Of a stretch of DNA of 64,000 nucleotides, positions 1-64,000 are shown one piece after another. Source of the stretch: Arthrobacter sp. HY1533 (GTDB taxonomy: Bacteria > Actinomycetota > Actinomycetes > Actinomycetales > Micrococcaceae); the NCBI RefSeq assembly GCF_027568515.1, contig NZ_JANKZF010000017.1:1-64000 (forward strand), written 5' to 3'. The first letter of the stretch is position 1. Each line of letters opens with the position of its first letter. The notes beneath the pieces were generated by a model. That model was not told where the DNA came from, searched no databases, and was given only the letters and a program-made list of their open reading frames with translations. A program made the position numbers and the translations under genes.

Positions 1-2
1 CA

Positions 3-35
3 GGCTCGACCATCGGTGGTCGAGCCTGTCGAGAC
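3..35. repeat. REP-like palindrome after hmp
   Basis: GGCTCGACCA (3-12) pairs perfectly with TGGTCGAGCC (17-26) and is followed by a CGAGACC tail. Related palindromes lie at 16691-16752, 16772-16793, 18901-18956 and 24261-24310, always at the 3' end of a gene. Here it lies just past the hmp stop codon, so it may act as that gene's terminator or mRNA 3' stabiliser. The right flank has a T-run on the plus strand, but there is no clear T-tract for the minus strand. Confidence 0.6.
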
Positions 36-71
36 CCTCTTTTGTTGGCGCAGGAGGTGCCGGAGTGGCGC

Positions 72-1244
72 CTAAGCGGCGGTTCCGGCCAGCCACACGT
101 CCGGGCCGAACACCTCGTAGTGGATCTTCGTGGAGGGGATCCCGGCATCAATCGCCTGGTTGCGGATTGCCTTCATGAACGGCAGCGGGCCGCACACATA
201 CATGGACGCATTCTCCGGCAGGTCCAGGCCCTCGAGGGACATGAAGCCCCTGTGGAAACCGGCGGTGGGCTCCTCAAGCCACAGCTGCAGCCGGGCGCCG
301 TCGATCGCGTCCACATCGGCTGTCATCTGCTCGCGCAGGGCCCACGCGGCCAGGTTCTTCTCGGCGTGCAGCACAAGGACCTCACGGTCCCCGCCGGTGC
401 TGGCCAGGGAGCGCAGGGCCGACGCGGACGGGGTGCAGCCAATTCCGGCGGTCGCAAACACAACCGGGCCCTCGCCGTCGAGCGTCACATCCCCGTAGGG
501 GTTGGAAAGTTCGACGACGTCCCCGACCTTCACGTTGTTGTGCAGCACAGGTGAGACCTCGCCGCCGTCGTCCCTCTTGGTGGTGAAGACCCGTCGGGTG
601 GTGGATTCCACATCGGCCGAGAGCGAGTACTGGCGGCACTGGAGCAGGCCGTCGGGCAGGGCAACCTTGACGGAGACGAACTGGCCGGGGCGGGCGGCCG
701 TGACAGGGGTGTCGTCGGCGGGAGCGAGGACGAAGGTCATGGCGTCGGTGCCGGCCGGGGTCTTCCCAATGACGGTCCAGGGCATCCACATCTTGTCGTT
801 GGCTTGCTGGGCGTAAAGGCCCTTCTCAATCTTGATGAGCGCGTTGGCCATGAGCCAGTAGACCTCGGTCCAGGCCTCGGCAATTTCGGCGGTGATGACG
901 TCGGAGAGCTCCTCGGCAATGGCCTCGAAGAGGTGCTTGTAGACGATGCCGTACTGGTCCTCGGTGATGCCAAGTGCCGTGTGCTTGTGGGCGATGCGGC
1001 TGAGCATGGTCTCGGGAACCATGTCGGGGTTGGCCACGAGCGCCGAGGCGAAGCCCGCAATGGAGCCGGCCAGGGCCTTCTGCTGCTCGCCGTTGTTCTG
1101 GTTGGCGCGGCTGAACAGGCCGTCAAGGAGTTCGGGGTGCGCGGCGAACATTCGCCCATAGAAGTTCGGGGTGATGGCGCCCAGCCTGGATCCCACGAGG
1201 GGCAGCGTGGCGACAATGACGGGGCGCGATTTTTCCGAAAGCAT
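72..1244 (-). CDS. hmp: Flavohemoglobin, NO dioxygenase
   Basis: This 390-residue cytoplasmic protein oxidises nitric oxide to nitrate using O2 and NAD(P)H. The globin domain (about 1-140) has the B10 tyrosine in NFYGRMF (Y29) and the proximal haem histidine in AHKHTALGI (H88). A ferredoxin-reductase FAD domain follows with RQYSLS near residue 205. The NAD domain starts near VFATAGIGCTPSASA. Length and domain order match the Hmp family. The ATG has an AAGGAG site 6-11 bases upstream. It lies downstream of nsrR in the same direction but has its own regulatory region with a strong palindrome at 1282-1306, so NO-responsive repression by NsrR is likely. Confidence 0.95.
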   Translation of the reverse strand: MLSEKSRPVIVATLPLVGSRLGAITPNFYGRMFAAHPELLDGLFSRANQNNGEQQKALAGSIAGFASALVANPDMVPETMLSRIAHKHTALGITEDQYGIVYKHLFEAIAEELSDVITAEIAEAWTEVYWLMANALIKIEKGLYAQQANDKMWMPWTVIGKTPAGTDAMTFVLAPADDTPVTAARPGQFVSVKVALPDGLLQCRQYSLSADVESTTRRVFTTKRDDGGEVSPVLHNNVKVGDVVELSNPYGDVTLDGEGPVVFATAGIGCTPSASALRSLASTGGDREVLVLHAEKNLAAWALREQMTADVDAIDGARLQLWLEEPTAGFHRGFMSLEGLDLPENASMYVCGPLPFMKAIRNQAIDAGIPSTKIHYEVFGPDVWLAGTAA

Positions 1245-1281
1245 CTTGTACTCCTTGGGTGAAAGTCATGGCGACAACCCC

Positions 1282-1306
1282 AAAGTAGCATTTGAAATGC
1301 TACTTT
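1282..1306. promoter_or_regulatory. Probable NsrR operator before hmp
   Basis: This is a perfect palindrome with 12-base arms (left arm AAAGTAGCATTT) around one central base, 38-62 bases upstream of the hmp start. Its core resembles the AT-rich AAnATGCATTT half-sites known for NsrR in proteobacteria. Both the position and the neighbouring nsrR gene support the call. The assignment to NsrR is inferred. Confidence 0.75.
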
Positions 1307-1317
1307 TAATCCACAAT

Positions 1318-1334
1318 TTCTACGTTACGTAGAA
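1318..1334. promoter_or_regulatory. Second palindrome in the nsrR-hmp gap
   Basis: TTCTACGT and ACGTAGAA flank a single T, giving a perfect 17-base palindrome 12 bases beyond the larger one. It lies between the nsrR stop and the hmp promoter region. It could be a second operator or part of the nsrR 3' end. It lacks the loop and T-tract expected of a terminator. Confidence 0.4.
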
Positions 1335-1354
1335 CAAGCGTGAATTGGCGCGGT

Positions 1355-1804
1355 TCAGTCCGGGCGCGATGTGCTCAAGGTCACGGCGGTTGGCCCCTGG
1401 GGGCCCTTGCCGGCCAGGCTGTGGATGGTGACGTTGTCCAGGGAAACGTAGAACGCCTCCTTTGCGTGGTTCAGTGCACCGCGCAGCCCGCACGCGTGCA
1501 CCAGGGGGCATTGGCCCATCTCGGTCTGGCAGCCGGCGACATCGCTGTGGTCATCGAGCACGCGCAGCACCTGGCCCACAGTGGCGCGCCTGCCGTCCGG
1601 GGATATGCGCACACCCCCGCTGCGGCCGCGGATGGCCTCCACGAGCCCCATCTGGCCCAGTTTGAGCACGGCCTTGCTGACATGGTTGTAGGGCGTTCCC
1701 ACCTGTTCGGCCAGTTCACGCGTGGTGGGCAGCTCATCTTCCGGGGTTGCGGACAGCACCATCAGCAGGCGCAGGCTCACATCGGAAAAGCTGTTGATGC
1801 GCAT
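1355..1804 (-). CDS. nsrR: Rrf2-family NO-sensing repressor NsrR
   Basis: This 149-residue protein has the Rrf2 layout: an N-terminal winged helix starting MRINSFSDVSLRLLMVL, with the recognition segment TPYNHVSKAVLKLGQMGLV. Three cysteines in GCQTEMGQCPLVHACGL (spacing C-X6-C-X5-C, about residues 93-107) are placed to ligate the Fe-S cluster that senses nitric oxide. The next gene on this strand is hmp, its classical target. The start codon lies 3 bases after the stop of the upstream gene at 1808, suggesting co-transcription with it. Confidence 0.88.
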   Translation of the reverse strand: MRINSFSDVSLRLLMVLSATPEDELPTTRELAEQVGTPYNHVSKAVLKLGQMGLVEAIRGRSGGVRISPDGRRATVGQVLRVLDDHSDVAGCQTEMGQCPLVHACGLRGALNHAKEAFYVSLDNVTIHSLAGKGPQGPTAVTLSTSRPD

Positions 1805-1807
1805 GGG

Positions 1808-2263
1808 CTAGGCCCAGATGGCCGTCTCGCCGGCTTCCAGGAAAGGCTCGCCGAACTCCCAGCCCGCCGCGGACTGGTGGTACGGGCGCACCACGGAGAC
1901 GCTCATGCCCGTGCTGTGCTCGGCCATGACGTGGATGGCATCGGTCCCGTCCTCGGGCAGGTGGATGTCACAGACCACGGCCGCCGCCCGGTTTTGCCCG
2001 CGCTGGCTGGCCAGGGCATCGAACAGGTCAGCGACCATGGCATCGGCGTCCAGCTCCACCTCTTCGTCCCCGTCCACGCTGTTGGGGGCCACTGCAACAA
2101 GGTTCAGCTCGCCGTCCAGTGTGAGGACCAGGCCCACCGGCAGGAAGGCGCCGTGCTCCTCGATCTGCTCGCCAGCCACGCCCAGGGCGGTGCCGATGAC
2201 CTTGTTGAGGTCGTCCTGGACCTGCGTCTCAGCTTCGGCCTGGGCCGGTGTGTTCGTATCCAT
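1808..2263 (-). CDS. Conserved hypothetical acidic protein
   Basis: This 151-residue protein is strongly acidic, with no signal peptide, membrane segment or motif that I recognise. It has an alternating hydrophobic/charged pattern (LPVGLVLTLDGELNLVAV; RAAAVVCDIHLP) suggesting a compact alpha/beta fold. It lies between manB and nsrR with only a 3-base gap to nsrR, so the two probably share a transcript. Function is unknown. Confidence 0.65.
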   Translation of the reverse strand: MDTNTPAQAEAETQVQDDLNKVIGTALGVAGEQIEEHGAFLPVGLVLTLDGELNLVAVAPNSVDGDEEVELDADAMVADLFDALASQRGQNRAAAVVCDIHLPEDGTDAIHVMAEHSTGMSVSVVRPYHQSAAGWEFGEPFLEAGETAIWA

Positions 2264-2337
2264 GATGCTCCTGCTGGTGATGTGTGGGGGATGGGCCGGT
2301 GGCCCTGTGGCACGCAGTTGCCGTGGCGGCGGGCTGC

Positions 2338-3756
2338 CTACTGGCGCACCAGGGCCAGGACGGCGTCGCGCAGCTCAGTCATGGTGGCGGCGTCCACGGC
2401 CTCGGCGTTCAGGCGCAGGAACGGCTCCGTGTTGGAGGCGCGGAGGTTGAACCACCACTTGCCGTCCTTGGCCGTGAACGTCACTCCGTCAAGCTCGTCG
2501 ACCTCCACGTCCTCGCGCGTGTAGGCTGCGCGGACGCGGGCCACGGCTGCCGGGACGTCGGCCAGCTGCGAGTTGATCTCGCCGCTGGAGGAGTAGGGCT
2601 CGTATTCGCGGCCCAGCTCGGACAGCGGCCCGTCCTGCTCGCCCAGGGCGGCCAGGACGTGCATGGCGGCGAGCATGCCGGTGTCTGCGTTGAAGAAGTC
2701 GCGGAAGTAGTAGTGCGCGGAGTGCTCCCCGCCGAAGACGGCGCCCTCTTCGGCCATGGTGGCCTTGATGAAGGAGTGGCCCACGCGCGTGCGCACGGCC
2801 CGGCCGCCGTCGTGCTCGATCAGTTCGGGCACGGCGCGGGAGGTGATCAGGTTGTGGATCACGGTGGGGTGTTCCTCGCCCAGGGCCTTGACGCGGGCGA
2901 TCTCGCGCCGGGCCACGAGGGCCGTGACGGCGGAGGGGGAGACGGGTGCGCCGAGTTCGTCAATGACAAAGCAGCGGTCGGCGTCGCCGTCGAAGGCCAG
3001 GCCGATGTCGGCGCCGTGGGCCACCACGGCGGCCTGCAGGTCCACCAGGTTGGCCGGCTCCAGCGGGTTGGCCGGGTGGTTGGGGAAGGTGCCGTCCAGC
3101 TCGAAGTAGAGCGGCACAATCTCAAAAGGCAGCCCTTCGAGCAGTTCGCCGCCCAGCACGGCCGGGGTGGTCAGGCCGGCCATGCCGTTGCCGGCGTCAA
3201 CCACAATCTTCAGGGGCCGCGAGCCGGAGAGGTCAACGAGCTTGCGCAGGTACTCAGAGTAGTCCTTGAGGACATCGGCGGAGCCCACGGTTCCGGGTGT
3301 GGCAACCGGGGTGGGAAGGCCGTCGTTGAGATAGGACTGGGCGAGGTCGCGGATTTCGGCCAGGCCGGTCTCGGAGGACAGCGGCACGGCGCCGGCGCGG
3401 GTCATCTTCATGCCGTTGTACTCGGCCGGGTTGTGGCTGGCCGTGAACATCACGCCTGCGGCCTTGAGCGCGCCGGAGGCAAAGTACAGTTCGTCGGTGG
3501 AGATCAGGCCCAGCAGCTGGATGTTGGCGCCGCGGTCGGCGGCACCCTCGGCGAACGCCTGCGCGAATTCGGGGGAGGAGGGGCGCATGTCGCCGCCCAC
3601 CAGGACCTGCTGGCCGGCCAGCTCCAGCACCTGCGCGAACGCGGCGCCGACGGCCCGCACGGATTCGGTGGTGATGCTCTCGCCCACGATTCCGCGGACG
3701 TCGTATGCCTTGAACGAAGTGGACAGGTCAACCGGCGAAGTATCTTCAGTAGTCAC
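2338..3756 (-). CDS. manB: Phosphomannomutase/phosphoglucomutase
   Basis: This 472-residue alpha-D-phosphohexomutase interconverts hexose-6-phosphate and hexose-1-phosphate to supply GDP-mannose and wall glycans. Diagnostic motifs are in order: the phosphoserine loop TASHNP (S107), the metal loop FDGDADRC (near 240), the sugar loop GGEHSAHYYF and the phosphate-binding RASNTEPFLRLN near the C-terminus. Length is typical. The gene is divergent from recQ. The symbol is by family; substrate preference cannot be read from sequence. Confidence 0.9.
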   Translation of the reverse strand: MTTEDTSPVDLSTSFKAYDVRGIVGESITTESVRAVGAAFAQVLELAGQQVLVGGDMRPSSPEFAQAFAEGAADRGANIQLLGLISTDELYFASGALKAAGVMFTASHNPAEYNGMKMTRAGAVPLSSETGLAEIRDLAQSYLNDGLPTPVATPGTVGSADVLKDYSEYLRKLVDLSGSRPLKIVVDAGNGMAGLTTPAVLGGELLEGLPFEIVPLYFELDGTFPNHPANPLEPANLVDLQAAVVAHGADIGLAFDGDADRCFVIDELGAPVSPSAVTALVARREIARVKALGEEHPTVIHNLITSRAVPELIEHDGGRAVRTRVGHSFIKATMAEEGAVFGGEHSAHYYFRDFFNADTGMLAAMHVLAALGEQDGPLSELGREYEPYSSSGEINSQLADVPAAVARVRAAYTREDVEVDELDGVTFTAKDGKWWFNLRASNTEPFLRLNAEAVDAATMTELRDAVLALVRQ

Positions 3757-3852
3757 CTAACTATCCTACCGTCGGGCCCCTGCGGCGCCGGTTATCCACA
3801 CATCTCCGAGCGGGGCGTCCAGTTGTCGGCGCCCGCTGGAATACTGGAGGGC

Positions 3853-6003
3853 ATGACAACCCAAGCAGCACACCTGGCCGCAGACCACACCGAAACCCGG
3901 GCCCAGGCCCTGGAAGTGCTTCGGGCGCTGGTGGGCAGGCCGGATGCCGACTTCCACGACGGGCAGTACGAGGCCATCGAGGCATTGGTCGACGGCGGCC
4001 GCCGCGCCCTGGTGGTCCAGCGCACCGGCTGGGGCAAGTCGGCCGTGTACTTTGTGGCGTCGCTGTTGCTGCGCGCCCGCGGCGCCGGCCCCACCCTGAT
4101 CGTCTCGCCCCTGCTGGCGCTCATGCGCGACCAAGTGGCGGCCGCCGAACGCGCCGGCGTGCGTGCCATGGCCATCAACTCGGCCAACGCCACCGATTGG
4201 GGGCTCGTCTCGGAGGCCCTGGCTGCCGACGAGGTGGATGTGCTCCTGGTGTCGCCCGAGCGGCTGACCAACCCGTCCTTCAGGGAAAACCAATTGCCGG
4301 CGCTGGTCCAGCGCACTGGGCTGCTGGTGGTCGATGAGGCTCACTGCATCTCCGACTGGGGCCACGACTTCCGGCCTGACTACCGCCGCATCGCGGACTT
4401 GATCGCCCGGCTGCCAGCCTCCGTGCCCGTCCTGGCCACGACCGCCACGGCCAACTCCCGCGTGGTGGCGGACATTGAGGAACAGCTGGGCACCGGCGTG
4501 TTTACCATCCGCGGGCCCCTGGCCCGCGAGTCGCTGCGCCTGGGCGTGCTGCGCCTTGCCGATTCACGGGACAGGCTGGGGTGGCTGCTGACCCACCTGG
4601 CCGAGCTGCCCGGCAGCGGCATCATCTACACGCTGACGGTCTCTGCCGCGGAAGACACCGCCCGGCTGCTGGCTGAGGCCGGCCACGTGGTCAAGGCCTA
4701 CACGGGGCGCACCGACACCATGGACCGGGAGGCCCTTGAAGAGGCCCTGAAAAACAACCAGGTCAAGGCGCTCGTGGCCACCAGTGCCCTCGGCATGGGT
4801 TTCGACAAGCCGGACCTGGGTTTCGTGGTCCACCTCGGCGCCCCGTCGTCGCCCGTTGCCTACTACCAGCAGGTGGGCCGTGCCGGCCGTGGCAGCGCCA
4901 ACGCCGACGTCCTGCTGCTGCCCGGCACGGAGGACGCGGAAATCTGGCGGTACTTTGCCACGGCGTCCATGCCCGACCAGGAGAAGGCCATGGCCGTGCT
5001 GACCGCGTTGGGGGAGTCGCCCCGGCCCATGTCCACGCCCGCCCTCGAGGCCCGGGTGGACCTGCGCCGCACCCCGCTGGAGCTCCTGCTCAAGGTCCTG
5101 GCCGTGGATGGCGCCGTACGCCGCGTCTCCGGCGGCTGGGAGTCCACGGGCCAGCCGTGGAGCTACGACGAGGAAAGGTACCGCCGCATCGCGCAGGCCC
5201 GCATCGATGAGCAGCAGTCCATGGTGGAGTACGAGCGCATGTCCGGATGCCGCATGGAGTACCTCGCAGCGGCGCTCGACGACGAAACGGCGTCCCCGTG
5301 CGGGCGTTGCGACAACTGCGCGGGGCGCTGGTTTGCCAGCGACGTCCGCTCCAGCGCCGCCGAGGCTGCCGGTGAGTCGCTCAAGCATGCGGGCCTGCCC
5401 CTGGAACCACGGGCCATGTGGCCCACCGGCATGGACCGCCTCGGCGTGCCGGTCAAGGGAAAGCTGAAGGCAGGGGAACTCGTGGCCGGCGGCCGCATCC
5501 TGGCCAGGCTCACGGACCTGGGCTGGGGCAACTCGCTGCGGGCCATGTTCGCCGCCGGCGCCCCGGATGCGCCCATCGATCCGGCCATGGCCCGCGCGGT
5601 TGTTGATGTGCTGCGCGAATGGGGTGCAGCCGGCTGGGAAGGGGCGGGACGGCCCGTCGCCGTGGTTGCCATGCCCTCGCGGAACAAGCCCGTGCTCCTG
5701 CAGTCCTTTGCCCAGGCCATCAGTGAGATCGGGCGGTTGCCGCTCCTGGGCGAGCTGTCACTGGAGTTTGGCGGGCCCACGGGCCAGCGCGGCGGCAACA
5801 GTGCCTACCGCCTGGCCGGGGTCTGGGACAGGTTCGCCGTGGGGCCGGAGCTGGCCGCCGCGCTCGCCGCCTGCCCGCCCGGGCCGGTGCTGCTGCTCGA
5901 TGACCTCGTGGACAGCCGCTGGTCCATCACCGTGGCCGGCCGCGCTCTGCGACTGGCCGGCGCCGAGCAGGTCCTGCCGCTGGTGCTCGCCCAGGCCGGC
6001 TAG
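3853..6003 (+). CDS. recQ: RecQ-family helicase with PRTase-like tail
   Basis: This 716-residue 3'-5' DNA helicase works in recombination and repair. Walker A GWGKS is at 59-63 and DEAH at 161-164, followed by CISDWGHDFRPDY, the aromatic-rich loop of RecQ. The helicase C domain contains QQVGRAGRG. Zinc ligands are C466, C483, C486 and C489. In place of an HRDC domain, residues from about 590 resemble a phosphoribosyltransferase fold ending VLLLDDLVDSRW (near 683). The open frame extends far upstream, but the ATG at 3853 follows GGAGG and opens a normal RecQ N-terminus; the earlier frame is antisense to manB. It is convergent with the SDR gene. Confidence 0.9.
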   Translation: MTTQAAHLAADHTETRAQALEVLRALVGRPDADFHDGQYEAIEALVDGGRRALVVQRTGWGKSAVYFVASLLLRARGAGPTLIVSPLLALMRDQVAAAERAGVRAMAINSANATDWGLVSEALAADEVDVLLVSPERLTNPSFRENQLPALVQRTGLLVVDEAHCISDWGHDFRPDYRRIADLIARLPASVPVLATTATANSRVVADIEEQLGTGVFTIRGPLARESLRLGVLRLADSRDRLGWLLTHLAELPGSGIIYTLTVSAAEDTARLLAEAGHVVKAYTGRTDTMDREALEEALKNNQVKALVATSALGMGFDKPDLGFVVHLGAPSSPVAYYQQVGRAGRGSANADVLLLPGTEDAEIWRYFATASMPDQEKAMAVLTALGESPRPMSTPALEARVDLRRTPLELLLKVLAVDGAVRRVSGGWESTGQPWSYDEERYRRIAQARIDEQQSMVEYERMSGCRMEYLAAALDDETASPCGRCDNCAGRWFASDVRSSAAEAAGESLKHAGLPLEPRAMWPTGMDRLGVPVKGKLKAGELVAGGRILARLTDLGWGNSLRAMFAAGAPDAPIDPAMARAVVDVLREWGAAGWEGAGRPVAVVAMPSRNKPVLLQSFAQAISEIGRLPLLGELSLEFGGPTGQRGGNSAYRLAGVWDRFAVGPELAAALAACPPGPVLLLDDLVDSRWSITVAGRALRLAGAEQVLPLVLAQAG

Positions 6004-6013
6004 CCCCAACGGC

Positions 6014-6142
6014 CAACGCCGCATCACACAACGCACGAAAAATCCCAACGCCGCATCACTTAACGTCGAAAAAACAGCAACGCCGCACCACCAAGGGTGG
6101 TGCGGCGTTGCCTGAAAACGTGCATCAGGTGATGCGGCGTTG
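6014..6142. repeat. 32-bp-period inverted-symmetric repeat array
   Basis: Copies of CAACGCCGCA(T/C)CAC start at 6014, 6046 and 6078 on the plus strand, exactly 32 bp apart. On the minus strand copies start at 6110 and 6142, again 32 bp apart. The array therefore inverts around the hairpin at 6077-6111. The unit tail (about 18 bp) is partly conserved: ACAACG or TTAACG, then an A-rich run. The last copy abuts the SDR stop codon. A second array with the same period is at 30338-30465. Confidence 0.85.
6077..6111. terminator. Bidirectional hairpin between recQ and SDR gene
   Basis: A perfect 16-base stem (GCAACGCCGCACCACC and its complement) with a 3-base loop lies between two convergent genes. 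An A-run upstream and a GAAAA segment downstream provide modest T-tracts in either direction. The hairpin is built from two opposed copies of the 32-bp repeat unit. Confidence 0.65.
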
Positions 6143-6901
6143 CTACGCCTCGACCGGGCGCAGGCGCAGGGCCTGCATGCCGCCGTCGACCGCAATCGAG
6201 GTGCCCGTGGTGGAACCGGACAACGGGCTGGCCAGGTAGGCCACGGCGCCGGCTACTTCATCGGCTGCCACGAGGCGGCCATGCGGCTGGCGGGCGTTCA
6301 GGGCTGCGCGCTCTGCGGCGGGATCGTCGGCCTGGTCCAGGAGGCGGCCCACCCAGGGGGTGTCTGCCGTGCCCGGGTTGACGCAGTTGACGCGGACGCC
6401 TTCGCGGAGGTGGTCGGCCGCCATGGCCTGGGTCAGCGACAGCACAGCACCCTTGGTTGCCGAGTACAACGCACGCGCCGGCAGGCCGGCGGTTGCTGCG
6501 ATGGAGCAGATGTTCACAATCGCGGCACCGGAGGACTTGCGCAGGTGCGGCAGTGCGGCGCGGGAAACCCGTACCATGCCCACCACGTTGATGTTCCAGA
6601 CGCGCGCCCATTCGGCGTCGTCGTTGGTTTCCACGGTGCCGATGGCGCCGATGCCTGCATTGTTGACAACAATGTCCACGCCGCCGAAGGCCTCGACGGT
6701 GCCGGCGATGGCGGCCTTGACGCTGGCGTCGTCGGAGACGTCGCAGGCAAAGCCGATCTGGCCCTCCGGGAGGTCCTGGGGGTTCAGGTCAAGGACGGAA
6801 ACCTGTGCACCCATGGACTGCAGCTTCGCGGCAATGGCGGCGCCGATTCCGGATGCGCCACCGGTGACGACTGCTGTGAGGTTGGCTAGTTCCTGGCTCA
6901 T
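6143..6901 (-). CDS. SDR dehydrogenase, likely 2-keto-3-deoxy-L-fuconate dehydrogenase
   Basis: This 252-residue classical short-chain dehydrogenase has the TGGASGIG cofactor loop (about 13-20), NNAG, catalytic serine near NICSIAA, and the YSATK Tyr-Lys pair. Its ATG overlaps the stop codon of the FAH hydrolase gene (ATGA), so the two are translationally coupled. In the non-phosphorylating L-fucose pathway this family oxidises 2-keto-3-deoxy-L-fuconate to the 2,4-diketo acid, which the neighbouring hydrolase cleaves. The family is seen directly; the substrate comes from the island context. An L-fucose dehydrogenase role is less likely because the aldo/keto reductase fills that step. Confidence 0.8.
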   Translation of the reverse strand: MSQELANLTAVVTGGASGIGAAIAAKLQSMGAQVSVLDLNPQDLPEGQIGFACDVSDDASVKAAIAGTVEAFGGVDIVVNNAGIGAIGTVETNDDAEWARVWNINVVGMVRVSRAALPHLRKSSGAAIVNICSIAATAGLPARALYSATKGAVLSLTQAMAADHLREGVRVNCVNPGTADTPWVGRLLDQADDPAAERAALNARQPHGRLVAADEVAGAVAYLASPLSGSTTGTSIAVDGGMQALRLRPVEA

Positions 6902-7785
6902 TGTGCCTCCTTGGCGGCGGTGCCTGCGCGGAAGAATTCCTGGCGCTGGCGGCCAAGTCCTTCAATTTCAACTTCGACGACGTCGCCGTCCTGGATGTAG
7001 GGGAAGCGGCCGGAGAGGGCCACTCCTTCCGGCGTGCCGGTCAGGATGACATCGCCGGCTTCCAGCACCATGTACTGGGAGAGGTGGTGGATGATCGTGG
7101 GCACATCGAAGATCAGGTCCGAGGTGTTGGAGTCCTGGCGAATCTCGCCATTGACCCAGCTCTTGAGCTGCAGCTTGTTTGCGTCAACCTCGTCGGCGGG
7201 GACCAGCCAGGGACCCAGGGGGGTGGACTTGGGCAGGGACTTGCCCTTGGTCCACTGGCCTGCGGCACCCGGGATCTGGTATTCGCGCTCGGAGAGGTCG
7301 TTGGCGATGACGTAACCGGCGACGGCGTCGGCTGCCTCGGCGACATCGGAAAGGTAGGAGACCTCGCGGCCCACAACGATGCCCAGCTCAACTTCCCAGT
7401 CGTACTTTGCCGACAGGGGAGGGATCGGGGATGCGTCGAAAGGCCCGGCAACGGTGTTGTTCGGCTTCAGGAAAACCACGGGAATCGTCGGCGGCAGGGC
7501 GCCGGACTCGGCCGCGTGCGCGGCGTAGTTCATGCCGATGCAGATGACGTTGTTGGGGCGTGCAATGGGGGAGCCGATGCGCAGCTCGGCCGCGTTTTCC
7601 AGCACGGGGAGGGTGCCGTTTTCCAGTGCGGTGCGCAGCGCGGCCAGGCCGTCATTGGCCAGGAATGCGCCGTCAATCTCTGCTGTGACGGGACGTGCGT
7701 CGTAGCTTTGCTCGGTTCCGTTGGAGTCGGCGGCAATGACGACGGGAATTTCCCGTCCCTGCCCGCCAAGGCGTGCAATCTTCAT
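6898..7785 (-). CDS. FAH-family hydrolase, likely 2,4-diketo-3-deoxy-L-fuconate hydrolase
   Basis: This 295-residue protein of the fumarylacetoacetate hydrolase superfamily shows VICIGMNYAAHAAE, the metal triad region YDWEVELGIVVGRE and the C-terminal LTGTPEGVALS. The expected reaction splits 2,4-diketo-3-deoxy-L-fuconate into pyruvate and L-lactate. I place the start at the ATG giving MKIARLGG, the usual FAH N-terminus, with GAGGAA upstream; an in-frame start 27 bases earlier is possible. It is the first gene of the leftward fucose operon and faces fucD across a shared regulatory region. Confidence 0.85.
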   Translation of the reverse strand: MKIARLGGQGREIPVVIAADSNGTEQSYDARPVTAEIDGAFLANDGLAALRTALENGTLPVLENAAELRIGSPIARPNNVICIGMNYAAHAAESGALPPTIPVVFLKPNNTVAGPFDASPIPPLSAKYDWEVELGIVVGREVSYLSDVAEAADAVAGYVIANDLSEREYQIPGAAGQWTKGKSLPKSTPLGPWLVPADEVDANKLQLKSWVNGEIRQDSNTSDLIFDVPTIIHHLSQYMVLEAGDVILTGTPEGVALSGRFPYIQDGDVVEVEIEGLGRQRQEFFRAGTAAKEAQ

Positions 7786-7927
7786 GAAATTCGTATTCCT
7801 CTGCGGCCGCAAGGTGCGCGACCATCGATAGTTTGGTGACCCCAGACGGGCCTTAACATCTGAGCTTTATGGAAACTTTACCCACAAGGGGCCGCCATTG
7901 CTTCATTACGGCCAATATTGACACGAA

Positions 7928-7942
7928 AAACATCGGATGTTT
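7928..7942. promoter_or_regulatory. Fucose-island operator, site 1
   Basis: AAACATC-G-GATGTTT is a perfect 15-base palindrome between the divergent hydrolase and fucD genes. TTGAGT (7946-7951) directly downstream can serve as a -35 element for the rightward operon. A near-identical site with a similarly placed TTGAAA precedes the transporter operon at 12835. The size and symmetry fit a FadR/GntR-type repressor site. Confidence 0.75.
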
Positions 7943-7991
7943 AGCTTGAGTCAACTTTTCAGTGATTCAACCTCTTCCCAAGGGAGCGCCT

Positions 7992-9350
7992 GTGAGCACC
8001 ATCATCGCCGTTGAAACCAGCGACGTACGTTTTCCAACGTCCCGGGACCTGGACGGCTCCGACGCCATGAACCCGGACCCGGACTACTCGGCGGCCTACC
8101 TGCGGGTGGTCACCGACAGTGGCGACGGGCACGAGGGCCACGGCTTTGTGTTCACCATTGGCCGCGGCAACGACGTGGAGACGGCCGCCATCAAGGCGCT
8201 GACTCCGTACTTGATGGGCCGCAACGTCGAAGAGCTGCTCGCGGACATGGGCACCACCTACAAGGAGTTCATCAACGACTCCCAGCTGCGCTGGCTTGGT
8301 CCGGAGAAGGGCGTCATGCACATGGCCATCGGGGCCGTGACCAACGCCCTGTGGGACCTCAAAGCCAAGCGTGCCGGCCTGCCGCTGTGGAAACTGCTGG
8401 CAAGCATGACCCCCGAAGAACTCGTCAACCTGGTGGACTTCCGCTACCTCAGCGATGCACTCACCCCCGAAGAGGCCCTGGAAATCCTGCGCAAGGCCGA
8501 GTCAGGCCGTGAAGGTCGCATGGCCACCCTGCTGGCCGAGGGCTACCCGGGATACACCACCACCCCCGGCTGGTTGGGCTACTCCGATGAGAAGCTGACC
8601 CGCCTGGCCCACGAGGCGATCGCCGATGGCTTCAAGCAGATCAAGCTGAAGGTCGGAGCCGACCTGGACGACGACGTGCGCCGCCTGCGTGCCGCACGTG
8701 CCGCAGTCGGGCCTGATATCAAGATTGCCGTGGACGCCAACCAGCGCTGGGACGTGGAGCAGGCCATCGAGTGGATGAAACACCTGGCTCCGTTCGACAT
8801 CGCCTGGATTGAAGAGCCCACCAGCCCGGATGACATCCTGGGCCACGCAGCCATTGCCCGCGGCGTTGCACCCATCCCGGTGGCAACCGGCGAGCACGTG
8901 CAGAACCGTGTTGTCTTCAAGCAGATGCTGCAGGCCAACTCCCTGCAGGTCCTGCAGATCGACGCCGCACGCGTGGCCGGCGTGAACGAAAACATCGCCA
9001 TCTTGCTGCTGGCCGCCAAGTTCGGTGTCCGCGTCTGCCCGCATGCCGGCGGCGTTGGCCTGTGCGAGGCGGTCCAGCACCTGTCCATGTTTGACTTCGT
9101 TGCCGTCTCCGGCCAGAAGGAAGACCGCATGATCGAGTTCGTGGACCACCTCCACGAGCACTTTGTCACCCCCATCGACGTCCATGACGGCTGCTACTGG
9201 CCGCCCCTGGCCCCCGGCGGCGGAAGCGAAATGCACGCAGCCTCCGTGGCTGAATACACCTTCCCGGACGGCGGTTTCTGGCTGGCCGACGCCGCAGCCA
9301 ACGCAGACGCCGACGCCGTTGCAGGGGCCGGGCACAAGGAACTGGTCTAG
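7992..9350 (+). CDS. fucD: L-fuconate dehydratase
   Basis: This 452-residue enolase-superfamily enzyme removes water from L-fuconate to give 2-keto-3-deoxy-L-fuconate. From the GTG start at 7992 (AAGGGAG upstream) the catalytic set falls at K218 and K220 (IKLKVG), metal ligands D248 (DANQRW), E274 (EEPTSP) and E301 (GEHVQ), and H351 (CPHAGG). As I recall the Xanthomonas campestris enzyme, its active-site numbering is the same, which makes the substrate call unusually firm. An upstream GTG at 7962 is possible but has no ribosome site. First gene of the rightward catabolic operon. Confidence 0.93.
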
Positions 9351-9352
9351 CC

Positions 9353-10687
9353 ATGACACAGCAGAGCGCGGCCGGCCAGGTTGTCATCCCCCACGCCCCG
9401 TGGTTCACCCAGGACCGCTTCGGCATGTTTGTGCACTGGGGCCTGTACTCCCTGGCCGCCCGGCACGAATGGGTCATGTACCGCGAAAGCATCAGCGTGG
9501 GCGAGTACCGCAAGTACTTTGAGCACTTTGACCCGGACCTCTACGACCCCCGCGAATGGGCGGCGGCAGCCAAGAACGCCGGCATGAAGTACGTGGTGCT
9601 GACAACCAAGCACCACGACGGTTTCTGCCTGTGGGACTCGGCGCTGACCGACTACAAGGCCACCAACACGCCCTACGGCAAGGACCTGCTCACCCCGTAC
9701 GTTGCCGCGCTGCGCGAGGCCGGGCTCAAGGTTGGCTTCTACCACTCCTTCATTGACTGGCACCATCCCGACTTTGCCATCGACGGCAACCACGCCGACC
9801 GGGACAACCCTGATGCCTTTGAGATCAACAAGACCCGCGACGGCGCCAAGTACCGGGAATACCTCCACGGCCAGGTGCGGGAACTGCTGAGCAACTACGG
9901 GCAGATCGACTACCTGTTCTTTGACTTCTCCTATCCGGAAGTGGGCGGCACGGCCTCGGCCGGGACCAAGTTCCCCGGCAAGGGCCGGGCGGACTGGGGT
10001 TCCGAGGAGCTCATGGGCATGATCCGCGAGCTCCAGCCCGGCATTGTTGTCAACGACCGGCTGGACATCCCCGGTGACTTTGTCACCCCGGAGCAGTACC
10101 AGCCCGCCGGGGCCATGGTGAGCGGGGACAAGCTTGTCCCGTGGGAAGCCTGCCAGACCCTCAACGGAAGCTGGGGCTACGACCGGGACAACCTGGACTA
10201 CAAGTCCGCCGACCTCTTGGTGCGCATGCTCATTGACGGCGTCTCCAAGGGCGGGAACCTGCTGCTCAACGTTGGCCCCACGGCCCGCGGCGAGATCGAT
10301 GCCAGAGCCCACGAGGCCCTGTCCGGCATGGGCCAGTGGATGCGCGTCCACGGCAGGTCCATCTACGGAGCCGTTGCCACATCCCTGGCGCCGCCGTCGG
10401 ACGTGCGCTACACGCGCCGCGGCAACCGCCTCTACGCGCACCTGTTCGTTTGGCCGTTCCAGTTTGTGCACCTGCCCGGCCTGGCCGGAAAAGTCCGCTA
10501 CGCTCAGCTGCTGAACGACGCATCCGAAGTTGCCATGATGGTGCTGGACCCGGGGCAGGAAGCCGGGCACATGACGCCGGCAGGCCAGGCACCCGGCACC
10601 CTGACCCTGAAGCTGCCCGTGCAGCGCCCCGGCGTTGCTGTGCCTGTCATTGAACTGTTCCTGAACGACGAAAGTGAGCTCCCGTGA
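9353..10687 (+). CDS. Intracellular GH29 alpha-L-fucosidase
   Basis: This 444-residue glycoside hydrolase family 29 enzyme frees L-fucose from fucosides. The N-terminal barrel opens WFTQDRFGMFVHWGLYS; TKHHDGFCLWDS carries the conserved histidine pair; the likely nucleophile is D191 in YLFFDFSYP. A C-terminal beta domain follows from about residue 350. There is no signal peptide, so it should act on imported fuco-oligosaccharides. It begins 2 bases after fucD and its stop overlaps the next start (GTGA), indicating tight coupling. Confidence 0.92.
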   Translation: MTQQSAAGQVVIPHAPWFTQDRFGMFVHWGLYSLAARHEWVMYRESISVGEYRKYFEHFDPDLYDPREWAAAAKNAGMKYVVLTTKHHDGFCLWDSALTDYKATNTPYGKDLLTPYVAALREAGLKVGFYHSFIDWHHPDFAIDGNHADRDNPDAFEINKTRDGAKYREYLHGQVRELLSNYGQIDYLFFDFSYPEVGGTASAGTKFPGKGRADWGSEELMGMIRELQPGIVVNDRLDIPGDFVTPEQYQPAGAMVSGDKLVPWEACQTLNGSWGYDRDNLDYKSADLLVRMLIDGVSKGGNLLLNVGPTARGEIDARAHEALSGMGQWMRVHGRSIYGAVATSLAPPSDVRYTRRGNRLYAHLFVWPFQFVHLPGLAGKVRYAQLLNDASEVAMMVLDPGQEAGHMTPAGQAPGTLTLKLPVQRPGVAVPVIELFLNDESELP

Positions 10688-10998
10688 CCCAGAAGATCGC
10701 CCTTCATACCCGGCTCAAGCCGGGCAAGGAGGCAGAGTACGAGGCCGTGCACGCGCGCATCAGCGACGAGCTCGATGCCGCCCTGCGCGCCGCCGGCGTC
10801 ACCGGCTGGAACATCTGGCGCAGCGGCCGCGAGCTCTTCCACGTCGTGGAGGTTGACGACTACCAGGCCATGCGCCTGAAGATGGCCGCGGACCCGGTCA
10901 ACATTGCATGGCAGGAAGTCATGTCCGGGCTGCTGGAAGTCGAAGACGACTACTCCGGCTCCGACTCGGGCCTGTCGAAGGTGTGGGAACTGCCATGA
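10684..10998 (+). CDS. L-fucose/L-rhamnose mutarotase family protein
   Basis: This 104-residue protein of the RhaM (DUF718) family interconverts sugar anomers. Typical features are LKPGKEAEYEAVHARI near the start, GWNIWRSGRELFHVVEVDD in the middle and a C-terminal KVWEL. It starts at a GTG overlapping the fucosidase stop and overlaps the next ATG at its own stop (ATGA). Placed between a retaining fucosidase and a sugar dehydrogenase, it would supply the anomer the dehydrogenase needs. Confidence 0.88.
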   Translation: MTQKIALHTRLKPGKEAEYEAVHARISDELDAALRAAGVTGWNIWRSGRELFHVVEVDDYQAMRLKMAADPVNIAWQEVMSGLLEVEDDYSGSDSGLSKVWELP

Positions 10999-11963
10999 GC
11001 GTGCCCGAACTCGGCCGGCTGGGCTTTGGTGCCGCCGGCATTGGAAACCTCTACCGCGCCATGGACGACGGCGTTGCTGCCGCCGCCATGGCGGCCGGCT
11101 GGGACGCCGGCATCAGGTACTTCGACACGGCCCCGCACTACGGCCTGGGCCTGTCCGAACGCCGACTGGGCGCGTTCCTGGCCACCAAGCCGCGGGATGA
11201 ATTTGTCATTTCCACCAAGGTGGGGCGGATCCTGGATCCCGCGGAGAACCCCTCCGGGGCCAAGGACACCCAGGGCTTCGATGTGCCCGCCGACGTGGTG
11301 CGGCGCTGGGACCCCTCCGAGGCCGGCATCCGCCGCAGCATTGAGGATTCGCTGGAGCGAACCGGCCTGGACCGGATCGACATCGCCTACCTGCACGACC
11401 CAGACGTCTACGACCTCGAGGCCGGCATCAGCCAGGCCCTGCCTGCCCTGGAAAAGCTGCGCTCCGAGGGCCTGGTTGCGGCCATTGGTGTTGGGTCCAA
11501 CTCCTCGGCGGCGCTGCGCGATTGTGTGCTGGCCGCTGACCTGGACGTGATCATGCTGGCCGGCCGCTACTCCCTGCTGGAGCAGCCGGCCGCAGCAGAC
11601 CTGCTGCCGCTGTGCCTGGACCGGGGCGTCGGCGTGGTGAACGTTGGTGTCTACAACTCCGGCCTGCTGGCCCGGCCCGTGGTGCCCGACGACGCGAACT
11701 ACAACTATGCGCCGGCGCCCGCGGACATCCTGGCCAAGGCCAAGGCGCTCGCGGCCTGCTGCGATGAATTTGGCGTGGAACTTCCCGCGGCTGCCCTGCA
11801 GTTTGCCGAGGCGCACCCCGCCGTGGTCAACGTGGTGGTGGGCGCGTCCAACGCCGAGCAGATCACCCAGACCGCTACGCGCATGGCTGCCACCATTCCT
11901 GCCGAGCTGTGGAGCGCACTCGTTTCCCGCGGGCTTCTCGATGCCGGGCTGGTCCATGCCTGA
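10995..11963 (+). CDS. Aldo/keto reductase, likely L-fucose dehydrogenase
   Basis: This 322-residue protein opens LGRLGFGAAGIGNLYRAM. It shows the AKR tetrad: D in YFDTAPHYG with its tyrosine, K in VISTKVGR, and H in IAYLHDPDVYD. It resembles D-threo-aldose 1-dehydrogenases, which oxidise L-fucose to L-fuconolactone with NAD(P)+. The start overlaps the mutarotase stop, and the next gene's start overlaps its stop. No other gene of the island could fill this first oxidation step. Confidence 0.87.
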   Translation: MSVPELGRLGFGAAGIGNLYRAMDDGVAAAAMAAGWDAGIRYFDTAPHYGLGLSERRLGAFLATKPRDEFVISTKVGRILDPAENPSGAKDTQGFDVPADVVRRWDPSEAGIRRSIEDSLERTGLDRIDIAYLHDPDVYDLEAGISQALPALEKLRSEGLVAAIGVGSNSSAALRDCVLAADLDVIMLAGRYSLLEQPAAADLLPLCLDRGVGVVNVGVYNSGLLARPVVPDDANYNYAPAPADILAKAKALAACCDEFGVELPAAALQFAEAHPAVVNVVVGASNAEQITQTATRMAATIPAELWSALVSRGLLDAGLVHA

Positions 11964-12825
11964 GTTGCCCGTGACTGAGCGGCCCGCGCAAGGACGCATT
12001 GACTCCCATCTCCACTTGTGGGAACTGGGGGAGGGCCGCTACTCGTGGCTCAACCCGTCGCTGGGCATGCTGCATGCCACCTTCACGGCGGCGCAGGCAC
12101 AGGAGGAACTGTTTGCCGCCGGCGTGGACCAGGCCATCCTGGTGCAGGCGGATGACACCGCCGCGGACACCGAGGCCATGCTGGCCGCCGCGGCCGCGAA
12201 CCCATGGATCACCGGTGTGGTGGGCTGGCTTCCGCTCGAGGAGCCAGCCCGGGCGGCGCAACTGCTGGATCGGTGGGGTGCCAACCCGGCATTCTGCGGT
12301 GTGCGCACCCTGATCCACGACGACCCCCGTGCCGATGTGCTGGATTTGCCCGCAGTCCGGCAAACCCTGGCCCTGCTGGAAACCGCGGGCCTGGCCCTGG
12401 ACATCCCCAACGCCTTCCCCCGGCACCTGGGCCAGGCGAAGGGCCTGGCCCAGGCCTTCCCGGAAATGCCCATCGTCATTGACCACCTGGGCAAGCCGCC
12501 GCGGGATGGCAGCGCCGAGGACATGGACGAATGGGAGCGGCAGCTGCGCGCCGTCGCTGCCCAGCCCAATACCGTGGCCAAGGTTTCCGGATTGCACACC
12601 GGCGGTGCCGAGTTCTCGGCCGCGGCCCTGGCCCGCGTGTGGGACGTGGCGCTGTCGGCCTTCGGCCCGCAGCGGCTCATGTTTGGCGGCGACTGGCCGG
12701 TGAGCCTGCTGGGCGGGAGCTACAGCGAGACAGTGGCTGTTTCGGCCAGCCTTTTCGACCAGCTGGCCCCCGCAGAGGCCCAGGAAATCTGGTCCGGAAC
12801 GGCAAGCCGCAGCTATCGTCGGTAA
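11956..12825 (+). CDS. Amidohydrolase, likely L-fuconolactonase
   Basis: This 289-residue protein of the amidohydrolase_2 family (COG3618) hydrolyses sugar lactones. It opens with the metal motif RIDSHLHLWEL (H18, H20), has VIDHLGKPP in mid-chain and MFGGDWPVS near the C-terminus, all standard for fucono-/rhamnonolactonases. The ATG at 11956 lies inside the end of the AKR gene, and the upstream open frame is a shadow of that gene. Last gene of the rightward catabolic operon. Confidence 0.87.
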   Translation: MPELPVTERPAQGRIDSHLHLWELGEGRYSWLNPSLGMLHATFTAAQAQEELFAAGVDQAILVQADDTAADTEAMLAAAAANPWITGVVGWLPLEEPARAAQLLDRWGANPAFCGVRTLIHDDPRADVLDLPAVRQTLALLETAGLALDIPNAFPRHLGQAKGLAQAFPEMPIVIDHLGKPPRDGSAEDMDEWERQLRAVAAQPNTVAKVSGLHTGGAEFSAAALARVWDVALSAFGPQRLMFGGDWPVSLLGGSYSETVAVSASLFDQLAPAEAQEIWSGTASRSYRR

Positions 12826-12834
12826 CATTTTCGT

Positions 12835-12849
12835 AAACATCGGATGTAT
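12835..12849. promoter_or_regulatory. Fucose-island operator, site 2, with promoter
   Basis: AAACATCGGATGTAT differs from site 1 at one base. TTGAAA (12854-12859) lies just downstream, with TGCATA 17 bases further on, giving a plausible promoter for the ABC transporter operon. The repeated operator ties transport and catabolism to one regulator. Confidence 0.75.
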
Positions 12850-12947
12850 TTGCTTGAAAAGTGCCTTGATGTGGCGTGCATAACATAGCATGTTGGAAGT
12901 TGAGTTTCTGCGACACCCCAGAGGGTCGCGGAATGGTGCCAAAGCCG

Positions 12948-13024
12948 CTGATTCAGAGTCAGGGGTCTGGCCAAAAACAGTCGGTGTAAGACTGCAAAGA
13001 GGTCTGATGTCGGATCTGAATCAG
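12948..13024 (+). ncRNA. Structured 5' leader before the sugar ABC operon
   Basis: CTGATTCAGA (12948-12957) pairs perfectly with TCTGAATCAG (13015-13024), enclosing a second hairpin CAGTC/GACTG (12978-12982 and 12990-12994). The outer 3' arm ends 20 bases before the ATG of the ATPase gene, close to its ribosome site. A further imperfect hairpin lies at about 12910-12931. The layout fits a regulatory leader or a protein-binding mRNA structure. I do not recognise a known riboswitch class. Confidence 0.5.
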
Positions 13025-13044
13025 TGAGGCTTTGAGAGGCAGTA

Positions 13045-14586
13045 ATGAGCAAGAAACTTCTCCGGATTTCCGGGGTGAACAAGAGCTTCCCTGGTGTCAA
13101 GGCACTCTCGGACATGCAGCTGGACCTGGGCCACAACGAAGTGCTGGCGCTCGTGGGGGAAAACGGCGCCGGCAAGTCAACGCTCATGAAGCTGCTCTCG
13201 GGCATCTACGTGCCGGACTCGGGCACCTTTGAAATTGACGGCACGGAAGTGGCCATCACGGGAACCAAGCACGCACAGGAACTCGGCATCAGCATCATCC
13301 ACCAGGAATTCAACCTGATGCAGGACCTCACCGTGGCCCAGAACATCTACATCGGCCGCGAACCACGCACGGCCGGGATCTTCCTGAGCGAACGGGCACT
13401 GAACCGCCGGGCGCGCCTGCTGTTCGACAAAATCAACATCGATCTGGACCCCAAGGCCCGCGTTGGCGACCTCACGGTGGCCAAGCAGCAGATGGTGGAA
13501 ATCGCCAAGGCTCTTTCCTACAAGTCCCGGATCCTGATCATGGACGAGCCCACCGCCGCGCTGAACGACGCCGAAGTGGCCACCCTGCACGATTTGATCC
13601 GCAACTTCACCAACAAAGACACCGGCGTCATCTACATCTCGCACCGCATGGACGAGCTCAAGGCCATCTCCAACCGCATCACGGTAATTCGCGACGGCGA
13701 ATACATCGACACTGTGGACACGGCCGAGACCACCATGCGTGAGGTCATCAACCTCATGGTGGGCCGCGAAATCTCGGGGAACCAGCGTCCGGAGGCGCAT
13801 GCGCCGTCGGACGAGGTGGTGCTGAAGGTCCAGGGGCTGGAAACCAAGGATTTCCTGCGCGACATCAACTTCGAGCTGCGCAAGGGTGAAATCCTCGGCT
13901 TCGCCGGCCTCATGGGCGCCGGACGCACCGAAATTGCCCGGGCCATTGTGGGTGCGGACCGCATCTCTGCCGGAACCATTGAGCTCAACGGCAAGCAGGT
14001 GGAGATCGGCAACCCGGCCGTGGCCGCCAGCATGGGCGTGGGGTACCTCTCCGAGGACCGCAAGCACCTTGGCCTGCTGCTGGAGCGCGACGTCAAGGAC
14101 AACATTGCCCTGAGCTCGCTGAAAATGTTCAGCCGGATGGGCGTGCTCAACGACAAGGCCATGAAGTCCATGGCCTCCACCTACATTGACAAGCTGCGCA
14201 TCAAAACGCCTTCCAGCGCCCAGATCGCCAAGAACCTCTCCGGCGGCAACCAGCAAAAGATTGTCATTGCCAAGTGGCTGGTCAAGGACTGCGACATCCT
14301 GATTTTCGACGAGCCCACCCGCGGCATCGACGTCGGCGCCAAGGAGGAGATTTACACCCTCCTGAACGACCTCGTGGCCCAGGGCAAGTCCATCATCATG
14401 ATCTCCTCGGAACTGCCCGAGGTGCTGCGCCTGTCCCACCGCATTGCCGTGATGAGCGAAGGCCGGCTCACCGGTTTCCTCTCCAACGCCGAGGCCAACC
14501 AGGAAAACATCATGGAACTGGCCACACAAAACATTGAAGGTGCCGTCCTGACACCGCTCCCGAGCGCTTCGCTCTCCACAAAGTAA
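13045..14586 (+). CDS. Sugar ABC transporter, double ATPase subunit
   Basis: This 513-residue RbsA/MglA-type protein has two fused ATPase halves. The first has Walker A GENGAGKST and Walker B ILIMDEPTAAL. The second has a degenerate P-loop (GLMGAGRTE), as usual in this family, then LSGGNQQKIVIAKWL and ILIFDEPTRGIDVGAKEE. It energises the CUT2 permease that follows. Context makes L-fucose or a fucoside the likely substrate. Confidence 0.9.
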   Translation: MSKKLLRISGVNKSFPGVKALSDMQLDLGHNEVLALVGENGAGKSTLMKLLSGIYVPDSGTFEIDGTEVAITGTKHAQELGISIIHQEFNLMQDLTVAQNIYIGREPRTAGIFLSERALNRRARLLFDKINIDLDPKARVGDLTVAKQQMVEIAKALSYKSRILIMDEPTAALNDAEVATLHDLIRNFTNKDTGVIYISHRMDELKAISNRITVIRDGEYIDTVDTAETTMREVINLMVGREISGNQRPEAHAPSDEVVLKVQGLETKDFLRDINFELRKGEILGFAGLMGAGRTEIARAIVGADRISAGTIELNGKQVEIGNPAVAASMGVGYLSEDRKHLGLLLERDVKDNIALSSLKMFSRMGVLNDKAMKSMASTYIDKLRIKTPSSAQIAKNLSGGNQQKIVIAKWLVKDCDILIFDEPTRGIDVGAKEEIYTLLNDLVAQGKSIIMISSELPEVLRLSHRIAVMSEGRLTGFLSNAEANQENIMELATQNIEGAVLTPLPSASLSTK

Positions 14587-14605
14587 GAAAGAAACGGCAA
14601 AGACG

Positions 14606-15628
14606 ATGACCCTGACAAAGGACGCAGCGCAGGCTGCCCAGGTTGCCAGCAACAAGAAATCGGAACTCAGCACCCGGCTCCGTGCCAGCTTCCAGCAGCT
14701 GCTGGCCTTCGCCAGCCTCCTGGCGCTCGTGCTGTTCTTCTCCGTGGCCAACTCAAACTTCTACCAGTCCGCCAACCTCTCCAACATCCTGCTCTCCACA
14801 GTGGTGACGGGCCTGCTGGCGCTGGGCACAACGTTTGTCATCATCACCGGCGGCATTGACCTGTCCATCGGCACGGGCATGACGTTGTGCTCGGTCATGA
14901 CGGCAGTGTTCATGACACAGCTGGGCATGCCGATGATCGTGGGCGTGCTGTGCGGCGTACTGTTTGGTGCGCTCATGGGCGGCATCAACGGCTTCCTGGT
15001 GGCCGTCATGAAGATACCCCCGTTCATTGCAACGCTGGCCATGATGATGGTTGCCGCCGGCCTGGCCCTGGTCATCTCCGGCACCAAGCCCATCTACACC
15101 AACGAGGTTGAGGGCTTCCAGAAGATCTTCGCCCTGGGCAAGTCAATCCCCGGCCTGGTCATCCCCAACGCCGTGTTCATCCTCTTTGCCGCGGCCATCA
15201 TTGCCGGCCTGCTCCTCTCCAAGACCATCCTGGGCCGCTACACGTACTCGATCGGCAGCAACGAACAGGCCACCGCCCTCTCAGGAGTGAACGTGACCAA
15301 GTGGACAGTGCTGATCTACACGGTTGCAGGCACGTTCACAGGCCTGGCCGGCGTCATCGCCACCGCCCGCCTGAACTCGGCACAGCCCGCAGGCGGCGCA
15401 GGCCTGGAACTCCAGGCGATTGCCGCCGTCGTCATCGGCGGAACCTCCCTGGCCGGCGGCAAGGGCTCCATCATCGGCACCGTGATCGGCGCGCTGATCA
15501 TGTCCGTGCTGACCAACGGCCTCTCGATCCTCTCCATCCCGCAGGAATGGCAGCAGGTGGCCGTGGGCATCGTGATCCTGCTGGCCGTGTACCTGGACAT
15601 GATGCGCCGCAAGAAGGCCGCCAACTAA
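14606..15628 (+). CDS. Sugar ABC transporter permease, CUT2
   Basis: This 340-residue RbsC-type membrane protein has about ten hydrophobic segments. The conserved TTFVIITGGIDLSIG is near residues 70-85 and AVVIGGTSLAGGKGSIIGT near 275. It lies 19 bases after the ATPase gene and ahead of the binding protein gene, forming the membrane pore of the importer. Confidence 0.9.
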   Translation: MTLTKDAAQAAQVASNKKSELSTRLRASFQQLLAFASLLALVLFFSVANSNFYQSANLSNILLSTVVTGLLALGTTFVIITGGIDLSIGTGMTLCSVMTAVFMTQLGMPMIVGVLCGVLFGALMGGINGFLVAVMKIPPFIATLAMMMVAAGLALVISGTKPIYTNEVEGFQKIFALGKSIPGLVIPNAVFILFAAAIIAGLLLSKTILGRYTYSIGSNEQATALSGVNVTKWTVLIYTVAGTFTGLAGVIATARLNSAQPAGGAGLELQAIAAVVIGGTSLAGGKGSIIGTVIGALIMSVLTNGLSILSIPQEWQQVAVGIVILLAVYLDMMRRKKAAN

Positions 15629-15694
15629 ATTTCCCCACCAGCTTTTCCAGCAGTGCCCCGATTTTCACCGCGTTTATACAAAGGAGTTAGACCC

Positions 15695-16681
15695 ATGCAA
15701 AGAAGAAAATTTCTCTCCCTGGCCGCAGTCGCAGCACTGTCCCTGAGCGTTGCAGCCTGTGACACGGCGGCCGAGGCCCCGGCAAACGGCGGCGGCGCGG
15801 CCGACGGCAAGAAGCCGTACATCGCCATTGTTTCCAAGGGCTTCCAGCACCAGTTCTGGCAGTCGGTGAAGCAGGGCGCGGAGAACGCAGCCAAGGAATT
15901 CAACGTCGAGATCTCCTTCGAGGGCCCCGACAAGGAAACCAACGTCCAGCAGCAGATGGACCAGCTGAACAACGCCATGGCGAAGAACCCGCAGGCGCTG
16001 GCACTGGCCGCACTGGACTCCAAGGCCGCCGAGGGCGTGCTGGAAGATGCCAAGAGCAAGAACATCCCCGTCATCGCCTTCGACTCCGGCGTTGACAGCG
16101 ACATCCCCGTGGCCACCGCCTCGACCGACAACAAGGCCGCCGCTGCCGAGGCAGCCAAGCACATGGCCGAGCTGCTGGGCAAGAAGGGCGAGATTGCCAT
16201 CATCGGCCACTCCCAGACAGCCACCTCCGGCACCGACCGCCGCGACGGCTTCGTTGACTACCTGAAGACCAACGCACCGGACATCAAGATCGTTGACATC
16301 CAGTACGCGGACGGCGACCAGGCCAAGTCCACCGACGCCGCCAAGGCCATCATGACCGCCTACCCGAACCTGGCCGGCATGTACGGCACCAACGAAGGCG
16401 CCGCAATCGGCGTCGTCAACGCCGTGAAGGAAGCCGGCAAGACCGGCAAGCTGACTATCGTTGGCTTCGACTCCGGCAAGGCACAGATGGACGCCATCAA
16501 GGACGGCCTCATGGCAGGCGCCGTGACGCAGAACCCTGTGGGCATTGGCTACGAGACCGTCAAGGCCGCCGTTGCCGCCATCAAGGGCGAGAAGGTGGAG
16601 AAGGTCATCGACACCGGCTTCTACTGGTACGACAAGACCAACATTGCCGATCCCAAGATCGCCGCGAACCTCTACGAGTAG
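15695..16681 (+). CDS. Sugar-binding lipoprotein of the ABC importer
   Basis: This 328-residue periplasmic-binding-protein-like lipoprotein has a signal peptide MQRRKFLSLAAVAALSLSVA with lipobox VAAC, then two Rossmann-like lobes (YIAIVSKGFQHQFWQSV; TIVGFDSGKAQMDAIKDG). I chose the ATG at 15695 because AAGGAG lies 8-14 bases upstream and a signal peptide follows at once; the open frame starts 42 bases earlier. A strong terminator follows. It is the specificity subunit, probably for L-fucose or fuco-oligosaccharides. Confidence 0.9.
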   Translation: MQRRKFLSLAAVAALSLSVAACDTAAEAPANGGGAADGKKPYIAIVSKGFQHQFWQSVKQGAENAAKEFNVEISFEGPDKETNVQQQMDQLNNAMAKNPQALALAALDSKAAEGVLEDAKSKNIPVIAFDSGVDSDIPVATASTDNKAAAAEAAKHMAELLGKKGEIAIIGHSQTATSGTDRRDGFVDYLKTNAPDIKIVDIQYADGDQAKSTDAAKAIMTAYPNLAGMYGTNEGAAIGVVNAVKEAGKTGKLTIVGFDSGKAQMDAIKDGLMAGAVTQNPVGIGYETVKAAVAAIKGEKVEKVIDTGFYWYDKTNIADPKIAANLYE

Positions 16682-16690
16682 AATTTCGCA

Positions 16691-16760
16691 ACTGACCCGG
16701 TTCTCGACGGGCTCGACCAGCGGTGGTCGAGCCCCTCGAGAACCGGGTCAGTTTTGTTTT
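16691..16760 (+). terminator. Strong terminator of the fucose transport operon
   Basis: Arms 16691-16719 and 16724-16752 pair over 29 positions with one mismatch, and the stem is followed by a T-rich stretch. The stem core is the REP-like GGGCTCGACCA/TGGTCGAGCCC palindrome found elsewhere in the window. It lies ten bases after the binding-protein stop codon. Confidence 0.9.
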
Positions 16761-16771
16761 AAGCCCGGGCC

Positions 16772-16793
16772 GGTGGTCGAGCCCGTCGAGACC
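16772..16793. repeat. REP-like half element
   Basis: GGTGGTCGAGCCCGTCGAGACC repeats the right half of the preceding palindrome and of the element at 1-38. It lies between the fucose operon and the convergent MerR gene. Confidence 0.55.
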
Positions 16794-16822
16794 GGCGCTG
16801 CCTTCGCGTTGCTTCGCCTGCC

Positions 16823-17665
16823 CTACCCAGGCACCACAGGCTGTTGCAGCTCGGTGACCCAATTCTCCTCCGCTTCCGGGACGGAGACCATGTACACCTC
16901 ACGGCAGATGCCCGCGAGCTGGTAGCCGTTGCTGTCGATCCAGGCGTGGAGGGCCGCCCACGTTTCCCCAATGGCGGACGGCGAACCGTGGTGGACTGCC
17001 GTGGCGGCGAGCTCGACGGCGGGCAGGTCAACGATGCTGAAGCCGGCTTGGGATCCGGCGGGCAAGGCTGTGCCGGAATTGATGGGATACGCCGCGTTCG
17101 CCCGGGCGCCCTCCAGATCCCCTTGCTCGAGTGCCTCGTACGTGGCAACGGGGTTGGGTCCCAGGGCGATGCCCGCAGCAGACAGGTCGCGGCGGAGCTG
17201 CTCGAACAGCGGCCCGATGACCGGTCCGATGTTCTCGGGCCCAAACCCGGGTGCCACCGCGCTGGCCTGGGCGAGGTGGAGTTTGGGCAGCGGTTTCAGT
17301 GTGGGTGTGAACGTTGACATTGCTGGTTCCCCTTCTAGAAGACGGAGGCGCGCGTCGAGCCGGCGCAGGCGGGCTGCGTCGAGGTCGAGCTGCTGGCTGA
17401 GCTCCAGGCGCCGGGCGGCGAGCATTGCCAGCAGGGCGCTGCCGCGGCAATTGCCCTGCACAATCTGGGCCACCTCATCGAGCCTGAACCCGAGGTCCTT
17501 GTACGTGAGGATCTCACCAAGGACGGCGAACTGCGCACCCTGGTACCAGCGGTATCCCGTGAAGGGATCCACATGGGCCGGTGTGAGCAGGCCAATCTCG
17601 TCGTAGTGCCTGAGCATCCGAATGGACACCCTGCCAATTGACGCGAATTCTCCGATGCTGAACAT
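16823..17665 (-). CDS. MerR-family activator with GyrI-like effector domain
   Basis: This 280-residue protein has an N-terminal MerR winged helix (FSIGEFASIGRVSIRMLRHYDEIGLLTP), a coiled-coil dimerisation helix (about 75-115), and a C-terminal GyrI/BmrR-type ligand domain from about residue 125. Such proteins sense small hydrophobic compounds. The ATG at 17665 has GGAGG four bases upstream, so it is preferred over an in-frame ATG 15 bases earlier. The promoter has the family's long-spacer architecture (17684-17702). No obvious target gene is adjacent besides itself. Confidence 0.85.
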   Translation of the reverse strand: MFSIGEFASIGRVSIRMLRHYDEIGLLTPAHVDPFTGYRWYQGAQFAVLGEILTYKDLGFRLDEVAQIVQGNCRGSALLAMLAARRLELSQQLDLDAARLRRLDARLRLLEGEPAMSTFTPTLKPLPKLHLAQASAVAPGFGPENIGPVIGPLFEQLRRDLSAAGIALGPNPVATYEALEQGDLEGARANAAYPINSGTALPAGSQAGFSIVDLPAVELAATAVHHGSPSAIGETWAALHAWIDSNGYQLAGICREVYMVSVPEAEENWVTELQQPVVPG

Positions 17666-17683
17666 GATGCCTCCGAGCATTCC

Positions 17684-17702
17684 CCCTCACACCGTGTGAG
17701 GG
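17684..17702 (-). promoter_or_regulatory. MerR-type promoter and operator
   Basis: CCCTCACAC and GTGTGAGGG flank one base: a perfect 19-base palindrome. On the minus strand TTGACC overlaps its left edge and AATGCT follows after a 19-base spacer. Overlong spacers that a MerR protein twists into register are the family signature. This implies autoregulation. Confidence 0.75.
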
Positions 17703-17751
17703 TCAACCGCCTGTCCAAGAATCTGTATGTTCGTTGCTTGCCCCGCCGCCG

Positions 17752-18465
17752 CTAGGCGATGGCGCCGATCAGCGCCGTCAGCCCCAGCATGACGACGGCG
17801 AGGATCGGGAACAGCCACTGGGTCAGCAGCTCGAACCAACGGAACCGCGGCCGCGGCGCCGCATCCAAGGGGCCGGCGATGGCGTCGGCCGGGGTGCGGA
17901 GGGCGAACAGGGTTCCGATCACCGACAAGGCGACAAGCAGGGCGGCACTGGCCAGCAACAGTTCGCCGGGGGCCAGTGCCAGCAGTGCTTCACCGGCGTC
18001 CCGGGGTGCCAGGACCGCCGACAGCACGCCGGCGGCGCCGCCAACCACGGGAACGGCCACGAGCGCCCACGTGTTCCGGAGCAGGTGCGCCAGGTAGAGG
18101 GGCAAGGTCAGTGCCATCGCGGCCAGGACCAGCATGCAAGCCACTTGGGCCCCGCCCAGCAGGAGGGGCTCGCCGTTGATCCAGGGGGTCAGTGCCGAGG
18201 TGAAGATGAGAAACACCACCAGTGACGTGGTGCTCAGGGCCAGGCTCCCTTGAAGCTTCTCCGGCGGGGCAGCCATGCCCTCGGCGGCCAGCGCTGCCGC
18301 ATACTCCCGCGGCGTGCCAAAAGCATCTTCCGGGGCCTGCCCGGAGTCGGCCAGGAATTCCTGGACCGCGGCCAAAGTGTCTCCGATGGATTTGCCGGAA
18401 ACATTGTTCAGGCGGAGCTCCATGGTGAGGGCGTCGAGCCATTTCTTGTGATTTGCGGTCTTCAT
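17752..18465 (-). CDS. Multi-pass membrane protein, PadR partner
   Basis: This 237-residue protein starts at the ATG giving MKTANHKKWLDALTMEL, with GGAG ten bases upstream. The first 80 residues form a soluble helical region of the HAAS/DUF1700 kind (LRLNNVSGKSIGDTLAAVQEFL; FGTPREYAAAL). Six or so hydrophobic segments follow to the C-terminus. It begins 13 bases after the padR stop. PadR-plus-HAAS pairs are common in Gram-positive bacteria and act as envelope or toxin-stress modules. Exact function is unknown. Confidence 0.75.
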   Translation of the reverse strand: MKTANHKKWLDALTMELRLNNVSGKSIGDTLAAVQEFLADSGQAPEDAFGTPREYAAALAAEGMAAPPEKLQGSLALSTTSLVVFLIFTSALTPWINGEPLLLGGAQVACMLVLAAMALTLPLYLAHLLRNTWALVAVPVVGGAAGVLSAVLAPRDAGEALLALAPGELLLASAALLVALSVIGTLFALRTPADAIAGPLDAAPRPRFRWFELLTQWLFPILAVVMLGLTALIGAIA

Positions 18466-18478
18466 CGCTTGCTCCAGT

Positions 18479-18850
18479 TCAGGGTATTGACACTTGGCGG
18501 GGCGCAAATGCCGGGCCACCAAGGAATGCTGAGGTGCGGGATGTAAAGGCCGCCCACTGGCGGCGCTGGCGGTCCAGCTCCGCGTGGCCGGCCGGGGTCA
18601 ACGAAAAGTACTTGCGGCCGGGCCCTCCTTCTCCCGGACGCCATTCCACCTCCACCCAGCCCGCGGCTTCGAAGCGGGCCAGCAGCGGGTAGAGCGTGCC
18701 GCCCTTGAATGTCCCCAGCCCGGCCATTTCAAGCGCCGTGATGATGGCATAGCCGTACGTGGGGCCGTCCTGCAGGGCCGCCAGCGTGCACAGGCCCAGG
18801 GAGGCGCGGTTCCAGTCTCCGGGCCATGGTTCGTCTGTTGGGGAACTCAT
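18479..18850 (-). CDS. PadR-family transcriptional regulator
   Basis: This 123-residue protein has the PadR winged helix: LGLCTLAALQDGPTYGYAIITAL, KGGTLYPLLARFEAAGWV, and RKYFSLTPAGHAELDRQRRQW. It is first in a two-gene unit with the membrane protein at 17752. There is no ribosome site before the ATG, and a good promoter ends six bases upstream, so the mRNA is probably leaderless. Confidence 0.87.
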   Translation of the reverse strand: MSSPTDEPWPGDWNRASLGLCTLAALQDGPTYGYAIITALEMAGLGTFKGGTLYPLLARFEAAGWVEVEWRPGEGGPGRKYFSLTPAGHAELDRQRRQWAAFTSRTSAFLGGPAFAPRQVSIP

Positions 18851-18885
18851 AGCTAGATAGTATGTCTAACTAGATAGCGTGACAA
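18851..18885 (-). promoter_or_regulatory. Leaderless padR promoter with repeated CTATCTAG
   Basis: On the minus strand TTGTCA (18880-18885), a 17-base spacer and TACTAT (18857-18862) are followed by only six bases before the start codon. CTATCTAG occurs twice across the element, flanking a TTAGACAT segment, and may be the PadR operator. Confidence 0.65.
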
Positions 18886-18900
18886 GCTCCAAATGCAAAA

Positions 18901-18956
18901 GGCCCGGGTCCCGGCGAGCTCAACCATTGCTGGTCGAGCCCGCCGGGACCCGGGCC
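18901..18956. terminator. REP-type terminator after the GntR gene
   Basis: Perfect 16-base arms (18901-18916 and 18941-18956; GGCCCGGGTCCCGGCG) enclose a REP-like core. TTTTGC follows on the minus strand, the direction of the GntR gene that ends 12 bases away. Confidence 0.75.
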
Positions 18957-18967
18957 GGGCGGAAAAT

Positions 18968-19639
18968 CTACAGGGCCTGGCGCAGCCAGTGCTCCACGCC
19001 GCTGATGTGGACGGTCAGAAGAGCCTTGGCCAGGTCGGCATCGCCGCGTTCCAGGGCCTCGATGATGGCCGTGTGTTCGGACAGCGTGCGGTCCACGGCC
19101 TTCTCCTGTGTGAGTCCGCGCCAGATGCGGGCCCGGACGGTGCTGCTGGAGAGCGCGTCCAGGACGCTGGCCAGGTAGGCGTTGTCCGCTGCGGCCGTGA
19201 TGAGGCTGTGGAAGATGAGGTCGTGCTCCACCAGGTCCTCGACGCTGGTGTCCACGTCAACACTGTCCAAGGTGGCGCGCAGGGCGGTGAGCTGTTCGGG
19301 GGTGATGCGGCCGGCGGCTATGGCTGCTGCGGCGGGCTCCAGGATCCGCCGGACCTCGAAGATGTCCAGGATGGTCTCGTCCTTGTGTAGGTCCACGATG
19401 AACGTCATGGCCTCGGTGAGCAGCTTCGGCTCCAGGCTTGTCACGTAGGTTCCGTCGCCGCGGCGCACATCCAGGACACGGATGATTTCCAGCGCCTTGA
19501 CGGCCTCGCGCAGGGAGCTGCGGGACAGTCCCAGCTTCTCGCTGAGTTCCTTCTCCGGTGGCAGGCGTTCGCCAGCCGAAAGTTCCCCTGAGAGGATCAT
19601 GTCCTTGATCTTGGTGATTGCTTCGTCTGTTACGGCCAT
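18968..19639 (-). CDS. FadR-type GntR regulator, candidate fucose regulator
   Basis: This 223-residue protein has an N-terminal GntR winged helix (ERLPPEKELSEKLGLSRSSLREAVKALE, about 23-50) and an FCD ligand-binding domain (IFEVRRILEPAAAAIAA; DLIFHSLITAAADNAYL; SEHTAIIEALERGDADLA) with the usual metal-binding histidines. FCD regulators usually sense sugar acids or carboxylates. Upstream of its start lies a site sharing the whole left half of the fucose operator. It is about 3 kb from the island, with unrelated genes between. The link to fucose is therefore inferred. Confidence 0.85.
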   Translation of the reverse strand: MAVTDEAITKIKDMILSGELSAGERLPPEKELSEKLGLSRSSLREAVKALEIIRVLDVRRGDGTYVTSLEPKLLTEAMTFIVDLHKDETILDIFEVRRILEPAAAAIAAGRITPEQLTALRATLDSVDVDTSVEDLVEHDLIFHSLITAAADNAYLASVLDALSSSTVRARIWRGLTQEKAVDRTLSEHTAIIEALERGDADLAKALLTVHISGVEHWLRQAL

Positions 19640-19650
19640 GAAGCAAGTCT

Positions 19651-19665
19651 AATGGTCTGATGTTT
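19651..19665 (-). promoter_or_regulatory. Possible autoregulatory site resembling the fucose operator
   Basis: On the minus strand AAACATCAGACCATT matches the fucose operator AAACATCGGATGTTT at 11 of 15 positions, including the complete left half. It ends 12 bases before the GntR start codon. The weak right half keeps confidence low. Confidence 0.4.
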
Positions 19666-19719
19666 GTTTCCGGCTGAATTTTTGCCACTGTGACGGATTG
19701 CTCGTCCGGCCGGGCAGAC

Positions 19720-19753
19720 AAAAATGCGCCCCTCGACGAATCGAGAGGCGCAT
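19720..19753 (-). terminator. Terminator of tRNA-Ser(GCU)
   Basis: The 13-base stem (19724-19736 with 19741-19753, one mismatch) has a CGAA loop and is followed on the minus strand by a T-tract. It lies 4 bases after the tRNA CCA end. Confidence 0.85.
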
Positions 19754-19757
19754 CATT

Positions 19758-19848
19758 TGGCGGAGACGGGGGGATTTGAACCCCCGGTGGAGTTGTGCCC
19801 CACACTTCATTAGCAGTGAAGCCCATTCGGCCGCTCTGGCACGTCTCC
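19758..19848 (-). tRNA. tRNA-Ser (anticodon GCU)
   Basis: This is a 91-nt type II tRNA. The acceptor stem GGAGACG/CGTCTCC, the loop CTGCTAA with anticodon GCT, a long variable arm and a GTTCAAATC T-loop are all present. The 3' CCA is encoded. Confidence 0.96.
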
Positions 19849-19963
19849 AGCGCTGGTCAAGGTAGAAGCCCCCAACCAGCATCCCAAACTTTACCCAGTA
19901 GAGGGCCCTCAAAGCAAAACGACGGCCGGGGTGGACCCGAGTGAGTCACCGTCGATGGCCGAA

Positions 19964-22081
19964 TCACAGCCCGCCGGTCAGCGCCCGCCACAGGAATTCA
20001 TGGGATGCCGTGTGCAGCCGGGCCGCCTGTTCATTGTTGCCGGCACCGGCATGCCCGCCCTCCAGAGCCTCGTGGAACCACACGGGAGCGCCCATGGCTT
20101 CCATCCGGGCCGCCATCTTCCGGGCTTGGACAGGCCCCACCCTGTCATCGGATGTCGCAGTCCAGATAAACGTGGCCGGATACTTCACCCCGGGGCGCAG
20201 CAGGTGGTACGGCGAGAATGTGCTGATGAATTCCCACTGCTCCGGCACATCCGGGTCGCCGTACTCGGCTATCCACGACGCCCCGGCCGACAGCTTTGTG
20301 TAGCGGCGCATGTCCAGCAGGGGCACCCCGCACGACACCGCCCCAAACAGCTCCGGGTACTGCGTGAGCATGTTGCCCACCAGCAGCCCGCCGTTGCTGC
20401 CGCCAGCACAACCCAGCCGCGCGGGCTGCGCCACCCCGCGCGCCGACAGGTCTCGCGCCACGGCGGCAAAGTCCTCATACGCACGGTGCCGCTTCTCCTG
20501 CAGCGCGGCCGTGTGCCAGCTGGGCCCGTATTCGCCGCCGCCGCGGATGTTCGCCACCACGTACACGCCGCCGCGCTCCAGCCAGGTGCGCCCCACCGCG
20601 CCGCTGTACGACGGCGTCCGCGAGACCTCGAAGCCGCCGTAGCCGCCCAGCAGCGTGGGGTTCCCGCCGTCGAGCACCAGGTCCTTGGGGCCAACCTGGA
20701 AGTAGGGCACGCGGGTGCCGTCTGCTGAGGTGGCAAAGTGCTGCTCCACGCTGTAGTTCCCCGCGTTGAAGAACTGCGGCGACTCCCTGACCAGCGCCGC
20801 CGGCTCGCCAGCGGTGCCGCGGGGGCCCAGCGTGCCGCGGTAAACCGTGGCGGGGGTGAGGAAGCCCGTGGCGATGAGCCAGTACTCGTTGCCGGCGCCG
20901 GGGTTGGCCGGGTCGGTGTCCTCGCTGTCCACGGCATAGGCATCCACGGAGTGCAGGGGCGGGCACGCATCCAGCTCGGATGCGGCCCAGTTGGCGGCAG
21001 GGTCCACCACCAGGATTTTGGAGGAGACATCGGAAAGCAGGTTCAGCAACAGGAAGTCCCTGGTCCAGCTCCAGGACTGCAGCGACTCTGCCGGGGTCGG
21101 GGCAAAAATGGTGTGGAGGTCCCGGCTGCCGGCCAGGAAGGCGTCCAGGCCGATGGACAGCAGGGTGCCGGCGGCATGGACGGTCCCGCCCACCGCCCAC
21201 TCGGTGCGCGGGCGCAGCAGCAGCCATTCATGGTGGAGCGAGACGGCCATGTCGTCGGGGACGTCGATGTGCACCCAGTCATCACCCACGCGCAGGTAGC
21301 TGCGGCTTTTGAAGAAGTCCAGCACGTCGTGGGCCACATCTCGCTCAAAGCCGGGGGTGCTGCTGTGGACCACGCCGGCGCTGAGGTGGTCCAACGGAAC
21401 CGAGAAGAGTGGTTCCGTGGCGGCCAGCTGTTCCAGCGTTTCGCCGCGGTGCAGCGCACGGGAAGCCGCCGGGTAGGAGGACGCCGTCATGGAGCCGGCG
21501 CCGGTGTCCGTTCCCACGTACAGGGTGTCGGCATCGCGCCAGCTCAGCCGTGTCTTGGCCGCGGGCAGGGCAAAGCCGCCGGGCACAAAGGTGCGGGCGT
21601 CGACGTCGAACTCGCGGTAGGCCACGGCGTCGCCGCCGTCGGGGGAGAGGGCCACCATGGCCAGGCGGTACTCCTCCCCGGGGGCCGGGCGCAGGAACTG
21701 GGCACCGGCCCAGAGCCATGTGGCGCCCTCCTCGGCGCACAGCGCGTCCACATCCAGCAGCACCTCCCACTCGGGGGCGTCGCCCAGGTAACTTTCCCAC
21801 GTGGTCCGGCGCCACAGCCCGCGGGGATTCGCCCCGTCGCGCCAAAAGTTGTAGTACCAGCTGCCGCGTTTGGCCACCATGGCGATCCTGTCGCTGGAAT
21901 CCAGCACCTGAAGGACCCGGGACTCCAGCGCGGTGTATGCCGGGTTCACCAGCGCGGCGTCGGTGCGGGCATTGCGCTCGCGGACCCAGTCCATGGCGTC
22001 GTCGCCGTGGATGTCCTCGAGCCACAGGAATTCGTCGGCCGGCTGCGGGGCAATGGCCGGGGGCGCAATGGTGTCAGTCAT
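19964..22081 (-). CDS. Prolyl oligopeptidase family serine peptidase
   Basis: This 705-residue S9A-type peptidase cleaves after proline in short peptides. The N-terminal part (about 1-400) is the beta-propeller gate, opening DEFLWLEDIHGDDAMDWVRERN, the hallmark of the family. The C-terminal alpha/beta hydrolase has the nucleophile in CAGGSNGGLLVG, aspartate in TSDDRVGP and histidine in EGGHAGAGN. No signal peptide is seen, so it is probably cytoplasmic. It is divergent from the FAD protein gene. Confidence 0.92.
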   Translation of the reverse strand: MTDTIAPPAIAPQPADEFLWLEDIHGDDAMDWVRERNARTDAALVNPAYTALESRVLQVLDSSDRIAMVAKRGSWYYNFWRDGANPRGLWRRTTWESYLGDAPEWEVLLDVDALCAEEGATWLWAGAQFLRPAPGEEYRLAMVALSPDGGDAVAYREFDVDARTFVPGGFALPAAKTRLSWRDADTLYVGTDTGAGSMTASSYPAASRALHRGETLEQLAATEPLFSVPLDHLSAGVVHSSTPGFERDVAHDVLDFFKSRSYLRVGDDWVHIDVPDDMAVSLHHEWLLLRPRTEWAVGGTVHAAGTLLSIGLDAFLAGSRDLHTIFAPTPAESLQSWSWTRDFLLLNLLSDVSSKILVVDPAANWAASELDACPPLHSVDAYAVDSEDTDPANPGAGNEYWLIATGFLTPATVYRGTLGPRGTAGEPAALVRESPQFFNAGNYSVEQHFATSADGTRVPYFQVGPKDLVLDGGNPTLLGGYGGFEVSRTPSYSGAVGRTWLERGGVYVVANIRGGGEYGPSWHTAALQEKRHRAYEDFAAVARDLSARGVAQPARLGCAGGSNGGLLVGNMLTQYPELFGAVSCGVPLLDMRRYTKLSAGASWIAEYGDPDVPEQWEFISTFSPYHLLRPGVKYPATFIWTATSDDRVGPVQARKMAARMEAMGAPVWFHEALEGGHAGAGNNEQAARLHTASHEFLWRALTGGL

Positions 22082-22151
22082 GGCACCATCCTAGGCACCG
22101 CAAGCCCATGCGCGGCCCTGTTCCGTTCTGCGCTGAACTCCGGCCGGGATC

Positions 22152-22174
22152 GGCGCATGACACTGTTATGCGCC
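22152..22174. promoter_or_regulatory. Inverted repeat in a divergent promoter region
   Basis: GGCGCAT and ATGCGCC are separated by nine bases, midway between the two divergent genes at 22081 and 22255. It could be an operator. TAAGCT at 22243-22248 lies six bases before the GTG start of the rightward gene and fits a -10 element of a leaderless promoter. Confidence 0.35.
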
Positions 22175-22254
22175 AATGCCGCCGTGAGTTGCCCGCAGAA
22201 CAGTGCAGGCACAGGACAAGGGGCAGGGCGCTCCCCATCGGTTAAGCTCAAGGG

Positions 22255-24201
22255 GTGGAATCCTTGGGTGTGCAGACGGTGGCAATTGTTGGGGCGGGGC
22301 CCCGCGGGACCTCCGTCATGGAACGCCTGCTGGCCCGCCGCGCGGCAGGCAACGGAGCCGCCGGTGACCTGCACATCCACCTGATCGACCCCTTTCCGCC
22401 GGGGGCCGGGCACGTGTGGCGCACGGAGCAGTCGCGCCTGTACCTGATGAACACCCAGAGCTTTTTCCCCACGCTGATCCCTGACCAGGGCGTCGACGCA
22501 GCCCCAGTGGCGGGCCGCACCTTCAACGAATGGCGTGCACTTCAGCGCGAAACACCATGGCAAGAGCTCAGCGAGGGAGACCGCGCGGAGCTGGCCGGCT
22601 TGGAAGCCACAAACTTTCCCAGCCGCGCGCTTTACGGCCGCTACCTCAGCTGGTGCTTCCAACAACTGGGCGAAAACCTGCCCGACGGCGTGAGCCTCAC
22701 AGTCCACACCACCGAGGCAACGCGGGTGGCCCGCAACCACACCGAAGGCGGCTTCGACGTGGTGCTGCTGGACGGTGGCAGGCTGCACGCGGACCGGGTG
22801 GTCCTGGCCCTGGGGCATGTGGAGTCCCGGCTCAGCCCGGCACAGCGCGAACTGCGCGAAGACGCCGGCACGCACGGCCTCAGCTACCTGCCCCCGGCCG
22901 TCCCCAACGACGTGGACTGGGACAGGCTGCCCGCCGGCGAAACCGTGCTGGTGCGCGGCATGGGGCTGAACTTTTTCGACGTCCTGGGACAGCTGACCGA
23001 GGGGCGTGGCGGCCGCTTCGAGGACACGGGCCTCCCTGCCGGGGAGGCTCTGCGCTATGTGGCCTCGGGCCGCGAACCTGTAATTGTCGGGGCCTCGCGC
23101 CGGGGGACGCCGTACCGGGCCAAGGCGGAGCTGGAGAGCTACTACCCGGCCAGCGTGGCCCTGCGCTTCCTGGGCGAAGATGCCGTCGCGGCGATCCGGG
23201 CCATGGGCGCCACCGCCGGTTTTGACCACGACATCTGGCCGCTGCTGCACCGCGACACCCTGTGGGCCTACTACACAACGCTGGCCCGCACGCGCCCCGA
23301 GGCCGTCTCGCCCAGTCTCCTGCCGGAGCTGGATGCGTTGCTGCATGAAGGGCTCGACGGCGGCGACCCGGGCTGGGCGGCACGCCTGAAGGAGCTGCTG
23401 GGGAGCCTCGTGCAGGACGGACATGTCCTGGATTTGCAGGGGCTGGCCCGGCCGCTGTCCCGGCACCCGCTGCGCCAGGGCGCCGGGCAACGTTTCCCTT
23501 CGCACGCCGCCATGGACGCGGCCGTGCTGGACTACCTGGCGGCCGACGCCGCCGGCTCGGCCCGCGGCGAGGACGACCCCGTCAAGATGGCCATCGGCGC
23601 ACTCAACGCGGGGCGGGCCATTGTGAAGTCGCTCGTGGCCGACCGCGGCATCACCCAGGGCTCGTGGCTGGGGGAACTGCGCGGCTGGTTCGAGGGATTT
23701 GTCGAGGGGCTGGCCAGCGGGCCGCCCGCCGTGAGGGTCGAACAACTCGCGGCGCTCGTGCGTGCGGGGGTGGTCCACTTTGCCGGGCCCGACCCCGTGT
23801 TCCGCATCCAGCACGGCGTCTTCACCGCCAGCTCGCCCTGGGTGGCAGACGCCCCGTGGGAGGCCCGCCACCTCGTGGAGGCGCTGGCCCCCGCCAACAA
23901 TGTGCAGATCAGCGCCTCGCCGCTGCTGCGCAAGCTCCTCCAGGACGGGCTGGTGCGACCGCGCACCATGCTGGCCTCCGACGGCGAACCCGTCGTGACC
24001 AGCGGGCTGGACGTCACCGCCCCGCCCTACCGGCCGCTCGATGGAACGGGCGCCCCGGTGGAGGGCCTGTACGTCCTGGGCCTGCAGCTGTCCTCGGTGC
24101 AGTGGGGGACGGCCATCGCCGCCGAGGCCTCGGCCAAGTACCGCAGCGGCTACCGCACAGTGGTGGACTCGGACGCCATCGCGGCAGACATCCTGGGCTG
24201 A
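22255..24201 (+). CDS. FAD/NAD(P)-binding oxidoreductase-like protein
   Basis: This 648-residue protein opens with a dinucleotide-binding fold, VAIVGAGPRGTSVMERLL (about 8-25), then PFPPGAGHVWRTEQ and a large NAD_binding_9-type region with VVLALGHVES. A second glycine-rich strand, ETVLVRGMGLNFFDVL, is near 230. The C-terminus YVLGLQLSSVQWGTAIAAE resembles the closing FAD segment of amine-oxidase-like folds. Function is unknown; related actinobacterial proteins are annotated only by fold. The GTG start lacks a ribosome site and is probably leaderless; the next in-frame ATG is at residue 22. Confidence 0.75.
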   Translation: MESLGVQTVAIVGAGPRGTSVMERLLARRAAGNGAAGDLHIHLIDPFPPGAGHVWRTEQSRLYLMNTQSFFPTLIPDQGVDAAPVAGRTFNEWRALQRETPWQELSEGDRAELAGLEATNFPSRALYGRYLSWCFQQLGENLPDGVSLTVHTTEATRVARNHTEGGFDVVLLDGGRLHADRVVLALGHVESRLSPAQRELREDAGTHGLSYLPPAVPNDVDWDRLPAGETVLVRGMGLNFFDVLGQLTEGRGGRFEDTGLPAGEALRYVASGREPVIVGASRRGTPYRAKAELESYYPASVALRFLGEDAVAAIRAMGATAGFDHDIWPLLHRDTLWAYYTTLARTRPEAVSPSLLPELDALLHEGLDGGDPGWAARLKELLGSLVQDGHVLDLQGLARPLSRHPLRQGAGQRFPSHAAMDAAVLDYLAADAAGSARGEDDPVKMAIGALNAGRAIVKSLVADRGITQGSWLGELRGWFEGFVEGLASGPPAVRVEQLAALVRAGVVHFAGPDPVFRIQHGVFTASSPWVADAPWEARHLVEALAPANNVQISASPLLRKLLQDGLVRPRTMLASDGEPVVTSGLDVTAPPYRPLDGTGAPVEGLYVLGLQLSSVQWGTAIAAEASAKYRSGYRTVVDSDAIAADILG

Positions 24202-24260
24202 GCCGCACGCCTGGGCTGAACCGCCCAGCAACCCAGCGGCAAATCTGCGGCAAAAACAGA

Positions 24261-24310
24261 AAGGGTCCCGCCATGCCCGACCACCTGTGGTCGAGCCTGA
24301 CGGGACCCTT
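24261..24310. terminator. Bidirectional REP-type terminator
   Basis: Arms AAGGGTCCCG (24261-24270) and CGGGACCCTT (24301-24310) enclose an inner GACCAC/GTGGTC pair. It lies between two convergent genes, with an A-rich left flank and TTCTTGCTTT on the right, so it can act in both directions. Confidence 0.7.
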
Positions 24311-24322
24311 CTTGCTTTGACC

Positions 24323-27300
24323 CTAGACGCAGGCCTTGCTGCCCGGGTTGGGCTTGCACTGCTGGTTGGGGTTGATGATGGTGATGGGCATTTCCACAGT
24401 GGTGCCGCTCGGGGCCGCAGTGACGGTGATGGTGCCGCCGTCGCGCGCGTTGGCCGGGAGCGTGAAGGAAACCTTCGCCGAACCGTTGGTGACTCCGGCC
24501 GTGTCAACCACGCTGCTCCTGCCCTTGCTGTCGGTGAAGACCACCTTGACGGTGGTGTTCGCCGGGCTGCCCAGGGACGTCAGGTCCAGCTTGTTGAGCT
24601 GGAAGTTGACGGCGCCCTTGGCGTTGACCGTTGCCGGCTTGCCTTCCACTTCCACGCCGCGGCGTGCGAAGCTCGGTGCAATCGGCGCCTTGGCCGACTC
24701 CTTGCCCAGGTAGGCAATCCAGGCATCGCGGTCAATGAGGCCCGAATCCTTGGTGTTGCTGCCCTGGGTGAAGACGCGGAAATTGTCGCCGCCCGTTGCC
24801 AGGAAGCTGAACGTGCCCACCCGGTAGCCGCGGTTGGCATCCAGCGGGGCGCCGTTGATGGTGACCGAGGTGATGTGGTCGCCCAGCGGCCGCGTGGCGT
24901 CGTAGGTGTAGGACATGTTGGAGGACAGCCCCAGGTTCAGGAACGGCCGGCTGGGGATGCTGCCGTCCGCGTTGGTCTGCCACTGCTGCTCCAGCATGGT
25001 CTTGACCTGGGCGCCCGTGAGCGTGGTGGTCCACAGGTTGTTCACGAACGGCAGGACCGCGTTGGCATTGGCGTAGCTGACCACGCCGTCGGCGAAGCCG
25101 TCGTTCTTGTACAGCAGGTCGGCTCGGAGTCCGCCGGGATTGACGACGGCGATCTCGGCCCCGCCGGTCTGCTCACCCTTGAGGGCGTCCAGGAGGGCGT
25201 TGCCCACCAGGTTGCCCAGCGTGGATTCGCTGGAGCGGTCGTCACGGGAGTACTTTCCAGTTGCCGGGTCGAAGGTCTGCGCCGTCGTGATGTCGGCGGA
25301 GATCTTGCCCACCGGCACGCTGCCGGCCACCTTTGCGTCGGCCAATGCCTTGTCGGTGATGACCTTGACGGCGGCGACGCGCGGGAACGCTGCCGCGAGT
25401 GCGGCGTCGGCATCCTTGGTGCGTGCCACGTTGCCCTGGGTGTAGGAGACAACCTTGTTGTTGGTGTCGACCGTCAGGACGATCTGGCCGATGAACTCGC
25501 CGTAGCTTCCTGTCTGGAGCACGGGACGGGTCTTCAGCACGGCGTCGGCGGCAACTCCGGGGATGGGTGCATCCCAGGCGTACTGCTTGTGCGTGTGGCC
25601 GGTGAAGATGGCGTTGACCGATGCACTGGTCTTCGTCACGATCTCCGCGAAGGCGCCGCCTGCGGCAAGCTCCTGCTCGAAGGTGGCGCCGTCGGGCGTT
25701 CCTGCGCCCGCGCCCTCGTGGTATTCGGCCACAATGACGTCGGCCAGCTTGCCGTCGGTGATCTTCTTGGCCACGCGGTTCACGGCATCAACGGGATCGC
25801 CGAAGTCCAGCATGGAGATGCCTGACGGGGTGACCAGCGTGGGGGTTTCCTGCGTGATGGCGCCAATGACGGCCACCTTCACGCCGTTGACAGTGATGAT
25901 CTTGTACTCGTCAAGCACCGGGGTTGTGGTGCCCTTGGCGTACACGTTGGCGCCGAGGTAGTCCCAGTGGGCCGCGTCGGTGACGCGCCCGTCCAGGTCC
26001 GCGTAGCCCTTGTCGAACTCGTGGTTTCCCACGGCGGAGGCGGTCAGGCCCAGGGCGTTCAGCACATCAATGGTGGGCTGGTCGTTCTGGGATGCGGAGG
26101 CGAACAGGCTTGCGCCAATGTTGTCGCCGGCAGACAGGAACGCGGTGTTGGCATCCCCGGCCGCTGCACGCAGCTTCTCCACCGTGCCGGCAAACTTCAC
26201 CGTGTTGGCGTCGATGCGGCCGTGGAAATCGTTGATGTTCAGCAGGTTGATGTTCTTGCTGGTTGCCGCGGGGCTGCCGATGTTCAGGCCCACCACAACG
26301 GGGTCGTGGTCGGAGGCCGAGAACGGTGAGGCGTCATAGAAGTTCGTGACGTTGTAGTTGTAGCGGCTGTAGCCCATGGCAATGGATTCGGCCGAGTTGA
26401 TGTTCCAGACGTCCGCGCCGGTGACCAGTGCGTCAAGGGCGGGGGTGGCAACAACATGGTCCAGAGCGCCCACCATGCCGCCAAAGGCGTAGGAGTGCTT
26501 GCCGGTCTTGGCGCCCTGGTCCACGTAGCCGGCGTCGGCAATGGCGATCATGGGGTCTTCAAAGGTGTAGGCATTGAAGTCGCCCATCAGCATCACCTTG
26601 TCGGTGCCCTGGGCGGCCTGCTGCTCGGTGGAGAACTTGAGCAGTGCCTTGGCCTGTGCCGTGCGGGCCAGGTTGGAGTTGCCCTGGCCCTGGTCGGTGT
26701 CCCCCGGCGTTGCCGCCGAGCCCTTGGACTTGAAGTGGTTGGCAATCAGGAGCACCTTGGCGGCCCCCGCGTCCCCTGCCAGGGTGAAGGCCTGGGCCAG
26801 CGGCTGGCGGGCAATGCCGGTGAAGGCGGGGTCATCCAGGATCACGGAGTCGCCCACGGGCTTGGCCACTGCTTTTTTGTAGATGAAGGCCGTTCGGATC
26901 ACGTCTTCAATGGCAACGGCTGGACGCACGGCGGGGGAGCGGACGTAGTCCCACGTTCCCGGCGCGCCAACGTTGAGGGCTGCAACCAGGGTGGCAAGGG
27001 CTGCGTCGCGGTCCTTGTTGAACTTGGCGGAGTTCTCAATTTCCTCCAGCGAGAGGACATCGGCCCCGGAGGTGTTGATCCCAGCCACGATCTTGTCCTG
27101 CTGGCGCTTGAGGTTCTCGGCGTTGGCTGCACCGCGCTGCTCGCAGCCTGTGCGCACGGCGATGGGGTTCCCCGCACGGTCGTTGTAGAACTGGCAGGAG
27201 GCGTTCATGTCGCCGGTCTGCGTGAAGTAGTTCTGCACGTTGAACGAGGCAACTTTGAGGTCCCCTCCCACGGCTGCCGGGGCGGCCACGCGGTTGTTGC

Positions 27301-28816
27301 CAAACGCGATCGGCTGCACGGTGGCGGCATTGTCGGGGGTGAGTGCCTGCAGCGGCTGGAACTTGTAGGCGTTGTTGCGGTTGTCGAAGATGACAGGGGC
27401 CATGAATTCCGAGGTGGAACCCAGGCGCATCGGCGTCGTGGCACTGAGCCACGGCAGCGGGGTCGACTGTCCTGCGGCGTTGAGGAAGTTGGTGCTGGCG
27501 CCGTCGTCGAGCCGGATGCCGTTGGCGGCATTCTCGGCAATCTGGGCCGTGTACGCGGCGGAGCCAATCTGGCCCACGGCGGTGGGCTGGACCAGCATCT
27601 TCTTGCCGGCGGCCAGGCCAAGCTCGCCGAAGTTGTTCAGCGTGAAGTTGTCGGTGATGGTGAATTCGCCCTGCGGGGCCACGAGCATGCCTTCAAGGCT
27701 TTCGCGCCCTGCTGTGGTGGCCGGGACACCGACGACGGCGGCCTTGACCTCCGGTGCTGCCTCGGCCAGCTGGGTCATGCCGCCTGCCGCAACGTCAATC
27801 TCGGTGATGGTGGTGGTGTCCGTGGCGCCGCCAAATTCCTTGACGAGGCCGCTCACCTGAACGTAGTCGCCAATCTTGACGCTGGCCACGGTGCCCGGGG
27901 AGTAGACAAACACGCCGTCGGAGGCCTTGTGCGTTGCCATGTCGACGTCGCCGCCAGTGCCGGGGGTCTGGATGAAGTAGCCGTTGAAGCCGCCTGTGGG
28001 GTAGGCCGCTGTGACCTTGCCCTTGGTGGTGACCGTGGATCCCTCAATGGGGCTCTTGGCGCCTTCACCCTGGATCTCGGCAATGGTCTTGGACCCGGCG
28101 TCCGCCGGGGGCTCGGGGGTGGTGCCGCCGCCACCGGTGCCGGTGGGAGACGGGGCCAGCTTGCTGAAGTCTGCCGTGTTGCTGTCCGTGTCGGCGAAGG
28201 CCGTGCGGTTCAGGGACAAGGTGGTGGAGGCGGTGGTCGCGGCAGCGCCCTCAAAGGTGTTGGACGTTCCGTAGCCCAGCAAGTCCACCACACCGGCAGC
28301 GCCGATCTGGGAGCCAACGGGCAATGCCGGCAGTGCCGTTGCCTGGCTGGAGAGAATGATGGTGCCGCCGGCAGCGCCGGGGTTGATGGTGGCCCCGGTG
28401 AAGTCCGGTGTGGGCAGGTCCAGGCCGTTTGCCCCGTTGCTGCCGCCGTTGACCAGGAAGTAGCCGCCGGCCTTGATGGTGCCCGTGAGGGCTGCCACGT
28501 TGCCGGGGGCGCTGGTGCCGCCCGGAGATCGGTACTGGACCGACCAGCCGTTCAGGCTGATGTCAGCAGCCGTGGGGTTGTAGAGCTCCACAAACTTGTT
28601 CTTGTAGGCTGCCCCGGCGCTGCCGCCGTTGAGGTAGGCCTCGTTGATGACGACGTGCCCCGCGGCGGCGGCGGCCAGCGGGAGGTCCATGGCCGTGGTT
28701 TCGGGTGAATCCGGTTCGCCGGTGGCCATCGCCGGCGAAATCGCCATGGGGGCCGCAGCGAGTCCGAGGGCCAGGGCGGCCCCCAGCCCTGCCTTGATGA
28801 AGTTGTTGCTTGTCAT
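24323..28816 (-). CDS. Secreted nuclease/5'-nucleotidase fusion
   Basis: This 1,497-residue exported enzyme should degrade extracellular DNA or nucleotides to nucleoside and phosphate. In order: signal peptide (about 1-31, cut near AMA); lamin-tail domain (GHVVINEAYLNGG, 50-170); an OB-like region (about 245-400); an endonuclease/exonuclease/phosphatase domain (LKVASFNVQNYF near 520 to SDHDPVVVGL near 835); a calcineurin-like phosphatase (NINDFHGRID near 867, SAGDN, GNHEFDKGY near 930); a 5'-nucleotidase C domain (from about 1165); and an Ig-like C-terminal domain. It combines an ExeM/NucH-like nuclease with a UshA-like nucleotidase. No sortase motif or membrane anchor is seen at the end. Confidence 0.9.
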   Translation of the reverse strand: MTSNNFIKAGLGAALALGLAAAPMAISPAMATGEPDSPETTAMDLPLAAAAAGHVVINEAYLNGGSAGAAYKNKFVELYNPTAADISLNGWSVQYRSPGGTSAPGNVAALTGTIKAGGYFLVNGGSNGANGLDLPTPDFTGATINPGAAGGTIILSSQATALPALPVGSQIGAAGVVDLLGYGTSNTFEGAAATTASTTLSLNRTAFADTDSNTADFSKLAPSPTGTGGGGTTPEPPADAGSKTIAEIQGEGAKSPIEGSTVTTKGKVTAAYPTGGFNGYFIQTPGTGGDVDMATHKASDGVFVYSPGTVASVKIGDYVQVSGLVKEFGGATDTTTITEIDVAAGGMTQLAEAAPEVKAAVVGVPATTAGRESLEGMLVAPQGEFTITDNFTLNNFGELGLAAGKKMLVQPTAVGQIGSAAYTAQIAENAANGIRLDDGASTNFLNAAGQSTPLPWLSATTPMRLGSTSEFMAPVIFDNRNNAYKFQPLQALTPDNAATVQPIAFGNNRVAAPAAVGGDLKVASFNVQNYFTQTGDMNASCQFYNDRAGNPIAVRTGCEQRGAANAENLKRQQDKIVAGINTSGADVLSLEEIENSAKFNKDRDAALATLVAALNVGAPGTWDYVRSPAVRPAVAIEDVIRTAFIYKKAVAKPVGDSVILDDPAFTGIARQPLAQAFTLAGDAGAAKVLLIANHFKSKGSAATPGDTDQGQGNSNLARTAQAKALLKFSTEQQAAQGTDKVMLMGDFNAYTFEDPMIAIADAGYVDQGAKTGKHSYAFGGMVGALDHVVATPALDALVTGADVWNINSAESIAMGYSRYNYNVTNFYDASPFSASDHDPVVVGLNIGSPAATSKNINLLNINDFHGRIDANTVKFAGTVEKLRAAAGDANTAFLSAGDNIGASLFASASQNDQPTIDVLNALGLTASAVGNHEFDKGYADLDGRVTDAAHWDYLGANVYAKGTTTPVLDEYKIITVNGVKVAVIGAITQETPTLVTPSGISMLDFGDPVDAVNRVAKKITDGKLADVIVAEYHEGAGAGTPDGATFEQELAAGGAFAEIVTKTSASVNAIFTGHTHKQYAWDAPIPGVAADAVLKTRPVLQTGSYGEFIGQIVLTVDTNNKVVSYTQGNVARTKDADAALAAAFPRVAAVKVITDKALADAKVAGSVPVGKISADITTAQTFDPATGKYSRDDRSSESTLGNLVGNALLDALKGEQTGGAEIAVVNPGGLRADLLYKNDGFADGVVSYANANAVLPFVNNLWTTTLTGAQVKTMLEQQWQTNADGSIPSRPFLNLGLSSNMSYTYDATRPLGDHITSVTINGAPLDANRGYRVGTFSFLATGGDNFRVFTQGSNTKDSGLIDRDAWIAYLGKESAKAPIAPSFARRGVEVEGKPATVNAKGAVNFQLNKLDLTSLGSPANTTVKVVFTDSKGRSSVVDTAGVTNGSAKVSFTLPANARDGGTITVTAAPSGTTVEMPITIINPNQQCKPNPGSKACV

Positions 28817-29120
28817 GTCTCCAACTCTCGAAAGGGTGGCACACCGTCGTGCCGTGAGTGATGATGAACCGCAGCTTCGAGGGGAAACGGCAAACGGGGA
28901 CCCCGGCGAAGTGCAGGAACTTTACTGAGCCAAGCGCATAGACGTGAATCATTCATGAACCGCTGGCCTCGGTCAAGCAAACACGGGGATTTTGTGCGTT
29001 GTCGGTTGAAAATGTGTCAATGGCCGTGAATCTGCGCGCCCAGAGAGGGGAATTTGTGCGAACAAGTTGCGTTTTACGCTTGACGTGCCCGCCTGGGTGT
29101 CATGTTTTGGCAACGCAAAA
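28817..29120. other. Long upstream region of the nuclease gene
   Basis: This is about 300 bases without a convincing gene. It holds the nuclease 5' UTR, the candidate PHO box at 28939-28960, and AT-richer sequence up to the tRNA terminator. GAGAGTTGGAGAC lies before the nuclease ATG on the minus strand and supplies its ribosome site. I see no other structured element. Confidence 0.5.
28939..28960 (-). promoter_or_regulatory. Candidate PHO box for the nuclease
   Basis: On the minus strand two adjacent 11-base units, GTTCATGAATG and ATTCACGTCTA, share TTCA(T/C) at 11-base spacing. This is the layout of PhoP-binding direct repeats in actinobacteria. It lies 123-144 bases upstream of the start of a phosphate-releasing enzyme. 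Weak by itself; the context raises it. Confidence 0.45.
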
Positions 29121-29151
29121 GGGAAGCAGCCCCTTGGCGGGGCTGCTTCCC
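29121..29151 (-). terminator. Terminator of tRNA-Ser(UGA)
   Basis: A perfect 13-base stem (GGGAAGCAGCCCC and its complement) has a 5-base loop, and on the minus strand it ends in a TTTT run. It lies ten bases past the tRNA 3' end. A T-run on the other side would also let it work on the plus strand. Confidence 0.9.
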
Positions 29152-29161
29152 TTTTTCAGCG

Positions 29162-29249
29162 CGGAAGGTGCGAGATTCGAACTCGCGGTACGGGGTTACC
29201 GCACACTGGTTTTCAAGACCAGCTCCATCGGCCGCTCGGACAACCTTCC
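29162..29249 (-). tRNA. tRNA-Ser (anticodon UGA)
   Basis: This is an 88-nt type II tRNA with acceptor stem GGAAGGT/ACCTTCC, anticodon loop CTTGAAA (anticodon TGA), a long variable arm and GTTCGAATC T-loop. CCA is not encoded, unlike the other tRNA-Ser in this window. Confidence 0.95.
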
Positions 29250-29344
29250 TTACCCTAGTAGTGTTTCATAGGCAGGGCCGTGCCACCAAAATGTGCGCCC
29301 CAACCACTATGATTCGCAGGGTGAATACGGCAATGGAGAAGGTC

Positions 29345-30328
29345 ATGAAGGCAATTTATGCAACGGGCGCAGGCGGCCCCGAGGTGCTCGCCATGGCCGA
29401 TGTGTACGCACCCGTTCCCGGTCCGGGCGAGGTGCTCATTGACGTGGTTGCGGCCGGCATGAACCGTGCCGACGTCCAGCAGCGCCGCGGCTTCTACCCG
29501 CCCCCGCCCGGCGCGTCCCCCATTCTCGGGCTGGAAGTCTCCGGCCGCATTGCCGGCTTTGGCCCCAACGTGACAAAGCCCTTCAGCATTGGCGACAAGG
29601 TCGTGGCACTGCTCACCGGCGGCGGCTACGCAGCCCAGGTTGCCGTCCCCGCAGGCCAGGTCCTGCCGCTGCCGGAGGGGATTGATGTGATCTCCGCCGC
29701 CGGGCTGCCCGAGGTGGCCGCCACGGTGCACTCAAACCTTTTCATGACCGCACAGCTGCAGGCCGGCGAAACGCTCCTGGTCCACGGCGGGGCCGGCGGC
29801 ATCGGCGCCATGGCCATCCAGCTGGCCAAGGCGGCGGGTGCCCGAGTTGTTGCCACGGCAGGCAGCGACGAAAAGGTTGCCATGCTCACCAGCTACCTGG
29901 GTGCCGATCTGGCGGTCAACTACCGCAGCGAGGACTTCGTGGAGCGTGTGCGTGACTTCACCGACGGCGAGGGCGCAAACGTCATCCTCGACGTGGTCGG
30001 GGCCAAGTACCTGGCCCGCAACGTCGAGGCCCTGGCCACCTACGGCCGGCTCGTGGTCATTGGCCTCCAGGGAGGCGCGACGGCGGAGCTGAACCTGGGC
30101 GCCCTGCTCACCAAGCGCGCCGCCATCATTGGCACCACCCTGCGGGCACGGTCGGTGGAGGAAAAGACGGCCATCATGGAGGGTGTGCGCGACCACGTCT
30201 GGCCCCTCATCGCCAGCGGCGCCGTCAAGCCCATGGTGGACAGGACATTCCCGCTGGCACAGGTAGCCGCCGCGCACGAATACTTTGACTCCGGCGCCCA
30301 CGTGGGCAAGGTCCTGCTGACCCTCTGA
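29345..30328 (+). CDS. NAD(P)H:quinone oxidoreductase, zinc-free MDR family
   Basis: This 327-residue medium-chain dehydrogenase/reductase of the quinone oxidoreductase class has GMNRADVQQRRGFYPPPPG (substrate/dimer region), the nucleotide-binding LLVHGGAGGIGAMAIQLAK near 145, and LDVVGAKYLARN. The zinc cysteines of alcohol dehydrogenases are absent. The start giving MKAIYATG has GGAG seven bases upstream; a start 12 bases earlier is possible. It stands alone between a tRNA and a repeat array. Confidence 0.88.
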   Translation: MKAIYATGAGGPEVLAMADVYAPVPGPGEVLIDVVAAGMNRADVQQRRGFYPPPPGASPILGLEVSGRIAGFGPNVTKPFSIGDKVVALLTGGGYAAQVAVPAGQVLPLPEGIDVISAAGLPEVAATVHSNLFMTAQLQAGETLLVHGGAGGIGAMAIQLAKAAGARVVATAGSDEKVAMLTSYLGADLAVNYRSEDFVERVRDFTDGEGANVILDVVGAKYLARNVEALATYGRLVVIGLQGGATAELNLGALLTKRAAIIGTTLRARSVEEKTAIMEGVRDHVWPLIASGAVKPMVDRTFPLAQVAAAHEYFDSGAHVGKVLLTL

Positions 30329-30337
30329 GCACCCCCC

Positions 30338-30465
30338 CGACGCGGCATCACCTAACGTCGCTTTTCCGGCAACGCCGCATCACACAACGTTGCTTTTCCG
30401 CCAACCCTCCCTCACTTTCGTGGCATTAACTCCCAACCCTCCCTCACTACCTCGGATCGGGCTGG
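30338..30465. repeat. Second 32-bp-period tandem repeat array
   Basis: Four units start at 30338, 30370, 30402 and 30434, exactly 32 bp apart. Units 1 and 2 carry CGACGCGGCATCAC and CAACGCCGCATCAC and share a GCTTTTCCG tail. Units 3 and 4 both carry CAACCCTCCCTCACT. The unit 2 head is identical to the heads at 6014 and 6046. There is no inverted half here. The array begins nine bases after the quinone oxidoreductase stop codon. Confidence 0.85.
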
Positions 30466-30559
30466 CCGCCGTTCGTCGCTGACTCGCCACCGTTCGCCGA
30501 TGCGTGACCATGATCCGGACCACATTGACAAGGCGGGGCCTGGCTTTTCGGTAACCTTG

Positions 30560-30575
30560 TGTGGCCGCATTCACG
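30560..30575. promoter_or_regulatory. Possible CRP/GlxR-type site before cstA
   Basis: TGTGGCCGCATTCACG matches the TGTGA-N6-TCACA consensus except for one base in each half. It lies 20 bases upstream of the cstA start, so it would overlap the transcript start. cstA genes are often under cAMP-receptor control. The promoter itself is not clear. Confidence 0.4.
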
Positions 30576-30595
30576 TTTTGAAGTAGGGAAATTTA

Positions 30596-32863
30596 ATGAC
30601 AACGACGTCCAGCAGGAGCGCCGACCAGGGCGATCTCCTTGTTCAGGACCCGAATCTGCCGCCAGTGGCCGTGGATCTCGAGGTTGAAGCCGAAACGCAC
30701 AAGTGGACGCCCCTGAAGATTGCCATTTGGGCGGCCATCGCGCTGCTGGGCGGCGTCGCGTGGGTCATGCTCGCTGTGGTCCGCGGCGAATCCGTCAACG
30801 CCATCTGGTTTGTGTTCGCCGCGGTGTGCACCTACCTGATCGGCTACCGCTTCTACTCCAAGGTCATTGAAAAGTACCTGCTGCGCCCCAACGACAAGCG
30901 CGCAACCCCGGCCGAGTACAAGGCAGACGGCAAGGACTACGTCCCCACGGACCGCAACGTCCTGTTCGGCCACCACTTCGCCGCAATCGCCGGCGCCGGC
31001 CCCCTGGTGGGCCCCATCCTGGCAGCCCAGATGGGTTACCTGCCCGGCACCATCTGGATCATTGTCGGCGTCGTGCTCGCCGGTGCGGTGCAGGACTACC
31101 TGGTCCTCTTCTTCTCCATGCGCCGCGGCGGGCGCTCACTGGGCCAGATGGCCCGCGAAGAGCTTGGCCTGATCGGTGGCACGGCCGCGCTGATCGCCAC
31201 CTTGCTGATCATGGTCATCATTGTTGCCATCCTGGCGCTCGTGGTTGTCAACGCCCTGGGCGAATCCCCGTGGGGCGTGTTCTCGGTGTCCATGACCATC
31301 CCGATCGCCCTGTTCATGGGCATCTACCTGCGCTACATCCGCCCGGGCAAGGTCATGGAAGTCTCCCTGATCGGCGTCGTGCTGCTGCTCGCGGCCATTG
31401 TTGGCGGCGGCATGGTTGCAGCCACCGAATGGGGCGCGGCAACCTTCCACCTGGACCGCACCACGCTGGCCTGGGCCGTCATCGTCTACGGCTTCATCGC
31501 CGCCATCCTGCCGGTCTGGCTGCTGCTGGCCCCTCGCGACTACCTCTCCACGTTCATGAAGATCGGCACCATCGTGATGCTGGCCGGCTCCATTGTGCTG
31601 GTCCGCCCCGAAATCACCGTCCCGGCCTTCAGCGAATTCGCCGGCCGCTCCGACGGCCCCGTGTTCTCCGGCGCCCTGTTCCCGTTCCTGTTCGTGACCA
31701 TCGCCTGTGGCGCCCTGTCCGGCTTCCACGCCCTGATCGCCTCGGGCACCACGCCCAAGCTGATCGAGAAGGAACGCCAGGCCCGCTACATCGGCTACGG
31801 CGGCATGCTCATGGAGTCCTTCGTGGCCATCATGGCACTCGTCGCAGCGCTCTCCATCGACCGCGGCATTTACTTCGCCATGAACTCATCCCCGGCGGCA
31901 ACGGGCGGCACCATCGAGGGTGCGGCGGCGTTTGTGAACTCCCTGGGCCTGACAGGCGTGCACCTTGACCCGTCGCTGCTGGCCCAAACGGCCAAGGACG
32001 TCGGCGAAGAGTCAATCGTCTCCCGCACCGGCGGCGCACCCACCCTGGCCGTGGGCCTGGCCCACATCATGCAGCAGGTCGCAGGCGGCCAGGCCATGAT
32101 GAGCTTCTGGTACCACTTCGCCATCATGTTTGAGGCCCTCTTCATCCTGACCGCCGTCGACGCCGGCACCCGCGTGGCCCGCTTCATGCTGCAGGACTCA
32201 CTGGGCAACTTTGCCCCGAAGTTCAAGGACAACTCCTGGCGCCTGGGCTCGTGGATCACCACGGGCATCATGGTGGCCGGCTGGGGTGCAATCCTCATCA
32301 TGGGCGTCACCGACCCGCTGGGCGGCATCAACACCCTGTTCCCGCTCTTCGGCATCGCCAACCAGCTCCTGGCCGCCATTGCCCTGGCCGTCTGCCTGGT
32401 CATCGTCTCGAAGAACACGCACGTGAAGCACCTGTGGATGGTGGCGCTGCCCCTGGTGTTCGTCACCGTGGTCACCGTTGTGGCGTCCTCCCAGAAGATC
32501 TTCTCCACCGTCCCGGCCGTGGGCTACTGGGCCCAGCACAACGCGTTCAAGCAGGCGCTGGCCGACGGCAAGACCAGCTTCGGCAGCGCCAAGAACGTCG
32601 AGGCCATGGAAGCGGTTGTCCGGAACACCTTCGTCCAGGGCACACTGTCCATCATCTTCGTTGTCCTGTCACTGATCGTCATTGCGACGGCGGTCATGGT
32701 CACCATCCGCGCCATCAAGGCCGGCGGGGGACCCAGCAAGGAAGACCCGGCGGTGCCCTCACGGATCTTCGCACCGGCATCCGTGGTGGCCACTCCCGCC
32801 GAGAAGGTGCTCCTGAAGGAGTGGGCCGACTCGGGCAAGCAGGCCGTACGGTCCGGGCACTAG
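30596..32863 (+). CDS. cstA: CstA-type peptide/pyruvate transporter
   Basis: This 755-residue protein has about 18 hydrophobic segments. It carries the family signatures FGHHFAAIAGAGPLVGPILAAQMGYLPG and FHALIASGTTPKLI, with conserved blocks through ILTAVDAGTRVARFMLQD. Members import peptides or pyruvate during carbon limitation. The next gene is its usual small partner, three bases downstream. Confidence 0.93.
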   Translation: MTTTSSRSADQGDLLVQDPNLPPVAVDLEVEAETHKWTPLKIAIWAAIALLGGVAWVMLAVVRGESVNAIWFVFAAVCTYLIGYRFYSKVIEKYLLRPNDKRATPAEYKADGKDYVPTDRNVLFGHHFAAIAGAGPLVGPILAAQMGYLPGTIWIIVGVVLAGAVQDYLVLFFSMRRGGRSLGQMAREELGLIGGTAALIATLLIMVIIVAILALVVVNALGESPWGVFSVSMTIPIALFMGIYLRYIRPGKVMEVSLIGVVLLLAAIVGGGMVAATEWGAATFHLDRTTLAWAVIVYGFIAAILPVWLLLAPRDYLSTFMKIGTIVMLAGSIVLVRPEITVPAFSEFAGRSDGPVFSGALFPFLFVTIACGALSGFHALIASGTTPKLIEKERQARYIGYGGMLMESFVAIMALVAALSIDRGIYFAMNSSPAATGGTIEGAAAFVNSLGLTGVHLDPSLLAQTAKDVGEESIVSRTGGAPTLAVGLAHIMQQVAGGQAMMSFWYHFAIMFEALFILTAVDAGTRVARFMLQDSLGNFAPKFKDNSWRLGSWITTGIMVAGWGAILIMGVTDPLGGINTLFPLFGIANQLLAAIALAVCLVIVSKNTHVKHLWMVALPLVFVTVVTVVASSQKIFSTVPAVGYWAQHNAFKQALADGKTSFGSAKNVEAMEAVVRNTFVQGTLSIIFVVLSLIVIATAVMVTIRAIKAGGGPSKEDPAVPSRIFAPASVVATPAEKVLLKEWADSGKQAVRSGH

Positions 32864-32865
32864 CC

Positions 32866-33066
32866 ATGGACGTGCTGCGGCGCGCCGGCCGGGGGCTCGG
32901 GGCGGTGAACAAGTACCTCAAGGGCGTCCTGGGCGAGGACTCCTATGAGAAGTACCTCGACCACCACCGGGCCACCGGCTGCGCCACGGCGCCCATGACG
33001 CTCAAGGAATTCTGGCGAGACAAGACCGACCGCCAGGACGCCAACCCGGAGGGCCGCTGCTGCTAG
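32866..33066 (+). CDS. YbdD/YjiX family small protein
   Basis: This 66-residue protein has the family features LKGVLGEDSYEKYLDHHRATG and MTLKEFWRDKTDRQDANPEGRCC. It is nearly always found after cstA or btsT and is thought to modulate the transporter. It starts three bases after the cstA stop codon. Confidence 0.9.
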   Translation: MDVLRRAGRGLGAVNKYLKGVLGEDSYEKYLDHHRATGCATAPMTLKEFWRDKTDRQDANPEGRCC

Positions 33067-33067
33067 A

Positions 33068-33130
33068 TTCCCGGGAGCTTCCCGGGATACTCCCGGGAGA
33101 TTCCCGGGAGTATCCCGGGGCTTCCCGGGG
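33068..33130. repeat. Six CCCGGG boxes at about 11-bp period
   Basis: (T/A)CCCGGG(A/G) recurs with its first C at 33070, 33081, 33092, 33103, 33114 and 33124: five boxes at exact 11-bp spacing and a sixth at 10. Within it, 18-base arms (33081-33098 and 33102-33119) pair perfectly around a 3-base loop. It starts right after the ybdD stop codon. There is no T-tract, so a simple terminator is not obvious. Confidence 0.85.
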
Positions 33131-33170
33131 GACAAGGCCGGGGGCTTGCGGGCCGTGAGAGACTGGCGTT

Positions 33171-33836
33171 ATGAGTGAAAAGGCGCAGACCCCGGGCCCT
33201 GACGAGGCCGCCGTGGGCAAGGTCATGGACAGTTCACCGCTGGATGGGCAGGCCACCACCGGTCCCTCCGCGCCGGAGGCCAGCGGCGGCGAAACGCAGG
33301 GGCGCAGCCCGCGCAAAACCGTAAATGTGGCGGAAATGGTGGACCAGCCCGCCAAGGTCATGCGCATCGGCACCATGGTCAAGCAGCTGCTGGACGAGGT
33401 CAAGAGCGCCCCGCTGGACGATGCCGCCCGTGCCCGGCTGGCCGAAATTCACCACGCCTCCATCGTGGAGCTTGAAGACGGCCTGGCCCCCGAACTCGTG
33501 GAGGAACTGCACCGGCTGAGCCTGCCGTTCACCGACAAGGGTGCCCCCTCTGACGCGGAACTTCGCATTGCCCAGGCACAGCTGGTGGGCTGGCTGGAAG
33601 GGCTTTTCCACGGAATCCAGACCGCCATCGCGGCCCAGGCCATGGCCAACCAGCAGACGGCTGCACGCCTTGCCATGCACCAGCTGCCGCCCGGCACCAT
33701 GATTGCCCCCGGAGTGGTGGTGGGCGAGAACGGCGAGCCGCAAAGAGCCTCGGCAGGGACCTCCGGCGCCACGCCCGCGCCCGGCCAGTCAGACCTGGGG
33801 AACACTGATCCGGCCGGCCCCGGCCAGTACCTGTAG
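33171..33836 (+). CDS. bpa: Bacterial proteasome activator Bpa/PafE
   Basis: This 221-residue protein of DUF2587 family type forms an ATP-independent ring that opens the 20S proteasome. The disordered N-terminus is followed by a helical core (about 60-175) with AEMVDQPAKVMRIGTMVKQLL and WLEGLFHGIQTAIAAQAMANQQ. The final residues GQYL form the HbYX-like anchor that docks in the proteasome alpha-ring. The match in core and tail is strong. Proteasome genes themselves are not in this window. Confidence 0.93.
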   Translation: MSEKAQTPGPDEAAVGKVMDSSPLDGQATTGPSAPEASGGETQGRSPRKTVNVAEMVDQPAKVMRIGTMVKQLLDEVKSAPLDDAARARLAEIHHASIVELEDGLAPELVEELHRLSLPFTDKGAPSDAELRIAQAQLVGWLEGLFHGIQTAIAAQAMANQQTAARLAMHQLPPGTMIAPGVVVGENGEPQRASAGTSGATPAPGQSDLGNTDPAGPGQYL

Positions 33837-33841
33837 TGCCC

Positions 33842-34342
33842 ATGTTCAAGGGACTTTTTGGCGCCGCCCGCCAGGCCAAGCACGACGACGCCGAGCTCGG
33901 CAAGGGCGTTTGGCGACGCGCCCACGACCGGTTCCGCCGCGGCCTGGACCGCTTCCACCAAATGCTCGAGGGCCTCGAGGCGGCCGGGGCCGAGCAAACG
34001 CCTGCCGGCGCCCGCGCCGCCGAAAGCTGGGGCCCCATGGTGGCCGTGGCCGACGGCCTCGCCGAGCTGCTTCCGGAAGTGCGCCGCATAGCCGCCGAAG
34101 CCCAGCTGGCGGCGCCCAGCGAAGGAATGGAGATTCCCGCGGGCAAGGGCGGGCTGTTCAACGACGTGCACCGTGAACTGTCCCGGGCCGGCAACGCGCT
34201 TGCCGCCGCCTCGGAGGCACTCGCCCTGGTGAGGCTCGGCGCGGGGGAGGCGTCCGGCGTCGAACTCAAGGCGCAGTTGGTGCACCAGCACGTCAACCGG
34301 GCCGCCGGGCTGCTCAATACAGGGACATCTACCCACGGGTAG
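33842..34342 (+). CDS. Helical protein downstream of bpa, unknown function
   Basis: This 166-residue, mostly helical protein has heptad-like stretches (VWRRAHDRFRRGLDRFHQML; AELLPEVRRIAAEAQLA). No signal peptide or catalytic motif is evident. The ATG lies five bases past the bpa stop; a GTG overlapping that stop (33836) would add two residues. Coupling to bpa suggests a role with the proteasome activator, but this is only inference. Confidence 0.75.
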   Translation: MFKGLFGAARQAKHDDAELGKGVWRRAHDRFRRGLDRFHQMLEGLEAAGAEQTPAGARAAESWGPMVAVADGLAELLPEVRRIAAEAQLAAPSEGMEIPAGKGGLFNDVHRELSRAGNALAAASEALALVRLGAGEASGVELKAQLVHQHVNRAAGLLNTGTSTHG

Positions 34343-34403
34343 CAGGATTTTGGCGACAAAAATGCATAAAGTGTCGTGATCCCCGTCACAATTGCGCCAT
34401 TTC

Positions 34404-34422
34404 TGAGGCAAGCCTTCCCTCA
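34404..34422. promoter_or_regulatory. Candidate DtxR/IdeR iron box
   Basis: TGAGGCAAGCCTTCCCTCA matches the 19-base consensus of DtxR/IdeR sites at 13 positions, including the central AG(S)CT. It is a near-palindrome (GAGGCAAG against CTTCCCTC). It lies 55-73 bases before the start of the iron-binding protein gene. Confidence 0.6.
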
Positions 34423-34476
34423 ATTGGATTACGATCAATCCACGTTCGCTAATTGTTTCCACGCTGGAAGGCACCC

Positions 34477-35541
34477 ATGAAGACCCTGTCGATGAAGAAC
34501 AAGTTTGGCCGGACCGCGCTGGCCGCACTCGCCGGCGCATCCGTCCTGGCCCTTGCTGCCTGTGGCGGCTCCACGACCCCCGCCGCGAGCAGCGCTGCCG
34601 CCGGCGGAGCCGGGGACGCCATCACTGTCTACAACGCCCAGCACGACACCCTGACCCAGGCCTGGGTTGACGCCTTCACCAAGGAGACCGGCATCAAGGT
34701 CACCGTCCGCCAGGGTGACGACCTGGAACTGAGCAACCAGATCATTGCCGAAGGTGACAAGTCCCCCGCGGACGTTTTCCTGACCGAGAACTCACCGGCC
34801 ATGACCCAGGTTGAAAACGCCAACCTGTTCGCCGACATCAGCGCAACTGTCAAGGACCAGGTTCCGGCACAGTACCGTCCCTCCACCGACAAGTGGACCG
34901 GCATCGCCGCCCGCAGCACCGTCTTCGCCTACGACAAGACCAAGCTGACCGAGGACAAGCTGCCCAAGTCGATCATGGACCTGGCTTCCCCCGAGTGGAA
35001 GGGCCGCTGGGCTGCATCGCCGTCCGGCGCCGACTTCCAGGCAATCGTCTCGGCCATGCTCGAGCTCAAGGGCGAGGCAGCCACGGCTGACTGGCTCAAG
35101 GGCATGAAGGAAAACTTCAAGGCCTACAAGGGCAACTCCACCGCCATGAAGGCCGTCAACGCCGGCGAGGTTGAGGGCGCAGTGATTTACCACTACTACT
35201 ACTTCGGCGACCAGGCCAAGACCGGCGAGAACTCCAAGAACATTGGCATGCACTACTTCAAGAACCAGGACCCGGGTGCCTTCGTCTCGGTCTCCGGCGG
35301 TGGCGTGCTGGCTTCCAGCAAGCACCAGGACAGTGCCGCGAAGTTCCTCGAGTTTGTCACCGGCAAGGCCGGCCAGACCATCCTGCAGACCGGCACCAGC
35401 TTCGAATACCCGGTCGGTTCGGACGTTGCGGCAAACGACAAGCTCGTTCCGCTGGCAGAACTGCAGGCCCCCACGGTTGACTCGGCCAAGCTGAACTCGG
35501 CCAAGGTCACCGAACTCATGACGCAGGCGGGCCTGCTCTAG
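34477..35541 (+). CDS. Ferric iron-binding lipoprotein FbpA-type
   Basis: This 354-residue substrate-binding lipoprotein has a signal peptide ending ASVLALAAC (lipobox) and a mature two-lobe fold beginning [19 protein letters not shown], typical of FbpA/FutA. The [14 protein letters not shown] segment supplies the tyrosines that ligate Fe3+. The ATG at 34477 follows GGAAGG; the frame is open 24 bases further upstream. First gene of an iron importer operon. Confidence 0.9.
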
Positions 35542-35545
35542 GTCC

Positions 35546-37144
35546 ATGGATTTTTCCACTAGCACTGCGGCGGCCCAGCCGCCGGGTGCCAAGGTGCGGC
35601 GAAGCGCCGCTGGGGGCCGGGGCACACGCCTCGGCCCCTGGCCCGTCGTTGCACTCTGCACCCTCATCGCGGCGTTTTCCCTGCTTCCGCTGGGATACGT
35701 TGTGGCAGCCACCGCCAACACGGGGTGGGACACCATCATTGCGCTGGTGTTCCGCCCCCGTGTTGGCGAATTGCTGTTTAACACCCTGGCCCTGGTGCTG
35801 ATCACTGTCCCGCTGTGCCTGGTGCTGGGCATTGGCGGTGCGTGGCTGGCCGAGCGCACCTCGCTGGCGGGGCACAAGGCGTGGTCCGTGTTGCTAGCCG
35901 CGCCACTGGCCATCCCGGCTTTCGTGAACAGCTACGCCTGGGTCAGCGCCATCCCGTCCCTGGGCGGCATTCTCGGCGGCGTGCTGATCTCGGTGTTGTC
36001 GTACTTCCCGCTCGTGTACATTCCCGTCGCTGCCGTGCTGAGCCGCCTGGACCCCGCACTGGAGCAGTCCGCGGCGTCCCTGGGGCTGGGGCCGTGGAAG
36101 GTGTTCTTCCGCGTGGTGCTCCCGCAGCTGCGGCTCGCGGCGGCGGGCGGCGCCCTGCTGGTGGCCCTGCACCTGCTGGCCGAGTACGGTGCCTTCGCCA
36201 TGATTGCCTTCGACACGTTCACCACGGCCATTTACGACCAGTTCCGCTCCACCTTCAACGGGTCCGCCGCGAACATGCTGGCCGGCGTCCTGGTGTTGTT
36301 CTGCCTGCTGCTGCTCTTGGCCGAGTCCAAGACGCGCGGGCGGGCCCGCTACGCCCGCGTGGGCGGCGGCGTGCAGTCAAACCCGCAGCGGCTGGCGCTG
36401 GGTGCCTTCCAGCTGCCGGCCCAGCTGGGCCTGATTGCCCTCTCAGCCCTGGCGCTGGGCGTGCCGCTGTGGCATGTGGGGCGCTGGATCATTGCCGGTG
36501 GCGCCGCGATCTGGGAGCGCCAGGACCTGCTGGACGCGCTGCTTCAAACGCTGGGCTACGGCCTGGCCGGTGCGGCAGCCACCACTGTGCTGGCCTTCCC
36601 GCTGGCCTACCTGGCCGTCCGCCACCCGGGCCCCGCCGCGAAGGTCCTCGAGGCCGTGAACTACATTTCCAGCTCCATGCCCGGCATCGTGGTGGCGCTG
36701 GCGCTGGTCACCATCACTGTGCACAACGTCCCGGCCATCTACCAGACCTCTGTGGTGCTGGTGGCGGCCTACGCGCTGCTGTTCATGCCCCGGGCGCTGG
36801 TCAACCTGCGGGCCGGCCTGGCCCAGGCGCCGCGCGAGCTCGACGAGGCCGCCCAGGCCCTCGGCAAGCCGCCGTTCATTGCATTCCTACGCGTCACCCT
36901 GCGCCTCTCGGCACCTGCCGCCGCCGGCGGTGCCGCACTGGTTTTCCTGGGCATCGTCAATGAACTCACGGCCACGCTGCTGTTGGCACCCAACGGCACC
37001 CGCACCCTCGCCACCCAGTTTTGGGCACTGAGCAGCGAAATAGACTACATGGGTGCGGCACCCTACGCCCTGCTCATGATTGTCCTCTCGGCGCCCATGA
37101 CCTACCTTTTGTTTGTGCAATCCAAGAAAGCCGCTGGCCAATGA
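35546..37144 (+). CDS. Ferric iron ABC transporter permease FbpB-type
   Basis: This 532-residue protein has two fused permease halves, each with about six membrane segments. The EAA loops are [22 protein letters not shown] (near 175) and [20 protein letters not shown] (near 435). It follows the binding-protein gene by four bases and overlaps the ATPase start (ATGA). Confidence 0.92.
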
Positions 37145-38310
37145 CCTCCCACCCACAGGACACCGCCGGATCCCCGGCCACAGACGTCACGGCGGCCACG
37201 CCCGGCCGCACTTTCGCCGCATCCGGTGTGCCCACGGACCACCTGGTGATTGAGAACGTCCGCAAGGGCTTCGGCGGCGCGGACGTGCTCAAGGGCGTCA
37301 ACCTGGCCGTAGCGCAGGGCCGCACCACTGCCATTGTTGGCCCCTCGGGATCCGGCAAGACCACGCTGCTGCGCCTCATCGCTGGGTTTTCGGCGCCCGA
37401 TTCCGGCCGGATCGCCCTGGGCGGGGCCGAAATTGCCGGGGAGTCCAAGTGGGTCCCCGCGCACAGGCGTAGCGTGGGCTACGTGGCCCAGGACGGGGCG
37501 CTTTTCCCTCACCTGAGTGTTGGCGCCAACATTGCCTTCGGCTTGCAACAGCGCGGCCGGGCTGCCGCAGCACGCGTGGCGGAGCTGCTCGAGATGGTCT
37601 CCCTGGACGCCGCCTACGCCAAGCGCCGCCCCCATGAACTCTCCGGCGGGCAGCAGCAGCGCGTGGCCCTGGCCCGCGCCCTGGCACGGCAGCCCCAGCT
37701 GATGCTGCTGGATGAACCATTCAGCGCCCTCGACGCTGGCCTGCGCGTGGCCACCCGCCGCGCCGTCTCGGAAACCCTGGAGCGCGCCGGGGTCACCACT
37801 ATCCTGGTGACCCACGACCAGGCCGAGGCCCTCAGCTTCGCCGACCAGGTGGCCGTCATGCGCGACGGCGAACTGGCCCAGATCGGCAGCCCCTTTGTGG
37901 TTTACACCCGCCCCTCGGACAGGGCCACGGCCGAGTTCCTGGGCGACGCCGTCATCATCGAGGCCTGGCTCGAGGGCTCCCTGGCGCTGTGTTCCCTGGG
38001 CGGCATCCCGGTGCGCCGCCCACCCGTGCAGGGCAAGGTGCACCTCATGCTGCGCCCGGAGCAGATCCGCATTGCCGACGGCGGGCCCATCCGCGGCCGC
38101 GTGGTGGACACCGACTACTTCGGCCCCGAAACCACTGTCCGCATCCAGCTTGAACCCGTGAAGGCCAGTGCCGGCCGCACACTCGACCCCCACCAGCCCG
38201 TGGGTGGGGAAATCATCAGCATCCGGCACTGGAATGCCATGCTGGCCCGCCCCGGCACGGAGCTGTCCCTGAAGGTGGTCGGCGAAGGCGTCGTCTTCCC
38301 CTGGGACTAA
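37141..38310 (+). CDS. Ferric iron ABC transporter ATPase FbpC-type
   Basis: This 389-residue ATPase has Walker [10 protein letters not shown] (near 68), the signature [15 protein letters not shown], Walker [13 protein letters not shown] and H-loop VTHDQ. A C-terminal TOBE/OB region follows (from about 285: [27 protein letters not shown]), as in FbpC. The ATG overlaps the permease stop. Its own stop overlaps that of the convergent LtrA-like gene by four bases. Confidence 0.92.
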
Positions 38311-39584
38311 GGTGACAGGCGCCGGCGTCGTGCCTTGAGCTCCACATAGGCCGTGACCAGCACCAGCAGGGCCACCGCCATTCCCAGCACGACGGCGGCC
38401 GGCACGTTGGCGCCTGCTGGCACCAGTCCCAGCGCAATCACCACGGCGGGCAGGGCCCAGGGCAGGACGGTGCCGGGGGACTGGCCATAGCGCAGTGAGA
38501 CTGCCGCATTGGTGGCGTAGAACAGGGCGACTCCGCCCCCGAGGGCAATGGCCGCGCCGGTGGGCAGGGGCTCGAAGGGCTCCGGGATGGCGGTGGCTAT
38601 GGCCGCGGCAATCGAGGTCACGCCCACCACCAGCGCGAAGGGCATGAACAGCGTTGTCTGCAGGATCCCGCCGAAGTCGCCGCGCTCCCGGAGGTGTTCC
38701 AGACCGGCGGTCAGGGTGCCCATGCCGTACTGGAAGAACGCCCAGCCCAGCAGCGCCACGAGCACGAAGCCCAGGGCTGCGGCCAGGCCCGGGCCGGGAC
38801 CCCAGTCGGCGGAGGCTTCGGTGATGATGGAGAACACGGATTCGCCCAACACAATGATGACGAACAGGCCCAGCCGTTCCGCCGCATGCTCCACGTTGAC
38901 GCCTGTCATGCTGGCCTGGGCCCCGGTCCGGCGGCTGACCGCAATCATGCCAACTTCCACGAGGATGGCCAGCGCCCACAGGATTGCCGCGCCGGGCATG
39001 GGCAGGAACGCCGCCACGAGCCAGGCCGCCGCGGTGCCCCCGTTGTAGAGCCAGATCCGCCACCGGGGCTCGGCCGGGTGCTGGCGGTGGTGGCGCAGCC
39101 ACAGGGCCAGCAGTACGCCACGCAGGGCCGCGTTGGCCAGGGAGAACGCCCACGCCCGCTCATCCAGTGCGTGGGGCGCGGATGCGGCCATGAGAGCGGA
39201 GGCCGCCATGGCCGCGAGCATGGCCAGGCCCAGCTGCCGGGCGGACAGGCCGGGCAGGAGGTTGACCACCGAGACAATGTTGGCCCATGCCCACCAGGCC
39301 GGGAAGAAGAGCAGCACAAAGGTGGCGTATTCAGCCCAGCCGGGGTCGCCGTGGATGCCGTGCGCCAGCTGCCCCACAAAGGCCACGAACACCAGGTCGA
39401 AGAACAGCTCCATCCAGTGCACGCGCCCGGGTTCACGGGCCGGAGGCGGCTTGGGGCGGCCCGCGGGGCGACTTGCGGCATGGCTTGCCGGACGCGGCGC
39501 TGCCATCGCGGCAGGCAGCCTTGGTTGCTGCGGCGTGCCCGGGGGCCGGGCCTCGGGGGAGTCCGGCTGCATTCTGCCCTCCAT
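38307..39584 (-). CDS. LtrA-like membrane protein
   Basis: This 425-residue protein of the low-temperature-requirement A family has a proline-rich N-terminus, then WMELFFDLVFVAFVGQLAHGI (near 58), the family signature, and about ten membrane segments. A second conserved block is AERLGLFVIIVLGESVFSI. Biochemical role is unknown. The gene overlaps the fbpC-type gene tail to tail. Confidence 0.88.
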   Translation of the reverse strand: MEGRMQPDSPEARPPGTPQQPRLPAAMAAPRPASHAASRPAGRPKPPPAREPGRVHWMELFFDLVFVAFVGQLAHGIHGDPGWAEYATFVLLFFPAWWAWANIVSVVNLLPGLSARQLGLAMLAAMAASALMAASAPHALDERAWAFSLANAALRGVLLALWLRHHRQHPAEPRWRIWLYNGGTAAAWLVAAFLPMPGAAILWALAILVEVGMIAVSRRTGAQASMTGVNVEHAAERLGLFVIIVLGESVFSIITEASADWGPGPGLAAALGFVLVALLGWAFFQYGMGTLTAGLEHLRERGDFGGILQTTLFMPFALVVGVTSIAAAIATAIPEPFEPLPTGAAIALGGGVALFYATNAAVSLRYGQSPGTVLPWALPAVVIALGLVPAGANVPAAVVLGMAVALLVLVTAYVELKARRRRLSP

Positions 39585-39636
39585 GGGCCAATGGTAGACC
39601 CGGCGTTGCCGCTGCGGGGCTTAAGGGTTAAACCAA

Positions 39637-39660
39637 AAAACCCCGCCGTGGCGGGGTTTT
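39637..39660 (-). terminator. Host terminator of the disrupted tRNA-Thr
   Basis: AAAACCCCGCC and GGCGGGGTTTT form an 11-base stem with a T-tract on either strand. It lies two to three bases beyond the CCA end of the tRNA-Thr fragment, where the original tRNA terminator would be. It also serves as a boundary for ltrA-side transcription. Confidence 0.85.
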
Positions 39661-39662
39661 AG

Positions 39663-39712
39663 TGGAGCCTCCAAACAGAATCGAACTGTTGACCTTTTCA
39701 TTACAAGTCAAA
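39663..39712 (-). other. Prophage att site: 3' half of tRNA-Thr(UGU)
   Basis: Minus-strand reading gives the 3' half of a tRNA: CCA (39663-39665), discriminator T, acceptor strand TGGAGGC, T-arm AACAG-TTCGATT-CTGTT, 3' anticodon stem TGAAA and loop CTTGTAA (anticodon TGT). The 5' anticodon stem is TTTGA, with one mismatch, and no D-arm or 5' acceptor strand follows. The homology therefore breaks at the anticodon stem, as expected for integrase crossover in a tRNA gene. The integrase gene begins 73 bases away. Confidence 0.85.
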
Positions 39713-39784
39713 CGCATCTGGAACGGTCGTTGACCTGCGCCCCGCCAGCCAAGACCCCGAGGGCGACCAGATCGCCGCGGCCTG

Positions 39785-40690
39785 ATGGCAACCAAAAAAG
39801 CGGGAAGGCTGCATTTAGTATCCAATGAGGTCATAATCGGATCCATGCACCCAACCGACATTGTCGGGACGGTCCTCGACTCGTGGGGGCGATGGCAGCG
39901 TGGAGCGAATCTATCGCAGCGCACCATTGATGAACGAGCAGCATTCATGCGCAAATTCTTTGCCTCCGCCCAGATAGGACCGCTCGACGCCACAGCCGAC
40001 CACATACTCGCCTACCTCGACCGGCCCGAGCTAAGACCCGGCACCAAGTCGACCTACCACGGCCATTTTCGCGCCTACTTCGACTGGCTGGTCCGCACCG
40101 GCCAAATCAGCACCAACCCGGTCCTGCAAACCCCAACCCCGCGCCGGCACAAGGGAGTGCCCCGCCCGATCACACTGGCCCAGCTCGGCGCCGTGCTGCT
40201 GGCCGTGAAACGGCGCCGGACCCGGATGATGATCATGCTCGCTTCCCTGCAGGGGCTGCGGGTGCATGAGATTGCCAAGATACGGGGCCAGGACTTCGAC
40301 TTCGCCGCCGGCGTCCTCTACGTCACCGGCAAGGGCGGGACCACGGCGCTGCTGCCGATCCATGAGGACGTCGCCGCCTACGCCATAGCGGCCGGGTTCG
40401 CGCCCTTGCTGGGGTACTGGTTCGAGTCGTATGTGAAGCCGGGGCAGCCGGTCGTGCCGCAGGCGGTGTCGAAGGCAATCCACGACGCCTACCAGCGGGT
40501 CGGAGTGGTGGCGACACCTCACCAAATGCGGCACTTCTACGGCACGTCCCTGGTCAGGGCCGGGGTGTCGTTGCGGGTAGTGCAGGAGCTGATGCGGCAC
40601 CAGTCGTTGGCGACGACCCAGATTTACACGGAGGTCGACGAGGACCAGATGCGGGCCGGGCTCGCACTGGTGCGCCTACCCGCCGCCTGA
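39785..40690 (+). CDS. int: Prophage tyrosine recombinase (integrase)
   Basis: This 301-residue site-specific recombinase carries the prophage in and out of the tRNA-Thr gene. The N-terminal SAM-like core-binding domain is at about 20-115. The catalytic domain shows R159 (QGLRVHE), the beta-hairpin lysine (TGKGG), H246-x-x-R249 (HQMRHFYGT), H272 (MRHQSL) and nucleophile Y281 (TTQIYTEV). The arm-binding domain is short. It is the only plus-strand gene of the prophage section and has its own terminator. Confidence 0.95.
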   Translation: MATKKAGRLHLVSNEVIIGSMHPTDIVGTVLDSWGRWQRGANLSQRTIDERAAFMRKFFASAQIGPLDATADHILAYLDRPELRPGTKSTYHGHFRAYFDWLVRTGQISTNPVLQTPTPRRHKGVPRPITLAQLGAVLLAVKRRRTRMMIMLASLQGLRVHEIAKIRGQDFDFAAGVLYVTGKGGTTALLPIHEDVAAYAIAAGFAPLLGYWFESYVKPGQPVVPQAVSKAIHDAYQRVGVVATPHQMRHFYGTSLVRAGVSLRVVQELMRHQSLATTQIYTEVDEDQMRAGLALVRLPAA

Positions 40691-40700
40691 ACAAGCACGA

Positions 40701-40739
40701 AAGGCCCCCAACCGCCGTTTGGCGGTTGGGGGCCTTTTT
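40701..40739. terminator. Bidirectional terminator after int
   Basis: A 16-base perfect stem (40701-40716 with 40721-40736; left arm AAGGCCCCCAACCGCC) has a 4-base loop and a T-run. It separates int from the leftward late operon. Confidence 0.92.
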
Positions 40740-40742
40740 GCT

Positions 40743-40901
40743 GTGCGTGGGCTGCAGCGTGAAAAATATTTGTTACCAAATTGTTGTTTCATATTGCTAG
40801 GTCTAGCATCCGTGTCAAGACCTATAATGCAACCTAGCATTTTTGTTGGTTTTCACGCCGTCCCGATCACCCGTTGGCGCCCGTCATTCCGGGCCAACTG
40901 C
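40743..40901. other. AT-rich int-holin gap with nested inverted repeats
   Basis: This stretch is much AT-richer than its surroundings. GCTAGGT (40796-40802) faces ACCTAGC (40832-40838), and AGGTCT (40799-40804) faces AGACCT (40818-40823). A perfect TATAAT at 40824-40829 lies inside, but no good -35 lies 16-18 bases upstream. It may be an integrase arm-site region, an untranslated RNA or the late-operon end. No gene is seen. Confidence 0.45.
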
Positions 40902-41255
40902 CTAGGGGTTGTAAGGGATGGCGGCGGGTGCCTCGGCAACCGGGTCGGGTGCCGGTTCCGGCTCCGCGGCGCCGGTGACAGGTTGGCCGATCACAATGGG
41001 GGGTGCCGGGGTTGCGGCGGTGTCAACAGATTTGCGCAGGGCGGCGGCGCCGAGGTCACGGACAGGGTCGGTGACCATGTAGCCGGACAGGCCGGCACCG
41101 AGCGCGGTCAGGGCGGCGAACACCACCGGCGCCCACGGGCCGAGCGCTGCCAACATGCCCGGGGTGACGGCGCCCAGGGCGGCGATCAGCGAGCCAAGGA
41201 CCAGCGTCACAACGACTTGGACCCAGACTTTCTGGGAGATTGCTTTCGGATTCAT
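40902..41255 (-). CDS. Phage holin
   Basis: This 117-residue protein has two hydrophobic segments (VWVQVVVTLVLGSLIAALG and PWAPVVFAALTALGAGLSG) and a charged proline-rich tail, typical of small actinophage holins. It lies directly after the endolysin gene (10-base gap) at the end of the late operon. It would form the membrane lesions that release the endolysin. Confidence 0.8.
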   Translation of the reverse strand: MNPKAISQKVWVQVVVTLVLGSLIAALGAVTPGMLAALGPWAPVVFAALTALGAGLSGYMVTDPVRDLGAAALRKSVDTAATPAPPIVIGQPVTGAAEPEPAPDPVAEAPAAIPYNP

Positions 41256-41264
41256 TGCGGTTCT

Positions 41265-42146
41265 CTACTCCTTGATGGTGAGGCTGTTGCCGATGTATAT
41301 GGTCGCCCACTGGTTCGGCAGATTGTTGAGTCGGGCCAGGTACAGCGGGTCGAGCCCGTACCGGGCGGCGATGGACGTGATGCTGTCCGGCGCCTCGATG
41401 ATCCAGTACAGGGGGCCGGGGATCCAGATACGATCCCCGACCTTCAGGACCGTTTTCGCGGTGATGCCGTTGTAGTCGGTGATGCGCTTGATGTTCGCGG
41501 CGCTGGCATCCCCGAGGTAGAACGTGCTGATCTTGGAAAGGGTGTCACCCTTCTCCACCAGCCAGTTGATGTCCGTGACAGGGTAGGTCTTGCGCTTCGC
41601 CGGCCCCGGCTTGGTCGGGGGCTTGACCGGGGGTGCCGGCGGCGTGACGCCCGTGAGCTTGGCGAACTCGACCTCGGCCATGCGGCGCAGCCGGACCAGA
41701 TCGTAGCCGCCGGGGCAGTCCGTCTGCGTCCAGTCCCGGTGCGGGAACAGGTCGTGGGGGATGCCCCAGTCGCGCCAGACCTGCGCCAGCACCTCGGCAG
41801 CCGTCTGGTATGTGCCGTCCGACTCATCCGGATTCAGCTCGAAGCCGACCGTTTGGGCGTTGCCCCGGGGGTTGCCGGAATGCCATGCGGCGTCGGCCAC
41901 GGACACGAGGCAGGCGGCCCGCCCGGTTTCGATCATGTAGTGCGCGGACACGCCGCGGCTGCCGGGGTTCCGGTAGTCGTTCATCAGGGTGCCGAGGGTG
42001 CCCGCCCAGGTGGCGCCGGAATTCTTCTCGTCCCAGTGGTGGATCGTGGAACCGATGATGTTGCGCGGGTAGCCGAACGCGGCGGGGCAGTCCGCGCCGG
42101 GGGTGAAGTTGGGTGAGTTGTGGGTTTCGTCCATGGTGTAGGCCAT
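41265..42146 (-). CDS. Endolysin: amidase with LysM domains
   Basis: This 293-residue lysis enzyme has an N-terminal amidase_2 domain (STIHHWDEKN, GVSAHYMIE, AWHSGNPRGNAQTVGFELN, HRDWTQTDCPG), which cuts the bond between N-acetylmuramic acid and L-alanine. A proline-rich linker (about 172-190) precedes two LysM-like repeats (WLVEKGDTLSKISTFYLG; WIIEAPDSITSIAARYGL). The ATG at 42146 has AGGAG upstream; an earlier in-frame start lacks one. Confidence 0.93.
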   Translation of the reverse strand: MAYTMDETHNSPNFTPGADCPAAFGYPRNIIGSTIHHWDEKNSGATWAGTLGTLMNDYRNPGSRGVSAHYMIETGRAACLVSVADAAWHSGNPRGNAQTVGFELNPDESDGTYQTAAEVLAQVWRDWGIPHDLFPHRDWTQTDCPGGYDLVRLRRMAEVEFAKLTGVTPPAPPVKPPTKPGPAKRKTYPVTDINWLVEKGDTLSKISTFYLGDASAANIKRITDYNGITAKTVLKVGDRIWIPGPLYWIIEAPDSITSIAARYGLDPLYLARLNNLPNQWATIYIGNSLTIKE

Positions 42147-42217
42147 TGCGGGTCTCCTATTTTTTGGGCACAAAAAAGGACGCCATTGGCGTCCTGTGCG
42201 GGTTTTCCTACTTGGGG

Positions 42218-42667
42218 TCAGGTGGTGGTTTCGGTCGGGTTGATGTTGATTTGTGTTTGCGGCTGGGCGGCCGCGGCTTTCAGCTGGTCGTCGAGCTTGG
42301 TGTGCAGCCCTTCAACGGATTTCGTGACGTTGTCGAGGTCGTCGCGCATGTTGGTCACGTGCGAGTTCTGGACCTGCTGGACGGCCGCATTCACAGCCAA
42401 CTCCATCCGGGCCAGCGTCACGTTCTGGGCCGTCAGGACCGCGTCTTGTGAGTCGAGGCGTTCCGAAATGCCGGGCACGTGTTCCTGCCCGGTGGCCGGG
42501 TCGGCGGGGATGCCGAAAAGGACGTCCCACCGCCTCGACCATTTCCGAACCAGCGGCAGGAAAACTTTGAAAATCCACATGAGTCCCGCCCCCAGTGCGG
42601 CCAAAATGGCGAACATTGCCGCCAATGATCCCCAGTCCACAATGTCGGTAATTGTCTGCCAGTCCAT
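42218..42667 (-). CDS. Phage membrane protein with coiled coil
   Basis: This 149-residue protein has one N-terminal membrane segment (SLAAMFAILAALGAGLMWIF), a basic stretch, and a long helical tail (about 65-130) predicted to coil. It resembles DUF2746-type proteins encoded beside actinophage lysis genes, so a role in lysis control is possible. It lies between the tail-fibre genes and the endolysin. Confidence 0.7.
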   Translation of the reverse strand: MDWQTITDIVDWGSLAAMFAILAALGAGLMWIFKVFLPLVRKWSRRWDVLFGIPADPATGQEHVPGISERLDSQDAVLTAQNVTLARMELAVNAAVQQVQNSHVTNMRDDLDNVTKSVEGLHTKLDDQLKAAAAQPQTQININPTETTT

Positions 42668-42669
42668 GG

Positions 42670-43395
42670 CTACACCAACCCAACCCAGCCGTCAGGATCA
42701 ACCCAGGCATAGAGCCGTTTCGGTGCCGGGTCCGGGCCGGGTTCCGGGTCGGGGTCGGCCACGGCCACGGGTGCCGGGATCGCGGCGTCGTCCTCACGGA
42801 ACGCGTCCAGGTAGAAGTTGTTGGTGCTGGAATTTCCTGCACCCAAGTACAGGGAAGTGATCGCGGTGGGGGTGATGGTCGCCGACACTTTGTTGCCTGT
42901 GGCGGCGGTACCAACCGCCGCATCACAATTCAAATCCCCAGGGAACAGGGCGAACGACAGCGCCCCGGACACGAGGGACACATCCACGCGCGACCACTGG
43001 TTCAGGGGCAGGGTGGATGTGGTGGCCGCGCCCACGATCGTTGCTGTGGATCCCTGCTGCACCTTCATTGTCAGGTCAGCATTGAACGTCACCTGAAAGG
43101 TTCGGTTGGCTGTGGCCAGGCTGGACCCGACGAAAAAGACGACCGTGTTGGTGGATGGTGCGGCGGTGGGGCGGATGTAGAAAGACCAGTACCGCGTGGT
43201 CACACTGGTCCGGGTGAGTTCCATTTGGCAGTTGCCGGCCGTCGTCACAATCTTTGCTGACGACGTGCCGGCCTTGGATACTGCTGTGGAGAATTTCGCC
43301 CCGAAAGTGCCCTCGACCAGATCGAAAACGGTGTTGGCCGAGGTGATGTTGACGCCGTCTGCGCCTTCGAAAAGCTCGCTGATGGTGCTTGCCAT
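42670..43395 (-). CDS. Phage minor tail protein, beta-sandwich
   Basis: This 241-residue protein is rich in Ser, Thr and beta-forming residues (YWSFYIRPTAAPSTNTVVFFVG; NQWSRVDVSLVSGALSFALF), suggesting a concanavalin-like carbohydrate-binding sandwich. A proline/aspartate-rich linker leads to a short tail ending WVDPDGWVGLV. Position next to tail fibres supports a receptor-binding role. Confidence 0.65.
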   Translation of the reverse strand: MASTISELFEGADGVNITSANTVFDLVEGTFGAKFSTAVSKAGTSSAKIVTTAGNCQMELTRTSVTTRYWSFYIRPTAAPSTNTVVFFVGSSLATANRTFQVTFNADLTMKVQQGSTATIVGAATTSTLPLNQWSRVDVSLVSGALSFALFPGDLNCDAAVGTAATGNKVSATITPTAITSLYLGAGNSSTNNFYLDAFREDDAAIPAPVAVADPDPEPGPDPAPKRLYAWVDPDGWVGLV

Positions 43396-43404
43396 GACGC
43401 GCTC

Positions 43405-45201
43405 CTAGGGGAGGTTCGGGACGGTGTAGCCGGCACCGGCGATTGTTCGAAGGTTTGCCAGTGCGGCCGGGTTCTTCTCGACACGGCCTTCGCCAGCGGC
43501 CCCACCAGTGCCACCGAAAAGGACGTTGTACCAGGCCCAGCCGACGCACCCTGCGGCGCGCAGCTTGTGGAACGACTGGTCCAGCCAGAGCGCCTGGTTG
43601 GCGAGCTGTGTGGCCGAGTACGGTGCGCCCTCAAGCGTGTAGCAGGACGCCATGATTTCCCACGGCTTGCCGGGCGCGTAGGTCGACATTGCGCTCACGA
43701 CGCGGGCGACCTTCGTGTCGATGCGAGACAAGCTGATGTTTTCGCCGTACTCGAAGAATGACCACAGGACACCGCCGAAGTCGCCGGACGGTGGTGTGAA
43801 GTTGGCCAGGTTGCGGGAGAAGTTGCCGCCCGCGTTCATTTCCGTCGTCCACTCGGCCCATTCCACCCAGGGCAGGCCGACGCCGGGGTACTCGCGCATC
43901 ACAGCCGCCGCGGCGGTGTAGACGTTCCGGTAGGCCAATTGCTGGGCGGACGTGGTCAAATTGTCCTCGGGCTCTTGGTAATAATTCCACCGGAAACCCG
44001 GCTTCCAAGCGGCCGGCAGGTTCGACAGGATCGAGCGCAGGTCAGCTTCGTTGTAGGACTTCGGCGTCACCTGCAAATTGATGGGCTTGGTGCCATGCTC
44101 GGCCGCCATCGCCTGCAGCTGCGCATTCCAATTCAATGACCCGCCGCTGTAGTAGACCATGCCGTTGTACCCGTAGGTCAGTGTGCGGGTGAACTTCTGT
44201 GACAGGGACTCGCCGGTAGCTTCCAGATCCAGGGACGCGACCAGCGGGAAAGGCCGGGTTCCTGTCGGCGGTGTCGGGTCAACGGGCGGTGTGATCGGGT
44301 CCGGGGTGACGATCCAGAAATCGCCCGGGCTGCCCGTGTCGGGCAGTTCCGGCCCGTAGCCGATCCGCATCCCACTGGTCAGGGTCGACAATTTCCCGGC
44401 CAGCCCTGTCGCGAGTGCTGTCGTGTCGGCCTTCGCACCCAGCCCGGTTGTGAGGGCTGATGTGGTGGCGTAGGAACCGGCCGCCTGCTTAGCGTCCAAG
44501 GCCGACTGCAGACCCGTGATGGTGGTGATGGCCTGGTTATGGGCGGTGGGTGTGCGGGCGTCCGTGAGGCGGGAGTCCGAGCTGGACACGTAGCTGCCGG
44601 CCGGTTGCGCCCCAATGTCGCTGGGGGTCAGGACCACAGCCCCGGTGTTCCCGTTCACGGAGGCCACGGCCCCACCGCCGCCACCAACAGCGGGTTCCTG
44701 CCATGCGAAATCAAAGTCCGTGTCCGACTGCTTGACCAGCATATCGCCGGTCGCACCAGCCCGGGGCAGGTCACCGAAAACGGTTTGAATGGCCGGGCCG
44801 CCGGGGATGGATGCGATGCGGGTGATGTCGACCGTGGCACCAGCGGCCAGTGTGAAACGCACCGGGTCCGGCTGGACTGATACCTCGTTGATGTTGAATT
44901 TGGCGAGGTACTGGAACGGGGCGGACAGGGCGTCCTGCTCGGACGCCACAATCCGGACCCGCGCATCCTCCCCAGGCCCCACAATTTCCCCGTTCACGAT
45001 GGAGAACGTCTGTGGCTCGAGGGCGGACAGGCCGCCGTCTGGCAGGTTCACACGCACCCAGGCAATGGACGGGTAGATCGTGACCGTACCGTTCATGCGG
45101 TTCATGTCCGGGCGCTGGCCGGCGTCGGGGCCGTCCGGCAGCAGGGCACGGACGGACCCGATGATGGTCCCGTACAAAAGGTCGATGGGTGCGTCGGTCA
45201 T
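43405..45201 (-). CDS. Tail fibre with C-terminal glycosidase-like domain
   Basis: In this 598-residue protein the N-terminal tail-attachment part is followed by a fibre-like segment (about 205-320: SVNGNTGAVVLTPSDIGAQ, TTITGLQSALDAKQ, then alternating TTSALTTGLGAKAD). The last 260 residues resemble a glycoside hydrolase barrel: LVASLDLEAT, NYYQEPEDN (candidate acid/base Glu), WVEWAEW, and LWSFFEYGEN (candidate nucleophile Glu). It could cut or bind host surface glycans. The start at 45201 has GGAGGAATC upstream; the frame is open 57 bases earlier. Confidence 0.75.
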   Translation of the reverse strand: MTDAPIDLLYGTIIGSVRALLPDGPDAGQRPDMNRMNGTVTIYPSIAWVRVNLPDGGLSALEPQTFSIVNGEIVGPGEDARVRIVASEQDALSAPFQYLAKFNINEVSVQPDPVRFTLAAGATVDITRIASIPGGPAIQTVFGDLPRAGATGDMLVKQSDTDFDFAWQEPAVGGGGGAVASVNGNTGAVVLTPSDIGAQPAGSYVSSSDSRLTDARTPTAHNQAITTITGLQSALDAKQAAGSYATTSALTTGLGAKADTTALATGLAGKLSTLTSGMRIGYGPELPDTGSPGDFWIVTPDPITPPVDPTPPTGTRPFPLVASLDLEATGESLSQKFTRTLTYGYNGMVYYSGGSLNWNAQLQAMAAEHGTKPINLQVTPKSYNEADLRSILSNLPAAWKPGFRWNYYQEPEDNLTTSAQQLAYRNVYTAAAAVMREYPGVGLPWVEWAEWTTEMNAGGNFSRNLANFTPPSGDFGGVLWSFFEYGENISLSRIDTKVARVVSAMSTYAPGKPWEIMASCYTLEGAPYSATQLANQALWLDQSFHKLRAAGCVGWAWYNVLFGGTGGAAGEGRVEKNPAALANLRTIAGAGYTVPNLP

Positions 45202-45209
45202 GATTCCTC

Positions 45210-46556
45210 CTACAGGCTTTCCACGATTTCGAGCGGCGCCAGCGTGGTGCCGTCCCAATACAGGGCTTCCACTTGCGGGGCCGAGACGGCTTTCCCGTCA
45301 CGGAATCGCAAATTGGACGGCACTTCTGTTAGCGGGGTGGTGATGGTTTGGGCTACACGGTGCAGGACGGTGTCGTCGAAATCGACGTACCAGGTGGGGC
45401 GGCCTTGCGTGCACCCCTCGAGGTGGATGCCGGTCACGGCGGTCCCGCACGTGCCGGTGACGGTTTCGAGCAGCGATCCGAAATAGGAATAGATTTTCAG
45501 TTCCTGCACGCCGGTGGTCCGGTTGACGGTCCACAGGCACCCGTACCATTGGCCGGGGGTGATGCGCCGGTTGGATACGGCCGTGGTCACACCGTCGACC
45601 GCGCGCAGCCGCCAGTGCCCGGCGTCGTCGAGCCCGACAGCTGCCTGTGACACGGCGGCGGGGGTCTGCAGCTCCAAGACAAGCCGGTTCGTGTCGGGCC
45701 AGGCGCTGGGGCGGATCCAGCCTTTCCAGTAGACGATGGCGCCGAAGCTGCCGCGCTGTGTGCGCAGCGCGTACTGACCCACGAACCGGCCGCAAATGGT
45801 GCTGCTGGCAAAACCGTTGGGCGCGTAGCTGCCGCTGCCGTCAAATGCGGAGTAGTACCCGTTGCCGTCCTCGCGCTGCAGCGGTGACCCTGCCAGACCG
45901 TCGTAAGGGCTGGTCCGGTACGGGTCGGTCGGGCCTTGCTGGTCCGGGTCGACTTGCACACCGGTGAGCATGAGGACCGTGTCGGCGGTACTGGTGTCAT
46001 CGAAATAGCAGAACCAGGTACTGGCTCCCTGCAGGACGCCTTCGCGCTGCTCCACGATGGTCCCGGCCGTGCCGGTCCCAATGATCTCCTCCAGAAATTC
46101 CCCATCGGGATCATAGAAGCGGGCCGACTGGGCACCCGTTGCTGTGTTGTAGGTGTACAGGATCCCGTACCAAACGTTCGCCGTGAACACTGTTACGGAC
46201 GTGGCCGTGGTGGTGCCGGACGTGTTCCGGAGTCGCCACTTGGAGGTGGTGTCGACGCCGAGGGAAACCAGGGTCACGGCGGCGGCGTTGCGCCAGTCCA
46301 CGATCATCCTGTTGCTGTCCGGGGCGCTTCCCGCCTTGAAGTATCCGCGCCAGTAAAGCGTGGTGGCCGAGTACGTGGCGGCGGTGATGAGGCTGCTTTG
46401 GCCCGTGAATTTTCCACACGCCGCATCCGCCTTCGCCCCGGCCGCGTACACGGCCGAGCCGCCGCTGCCAGTAAAAACGGAGGTGCCTCCCTGGGCGGCG
46501 GCCGTGATCGCGAAACTGTTGGTGCCCTCGTATGCGGACGTGCGGAAAGTGGTCAC
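45210..46556 (-). CDS. Tail protein with two lectin-like repeats
   Basis: This 448-residue protein shows an internal duplication of about 200 residues: both halves read GKFTGQ.../GRFVGQ..., then LYWRGYFKAG/VYWKGWIRPS, WRLRNTSG/WRLRAVDG, WYGILYTYNTATGAQ/WYGCLWTVNRTTGVQ, and WFCYFDDT/WYVDFDDT. This fits tandem concanavalin-like domains that bind glycans. The GTG start overlaps the stop of the gene before it. A short C-terminal stretch ends ALYWDGTTLAPLEI. Confidence 0.72.
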   Translation of the reverse strand: MTTFRTSAYEGTNSFAITAAAQGGTSVFTGSGGSAVYAAGAKADAACGKFTGQSSLITAATYSATTLYWRGYFKAGSAPDSNRMIVDWRNAAAVTLVSLGVDTTSKWRLRNTSGTTTATSVTVFTANVWYGILYTYNTATGAQSARFYDPDGEFLEEIIGTGTAGTIVEQREGVLQGASTWFCYFDDTSTADTVLMLTGVQVDPDQQGPTDPYRTSPYDGLAGSPLQREDGNGYYSAFDGSGSYAPNGFASSTICGRFVGQYALRTQRGSFGAIVYWKGWIRPSAWPDTNRLVLELQTPAAVSQAAVGLDDAGHWRLRAVDGVTTAVSNRRITPGQWYGCLWTVNRTTGVQELKIYSYFGSLLETVTGTCGTAVTGIHLEGCTQGRPTWYVDFDDTVLHRVAQTITTPLTEVPSNLRFRDGKAVSAPQVEALYWDGTTLAPLEIVESL

Positions 46557-47347
46557 GTGAGCCTCCGCAGGTAGATGCCTTCCACGGCGCCGGGTGCCGG
46601 CTGCGCACCAGCAGCCAGCACCCCGCGAATGGGTTCACCGATGTTGGGTGCGGTGACGAAACCGTCGTCGGCGCGCACGTTGAATAGGACGGCCGCGCCA
46701 CCAGAGTCGGTGACTTGGATGGCGTTGACACCGACACCCCAGTTCCGGATCCGGAAAAGGGTTTTGCTGTTGAGCGCGTTTTGGATGCGGGGGAAAGCCT
46801 CTTCGTTCAGGTACCACACCAGCTGGCCAACATCGGGTGTCCCGGATGCGACCGAGTTGCGGGCTTCCATCAGGTTCGCGTCACCGGTTGCCGGCAGCCC
46901 ACCGAACAGGGACCGCAGGGAAAGGATGGTTTGGCTGCGGGCCGTCTGCTGCCACACGATCGGCGGAATGACCGGGGTGCCACCGCCACCGCCGCCGCTG
47001 CTGATGGGCGGGTCGACCCATTCGGCGTCGTAGTCGGCGCCCGAGGTCTTGGCGAGGACTTGCCCGGTGGTGCCGCCGGCAGGCAGCTGGTCAACGCAGG
47101 GGATCGGGATCCGGAAGTCACCAGAAACCCAGTCGACCACTAGCAGACCGTCATAGCGGAACCAGTCGATGATGCCTTCCGCGTTCACCACCAGCTCGTT
47201 GCCGCTGATCGGAATCCCGTTCAAGTCAAAAATGGCCAGAGGGGTGGTTGCTCCTGTATCGGTGGGTGCGAAAACTTGACCGACTGTGCCTGGCGCGGCC
47301 TGGGTTTTGTCCGCATTGATGGCAATTACCGCTGCGAATGTACTCAT
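46553..47347 (-). CDS. Phage minor tail protein
   Basis: This 264-residue protein has an N-terminal part that resembles fibre-base proteins (GQVFAPTDTGATTPLAIFDLNG), with GQVLAKTSGADYDAEWVDPP in the middle, a sequence type common in tail appendages. A glycine-rich linker follows, then a C-terminal domain without a recognised fold. It lies inside the tail-tip gene block. Confidence 0.65.
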   Translation of the reverse strand: MSTFAAVIAINADKTQAAPGTVGQVFAPTDTGATTPLAIFDLNGIPISGNELVVNAEGIIDWFRYDGLLVVDWVSGDFRIPIPCVDQLPAGGTTGQVLAKTSGADYDAEWVDPPISSGGGGGGTPVIPPIVWQQTARSQTILSLRSLFGGLPATGDANLMEARNSVASGTPDVGQLVWYLNEEAFPRIQNALNSKTLFRIRNWGVGVNAIQVTDSGGAAVLFNVRADDGFVTAPNIGEPIRGVLAAGAQPAPGAVEGIYLRRLT

Positions 47348-47358
47348 CGTTTTCTCGC

Positions 47359-48306
47359 TTACAGGTAGTAGTCGATATTGACGAAAATGTTTGCGTTTTT
47401 AGGAACGCTCGTTGAAATTCCCGGCTGTGAGCGGGCGGAAATCACGCCAGATCCGGGCGACAAAGCAACATTGATGGTTGCTTGGTAAGGGGCTCCGCCA
47501 CCGGAAATTTGCCCCACGAGGTAACGCAATTGCGCTGCGGCGCTGCGAATACTTGGGGGAATGACGGACCCAATCACGGTGTAGTCCGGATTGGTCAGCG
47601 CGAATGCTGTGGCGCTGGTTCGTGTCAAAACTATCTGCCCTGTCACATGCCCTCGCCCGCTGCTTGTGTCCAGCGTCAGGTCACCAGTGATTGACCAGCC
47701 GGTAACACCTAGGGGCGTGATCTTCGTAGTCCAGTCCTTCAACCAGGCGCCGGCACTGGCGGCCGTGACCGAGTAAACCCACAGGGCTTTCTGGATCATC
47801 AGCGTCGTGCCTACCTCGTCGAGGTATTGCATGGCGAGTTCATCGACGGCGACCATGCCGCCGCCGGATCCGGACCAGCAGCGCAGGTCAATGATTTCTT
47901 GGATCGTGGTGGATCCTGATTTCACTTTGACGAGCGCGATCGGCTGGTCGTCCTCGGTGCCGTATCCGGTGTCACGGGTGGGGATGCCGCGGGTGGCCGA
48001 ACCTGTGACTACTTCGATGGTGGTGGTGTTGGTGTTCCAGTCCCGGTGCACCACGATGAGGTCGTAGCGGTCACCGGATCCCACGGTCGCCAGGGATTTG
48101 GTCACGGCACTGTCGCTGATGTCGTAGACGCCCTTGCCCCAGCATTCGCCTGTCCCGATGGACACGGTGCGGTCGCCGGCGGCAACTGTGACTTTGAGAT
48201 CGTTGATGCCCAAAACACCGTAGTTCGCTCGGCCCACGCGCAGCGCAGCCTTTGACCATGGGGTTTCGGCCACGCTGCCGTCGTAGAAATAGCTGGTGAA
48301 TGCCAT
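47359..48306 (-). CDS. Phage tail-tip/baseplate protein
   Basis: This 315-residue protein opens FTSYFYDGSVAETPWSKAALRVGRANYGVLG and includes RYDLIVVHRDWNTNTTTIEVVTGSA, features of actinophage baseplate proteins that organise fibres. The C-terminal half looks like a beta-rich fibre-binding domain. It lies between the Gp37-like tail protein and the fibre genes. Confidence 0.68.
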   Translation of the reverse strand: MAFTSYFYDGSVAETPWSKAALRVGRANYGVLGINDLKVTVAAGDRTVSIGTGECWGKGVYDISDSAVTKSLATVGSGDRYDLIVVHRDWNTNTTTIEVVTGSATRGIPTRDTGYGTEDDQPIALVKVKSGSTTIQEIIDLRCWSGSGGGMVAVDELAMQYLDEVGTTLMIQKALWVYSVTAASAGAWLKDWTTKITPLGVTGWSITGDLTLDTSSGRGHVTGQIVLTRTSATAFALTNPDYTVIGSVIPPSIRSAAAQLRYLVGQISGGGAPYQATINVALSPGSGVISARSQPGISTSVPKNANIFVNIDYYL

Positions 48307-48310
48307 GGCG

Positions 48311-49444
48311 TTACCTCGATTTCAGGGTTCGGACAGCGCGGAATGCTGCGCTAATGGATTTCGTCAGGGTCACTGCCGGGTCGTTGCTGCGGTCCCCGAG
48401 GATGGGGTTGGTGACGAGCCCGTTGGCTTTGTCCCACTTGATCGACGCCTCGGTGACGGCCTCCGTAATGACCACACCGGGCCGCACTTGGACCGGCATC
48501 AGCTGGCCAAGGCGGACACCGTTGGGACCCATGAAACGGAAGTTGGCTGTCTCGGATAGGGACAGTGAAAGGGATGCGGTGGAGCCGGTTGAATCGACCG
48601 TGTTCTGCACACGGTTGGCCAGGATGGTGTCGTCGCTGGCGTCCCGGGCATCCCGGAAAACCTCAATGATCCGGCCGGCGGCCTCGCGCCCGGCCACGGT
48701 CTGCCCGATGAAATGCCGGGCCGTCCCCTCACCCTGGCCGCCGCCAATGACTCGGGTGGCGGATGGGCCAGACAAGGAGAAGCTGCCCTTCTCGAGGATC
48801 CCGGATTCTTCCGTCAGGGTCCGCGGATAGGTGGTCTGCGCGTAGCAGTCCACCACGAGGCCGGAACCGACCTGCTGCACCGTGACGCAAATGCCGGCGT
48901 CCGTCAGTGCGGGGTACAGCACATCGGCAAGTTTCTGCATCCGAATACTGACACCGCCGGGGATCGTCGCCCCGCGGTTCAGGTTGGTTGCGCAGGTCAC
49001 CGGCAGGCCGAGGCGCGTGATGCAATTCTTCGTGACCAAGTCCTTGAGGATGGTTTCCGCGTTGCCGGTCTTGGTGTAGTAGGCCGCCCCACTTTGGGAT
49101 GACAGGGCCGCGCCAGGGACCGGCCAGCCTTGGGTGTCCCACAGCAGCACCTTGTCCTCAACAAAGTTGATCGTCGGGAATCCCGTCCGGGATGGGATGA
49201 GACCGTTGTCGGTGTCCACCCATCCGGACATCAGAAACTCGCCCTTGTACTCAATGACCAGCCGAGCCCCGTTGTCGAGGTCGGTGACGTCACCTAGGCG
49301 TGGGTCGGTGGGGGACAGGGTGATGGTGCCGGTCCCCGGCAGAAACGCCCGGGGGTGAAGGTCCAGTTTTACGGGTGCACCAATCCAGCCTTTGCGATGG
49401 TATGCGCCATCGTAAACCGTGATTTTCAAGGGCAGCACGGCCAC
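48311..49444 (-). CDS. Gp37-like tail protein
   Basis: This 377-residue protein opens LKITVYDGAYHRKGWIGAPVKLDLHPRAFLPG and resembles the Gp37/ReqiPepy6-type virion proteins found after the distal tail gene in actinophages. It probably plays the Tal role of closing the tail tube. A long alpha/beta region ends GVVITEAVTEASIKWDKANGL. Confidence 0.72.
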   Translation of the reverse strand: MAVLPLKITVYDGAYHRKGWIGAPVKLDLHPRAFLPGTGTITLSPTDPRLGDVTDLDNGARLVIEYKGEFLMSGWVDTDNGLIPSRTGFPTINFVEDKVLLWDTQGWPVPGAALSSQSGAAYYTKTGNAETILKDLVTKNCITRLGLPVTCATNLNRGATIPGGVSIRMQKLADVLYPALTDAGICVTVQQVGSGLVVDCYAQTTYPRTLTEESGILEKGSFSLSGPSATRVIGGGQGEGTARHFIGQTVAGREAAGRIIEVFRDARDASDDTILANRVQNTVDSTGSTASLSLSLSETANFRFMGPNGVRLGQLMPVQVRPGVVITEAVTEASIKWDKANGLVTNPILGDRSNDPAVTLTKSISAAFRAVRTLKSR

Positions 49445-49448
49445 GACG

Positions 49449-50405
49449 TCACCAGGCTCTCTTGAACAATGGGGAAATTTCGATGTCCACCGCGCCGGTC
49501 CCAGTCATAGAAAGGGCCAGCTGCAGGTTCAGGCCGGGCGGGATCGGCATGTTGAAATCTGCCGCACCCAAATCACCGGACCGGTCCACCACACCGGACA
49601 GTGTCCGGGTAGTGTCGTCCCAGTCACCCAGCAGGCAGGTCTGCGCGGTCGGGTGCGTGTCGATCACCGCGGCCTCACCATCCGCAATCGTGAAAGGAAC
49701 CTCGATTGACATTCCACCGATGCCGACCGTGGCCGACGTGGTCGGCCCCAGAATAGTCCACACCGGGAAGGCGTTCACCTCGCCGGGATTCGACACTGTG
49801 GCCGTGGCCAGCGACTTGCCCGAGCTGATGGTGACGATGGGTCCGGAAAAGAACGGGGCCGGTGACGCTGCCACGAACCGGCGCCGCACCGGGGCGCCCT
49901 CCCAATAGGGCTGGTTCGCGATGAAGTTCAGCCCGTAGGTTTCGATGCCGTACTTGGACGGGTCGACGTCGAAATCCTTGTTTCCGTCGTCGACGTACCG
50001 GATCCGCAGGTTCCGGGCTTCGCCGTTGGGTTGCCGGACTGTCCAGATGCCCGGCTGTTCCGTGTCCATGGTGCGGAAGAATGCCCGGTCGTGGGCGATC
50101 CATTCCGCGCTGCTGGTGTTCCGCCAAACCGCCAGCGGCCAGAAAACCTTGCGCTCTTCCACACTGGATCCGAGGTGCTGGGATCCAGCAACGGCCGGGG
50201 ACGATTTGGAGTAGATCGTGGTGGGTGGTGTGCCGAAGCCACGCACCCCGGGCAGCAGGGCGACCCCGGAGGTGGCAGCGTTGAGCTGCCACACGGAGCC
50301 GTCCCACCCGGTCCAAGTGAGGACCATGCCGGGCCAAGGGTTGTCGACGATGGGCGCCGGCGGGACCGGTGCCGCCAAGGGGGAGACCAGAACGAAAACG
50401 CCCAT
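49449..50405 (-). CDS. Distal tail (Dit-like) protein
   Basis: This 318-residue protein, placed right after the tape measure, has the Dit pattern: GSVWQLNAATSGVALLPGVRGFG, RKVFWPLAVWRNTSSAEWIAHDRAFFRTMD, then a galectin-like C-terminal half with ISSGKSLATATVSNPGEVNAFPVW. It should form the hub at the tail tip. It starts one base before the tape measure stop. Confidence 0.78.
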   Translation of the reverse strand: MGVFVLVSPLAAPVPPAPIVDNPWPGMVLTWTGWDGSVWQLNAATSGVALLPGVRGFGTPPTTIYSKSSPAVAGSQHLGSSVEERKVFWPLAVWRNTSSAEWIAHDRAFFRTMDTEQPGIWTVRQPNGEARNLRIRYVDDGNKDFDVDPSKYGIETYGLNFIANQPYWEGAPVRRRFVAASPAPFFSGPIVTISSGKSLATATVSNPGEVNAFPVWTILGPTTSATVGIGGMSIEVPFTIADGEAAVIDTHPTAQTCLLGDWDDTTRTLSGVVDRSGDLGAADFNMPIPPGLNLQLALSMTGTGAVDIEISPLFKRAW

Positions 50406-53267
50406 TTAGATGACCTTCCCTTCGTTGCGGAGCCCGGCCACAGCCGAAGCGTCAGCCAAGTCCTGCTCCCATTTCCGCGGGGCCTCTTCCGGATCGAAAC
50501 CATAGACATTGCCGTGGTAATTCACTTCCGGCCCCTTGCGCCCCGCACCAGACGCCTCGAGCTGGGCCCCAATGCTTGTGAGGTTGCTGGCGTCGGCTTG
50601 CCCGACGCGCAGCTGCCCCACATGGTGCCCAGTCACGGTAGCCGTGACCCGGTTCAGGCTTTCCTCGAGGTTCGGGATCTGGTCATCCAAGGACTCGACC
50701 AGGCCGCCCATGATCCAGCCGCCGTGGGGCCGCAGCAGGACACGGTCCAGAGACTCGGGGCCTTTGTGGTCCGCGATCCAGCCGGCGATGCCGCCCACGA
50801 AATCGGTCACCTTCCCCCACACGGACATCAGCCCGTCATAGAGGGATTGGATGATGGACTGTCCGATGCCGAAAAGCCGGCCGCCGATGTCACCAATGGC
50901 GCCCAGCACCTGCCCGCCGAGGCCGCTGAAGAATCCGACGACCTGGCCGATGGCACCAGACACCCCGTTGACGATGTTGTTCCAGGTGCTGGAGAAGAAT
51001 CCGCCGATGGCGCCCAGCACCCCGGAGACGACCGAGCTTGCATTGTTCATGCCGCTCGAAATCACGGATACAACAAAGCCGATTACATTCCGCACAATGG
51101 AAAGGTAGAAATTGAACATTCCGGAGAAGAAACTACCAATAGCATTCAGGACATTTGAGACAATATCGCGTGCCGTATTCAATCCGATTTGGATAATAAT
51201 TCCGAAAACGAGAATTGCGGTACGCACAGCGGTGACAATATTGTTCCAAATTGTGGAGAAGAAATTTCCAATTGCATTCAGGACATTTGAAACAATATCG
51301 CGTGCCGTGTTCATTCCGACTTGGATAATAATTCCAAATACGAGAATCGCGGTTCGCACGAAATTCACAATATTGTTCCAGGCGTCAGAGAAGAATCCGA
51401 CGATCCCGGCCCACACACCGGACCACCATGCAGCAACCGTGTTGACGATGCCGACAAGCCAGTTGACGAAATTGCCCCAGATCGTGGTCACAAACGAGAC
51501 CACCGAGTCCCAGTTCATGACCAAGAAAACGATGATTGCGATCAGTGCCGCGATGGCAAGGATGATCAGGCCGATCGGGTTCGCGGACATTGCAGCGTTC
51601 CACAGCCACTGGGCCGCGGTGGCCACACCCATCGCCACCGACGTCGCCACGAGGGCGACACCGTGGGCGATGTTCGCGACCGTATGGGCAATAACCTGCG
51701 CGACGGCCGGGATCCGGGCCAGGAATCCGGCCCGCTGCTGCCCGTTGGACACGGCCATAGCCGCCGCCAAGGCGTTATTCGAGTTGGCGAGGGCAATGTT
51801 GGCCACAACACCGGCCGCCTTAATGGGCAGCGCCCCAATTTCAGCGAAGTTCGCTGCCGTCTGCCCGGTGCGGTAGATCAGGAAAGCGGCCGCCAAGGCA
51901 ACCACGATCGGGGTTAGTAGTTCCGTATGGTCGGCCAGGAATCCCATCGCGTCGGCCGCAATCTGGATCAGGGGGGCCAGCAGCGGCAGGGTGTTGCCTA
52001 TCAGCAGGCCCAGCTGGGTTCCAACAGCCCCGATGTGGGAGCCTACGGTGATCATGACCATGCCGAGCGGCTGGGCAAGGTTCTGCAGGGCCGAGAAAAT
52101 GGTCCCGATGTTGCCGCCCAGGCCCTCGAAATTGCCGTTCTGGATACCGCTGAAAAGCGACTTGAATCCGTTGCCGATGGCGACCAGTACGGGCTGCACG
52201 TAGTCCCACACGTTGCGCGTGATCAGGCCCAGGTGTTCCAGCACGCCGGCGAAACCAGCGGAGGTGACTTCGTCGCCGCCCTCCTTGAATGCGAAGCCGA
52301 ACGCGCGGATCCCGCCAACGACCTCGTCGAGTGCGGCGAGGGTGGTGGTGGCGAAGTTCGCGATGTAGGGCGTGGCTTTGCCCTGAAACCACTCCCCGAA
52401 TTGGGTCATGGACGGGCCAACACGGGCGTTCAGCCCGTCAAAAATGAGGGTGATCTGCTGGAAAACGTTCTTCACCAGAGGGAAAAACCATGAGGTCATG
52501 GACACGCCGACACGGGACATTGCTGCGCGCATGTTGTCGTAGGCGCCGACCGTGGTGTCACCGGACTTGAGTGCGGATCCGCCGATGTTCTCGCGCAGCA
52601 CGCGCTGGAATGTGGCGGCGTCCACTTCGCCCTTGGAGACCATTTTTGTCATGGCCTCTTGTGAAACCCCGTAGGATTTCGCCAGCATCGGCATGACGTA
52701 CAGGCCGTTCTGCGCCATCTGCTGCACAACGTCGCCGGTGAGCTTCCCCTGCCCGGCAACTTTGTTCATCATCTGGCCCATGGAATTCAGGTCAATGCCT
52801 GCTTGGGTCGCTGCGTCCGCGGTCAGGGACAGGAACGCTGTCAGTTCCTTGCCCGGGGGGATTGCCGCACCAATGGCGCCGGCCGCCACCGTGGCCGCGT
52901 CACCGAGGCCGAAAGCGGTCCCGCGCACCGAGTCCAAGGCGTTGCCCATCACGGCCGACACCTGGCCCGTGGACAGCTTCAGGCCCTCGAGCTTGGTTGT
53001 GGCGCCCTCGATGTTCAGCTGCCGGTCAATGCCGCCCTTGACAGCCATGGAGCCGATGAGCCCACCAATGGCGGCCACACCGGCCCCAGCAATGCCAACA
53101 ACACGGCCAGCGATACCGCCGATGCTGGAAATGAAACCGCCGGACGCTTTCGCGCCGGCGGCCTCACCAACACCAGACATTCCCTGCGTGATAACGCCTT
53201 CGGCGCCTTTGAAGCTGGGGATCAGGGAAATGTACGCCGACGCAAGTTCAGCATTTGATGCCGGCAC
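50406..53267 (-). CDS. Tail tape measure protein
   Basis: This 953-residue protein sets tail length. It opens ELASAYISLIPSFKGAEGVITQGM, with glycine/alanine-rich helices, TAAQWLWNAAMSANPIGLIILAIAALIAIIVFLV-type hydrophobic segments near 560-590, and three or four degenerate NVLNAIGNFFSTIWNNIV-like repeats (about 44 residues) at roughly 620-770. DNA at 51060-51380 encoding the repeats is clearly AT-richer than the rest of the gene. The C-terminus is soluble. Confidence 0.9.
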   Translation of the reverse strand: MPASNAELASAYISLIPSFKGAEGVITQGMSGVGEAAGAKASGGFISSIGGIAGRVVGIAGAGVAAIGGLIGSMAVKGGIDRQLNIEGATTKLEGLKLSTGQVSAVMGNALDSVRGTAFGLGDAATVAAGAIGAAIPPGKELTAFLSLTADAATQAGIDLNSMGQMMNKVAGQGKLTGDVVQQMAQNGLYVMPMLAKSYGVSQEAMTKMVSKGEVDAATFQRVLRENIGGSALKSGDTTVGAYDNMRAAMSRVGVSMTSWFFPLVKNVFQQITLIFDGLNARVGPSMTQFGEWFQGKATPYIANFATTTLAALDEVVGGIRAFGFAFKEGGDEVTSAGFAGVLEHLGLITRNVWDYVQPVLVAIGNGFKSLFSGIQNGNFEGLGGNIGTIFSALQNLAQPLGMVMITVGSHIGAVGTQLGLLIGNTLPLLAPLIQIAADAMGFLADHTELLTPIVVALAAAFLIYRTGQTAANFAEIGALPIKAAGVVANIALANSNNALAAAMAVSNGQQRAGFLARIPAVAQVIAHTVANIAHGVALVATSVAMGVATAAQWLWNAAMSANPIGLIILAIAALIAIIVFLVMNWDSVVSFVTTIWGNFVNWLVGIVNTVAAWWSGVWAGIVGFFSDAWNNIVNFVRTAILVFGIIIQVGMNTARDIVSNVLNAIGNFFSTIWNNIVTAVRTAILVFGIIIQIGLNTARDIVSNVLNAIGSFFSGMFNFYLSIVRNVIGFVVSVISSGMNNASSVVSGVLGAIGGFFSSTWNNIVNGVSGAIGQVVGFFSGLGGQVLGAIGDIGGRLFGIGQSIIQSLYDGLMSVWGKVTDFVGGIAGWIADHKGPESLDRVLLRPHGGWIMGGLVESLDDQIPNLEESLNRVTATVTGHHVGQLRVGQADASNLTSIGAQLEASGAGRKGPEVNYHGNVYGFDPEEAPRKWEQDLADASAVAGLRNEGKVI
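51136..51399 (-). repeat. 132-bp tandem repeat inside the tape measure gene
   Basis: Two adjacent 132-bp units (51136-51267 and 51268-51399) are very similar and encode 44-residue repeats around SNVLNAIG and IIIQ(V/I)G(M/L)NTARDIV. More diverged copies lie on both sides. The unit is in frame, so copy number would alter tail length without breaking the protein. Confidence 0.8.
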
Positions 53268-53283
53268 AACACACCACCCTTGT

Positions 53284-53960
53284 TTAGTTTTGGTTCCAGC
53301 CCAGCAGGGCGTCCATTTCGTCCATCGGGACGGGCTTGCCTACGAACTTGTCCGGGGTGCTGGCCTTCACGCCGGGCCGTGGCAGCGGGTCCGGGTAGGT
53401 GGCCCGGTCGTTTCCGCCCAGGCGCTGCAGCAGGTAGTTGCCGACCGCTTGCATATCGAACATGCCGGCCAATAGCTGGGGGATCAGTTCCCATTGCTCG
53501 TCCATGGTGGGCGGGTGCACCATCCGGTGCAGGGCCGAGTCCTTCGGGCTGAACTTCACGAAAATTCGCAAGTCCCGCCACGTGAGCGCTGCGGTGCCGA
53601 GCCAGTCAAGGCGCAGCCCGGCCCGCAGCAAATCGTTTTCGAGGGCCTCCCCGTGCGCCAGGATCAGGTCGCGGAGGCCGAAGATTCCCCCACAGTGATC
53701 CCGGACGCGTCCTGCCATGCCGCCATCAACGCCTCGAGCTGTTCACTGTCCTCAAGCAGCGGGAAAACATCGGGCAGGTATTCCCGGAAAAGGCGGATAC
53801 CCATGGCTTCCTTGTCGGTGTTCCCGTCGAGGTCGATCACCAGGGACGGCTTGATGAACTTCATCAGCGGAATCGAGTAGATCTTCTTCGACCCGTGCAG
53901 GGTGAATTCGAAACGGTTCTGCTTGATGGATGCTTTGGATGCGGGTACTTGGTAAACCAT
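53284..53960 (-). CDS. Tail assembly chaperone, frameshift product (G-T)
   Basis: This is the long form made by -1 slippage near 53688. It is residues 1 to about 91 of the short chaperone joined to the downstream frame (53284-53690), ending VPMDEMDALLGWNQN. In siphoviruses the two forms coat the tape measure during tail assembly. The T part has no believable start of its own: the ATG at 53718 lies inside the short gene without a ribosome site. Listed as a span; the coding path contains one -1 shift. Confidence 0.78.
53664..53960 (-). CDS. Tail assembly chaperone, short form (G)
   Basis: This 98-residue protein opens MVYQVPASKASIKQNRFEF and ends GITVGESSASAT. It lies between the tail tube and tape measure genes, the fixed position of the G chaperone. 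AGGAGA precedes the ATG. The 3' part overlaps the T frame by 55 bases. Confidence 0.82.
   Translation of the reverse strand: MVYQVPASKASIKQNRFEFTLHGSKKIYSIPLMKFIKPSLVIDLDGNTDKEAMGIRLFREYLPDVFPLLEDSEQLEALMAAWQDASGITVGESSASAT
53685..53691 (-). promoter_or_regulatory. Candidate -1 frameshift slippery site
   Basis: GGGGGAA on the minus strand, read G-GGG-GAA in the short frame, slips to GGG-GGA in the T frame. It lies near the end of the chaperone overlap, eight codons before the short stop codon. The P-site pairing is perfect after slippage; the A-site pairing is weaker. Confidence 0.6.
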
Positions 53961-54062
53961 TGCGGGTCTCTCCTAAGTGGGGTGCGGGTTGATTGTTCTG
54001 TGGTGGGGGTGGTCGGCGGAAACCCGCAATGTAAACGCCGACCACCCGGTTTGGGGCGGCGG

Positions 54063-54644
54063 TTAGGGCGTGATCTGCCCGTCGTCGCTGAACTGGACGA
54101 AGTAGTTGCCGTTGGCGTCCGGGAACGCCTGCAGGGTCAGTTCGAGACTGGCAACCTTGTCGTCGGTGTAGGAGGTGTCACCGATGTCCATGACAACGAT
54201 GTCGGGGAAGTACAGGCGCAGCTTCTTGCCGCCGTCGTTGAAGATTTCGACGATCATGGCGCTGTGCGGGGACAGGTCCGAGGTGCCTTCCACAGCCAGC
54301 AGGTTGCCCTTGGTGGAGGTGGCGGCCGTGGCGGTGACGTGCGAGGCACCGTACACGGTGGTCTGGGCTTTGCTGTTGAGGAATTCGGCCAGGCCCAGCT
54401 TGACGGTGACGTCGTAGCCCTTCTTGGTCAGTGCGATGGAATCGCCGCCCCAGGCGTACACGACGCCGGTGTTGCGCTTCTCGGACTTGACCACACCGGA
54501 ATCCGTCAAATACCCGAGGGCATTGAATGCGGCGTCGAGTGCGGTGGTGGCGTCGGTGGGTGCCGTGGCCCCGACCGTGGCGACCAGCACGCCGCCGGTC
54601 ACGAGCGGCTTGCCGACAATGACGTTGTTTTTTGAATTAGCCAC
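54063..54644 (-). CDS. Major tail protein (tail tube)
   Basis: This 193-residue protein is a typical actinophage tail-tube subunit in size and position. It has a mixed beta fold (NNVIVGKPLVTGGVLVATVG; GYDVTVKLGLAEFLNSKAQ; KKLRLYFPDIVVMDIGDTSY; SLELTLQAFPDANGNYFVQF). It is followed by the tail chaperones. Confidence 0.82.
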   Translation of the reverse strand: MANSKNNVIVGKPLVTGGVLVATVGATAPTDATTALDAAFNALGYLTDSGVVKSEKRNTGVVYAWGGDSIALTKKGYDVTVKLGLAEFLNSKAQTTVYGASHVTATAATSTKGNLLAVEGTSDLSPHSAMIVEIFNDGGKKLRLYFPDIVVMDIGDTSYTDDKVASLELTLQAFPDANGNYFVQFSDDGQITP

Positions 54645-54682
54645 AATCGGCTCCTTTATGAAATTTTGCGGGTTTCAGGTTT

Positions 54683-55060
54683 TTAGCCGGTGATGACGAC
54701 GCCGCGGATACGGACCCAAAGCGTCATGGTGTACCGGATGTTCGAGGTGATCGGGTCTGGCAGGTTCACAGGCCCGGACAGCTCGGTGACGCCGAAAATC
54801 ATTCCGTCCGCCGCGTTCAGCCATGCCCGGGCTGTGGACAGCAGGGCGACGGCGTCAACCTCTTTGGTCGCGTAGGCTTCGAGCGTGATTTGGGCGCGGT
54901 CACTGATCAGGGTTTCGTTGGTGCCACCGGTGCGGACCACCTTCAAAAACTGGGCGGGCAATGTTTCCGGCAGCTTGGTCCCCATCGCCACGGCGCCCAT
55001 GTAGTTGAGCAGGTACGTTCGCACGACGGCCTCGGCGTCCCGGAACTGGACGGCTTCCAT
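54683..55060 (-). CDS. Tail terminator/completion protein
   Basis: This 125-residue protein begins MEAVQFRDAEAVVRTYLLNYMG and contains RAQITLEAYATKEVDAVALLSTARAWLN, typical of tail terminator proteins that sit before the major tail gene. The ATG at 55060 overlaps the previous stop; the upstream open frame is a shadow of that gene. Confidence 0.72.
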   Translation of the reverse strand: MEAVQFRDAEAVVRTYLLNYMGAVAMGTKLPETLPAQFLKVVRTGGTNETLISDRAQITLEAYATKEVDAVALLSTARAWLNAADGMIFGVTELSGPVNLPDPITSNIRYTMTLWVRIRGVVITG

Positions 55061-55317
55061 CAGCCACCCCCGGCGTCCAGGGCCCGGGTCAGGGACCGGT
55101 CTCGCGCCTCGGATTTCCGGGCAACATTGTCGCCGGTGCTGACGCGCCCGTGCGCTCGGTTCGGGCCGACCGTCACTTCGACGTCCCACTGGCCGGGGCC
55201 GGCAGCCGCCGCGATGGCGTTTAGCCGGCGCTTGATTTCAGCCTGAACTTCCGGCGATTTCAGAATGGCTTCGAATGCGGGGCTGTTGTATTCGATGCGG
55301 TCAATTTTTCCGCTCAT
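55060..55317 (-). CDS. HK97 gp10-like head-tail joining protein
   Basis: This 85-residue protein begins MSGKIDRIEYNSPAFEAIL, with SPEVQAEIKRRLNAIAAAAG and TVGPNRAHGRVSTGD, the pattern of small gp10-like neck proteins. It starts 2 bases after the previous stop codon and overlaps the next gene. Confidence 0.7.
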   Translation of the reverse strand: MSGKIDRIEYNSPAFEAILKSPEVQAEIKRRLNAIAAAAGPGQWDVEVTVGPNRAHGRVSTGDNVARKSEARDRSLTRALDAGGG

Positions 55318-55319
55318 GA

Positions 55320-55661
55320 TCAGCCCGCCCATTTCTGCAAAAGGATCCCGACATAGTCGGACGGCTGGCCGGTCTGCCAATCTTCGGGCGTGCCGTAGAT
55401 GGTGTACTCGACGCCTTTCCATTCGACGTGCTGGTACGTGTTCACGACGGTCCCGGCCGGGGCGAACACCGTCCAGGCGACCAGTACGGAATCGCGGCCG
55501 AGGAGGAATTCCATGGATGCCCCTGGCTGCACGTCACAGCCCCGGACGTCGCGCCGCGTGACCGAAGGGCTAGTCCAGTCCCTTTCGTCGTTGCCGTGCC
55601 CGTCGTCGGCTAGTGGGGCCGTGAGCAGGGTGACCGTGGCCCGGCCCGGGGGGCGGCTCAC
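55320..55661 (-). CDS. Head closure/stopper protein
   Basis: This 113-residue protein has DVQPGASMEFLLGRDSVLVAWTVFAPAGT and a closing VEWKGVEYTIYGTPEDWQTG, a beta-rich pattern common to head-closure proteins of HK97-like phages. It overlaps the connector gene by four bases. Confidence 0.7.
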   Translation of the reverse strand: MSRPPGRATVTLLTAPLADDGHGNDERDWTSPSVTRRDVRGCDVQPGASMEFLLGRDSVLVAWTVFAPAGTVVNTYQHVEWKGVEYTIYGTPEDWQTGQPSDYVGILLQKWAG

Positions 55662-56227
55662 GACGTCCTCGCTTCCCGGTACGAGCCCAAGACCAGCAGC
55701 TGCATCGGGGAAAAAATGTCGCTCGCCTTGTACGTTGCGGAGCGCTGCCCGACCCGGTCCGACACAATGCCGGCCGGGGTGTTGTACATGGACGCTGCGC
55801 CAGCGGCTACAACACCAGCCAGTCCCTCGGGGATTTCAGGGAATCCATGCGTGTAGGTGATCCGGATTTCGTCCTGGCCACGCGGCCATGTGCAAGAACC
55901 AGCCCCCCGCGGGGCGGGAGCAATCTCGCCGGTGGACGGCAGCAGCCGCCACGCACTGAACTGCAGCTGTGTCCAAGTACTGTCGTTAGCCATGGTCTCA
56001 ACCAGTGACACGGACACGACGGGGAACTGGCGGGGGACAATCACCCCGCCTTTCATCGTCAAATATTCCGTCGTTGACCCCAGCGTGAAGTCCTGCCCGG
56101 TGTAGCTTCGGACGGCCTCGGAAACCACACCTAGCCACAGCAGCGCAGTCGGATCCGCTGGATCCAACCCGTCCTCACCTAGCCCGAGGGCGGTGCTTAC
56201 CTGGGCCACGGTGGCAAGGTTGCTCAT
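55658..56227 (-). CDS. Head-tail connector protein
   Basis: This 189-residue protein resembles gp6/gp15-type adaptors: NLATVAQVSTALGLG, LLWLGVVSEAVRSYTGQDFT, then IRITYTHGFPEIPEGLAGVVAAGAA. It sits between the capsid genes and the tail genes. Confidence 0.75.
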   Translation of the reverse strand: MSNLATVAQVSTALGLGEDGLDPADPTALLWLGVVSEAVRSYTGQDFTLGSTTEYLTMKGGVIVPRQFPVVSVSLVETMANDSTWTQLQFSAWRLLPSTGEIAPAPRGAGSCTWPRGQDEIRITYTHGFPEIPEGLAGVVAAGAASMYNTPAGIVSDRVGQRSATYKASDIFSPMQLLVLGSYREARTS

Positions 56228-56232
56228 GGTCC

Positions 56233-56652
56233 CTACTCCTTCGGATCGGCTGCCTTGATTTCAGGAACGGTGTTGGCCGCATCAACGGCGGGTTGGTGCT
56301 GGGCGCGAAGCACTTTCGCCTCGGCCTCGGAAAGCCAGGACGCGGTGACGGTGACGACCTCGGGCAGCTTGTATCGGACAACCACGTCCTGCGCGGGCGA
56401 ATATGGATCGTTGACGCTGGTGAATCCCACACGCTCGGGCTCGGGCTCGGGCAGTTCTTCCGGGACAGGTTCGGCCGGCGCGGGTTCACCGTCACCGGAC
56501 TCCTCCCACGGTTCCGGGGGTGCCGTGTCCGGGGCGCTGTCGGCCCCTGTCGCGGCTGCTGGATCGGCGACGGCCTCGGGTACCGGGGCCGGTTCAACAG
56601 CCGCGACAGGGGTGGTTTCGGGGGTTTCTTCTTCTGCCTTCTTACGGGGCAT
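56233..56652 (-). CDS. Acidic proline-rich phage protein
   Basis: This 139-residue protein has an N-terminal 75 residues that are mainly Pro, Glu, Ala and Asp, with KK near the start. The C-terminal part (FTSVNDPYSPAQDVVVRYKLPEVVTVTASWLSEAEAKVL) is compact. The ATG at 56652 has AGGAG upstream; the frame is open much further, but that part is a shadow. Possibly a head-tail adaptor accessory. Confidence 0.65.
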   Translation of the reverse strand: MPRKKAEEETPETTPVAAVEPAPVPEAVADPAAATGADSAPDTAPPEPWEESGDGEPAPAEPVPEELPEPEPERVGFTSVNDPYSPAQDVVVRYKLPEVVTVTASWLSEAEAKVLRAQHQPAVDAANTVPEIKAADPKE

Positions 56653-56675
56653 GGCGGGTCTCCTAAGTTCGTGGC

Positions 56676-56723
56676 GCACAACGGCAGCGCCCCCAGCGAA
56701 AAGTGGGGGCGCTGCCGTTGTGC
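56676..56723. terminator. Long hairpin inside the capsid gene block
   Basis: Two 19-base perfect arms (56676-56694 and 56705-56723; left arm GCACAACGGCAGCGCCCCC) flank a 10-base A-rich loop. There is no T-tract on either side. It lies between the acidic protein gene and the head decoration gene, where expression changes from capsid to tail could be set. Confidence 0.6.
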
Positions 56724-56735
56724 TGTTTGCTGGGC

Positions 56736-57089
56736 CTAGACGGCTTCGCCGTAGACGCCGAGCGTCAGTGACTGTCCGGCGCTGCCAGACACGGTGTATG
56801 CGGCGCGGACGTAGCGGTCGATCAGGCCGACTACCTTCACACCCGAGTCGTTGGCCGCGGTCTGGGCCGTGAGTGCCGAACCAACATCGGCCCATCCGGT
56901 GCTGCCGTCGTGGCTGGTCTGGACCTTCACCGTCACAGACGGCGAAGTTCCGGCCACGGCGGTCACGACGGACTGGATCCGGATGGACGCCTTGTTGTCC
57001 AGGCGCACAGCCGGGCCGTTGCCGGTGACCGTGACCACGGTGCCGGCGGGGAGCAGGACAACATCGTTGCCATTGTTTGCAAATGCCAT
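56736..57089 (-). CDS. Small beta-rich head protein, possible decoration protein
   Basis: This 117-residue protein is short and beta-rich (DVVLLPAGTVVTVTGNGPAVRL; SPSVTVKVQTSHDGSTGWADVG), and it directly follows the capsid gene. It resembles the small decoration or stabilisation proteins of other phages. Assignment is by size and place. Confidence 0.6.
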   Translation of the reverse strand: MAFANNGNDVVLLPAGTVVTVTGNGPAVRLDNKASIRIQSVVTAVAGTSPSVTVKVQTSHDGSTGWADVGSALTAQTAANDSGVKVVGLIDRYVRAAYTVSGSAGQSLTLGVYGEAV

Positions 57090-57103
57090 GGTGATGCGCC
57101 CCC

Positions 57104-58351
57104 TTACAGGCCGGTGACCAGGCCGAAAGCGCCCGGTCGGTAGACAGCGAGGCCGACGCGTTCCTCGGCGCGGACTGCGGTGAGGTTCCGCTGGAAGAAA
57201 TCAGCATGCGAGTTGCTGGCCTCCACGGTCAGGCCGCCCTTGCGGAAGATCTGGCCGCCCTGCTGGAACGCACCAACGAGCGCGGTCTTGTCGGCCATGG
57301 CCGGGGAAACAGCAACGCGCTTGCCCCACAGGGCCTGGCCGACCATGTCCGCGAACGGGCCGTTTGCGTAGTACTGGCCCTGGCTGTTCTTGGCGAGCAT
57401 GATTTCGCCCCAACCCAGCGGGTCAATCGCCAGTGCGTCCGGTTCCAGGAACTGGGTCACACGGATGGCGGTGATCTGCCGGTAGATGGCGTCCATGCTG
57501 TTGTCCGAGCCAGTCGACGGGGCGGAGCCCTTGACGACCGTGGTGGCCAGGCCGCCACGATTCAGCAGGCCAACGAGGTTGGACCCGGTGCCGTCGCCGT
57601 TGAGCAGCTGCGCCTCTTCGGCCAGCTTCACGAACAGCAGCAGACGGGCGTCGATGTACGACCGGGCCTGTGCCCAGTCCTCGAGCATTTCGTCCGAGAT
57701 GGGCAGGAACGTGGCGATCTTGTGCAGCACCTCGTCGACCTTGCCGAACGACAGGGCGGACTCGGGCTTCAGGTTTCCTTCAGCCACGGTGGCGGCAGCG
57801 TTGGTGACCGCCGTTTCCACGAGGTACCGGATCAGCGGTGTGGTCGTGGTGCCGGCAGGGAAAAGGTCCGCGATGGTGAGCGGCTTGAACCGGATGTCGA
57901 CGATGCCGGGCAGCACGGTCGGCTGTCCGACCGGGGCGAAACCGGGGCCGGGGGCTCCAGCGTTTCCTTCCGTGAAAGTTGTCTTGACTTCGACGTCGCC
58001 GGAGGACCAGCTGCCGCCCTTCAGGCCGCGGTCCATGAGGGACTTGTACCCGTCGGACTGCACGAACTGGGATCCGATGGAACCGAGGGACTTGGTGTCC
58101 TTGTCGTCGGCACCGTCCTCGACGTGGGATCCGGTGGCGGCCGCGTACTGGGCGCGCTTTTCCTCCACGAAGGACAGGGCGGCGACTTCGTCCTCCCACT
58201 TCTTGATGTCGGCTTCGATACCGGACTTGCCGTCCTCGCCGTTCAGTGCGGTCTTCATTTCCGCGAACGTCATGGTCGGGGATTCGGCCACGGCCAGAGC
58301 CTTGAGGCTCAATTCCCGGACCTTGTCCTGTGCTTCTTTGAGCGTTGCCAT
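57104..58351 (-). CDS. HK97-fold major capsid protein
   Basis: In this 415-residue protein the N-terminal 110 residues form a charged helical delta-type scaffold (TLKEAQDKVRELSLKALAV; IKKWEDEVAALSFVEEKRAQY). The mature domain opens TEGNAGAPGPGFAPVG and includes FLPISDEMLEDWAQARSYIDARLLLFVKL and the C-terminal FQRNLTAVRAEERVGLAVYRP, all typical of the fold. Confidence 0.92.
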   Translation of the reverse strand: MATLKEAQDKVRELSLKALAVAESPTMTFAEMKTALNGEDGKSGIEADIKKWEDEVAALSFVEEKRAQYAAATGSHVEDGADDKDTKSLGSIGSQFVQSDGYKSLMDRGLKGGSWSSGDVEVKTTFTEGNAGAPGPGFAPVGQPTVLPGIVDIRFKPLTIADLFPAGTTTTPLIRYLVETAVTNAAATVAEGNLKPESALSFGKVDEVLHKIATFLPISDEMLEDWAQARSYIDARLLLFVKLAEEAQLLNGDGTGSNLVGLLNRGGLATTVVKGSAPSTGSDNSMDAIYRQITAIRVTQFLEPDALAIDPLGWGEIMLAKNSQGQYYANGPFADMVGQALWGKRVAVSPAMADKTALVGAFQQGGQIFRKGGLTVEASNSHADFFQRNLTAVRAEERVGLAVYRPGAFGLVTGL

Positions 58352-58372
58352 TTGACTAATTCCTTTCGAGGT

Positions 58373-59377
58373 TTAGTTGGCGAGCGTGATTTTTGCGCGC
58401 AGGCCCAATGCCAGGGCGCGCTTTTTCATTGATTCGAGTTCTTCGGATTCTTCGATCCGGTCACCGGATGGGTTGCCTGCGGGGGTCGCTGATTTCCCAG
58501 TCCCGTCCGCGGGGGTCACATCCGAGCCAGTCGGCTCGCCGTCGTCCTCGCCATGGCCGCCCCGGGGGGAGGTCACTTCTTCCACAGACACCGCCGCCGG
58601 ATCCCCCACGAGGGTCACCGTCTTGCCGTCGTCCGTAAAATCCTGTTGGAAGGTGCCGCCACCTTCGCTGTCCTCGTACACGAGGTAGCCGCCACCATTG
58701 CCATCCGGAACGGTGCCGCGCAGCCAAACCCACGCGTCACTGTTCGCGTTCCGCAATGCTTGGGATGCGCGCTCCTGCGTGGCCTCGAGGCTGCCCGCAA
58801 GCGCCTTGAACTCCGACCCGCCGGCGGATTTCTCAGCGCTGCAGGCCGCACCAAGCGCAGCCGCGCCGTCGTGGATGGACTGGATCGCGTCCGCGTCGGC
58901 CTTGCTGTTCCGAGCCCCGGCCTTGAAACCCTTGCTGGACAGCACCAACGCCTCACGGTTCGAGGGGATCGCCACGAACGCACCGTTCAGCAGTTCGCGC
59001 TTCACCGACGTCACGCCGTCCTTGGTGGACTTCTCCGACATGAACGCCACCGACGTCGTTCGGATGTGCCCCTCGTTCACAAGGGTCCGCACCTTCTGCG
59101 CTTCCGGGATGCTGGAATACGTCCCATCGACAACCAGGTTCCCGGTGTCCTCGTCCAGGTACGGGGCGCCGGAACCGACACAACCCGCGACCGTCATGGC
59201 GTGGTCCTGATCGAACGTGATGTGGCTCGGCAGCGGCTGCTTCCACTCGTCGGGCAGCAGGGTCTCCCCGTCCCGGTCCTTCGTGGGCGCCGACAAAATC
59301 ACCTGAAACGTGCCCGGGAAATCTTCATCCGTGCCCGTGGGGGTGATCGTCGCGTCCTTTCGGATGATGTTTCCCAT
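58373..59377 (-). CDS. Prohead protease
   Basis: This 334-residue protein has an N-terminal 165 residues that fit the HK97 prohead protease family: FQVILSAPTKDRDGETLLPDEW, ITFDQDHAMTVAG (catalytic histidine region), IRTTSVAFM and ELLNGAFVAIPSN. The acidic C-terminal half may act as an added scaffold. It should mature the capsid by cutting its N-terminus. Confidence 0.82.
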   Translation of the reverse strand: MGNIIRKDATITPTGTDEDFPGTFQVILSAPTKDRDGETLLPDEWKQPLPSHITFDQDHAMTVAGCVGSGAPYLDEDTGNLVVDGTYSSIPEAQKVRTLVNEGHIRTTSVAFMSEKSTKDGVTSVKRELLNGAFVAIPSNREALVLSSKGFKAGARNSKADADAIQSIHDGAAALGAACSAEKSAGGSEFKALAGSLEATQERASQALRNANSDAWVWLRGTVPDGNGGGYLVYEDSEGGGTFQQDFTDDGKTVTLVGDPAAVSVEEVTSPRGGHGEDDGEPTGSDVTPADGTGKSATPAGNPSGDRIEESEELESMKKRALALGLRAKITLAN

Positions 59378-59379
59378 GG

Positions 59380-60786
59380 CTATTGCTCCTTATCGTTTCC
59401 GGCAGTGCGCGCTGCAGCAGCAGCCCTGCGCGAGGTCCGGCCATTCGGTTTCGGTGGGTTCGGGATGATGCCCTGCTTGACCGGGGCCGGCGTGTCCTGC
59501 TCCCCGGGCGGAACCGGATCAGCAGCAGGGGCGGCAGGCAGTGCCAGCTGGGGTTTCGGCGCACCCAGCAGCTGCAGTGCAGAGTTGGCAAAAACGACGT
59601 CCATGTTCGGGTCTTTGATAGGTTCGAGGCCCATGATCACGCGAGCCTCGTTGCCGGTAGTGATACCGCCCTGGCGCATGGTTGTTGCCGCCGTGGATCG
59701 TGTTTCGTAGTCGCCGCGCAGGACGTCGTCCATGTTGAACCGGGTCACTACGCGCGTGTCCCCGGTGCGGGGGTAGAAGTCCGGGACCAGTTGCCGATTC
59801 ACGGCAGCCTCAAGCTCCGTGAACCACGGCGCCATCGTGTCCCTGTACTGGCTGCGCAGCTGCTCCGTGACGTTGGAAAATGTGGCGTGATCCAGGATGT
59901 GAACCACCAGCGGCGAAATATCGTAGGCCGCGCATACCTCTTCGCGGTTCAATCTCCGAGATTCGACGTACTGCATTTCTTCCATGTTCAGCTGCATGAT
60001 GTGAGGGACGATGCCCTCTTCAAACAGCGAAACGCTGCCCGTGTTCTCGGCGCCGCCCATGCTGGCCTCGGCCTGCGTTTTCAGTCGCTTCTGCGCGGGC
60101 TCCGAAAGGCTATTGGGGTGGGTCAGGATCATGGACGGGCGGGCACCCTTGCGCCAGAATGACGCCGTGGCCCGCCGGCTGGCGTCCTCATTCAGCAGCG
60201 TCATGCGCAACGCCTCGAGGTTCGACAGGCCGCGCGCCACCGTGTCCGGGTTGTATGCGGTGAACACAACAACGTCCTCAGCCGGCAGGGGTTTCATGGC
60301 CTCGGCAGTCTGCCCACCAGGCGCATACACATACTCGAGCTGGCCGTCCTTGTTGCGGCGTACAATCACGTTGGCCGGGTGCATCGGCCAAAGTTCCCGA
60401 ACCTCGTTGTTAGGCCCACGAACCTTCCGCCAAAACGACTCCCCAAAAATGTCCCGGGTCGAGGACGTCCACCGCCACAGGTCAAAACCGGACATTTCAG
60501 GATTCGGATCCTGCATGAGCGCGGTCAGCGCCCCGTCCTCCGCGGACTTCAAAATGCCCTTGCCCTGCTTCAAAACGTCGAACGGCATCCGGGCCGTGGC
60601 CATGGCCCGCTTGCGAACCACAACACCGACCCACAGCTGGGCTTTGTACAGGGCTCCGTAGCTGGCGAAAGTGTTCTCGAGTTGCAGGTGGGAGCCGCCG
60701 TAGTAGGAGGCGTTCGCGAACATGGGGGACAGGTCCGCCAGGGATCCGCCGGGGGCCGGGGTGATGGTGCCATTGGACAGAAACAC
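59380..60786 (-). CDS. Phage portal protein, HK97 family
   Basis: This 468-residue portal subunit is the ring through which DNA is packed. Family blocks include SYGALYKAQLWVGVVVRKRAMATARMPFDVL, DLWRWTSSTRDIFGESFWRKVRG, LRMTLLNEDASRRATASFW, DISPLVVHILDHATFSNVTEQLR and RQLVPDFYPRTGDTRVV. It starts 27 bases past the stop of the small gene before it. Confidence 0.93.
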   Translation of the reverse strand: MFLSNGTITPAPGGSLADLSPMFANASYYGGSHLQLENTFASYGALYKAQLWVGVVVRKRAMATARMPFDVLKQGKGILKSAEDGALTALMQDPNPEMSGFDLWRWTSSTRDIFGESFWRKVRGPNNEVRELWPMHPANVIVRRNKDGQLEYVYAPGGQTAEAMKPLPAEDVVVFTAYNPDTVARGLSNLEALRMTLLNEDASRRATASFWRKGARPSMILTHPNSLSEPAQKRLKTQAEASMGGAENTGSVSLFEEGIVPHIMQLNMEEMQYVESRRLNREEVCAAYDISPLVVHILDHATFSNVTEQLRSQYRDTMAPWFTELEAAVNRQLVPDFYPRTGDTRVVTRFNMDDVLRGDYETRSTAATTMRQGGITTGNEARVIMGLEPIKDPNMDVVFANSALQLLGAPKPQLALPAAPAADPVPPGEQDTPAPVKQGIIPNPPKPNGRTSRRAAAAARTAGNDKEQ

Positions 60787-60813
60787 GGTCAGCCCCTTTG
60801 TGAGTGCGTCCGC

Positions 60814-61047
60814 TCAGGCGCGGAATTTTTGGAGGTATTTAACACGGCTGCGCGGTAACCACAGTTCACCGTCGATGGCCAGCCGGTCGCCGGTCGCGGC
60901 CACGCTGGAAACGTCACCCAGGATCAGGTGGGATTCGTCCCAGTCCACAAGCACCCCATCGACGGCGGTGTCGTCGTCGAGGGTTGCGAGGAACCGGCCG
61001 CGTTCGGCCATGGTCAGGAGGCGGTCTTTGCGTCCCATGATCAGCAC
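60814..61047 (-). CDS. Small phage protein upstream of the portal gene
   Basis: This 77-residue protein has a compact beta pattern: RFLATLDDDTAVDGVLVDWDESHLILGDVSSV followed by LPRSRVKYLQKF. A start nine bases later (MGRKDRLL) is possible. Small genes of this type recur between terminase and portal in actinophages. Function is unknown. Confidence 0.7.
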   Translation of the reverse strand: MLIMGRKDRLLTMAERGRFLATLDDDTAVDGVLVDWDESHLILGDVSSVAATGDRLAIDGELWLPRSRVKYLQKFRA

Positions 61048-61331
61048 CCCTCGTTCGGGGTTTTCGATGTTCGAATTTTTGGGTTGGTGACCATTGCGGG
61101 GTCTGCCCTTCCGTTGGGGGCCTCGTCCCTCGTCTGGGTTTCAGTCGAGGTGGGTTCGCCGCAAACCTCGCCCCTCGCCCTTAAGGCGAGTAGGCGAGGT
61201 TCGCCGGACGAGGTTGGACGAACCTGGGCGAGGTATGTTGATTTGGGTGGAAAATTAGTAAATGTGATCGACAATGAAATTTCACTGTCGATTCTTTTCT
61301 GTGCACAAGTAGGGCAACGGGGTTGCTGGAT
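61048..61331. other. Repeat-rich gap between terminase and portal genes
   Basis: This is 284 bases without a convincing gene. It holds many variants of (G/A)(G/A)CGAGG and its complement in both orientations between about 61120 and 61235, including CTCGCCCTTAAGGCGAG at 61175-61191. The left part is AT-rich beside the terminase stop. A candidate ORF here needs a TTG start and has unlikely composition. Confidence 0.6.
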
Positions 61332-62942
61332 TTAGTACGTCAGCAGGTCGCCGTCCTCGTACTTGGACCGCTTCACCGGCTCCGGTTTCTTCGCCACATA
61401 CGCCCACGCGGCGCCCATGACAGCAATCAGCGGGGCCACATCCACAGGGGACTTCATCCGGTCCACCAGCCACGCACCATCACCGGCAGGCTTCGTCACC
61501 GCCATCTGCGCGGCCAGTGTCAGCAGCGGATCCCCACGGTGCCGGAACAACGGCTCACGGTCGGCAAGCTCAATGTCTTGGCCCGCCTCGTCCTCGGTGA
61601 CGCCGCGGACAAGGTTCCAAAACATGCCCATGCCGCGGGACAAATCCGAACCGCCCCAAGGGATCACATTCAAACCCTCAATGGCCTCGAGGTCGGTCAG
61701 CAGCGCCGACACCGGGGCGCCGTTGGCTTGCAACGTCACCCCGAGCATTCCTTCCTTCATACCGTCCTTATTGACGAGCCTCTTGAACCACGGAACAATC
61801 CAGGCGGTGCCGCCGCGGGACTCGGCCAGCTCAACGTGCAACAGCCCATCCTTTTGCAGTGCCGCGACCGCGATATGCGCCCAGCCCGTGTTTCCCGGCT
61901 GCACGTCGATGCAGAACATGTAGTCGGGGCTCGCGCGCCGGGATGCCGGATCCTTCGCCAGCTCCCAAGCGCCGTCCGGGAAAATCCCGGCTAGCACCGT
62001 GTCCAGCCACTGGCATAGCACCTCGGTCCGGAACACCCGGTCGGGCGTGCGTGCGGCGGCGGCAATGGCTCGCTCGGTGACGTAGCCGTAACCCAGTGAT
62101 GGGTTGGCCTGCTGCCAGCCGTTGCGGTCCCACACGGAACATTCCGGCAGAGCCGACCATTCAAAGATGCCGAGGGCGTCACTGAACTCTTCGTCGTCGT
62201 ACTCTTCGTCGAGCCATTCTTCTGGGACGGTGATTTCCCCGAGGTCTTGAATGTTGTCCGGGTTCCCGAGCGCGGCGTGCGCCTGGTTCCGCAGGTAGCG
62301 CAGGACGATGGATGCCGGGTCGCCGGCGTTGGACGCGGCCCAGATTTGGGCGTTGGCCCGGGCCATCGTCGTAAACGTGACGGCCGCCCAGGCCTCCCAG
62401 TTCGTGTGTTCGCGCAGTTCGTCCATGAGGACCAGTTCCGCGGACTTCCCGCGCCCACCCTTGCGGCTGGCCGCAGCGACCTTGTACCGTTCGCGGGTGA
62501 CCAGCTTCATCATCTTCCGACCCGACCCGGTCTCCACCTTGGCGACAAGCGGACCGAACTCGGAGTCGCGCAGCAGCTCCACAGCCTCGGCCCATTGTTC
62601 TTCGGAGACGTCCAAGTTCTGGGCGGTACCAATGACCAGGCGGGCAGCATCAACGACCATGCGCCACAGCGTCAGCACCTGCATGACGAGGGACTTGCCG
62701 TTCTGGCGTGCCACCAAAAGCAGCACAGTCCGGAAACGGTACGTCCCGTCGAGGTTCAATTCGAGCGCGTGAATCAGCAGCCATTTCTGCCAGGGCAGCA
62801 GGGTCACACCCAGCAGGGCGGCGAACTCGATAACCTCAAAGCCGAGGGACGTTTCCGGTGTCAGCTCGCGCAGCGGCGGCGTGAAGATGCGGGGCGTTTC
62901 GCACCCGTACCGCTTCGCTTTAGCTGGCTTTACCGCGACCAT
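61332..62942 (-). CDS. terL: Terminase large subunit
   Basis: This 536-residue DNA-packaging motor has an ATPase with LPWQKWLLIHALEL, Walker A-like LLVARQNGKSLV (near 80), Walker B ELVLMDELREH, and the nuclease domain FCIDVQPGNTGWAHIAVAAL with later acidic residues. I chose the ATG at 62942, which overlaps the small subunit gene; the earlier frame is a shadow of that gene. Confidence 0.93.
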   Translation of the reverse strand: MVAVKPAKAKRYGCETPRIFTPPLRELTPETSLGFEVIEFAALLGVTLLPWQKWLLIHALELNLDGTYRFRTVLLLVARQNGKSLVMQVLTLWRMVVDAARLVIGTAQNLDVSEEQWAEAVELLRDSEFGPLVAKVETGSGRKMMKLVTRERYKVAAASRKGGRGKSAELVLMDELREHTNWEAWAAVTFTTMARANAQIWAASNAGDPASIVLRYLRNQAHAALGNPDNIQDLGEITVPEEWLDEEYDDEEFSDALGIFEWSALPECSVWDRNGWQQANPSLGYGYVTERAIAAAARTPDRVFRTEVLCQWLDTVLAGIFPDGAWELAKDPASRRASPDYMFCIDVQPGNTGWAHIAVAALQKDGLLHVELAESRGGTAWIVPWFKRLVNKDGMKEGMLGVTLQANGAPVSALLTDLEAIEGLNVIPWGGSDLSRGMGMFWNLVRGVTEDEAGQDIELADREPLFRHRGDPLLTLAAQMAVTKPAGDGAWLVDRMKSPVDVAPLIAVMGAAWAYVAKKPEPVKRSKYEDGDLLTY

Positions 62943-63255
62943 TCCGGCCACGTCCCTCCCGCTTGGCGCGCAGCTCGTCGCGCAGTTTCTGGGCGCTGGA
63001 TCCGGTCGCACCAGCACTGCCGGAACCGGTGGTGACACGGTTCAAGTCCTTGAGCGCGGACAGGTAGGCGGCCGTCAGCCTGGTTGACGCGTTCGCGCCT
63101 TCCCTGTCCATCTGGCCCGCCAATGTGCGGCACAGCTCCATCAACGGTTTGTGGCTGCCGGTCAGGATGGCTTTGTTTTCACGGAACGCGGCGTTGAGGG
63201 CGTTCATGTGTTTTCGGGAGACGCGGGGTGTCTGGGGGGCTGCTGATTCGGGCAT
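62920..63255 (-). CDS. terS: Terminase small subunit
   Basis: This 111-residue protein begins MPESAAPQTPRVSRKHMNALNAAF and contains helical ILTGSHKPLMELCRTLAGQMDREGANASTRLTAAYLSALKDLNRV, typical of actinophage terminase small subunits that recognise the packaging site. The basic C-terminus RDELRAKREGRGRNGRGKAS can bind DNA. It overlaps the large subunit gene by 23 bases. Confidence 0.8.
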   Translation of the reverse strand: MPESAAPQTPRVSRKHMNALNAAFRENKAILTGSHKPLMELCRTLAGQMDREGANASTRLTAAYLSALKDLNRVTTGSGSAGATGSSAQKLRDELRAKREGRGRNGRGKAS

Positions 63256-63491
63256 GGTTGCGGGCCTCGATCATGGTTTCTTGGTGGGTGAAAATGCTGT
63301 AGAGACAGAGAAACCTGCCCGGCGAAGGTCAACAGGCCCTCACGGCACCAGAGATTTAACACCCCCACCCATGCGTGTTTGTCAATAGGGTTGGAACTCG
63401 TGTTTTGGGGGTGTACCCGGGGTGTGGGTGGGGTGCGCGGTAGTGGGTGTGGACTTCGTTGTCATCGCTGCTGCCGCTGCCGTTGTTGTTG
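63256..63491. other. G/T-rich gap between HNH and terS genes
   Basis: This is 236 bases without a supported gene. The right part (about 63395-63490) is strongly G/T-biased on the plus strand, with GGGTGT repeats. It may contain the cos or pac site, usual at this position beside terS and HNH, but no specific site can be proven. Confidence 0.4.
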
Positions 63492-63809
63492 TTATGCGGG
63501 TGCGCCCCATGCTTCGGATGGTGTGCCTCGTTGCAGGTGTGGGTCTCTGTTGCCTCGGCGTTTGTTGCAGTCGAGGTGTGCGCTGCGTCCGTTGCTGGGT
63601 TCGTAGCGGAGGTGTGGGTGTGTGGACCATGGTTGTGCGTGGTCGTAGCTGAAGCTGTCGGGGTCGGGGTACTTGAGGTCGTACCTGATTGGTTGTCCGC
63701 ATAGCCAGCAGTTGATGATGTGTTTGTTGCGTTGTTCTTCTACGAGGCGGGCGTAGAGGGCTGCGTCTGTGCCGGTTTCTCGGGCTGGCATGGTGTCACC
63801 TCGGGGCAT
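63492..63809 (-). CDS. HNH endonuclease
   Basis: This 105-residue small HNH nuclease has zinc knuckle CWLCGQPI, then the HNH core SYDHAQPWSTHPHLRYEPSNGRSAHLDCNKRRG. Such genes next to terS assist DNA packaging in HK97-like phages. An in-frame ATG at residue 7 is an alternative start. Confidence 0.88.
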   Translation of the reverse strand: MPRGDTMPARETGTDAALYARLVEEQRNKHIINCWLCGQPIRYDLKYPDPDSFSYDHAQPWSTHPHLRYEPSNGRSAHLDCNKRRGNRDPHLQRGTPSEAWGAPA

Positions 63810-63811
63810 GA

Positions 63812-63842
63812 CTAACGCCCTGCACTTGGTGCAGGGCGTTAG
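63812..63842. terminator. Hairpin upstream of the HNH gene
   Basis: CTAACGCCCTGCAC (63812-63825) pairs perfectly with GTGCAGGGCGTTAG (63829-63842) around TTG. It lies two bases before the HNH start on the minus strand and has no T-tract, so it could restrict HNH translation or end the upstream transcript. Confidence 0.65.
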
Positions 63843-63926
63843 GTGGTTGGTGTCCCGCGCCGTGTGTGGTGCTGGGGCCTGGGCGCGGGTACTTGCACCA
63901 CACCGGGCCAGCGTGTGTGGTGGGGC

Positions 63927-64000
63927 TTATTGTTCGGGTTGTGGTGTGGGGTGCATGAGTTGACGCATTTCCTCGGGGGTGAGCGGGTCGTTGTTGCCTG
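63927..64000 (-). CDS. Partial phage protein, C-terminal end
   Basis: This is the last 24 codons of a leftward gene running off the window. The end reads NNDPLTPEEMRQLMHPTPQPEQ followed by a stop. PLTPEEMRQL looks like a genuine coding sequence. Too little is visible to name it. Confidence 0.5.
   Translation of the reverse strand, partial: GNNDPLTPEEMRQLMHPTPQPEQ

Follow-up and report, generated by a model that had tools for sequence, protein, structure and literature searches.

Our analysis indicates that the repeat array located at positions 6014-6142 of the 64,000-nucleotide stretch of Arthrobacter DNA studied here (the window) is one member of a dispersed, lineage-restricted family of Arthrobacter-like bacteria, with a fixed geometry and mostly species-specific words. 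The unit has 32 bp and consists of a word, RACGC-N5-YRS, followed by a linker that usually carries a T-run at unit positions 25-27 and by C-rich bases before the next word. We regard the existence of this family of gene-end arrays with a 32-bp step as practically certain. The feature is thus larger than the single curiosity described in the initial annotation, which missed that the arrays follow stop codons in a mostly sense orientation and that other words are used in other species. Gene ends are marked by signals that are better known in E. coli or Bacillus than in high-GC actinobacteria, and the family would represent a gene-end repeat system in the latter. Because its geometry is constant and its words change, it lends itself to testing directly whether short extragenic repeats are functional end-of-transcription modules or tolerated parasites.

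The array at 6014-6142

Five copies of the word CAACGCCGCA(T/C)CAC, three direct and two inverted, were found exactly where they had been annotated, all of them with 0 mismatches to CAACGCCGCAYCAC, and the spacing claimed for them was borne out (32 and 32 bp between the direct copies, 32 bp between the inverted ones). The array fills the whole gap between two convergent genes, a RecQ-type helicase and a short-chain dehydrogenase/reductase (SDR). The coordinates are given in Table 1.

Table 1. Coordinates of the two arrays of the window and of the genes flanking the first one
Feature	Position	Strand	Remarks
Core copy 1, CAACGCCGCATCAC	6014..6027	+	10 bases 3' of the stop codon at 6001-6003
Linker 1	6028..6045	+	AAAAA (6038-6042) at the place of TTT(T) in most one-way arrays
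Core copy 2, CAACGCCGCATCAC	6046..6059	+	
Linker 2	6060..6077	+	AAAAAA at 6069-6074, T6 on the minus strand
Core copy 3, CAACGCCGCACCAC	6078..6091	+	
Inverted core copy 4, CAACGCCGCACCAC	6097..6110	-	
Inverted core copy 5, CAACGCCGCATCAC	6129..6142	-	directly 3' of the SDR stop codon
Intrinsic-terminator-like site	6069..6112	-	17-pair stem (6112-6076), then G and T6
Upstream gene, DEAD helicase with RecQ zinc-binding domain	3853..6003	+	
Convergent gene, short-chain dehydrogenase/reductase (SDR)	6143..6901	-	
Second window array	30338..30447	+	four words, all in 32-bp register, the 13-base word starting at 30339, 30371, 30403 and 30435

The innermost copies (3 and 4) form a perfect 16-bp inverted repeat (6077-6092/6096-6111) with a loop of 3 bases. 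Both left linkers carry A-runs, which place T6 after the hairpin when read in the direction of the SDR gene; the minus strand thus has the GC-rich stem-loop followed by a T-run (GTTTTTT) of an intrinsic terminator, and on the plus strand of the window no T-run was found after the central hairpin. By its sequence, the central hairpin with its T6 is a normal-looking intrinsic-terminator-like site for the SDR gene. The claim that the array is more ordered than an ordinary terminator holds, yet this normal-looking site at its center had been missed. The predicted folds of 6000-6150 reached -85.8 kcal/mol on the minus strand (z -8.0 versus shuffles) and -72.2 kcal/mol on the plus strand (z -7.9). 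Searching 1001 bases around the array against the Rfam families gave six matches, all below their gathering scores and of unrelated kinds (the best, MIR4387, with 30.4 bits against a gathering score of 84, E 0.00065), which we took as artefacts of fold shape.

It had also been claimed that the 32-bp period is kept on both sides of the hairpin. This is right for 6014-6142 and does not extend to the family. Among 25 pairs of facing arrays, the distance from the last forward to the first reverse copy of the 13-base word went from 28 to 126, with 28 as the commonest value (7 of the 25) and the 30 of the window found once. The 32-bp phase spanning the hairpin (6078 to 6110) is therefore a peculiarity of this locus.

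The exact 14-mer is present 13 times in the 4.3-Mb genome of the same strain, versus once for the pattern read backwards. The 13-mer AACGCCGCATCAC with at most one mismatch appears 63 times (control 11), with many copies separated by exactly 32 bp. Within the window, the word with up to three mismatches did not exceed chance (31 versus a mean of 28.3 in 100 shuffles), indicating that the signal resides in the exact word and its spacing. Degenerate pairs at 32 bp were found six times in the window, versus a mean of 0.14 and a maximum of 2 in 50 dinucleotide shuffles. The second window array, absent from the initial annotation, starts 10 bases 3' of the stop of a plus-strand gene ending at 30328; its first two words are of the GCATCAC type and the following two are AACCCTCCCTCAC, the register being unbroken across the change of word. 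Its third linker has ATTAA where TTT would be expected. Pairs of AACCCTCCCTCAC were tried as a wider family word and discarded, being found (with at most one mismatch) only in the genome of the window among 100 family genomes. In another genome of the genus (G003, locus L135, 3034-3206) six tandem units are nearly identical, apparently a recent expansion.

Distribution of the 32-bp geometry

Looking for the word at 32-bp spacing in related genomes, as had been proposed, was strongly positive. The generic two-word pattern (two RACGC words 32 bp apart, the second with YRS, and TTT between them at unit positions 25-27) was matched in 22 of the 23 genomes of the genus, from 0 matches in G010 up to 92 in G011, while the reversed pattern used as control gave 0 in all 23. 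The word of the window is a narrower marker. Pairs of the type RACGCNGCATCAC-N19-RACGCNGCATCAC were detected in 9/23 genus genomes with one mismatch allowed (control 0 in all 23), and exact pairs of this GCATCAC word in 2 out of 149 family genomes. This word was consequently rejected as a definition of the whole family and the generic pattern was used instead. Three words in register were found in 9 of 158 family genomes, belonging to 2 of 32 genera (the own one and one other), and in 5 of 297 genomes across the order, all from the same family, with 0 matches for the control in both searches; for this three-word pattern there were none outside the family among the 297 order genomes, and none in viral contigs.

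The period is very strict. At 53 loci fetched by protein similarity instead of by the repeat itself, pairs of RACGC-N5-YRS were separated by 32 bp in 46 cases, by 31 in two, by 33 in one and by 64 in 18, with at most two at any other lag between 15 and 80. An earlier lag count, with 226 pairs at 32 bp, was set aside as evidence because most of the DNA behind it had been fetched with 32-bp patterns. Arrays were also found in records titled Sporosarcina beigongshangi REN13 (NZ_JADHDY...; L092-L097, L099-L101). The positions of these matches agree with those of a genome of the window's genus (G015), and the label or the assembly looks wrong.

Words change between genomes

Across the genus we compared the 3' flanks of two sets of orthologs, those of the SDR gene and those of a gene for a 125-aa protein that adjoins an Mrp/NUBPL-type ATPase gene; the 125-aa product, provisionally labelled TatB, had no Pfam match. 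The 32-bp layout recurred with different words, RACGC being followed by TCTATCAC, TCCCTCAT, TCGGTTRS, TCCTGCAG, GTATCAC forms and others. A pair at 32 +/- 1 bp was present at 12/21 SDR ends (control 0) and at 15/23 ends of the 125-aa gene (control 1), indicating that an array often stays at its position even though its word is exchanged. The SDR set omits G005 and G014, which have no close ortholog, and the second copy of G006. Six orthologous ends (L201, L202, L225, L232, L233, L234) had no 32-bp pair; some of them showed a simple long hairpin or hardly any gap at all, and they may be of use as natural controls.

The array of a given locus was closer to the other arrays of its own genome than to its orthologous arrays in 8/9 genomes for the 125-aa gene and in 7/7 for the SDR gene, a comparison in which some of the genome sets had been picked with the GCATCAC word. 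The comparison free of this bias used the set selected with the generic pattern (80 arrays from 6 genomes). Here the eight variable positions of the word differed by a mean of 2.35 within and 3.55 between genomes, a contrast reached by 0 of 1000 label shuffles. The words are, therefore, mostly genome-specific. In G005, TCGGTTA(C/G) accounts for 30 of 36 words and in G006, TCCT(G/T)CAG for 36 of 56; those of G008 are mixed, the commonest being TATCCCAC (8/50). The words of each genome would have been homogenized through copying between arrays.

Place and orientation of the arrays

Two collections were analyzed. Set 1 contained 80 regions plus the window, from 6 genomes and mainly matches to the GCATCAC word, leaving out G009, G011, G015 and a few other places; nine of the 80 regions gave no array under the array-calling rule. 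Set 2 contained 80 regions obtained with the generic pattern, among the matches listed (G001, G003, G005, G006, G008 and G009). Genes were called by a custom script in place of curated annotation, with a codon model derived from the window for set 1 and from the regions of set 2 for the second set, and the set 2 placement count excludes clusters that were not flanked on each side by a called gene (L266, L307).

In set 1, 43 arrays were located between tandem genes, 38 between convergent and only 3 of the 84 between divergent genes, compared to 122, 26 and 48 for the array-free gaps of at least 60 bases within the same array-bearing loci. The corresponding numbers for set 2 were 45, 37 and 0 (0/82) versus 53, 13 and 22 for array-free gaps. 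Divergent gaps, tested against the two other classes together, were significantly short of arrays in both sets (Fisher test, p 7e-6 and 1e-7, respectively). One-way arrays between tandem genes were mostly sense to the upstream gene, 27 out of 31 in set 1 and 34 out of 44 in set 2 (binomial p 0.0004), the rest (4/31 and 10/44) pointing in the opposite direction. They also lie close to the gene, as 62 of the 78 one-way arrays of set 2 begin no more than 60 bases from the gene that precedes them, at a median distance of about 20. The gaps between convergent genes often contained two arrays facing each other.

Structure of a unit

Unit positions 25-27 were T in 93, 95 and 89% of the 91 linkers lying between words in the one-way arrays of set 1, a set unselected for T, and in 26-29% of the cases after the last word. 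An array is thus built as word-linker-word, so that n words enclose n-1 T-runs. In the facing arrays of set 1 the same positions had T in 65-71% and A in 23-29%. Among 46 units found without requiring T, mostly from facing arrays, 21 had TTT at 25-27 and 30 had at least two T.

The 3' part of the linker is often GG-rich and can pair with the 5' part of the word. The predicted energy of the 25 nt before the T-run was -4.89 kcal/mol versus -3.67 for dinucleotide shuffles (75 non-redundant units), and a stem of at least 5 bp ending by the T-run was found in 51% of these units versus 20% of mononucleotide shuffles, stems of at least 7 bp in 7/75. However, the stability along the unit has two equal minima, -5.33 kcal/mol at offset 17 and -5.24 at offset 1. 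In the alternative fold, that at offset 17, the linker folds forward onto the following word and leaves the T-run inside the loop, and it would not be terminator-like. Covariation between word and linker was modest. Linker swaps matched the observed energy in 1/500 trials for all 237 segments, in 30/500 for the 75 non-redundant units and in 37/500 when one unit per word type was taken. In the register i+j=27, the best of 12 tried, 49.2% of positions were paired versus 46.5% (swap null 1/300). The loop bases YCAS (TCA(C/G)) were as conserved as the arms. A strong unit hairpin was considered as the unifying feature and rejected as sole constraint. With a hairpin in only part of the units, a weak covariation and a conserved loop, these fold predictions indicate that many units probably form a hairpin and that another constraint is likely to act besides.

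What the arrays may do

The reading that we favor, tentatively and at somewhat short of an even chance, is that the arrays are a REP/BIME-like family of tandem gene-end modules of the terminator type, with a function in termination or 3'-end formation. In the nascent RNA each array would form a cluster of short hairpins with their U-runs, by which RNA polymerase would be helped to stop or the 3' end would be fixed. In facing arrays the innermost words would form a strong hairpin that, together with a T or A run, would make a full intrinsic terminator; in the window, the inner hairpin and T6 would terminate the SDR transcript on the minus strand. This role is favored by the sense position 3' of stop codons, the hairpin and T modules, the facing arrays and an excess of terminator-like sites. 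Such sites (stem of at least 5 and at least four T) were found at 32 of 91 gene ends with arrays and at 25 of 247 without, a 3.5-fold excess that is partly built in because the arrays were picked by TTT, and gene ends with a more distant array, or with one on the opposite strand, did not enter the count. The structure found after the last word did not differ from that of array-free gene ends (mean z -2.06 versus -2.35, p 0.80). The weak stems, the short T-runs, the nearly half of units without a 5-bp stem and the equally stable alternative fold all speak against termination, and it is this alternative fold, together with the T count of the 46 units, that lowers the standing of the reading.

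Clustered hairpins close to stop codons have been proposed to act together as intrinsic terminators (PMC8355165), and the likeness to our arrays would lie in neighboring hairpins that act jointly at up to about 80 bases from the stop codon; the abstract of that report describes neither a sequence family nor a fixed period, nor a word particular to a species. In the first 100 bases 3' of the stop, the sense strand had C/G fractions of 0.36/0.24 at array ends and of 0.32/0.29 at array-free ends. To judge from this composition, the excess of C over G at the former might fit an involvement of Rho.

The main alternative, which we consider doubtful, is a DNA-level array of sites for a putative protein that would bind the word always on the same face of the helix (32 bp being about three turns), building a filament or a roadblock at gene ends. 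The site could be a transcription boundary or a site for gyrase or a nucleoid protein, and the word would coevolve with the protein, giving rise to the species dialects. BIMEs bind DNA gyrase and IHF. Such binding fits well with a period that is strict even at loci not picked by it and that is held where the word changes, as in the second array of the window, and with words that are more alike within than between genomes. The bases of the word are also better conserved than the pairing, although the conservation of RACGC is not to be judged from a set selected by pattern, RACGC being fixed in the search pattern. However, a strict period can also be handed down by duplication, and the sense orientation with respect to the upstream gene points to transcription. 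A bolder version, rather improbable in our opinion, is a lineage-restricted boundary element with a constant three-turn geometry whose word has been replaced genome-wide in each species, and at which a coevolving reader in trans, either a protein or an RNA, would stop or insulate transcription at the ends of dozens of genes. A reader of this kind would be implied by the constancy of the 32-bp geometry together with the replacement of the word in each species.

Next in order, and also unlikely in our view, is that the arrays are selfish or neutral short repeats (REP/BIME- or MITE-like) spread by copying and tolerated only 3' of genes, with an incidental effect on termination. The initial annotation had suggested a mobile element, or else an RNA-processing one; the former is supported only indirectly, by the dispersed copies that are more alike within genomes. 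The scarcity of the arrays inside genes and between divergent genes agrees with tolerated repeats. Six near-identical arrays of the own genome, with CCACTACC- and CTTTGACG-like flanks, look like hitch-hiking copies. Five of them are located upstream of related genes (L104, L106, L113, L118, L119) whose proteins are 81-87% identical; the one of the five that was scanned, from L106, is DUF222 plus HNH by Pfam. Repeats of the GGTCGAGCCTGTCGAGACC type lie between array and gene at the five loci. Gene, array and repeats look like a multi-copy, possibly mobile unit, and the near-identical arrays have probably spread together with the gene and not alone. The sixth (L125) has no gene of this group beside it. 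On the other hand, mobility finds no support in a tied Y1 transposase (PF01797 was detected in 2/23 genus genomes and 0 times in the own one) nor in viral contigs, where the three-word pattern is absent, and mere tolerance is at odds with the orientation bias and with the recurrence of the 32 +/- 1 pair at the orthologous ends described above.

That the window feature is simply one ordinary bidirectional Rho-independent terminator with locally duplicated arms has hardly any probability left: its minus strand is indeed a good terminator-like site, but the genus-wide 32-bp architecture, absent from the control and often lacking an inverted arm, refutes it as a full account. Still more remote is a DUS-like uptake sequence of a competent actinobacterium, with genome dialects and frequent inverted pairs at gene ends. 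The dialects and the terminator-like inverted pairs do resemble Neisseriaceae DUS as described in the accessible part of PMC3630211, where such short words reach thousands of copies per genome, but the 13 exact 14-mers of the own genome and the 0-92 patterned pairs per genus genome amount to tens at most.

Comparison with known repeat families

The nearest class for the 32-bp arrays is that of REP/BIME elements. As far as the consulted part of the survey goes (PMC3733652), these have units of 20-40 bp, are extragenic and mostly 3' of genes, include species-specific types and often face each other. The arrays resemble them in size range, in their gene-end placement between tandem or convergent genes, in having species-specific types and in the facing pairs that give larger hairpins. 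They are likewise extragenic and 3' of coding regions. REPs of these types carry an unpaired GTAG or CGTC tag at one end; the RACG at the 5' end of the Arthrobacter-type unit reads CGTY on the other strand, being CGTC only if R = G, which is the case in 69% of 248 pattern-selected units. However, CGTC-type REPs are 8-9-bp palindromes, mostly in head-to-head dimers (PMC3733652, same part), whereas our arrays are head-to-tail, have a unit hairpin that is weak or often absent, and commonly have a T-run. A stable palindrome in each unit was not found, with only about half of the 75 units reaching even 5 bp. GTAG-type REPs are tied to RAYT transposases according to the same text, and 21 of the 23 genus genomes carry no Y1 transposase of this type. 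The missing robust palindrome, the head-to-tail arrangement at a fixed 32 bp and the missing tie to a Y1 transposase are the reasons for not filing the arrays as REP. A table of counts in another REP survey names an Arthrobacter species (PMC12306157, seen in part).

Our literature searches for the repeat words and for repeats of Arthrobacter or Micrococcaceae, which left subscription papers largely outside, showed no description of the arrays among the papers listed. The MIRU-VNTR of mycobacteria are also actinobacterial intergenic tandem repeats, but with longer units and no such layout of word and T-run; they are set apart by this general description only. The arrays had been declared not to be a CRISPR, and their anatomy agrees. 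Instead of identical repeats with unrelated unique spacers, they have linkers that are mostly alike within an array, with T usually at one fixed place.
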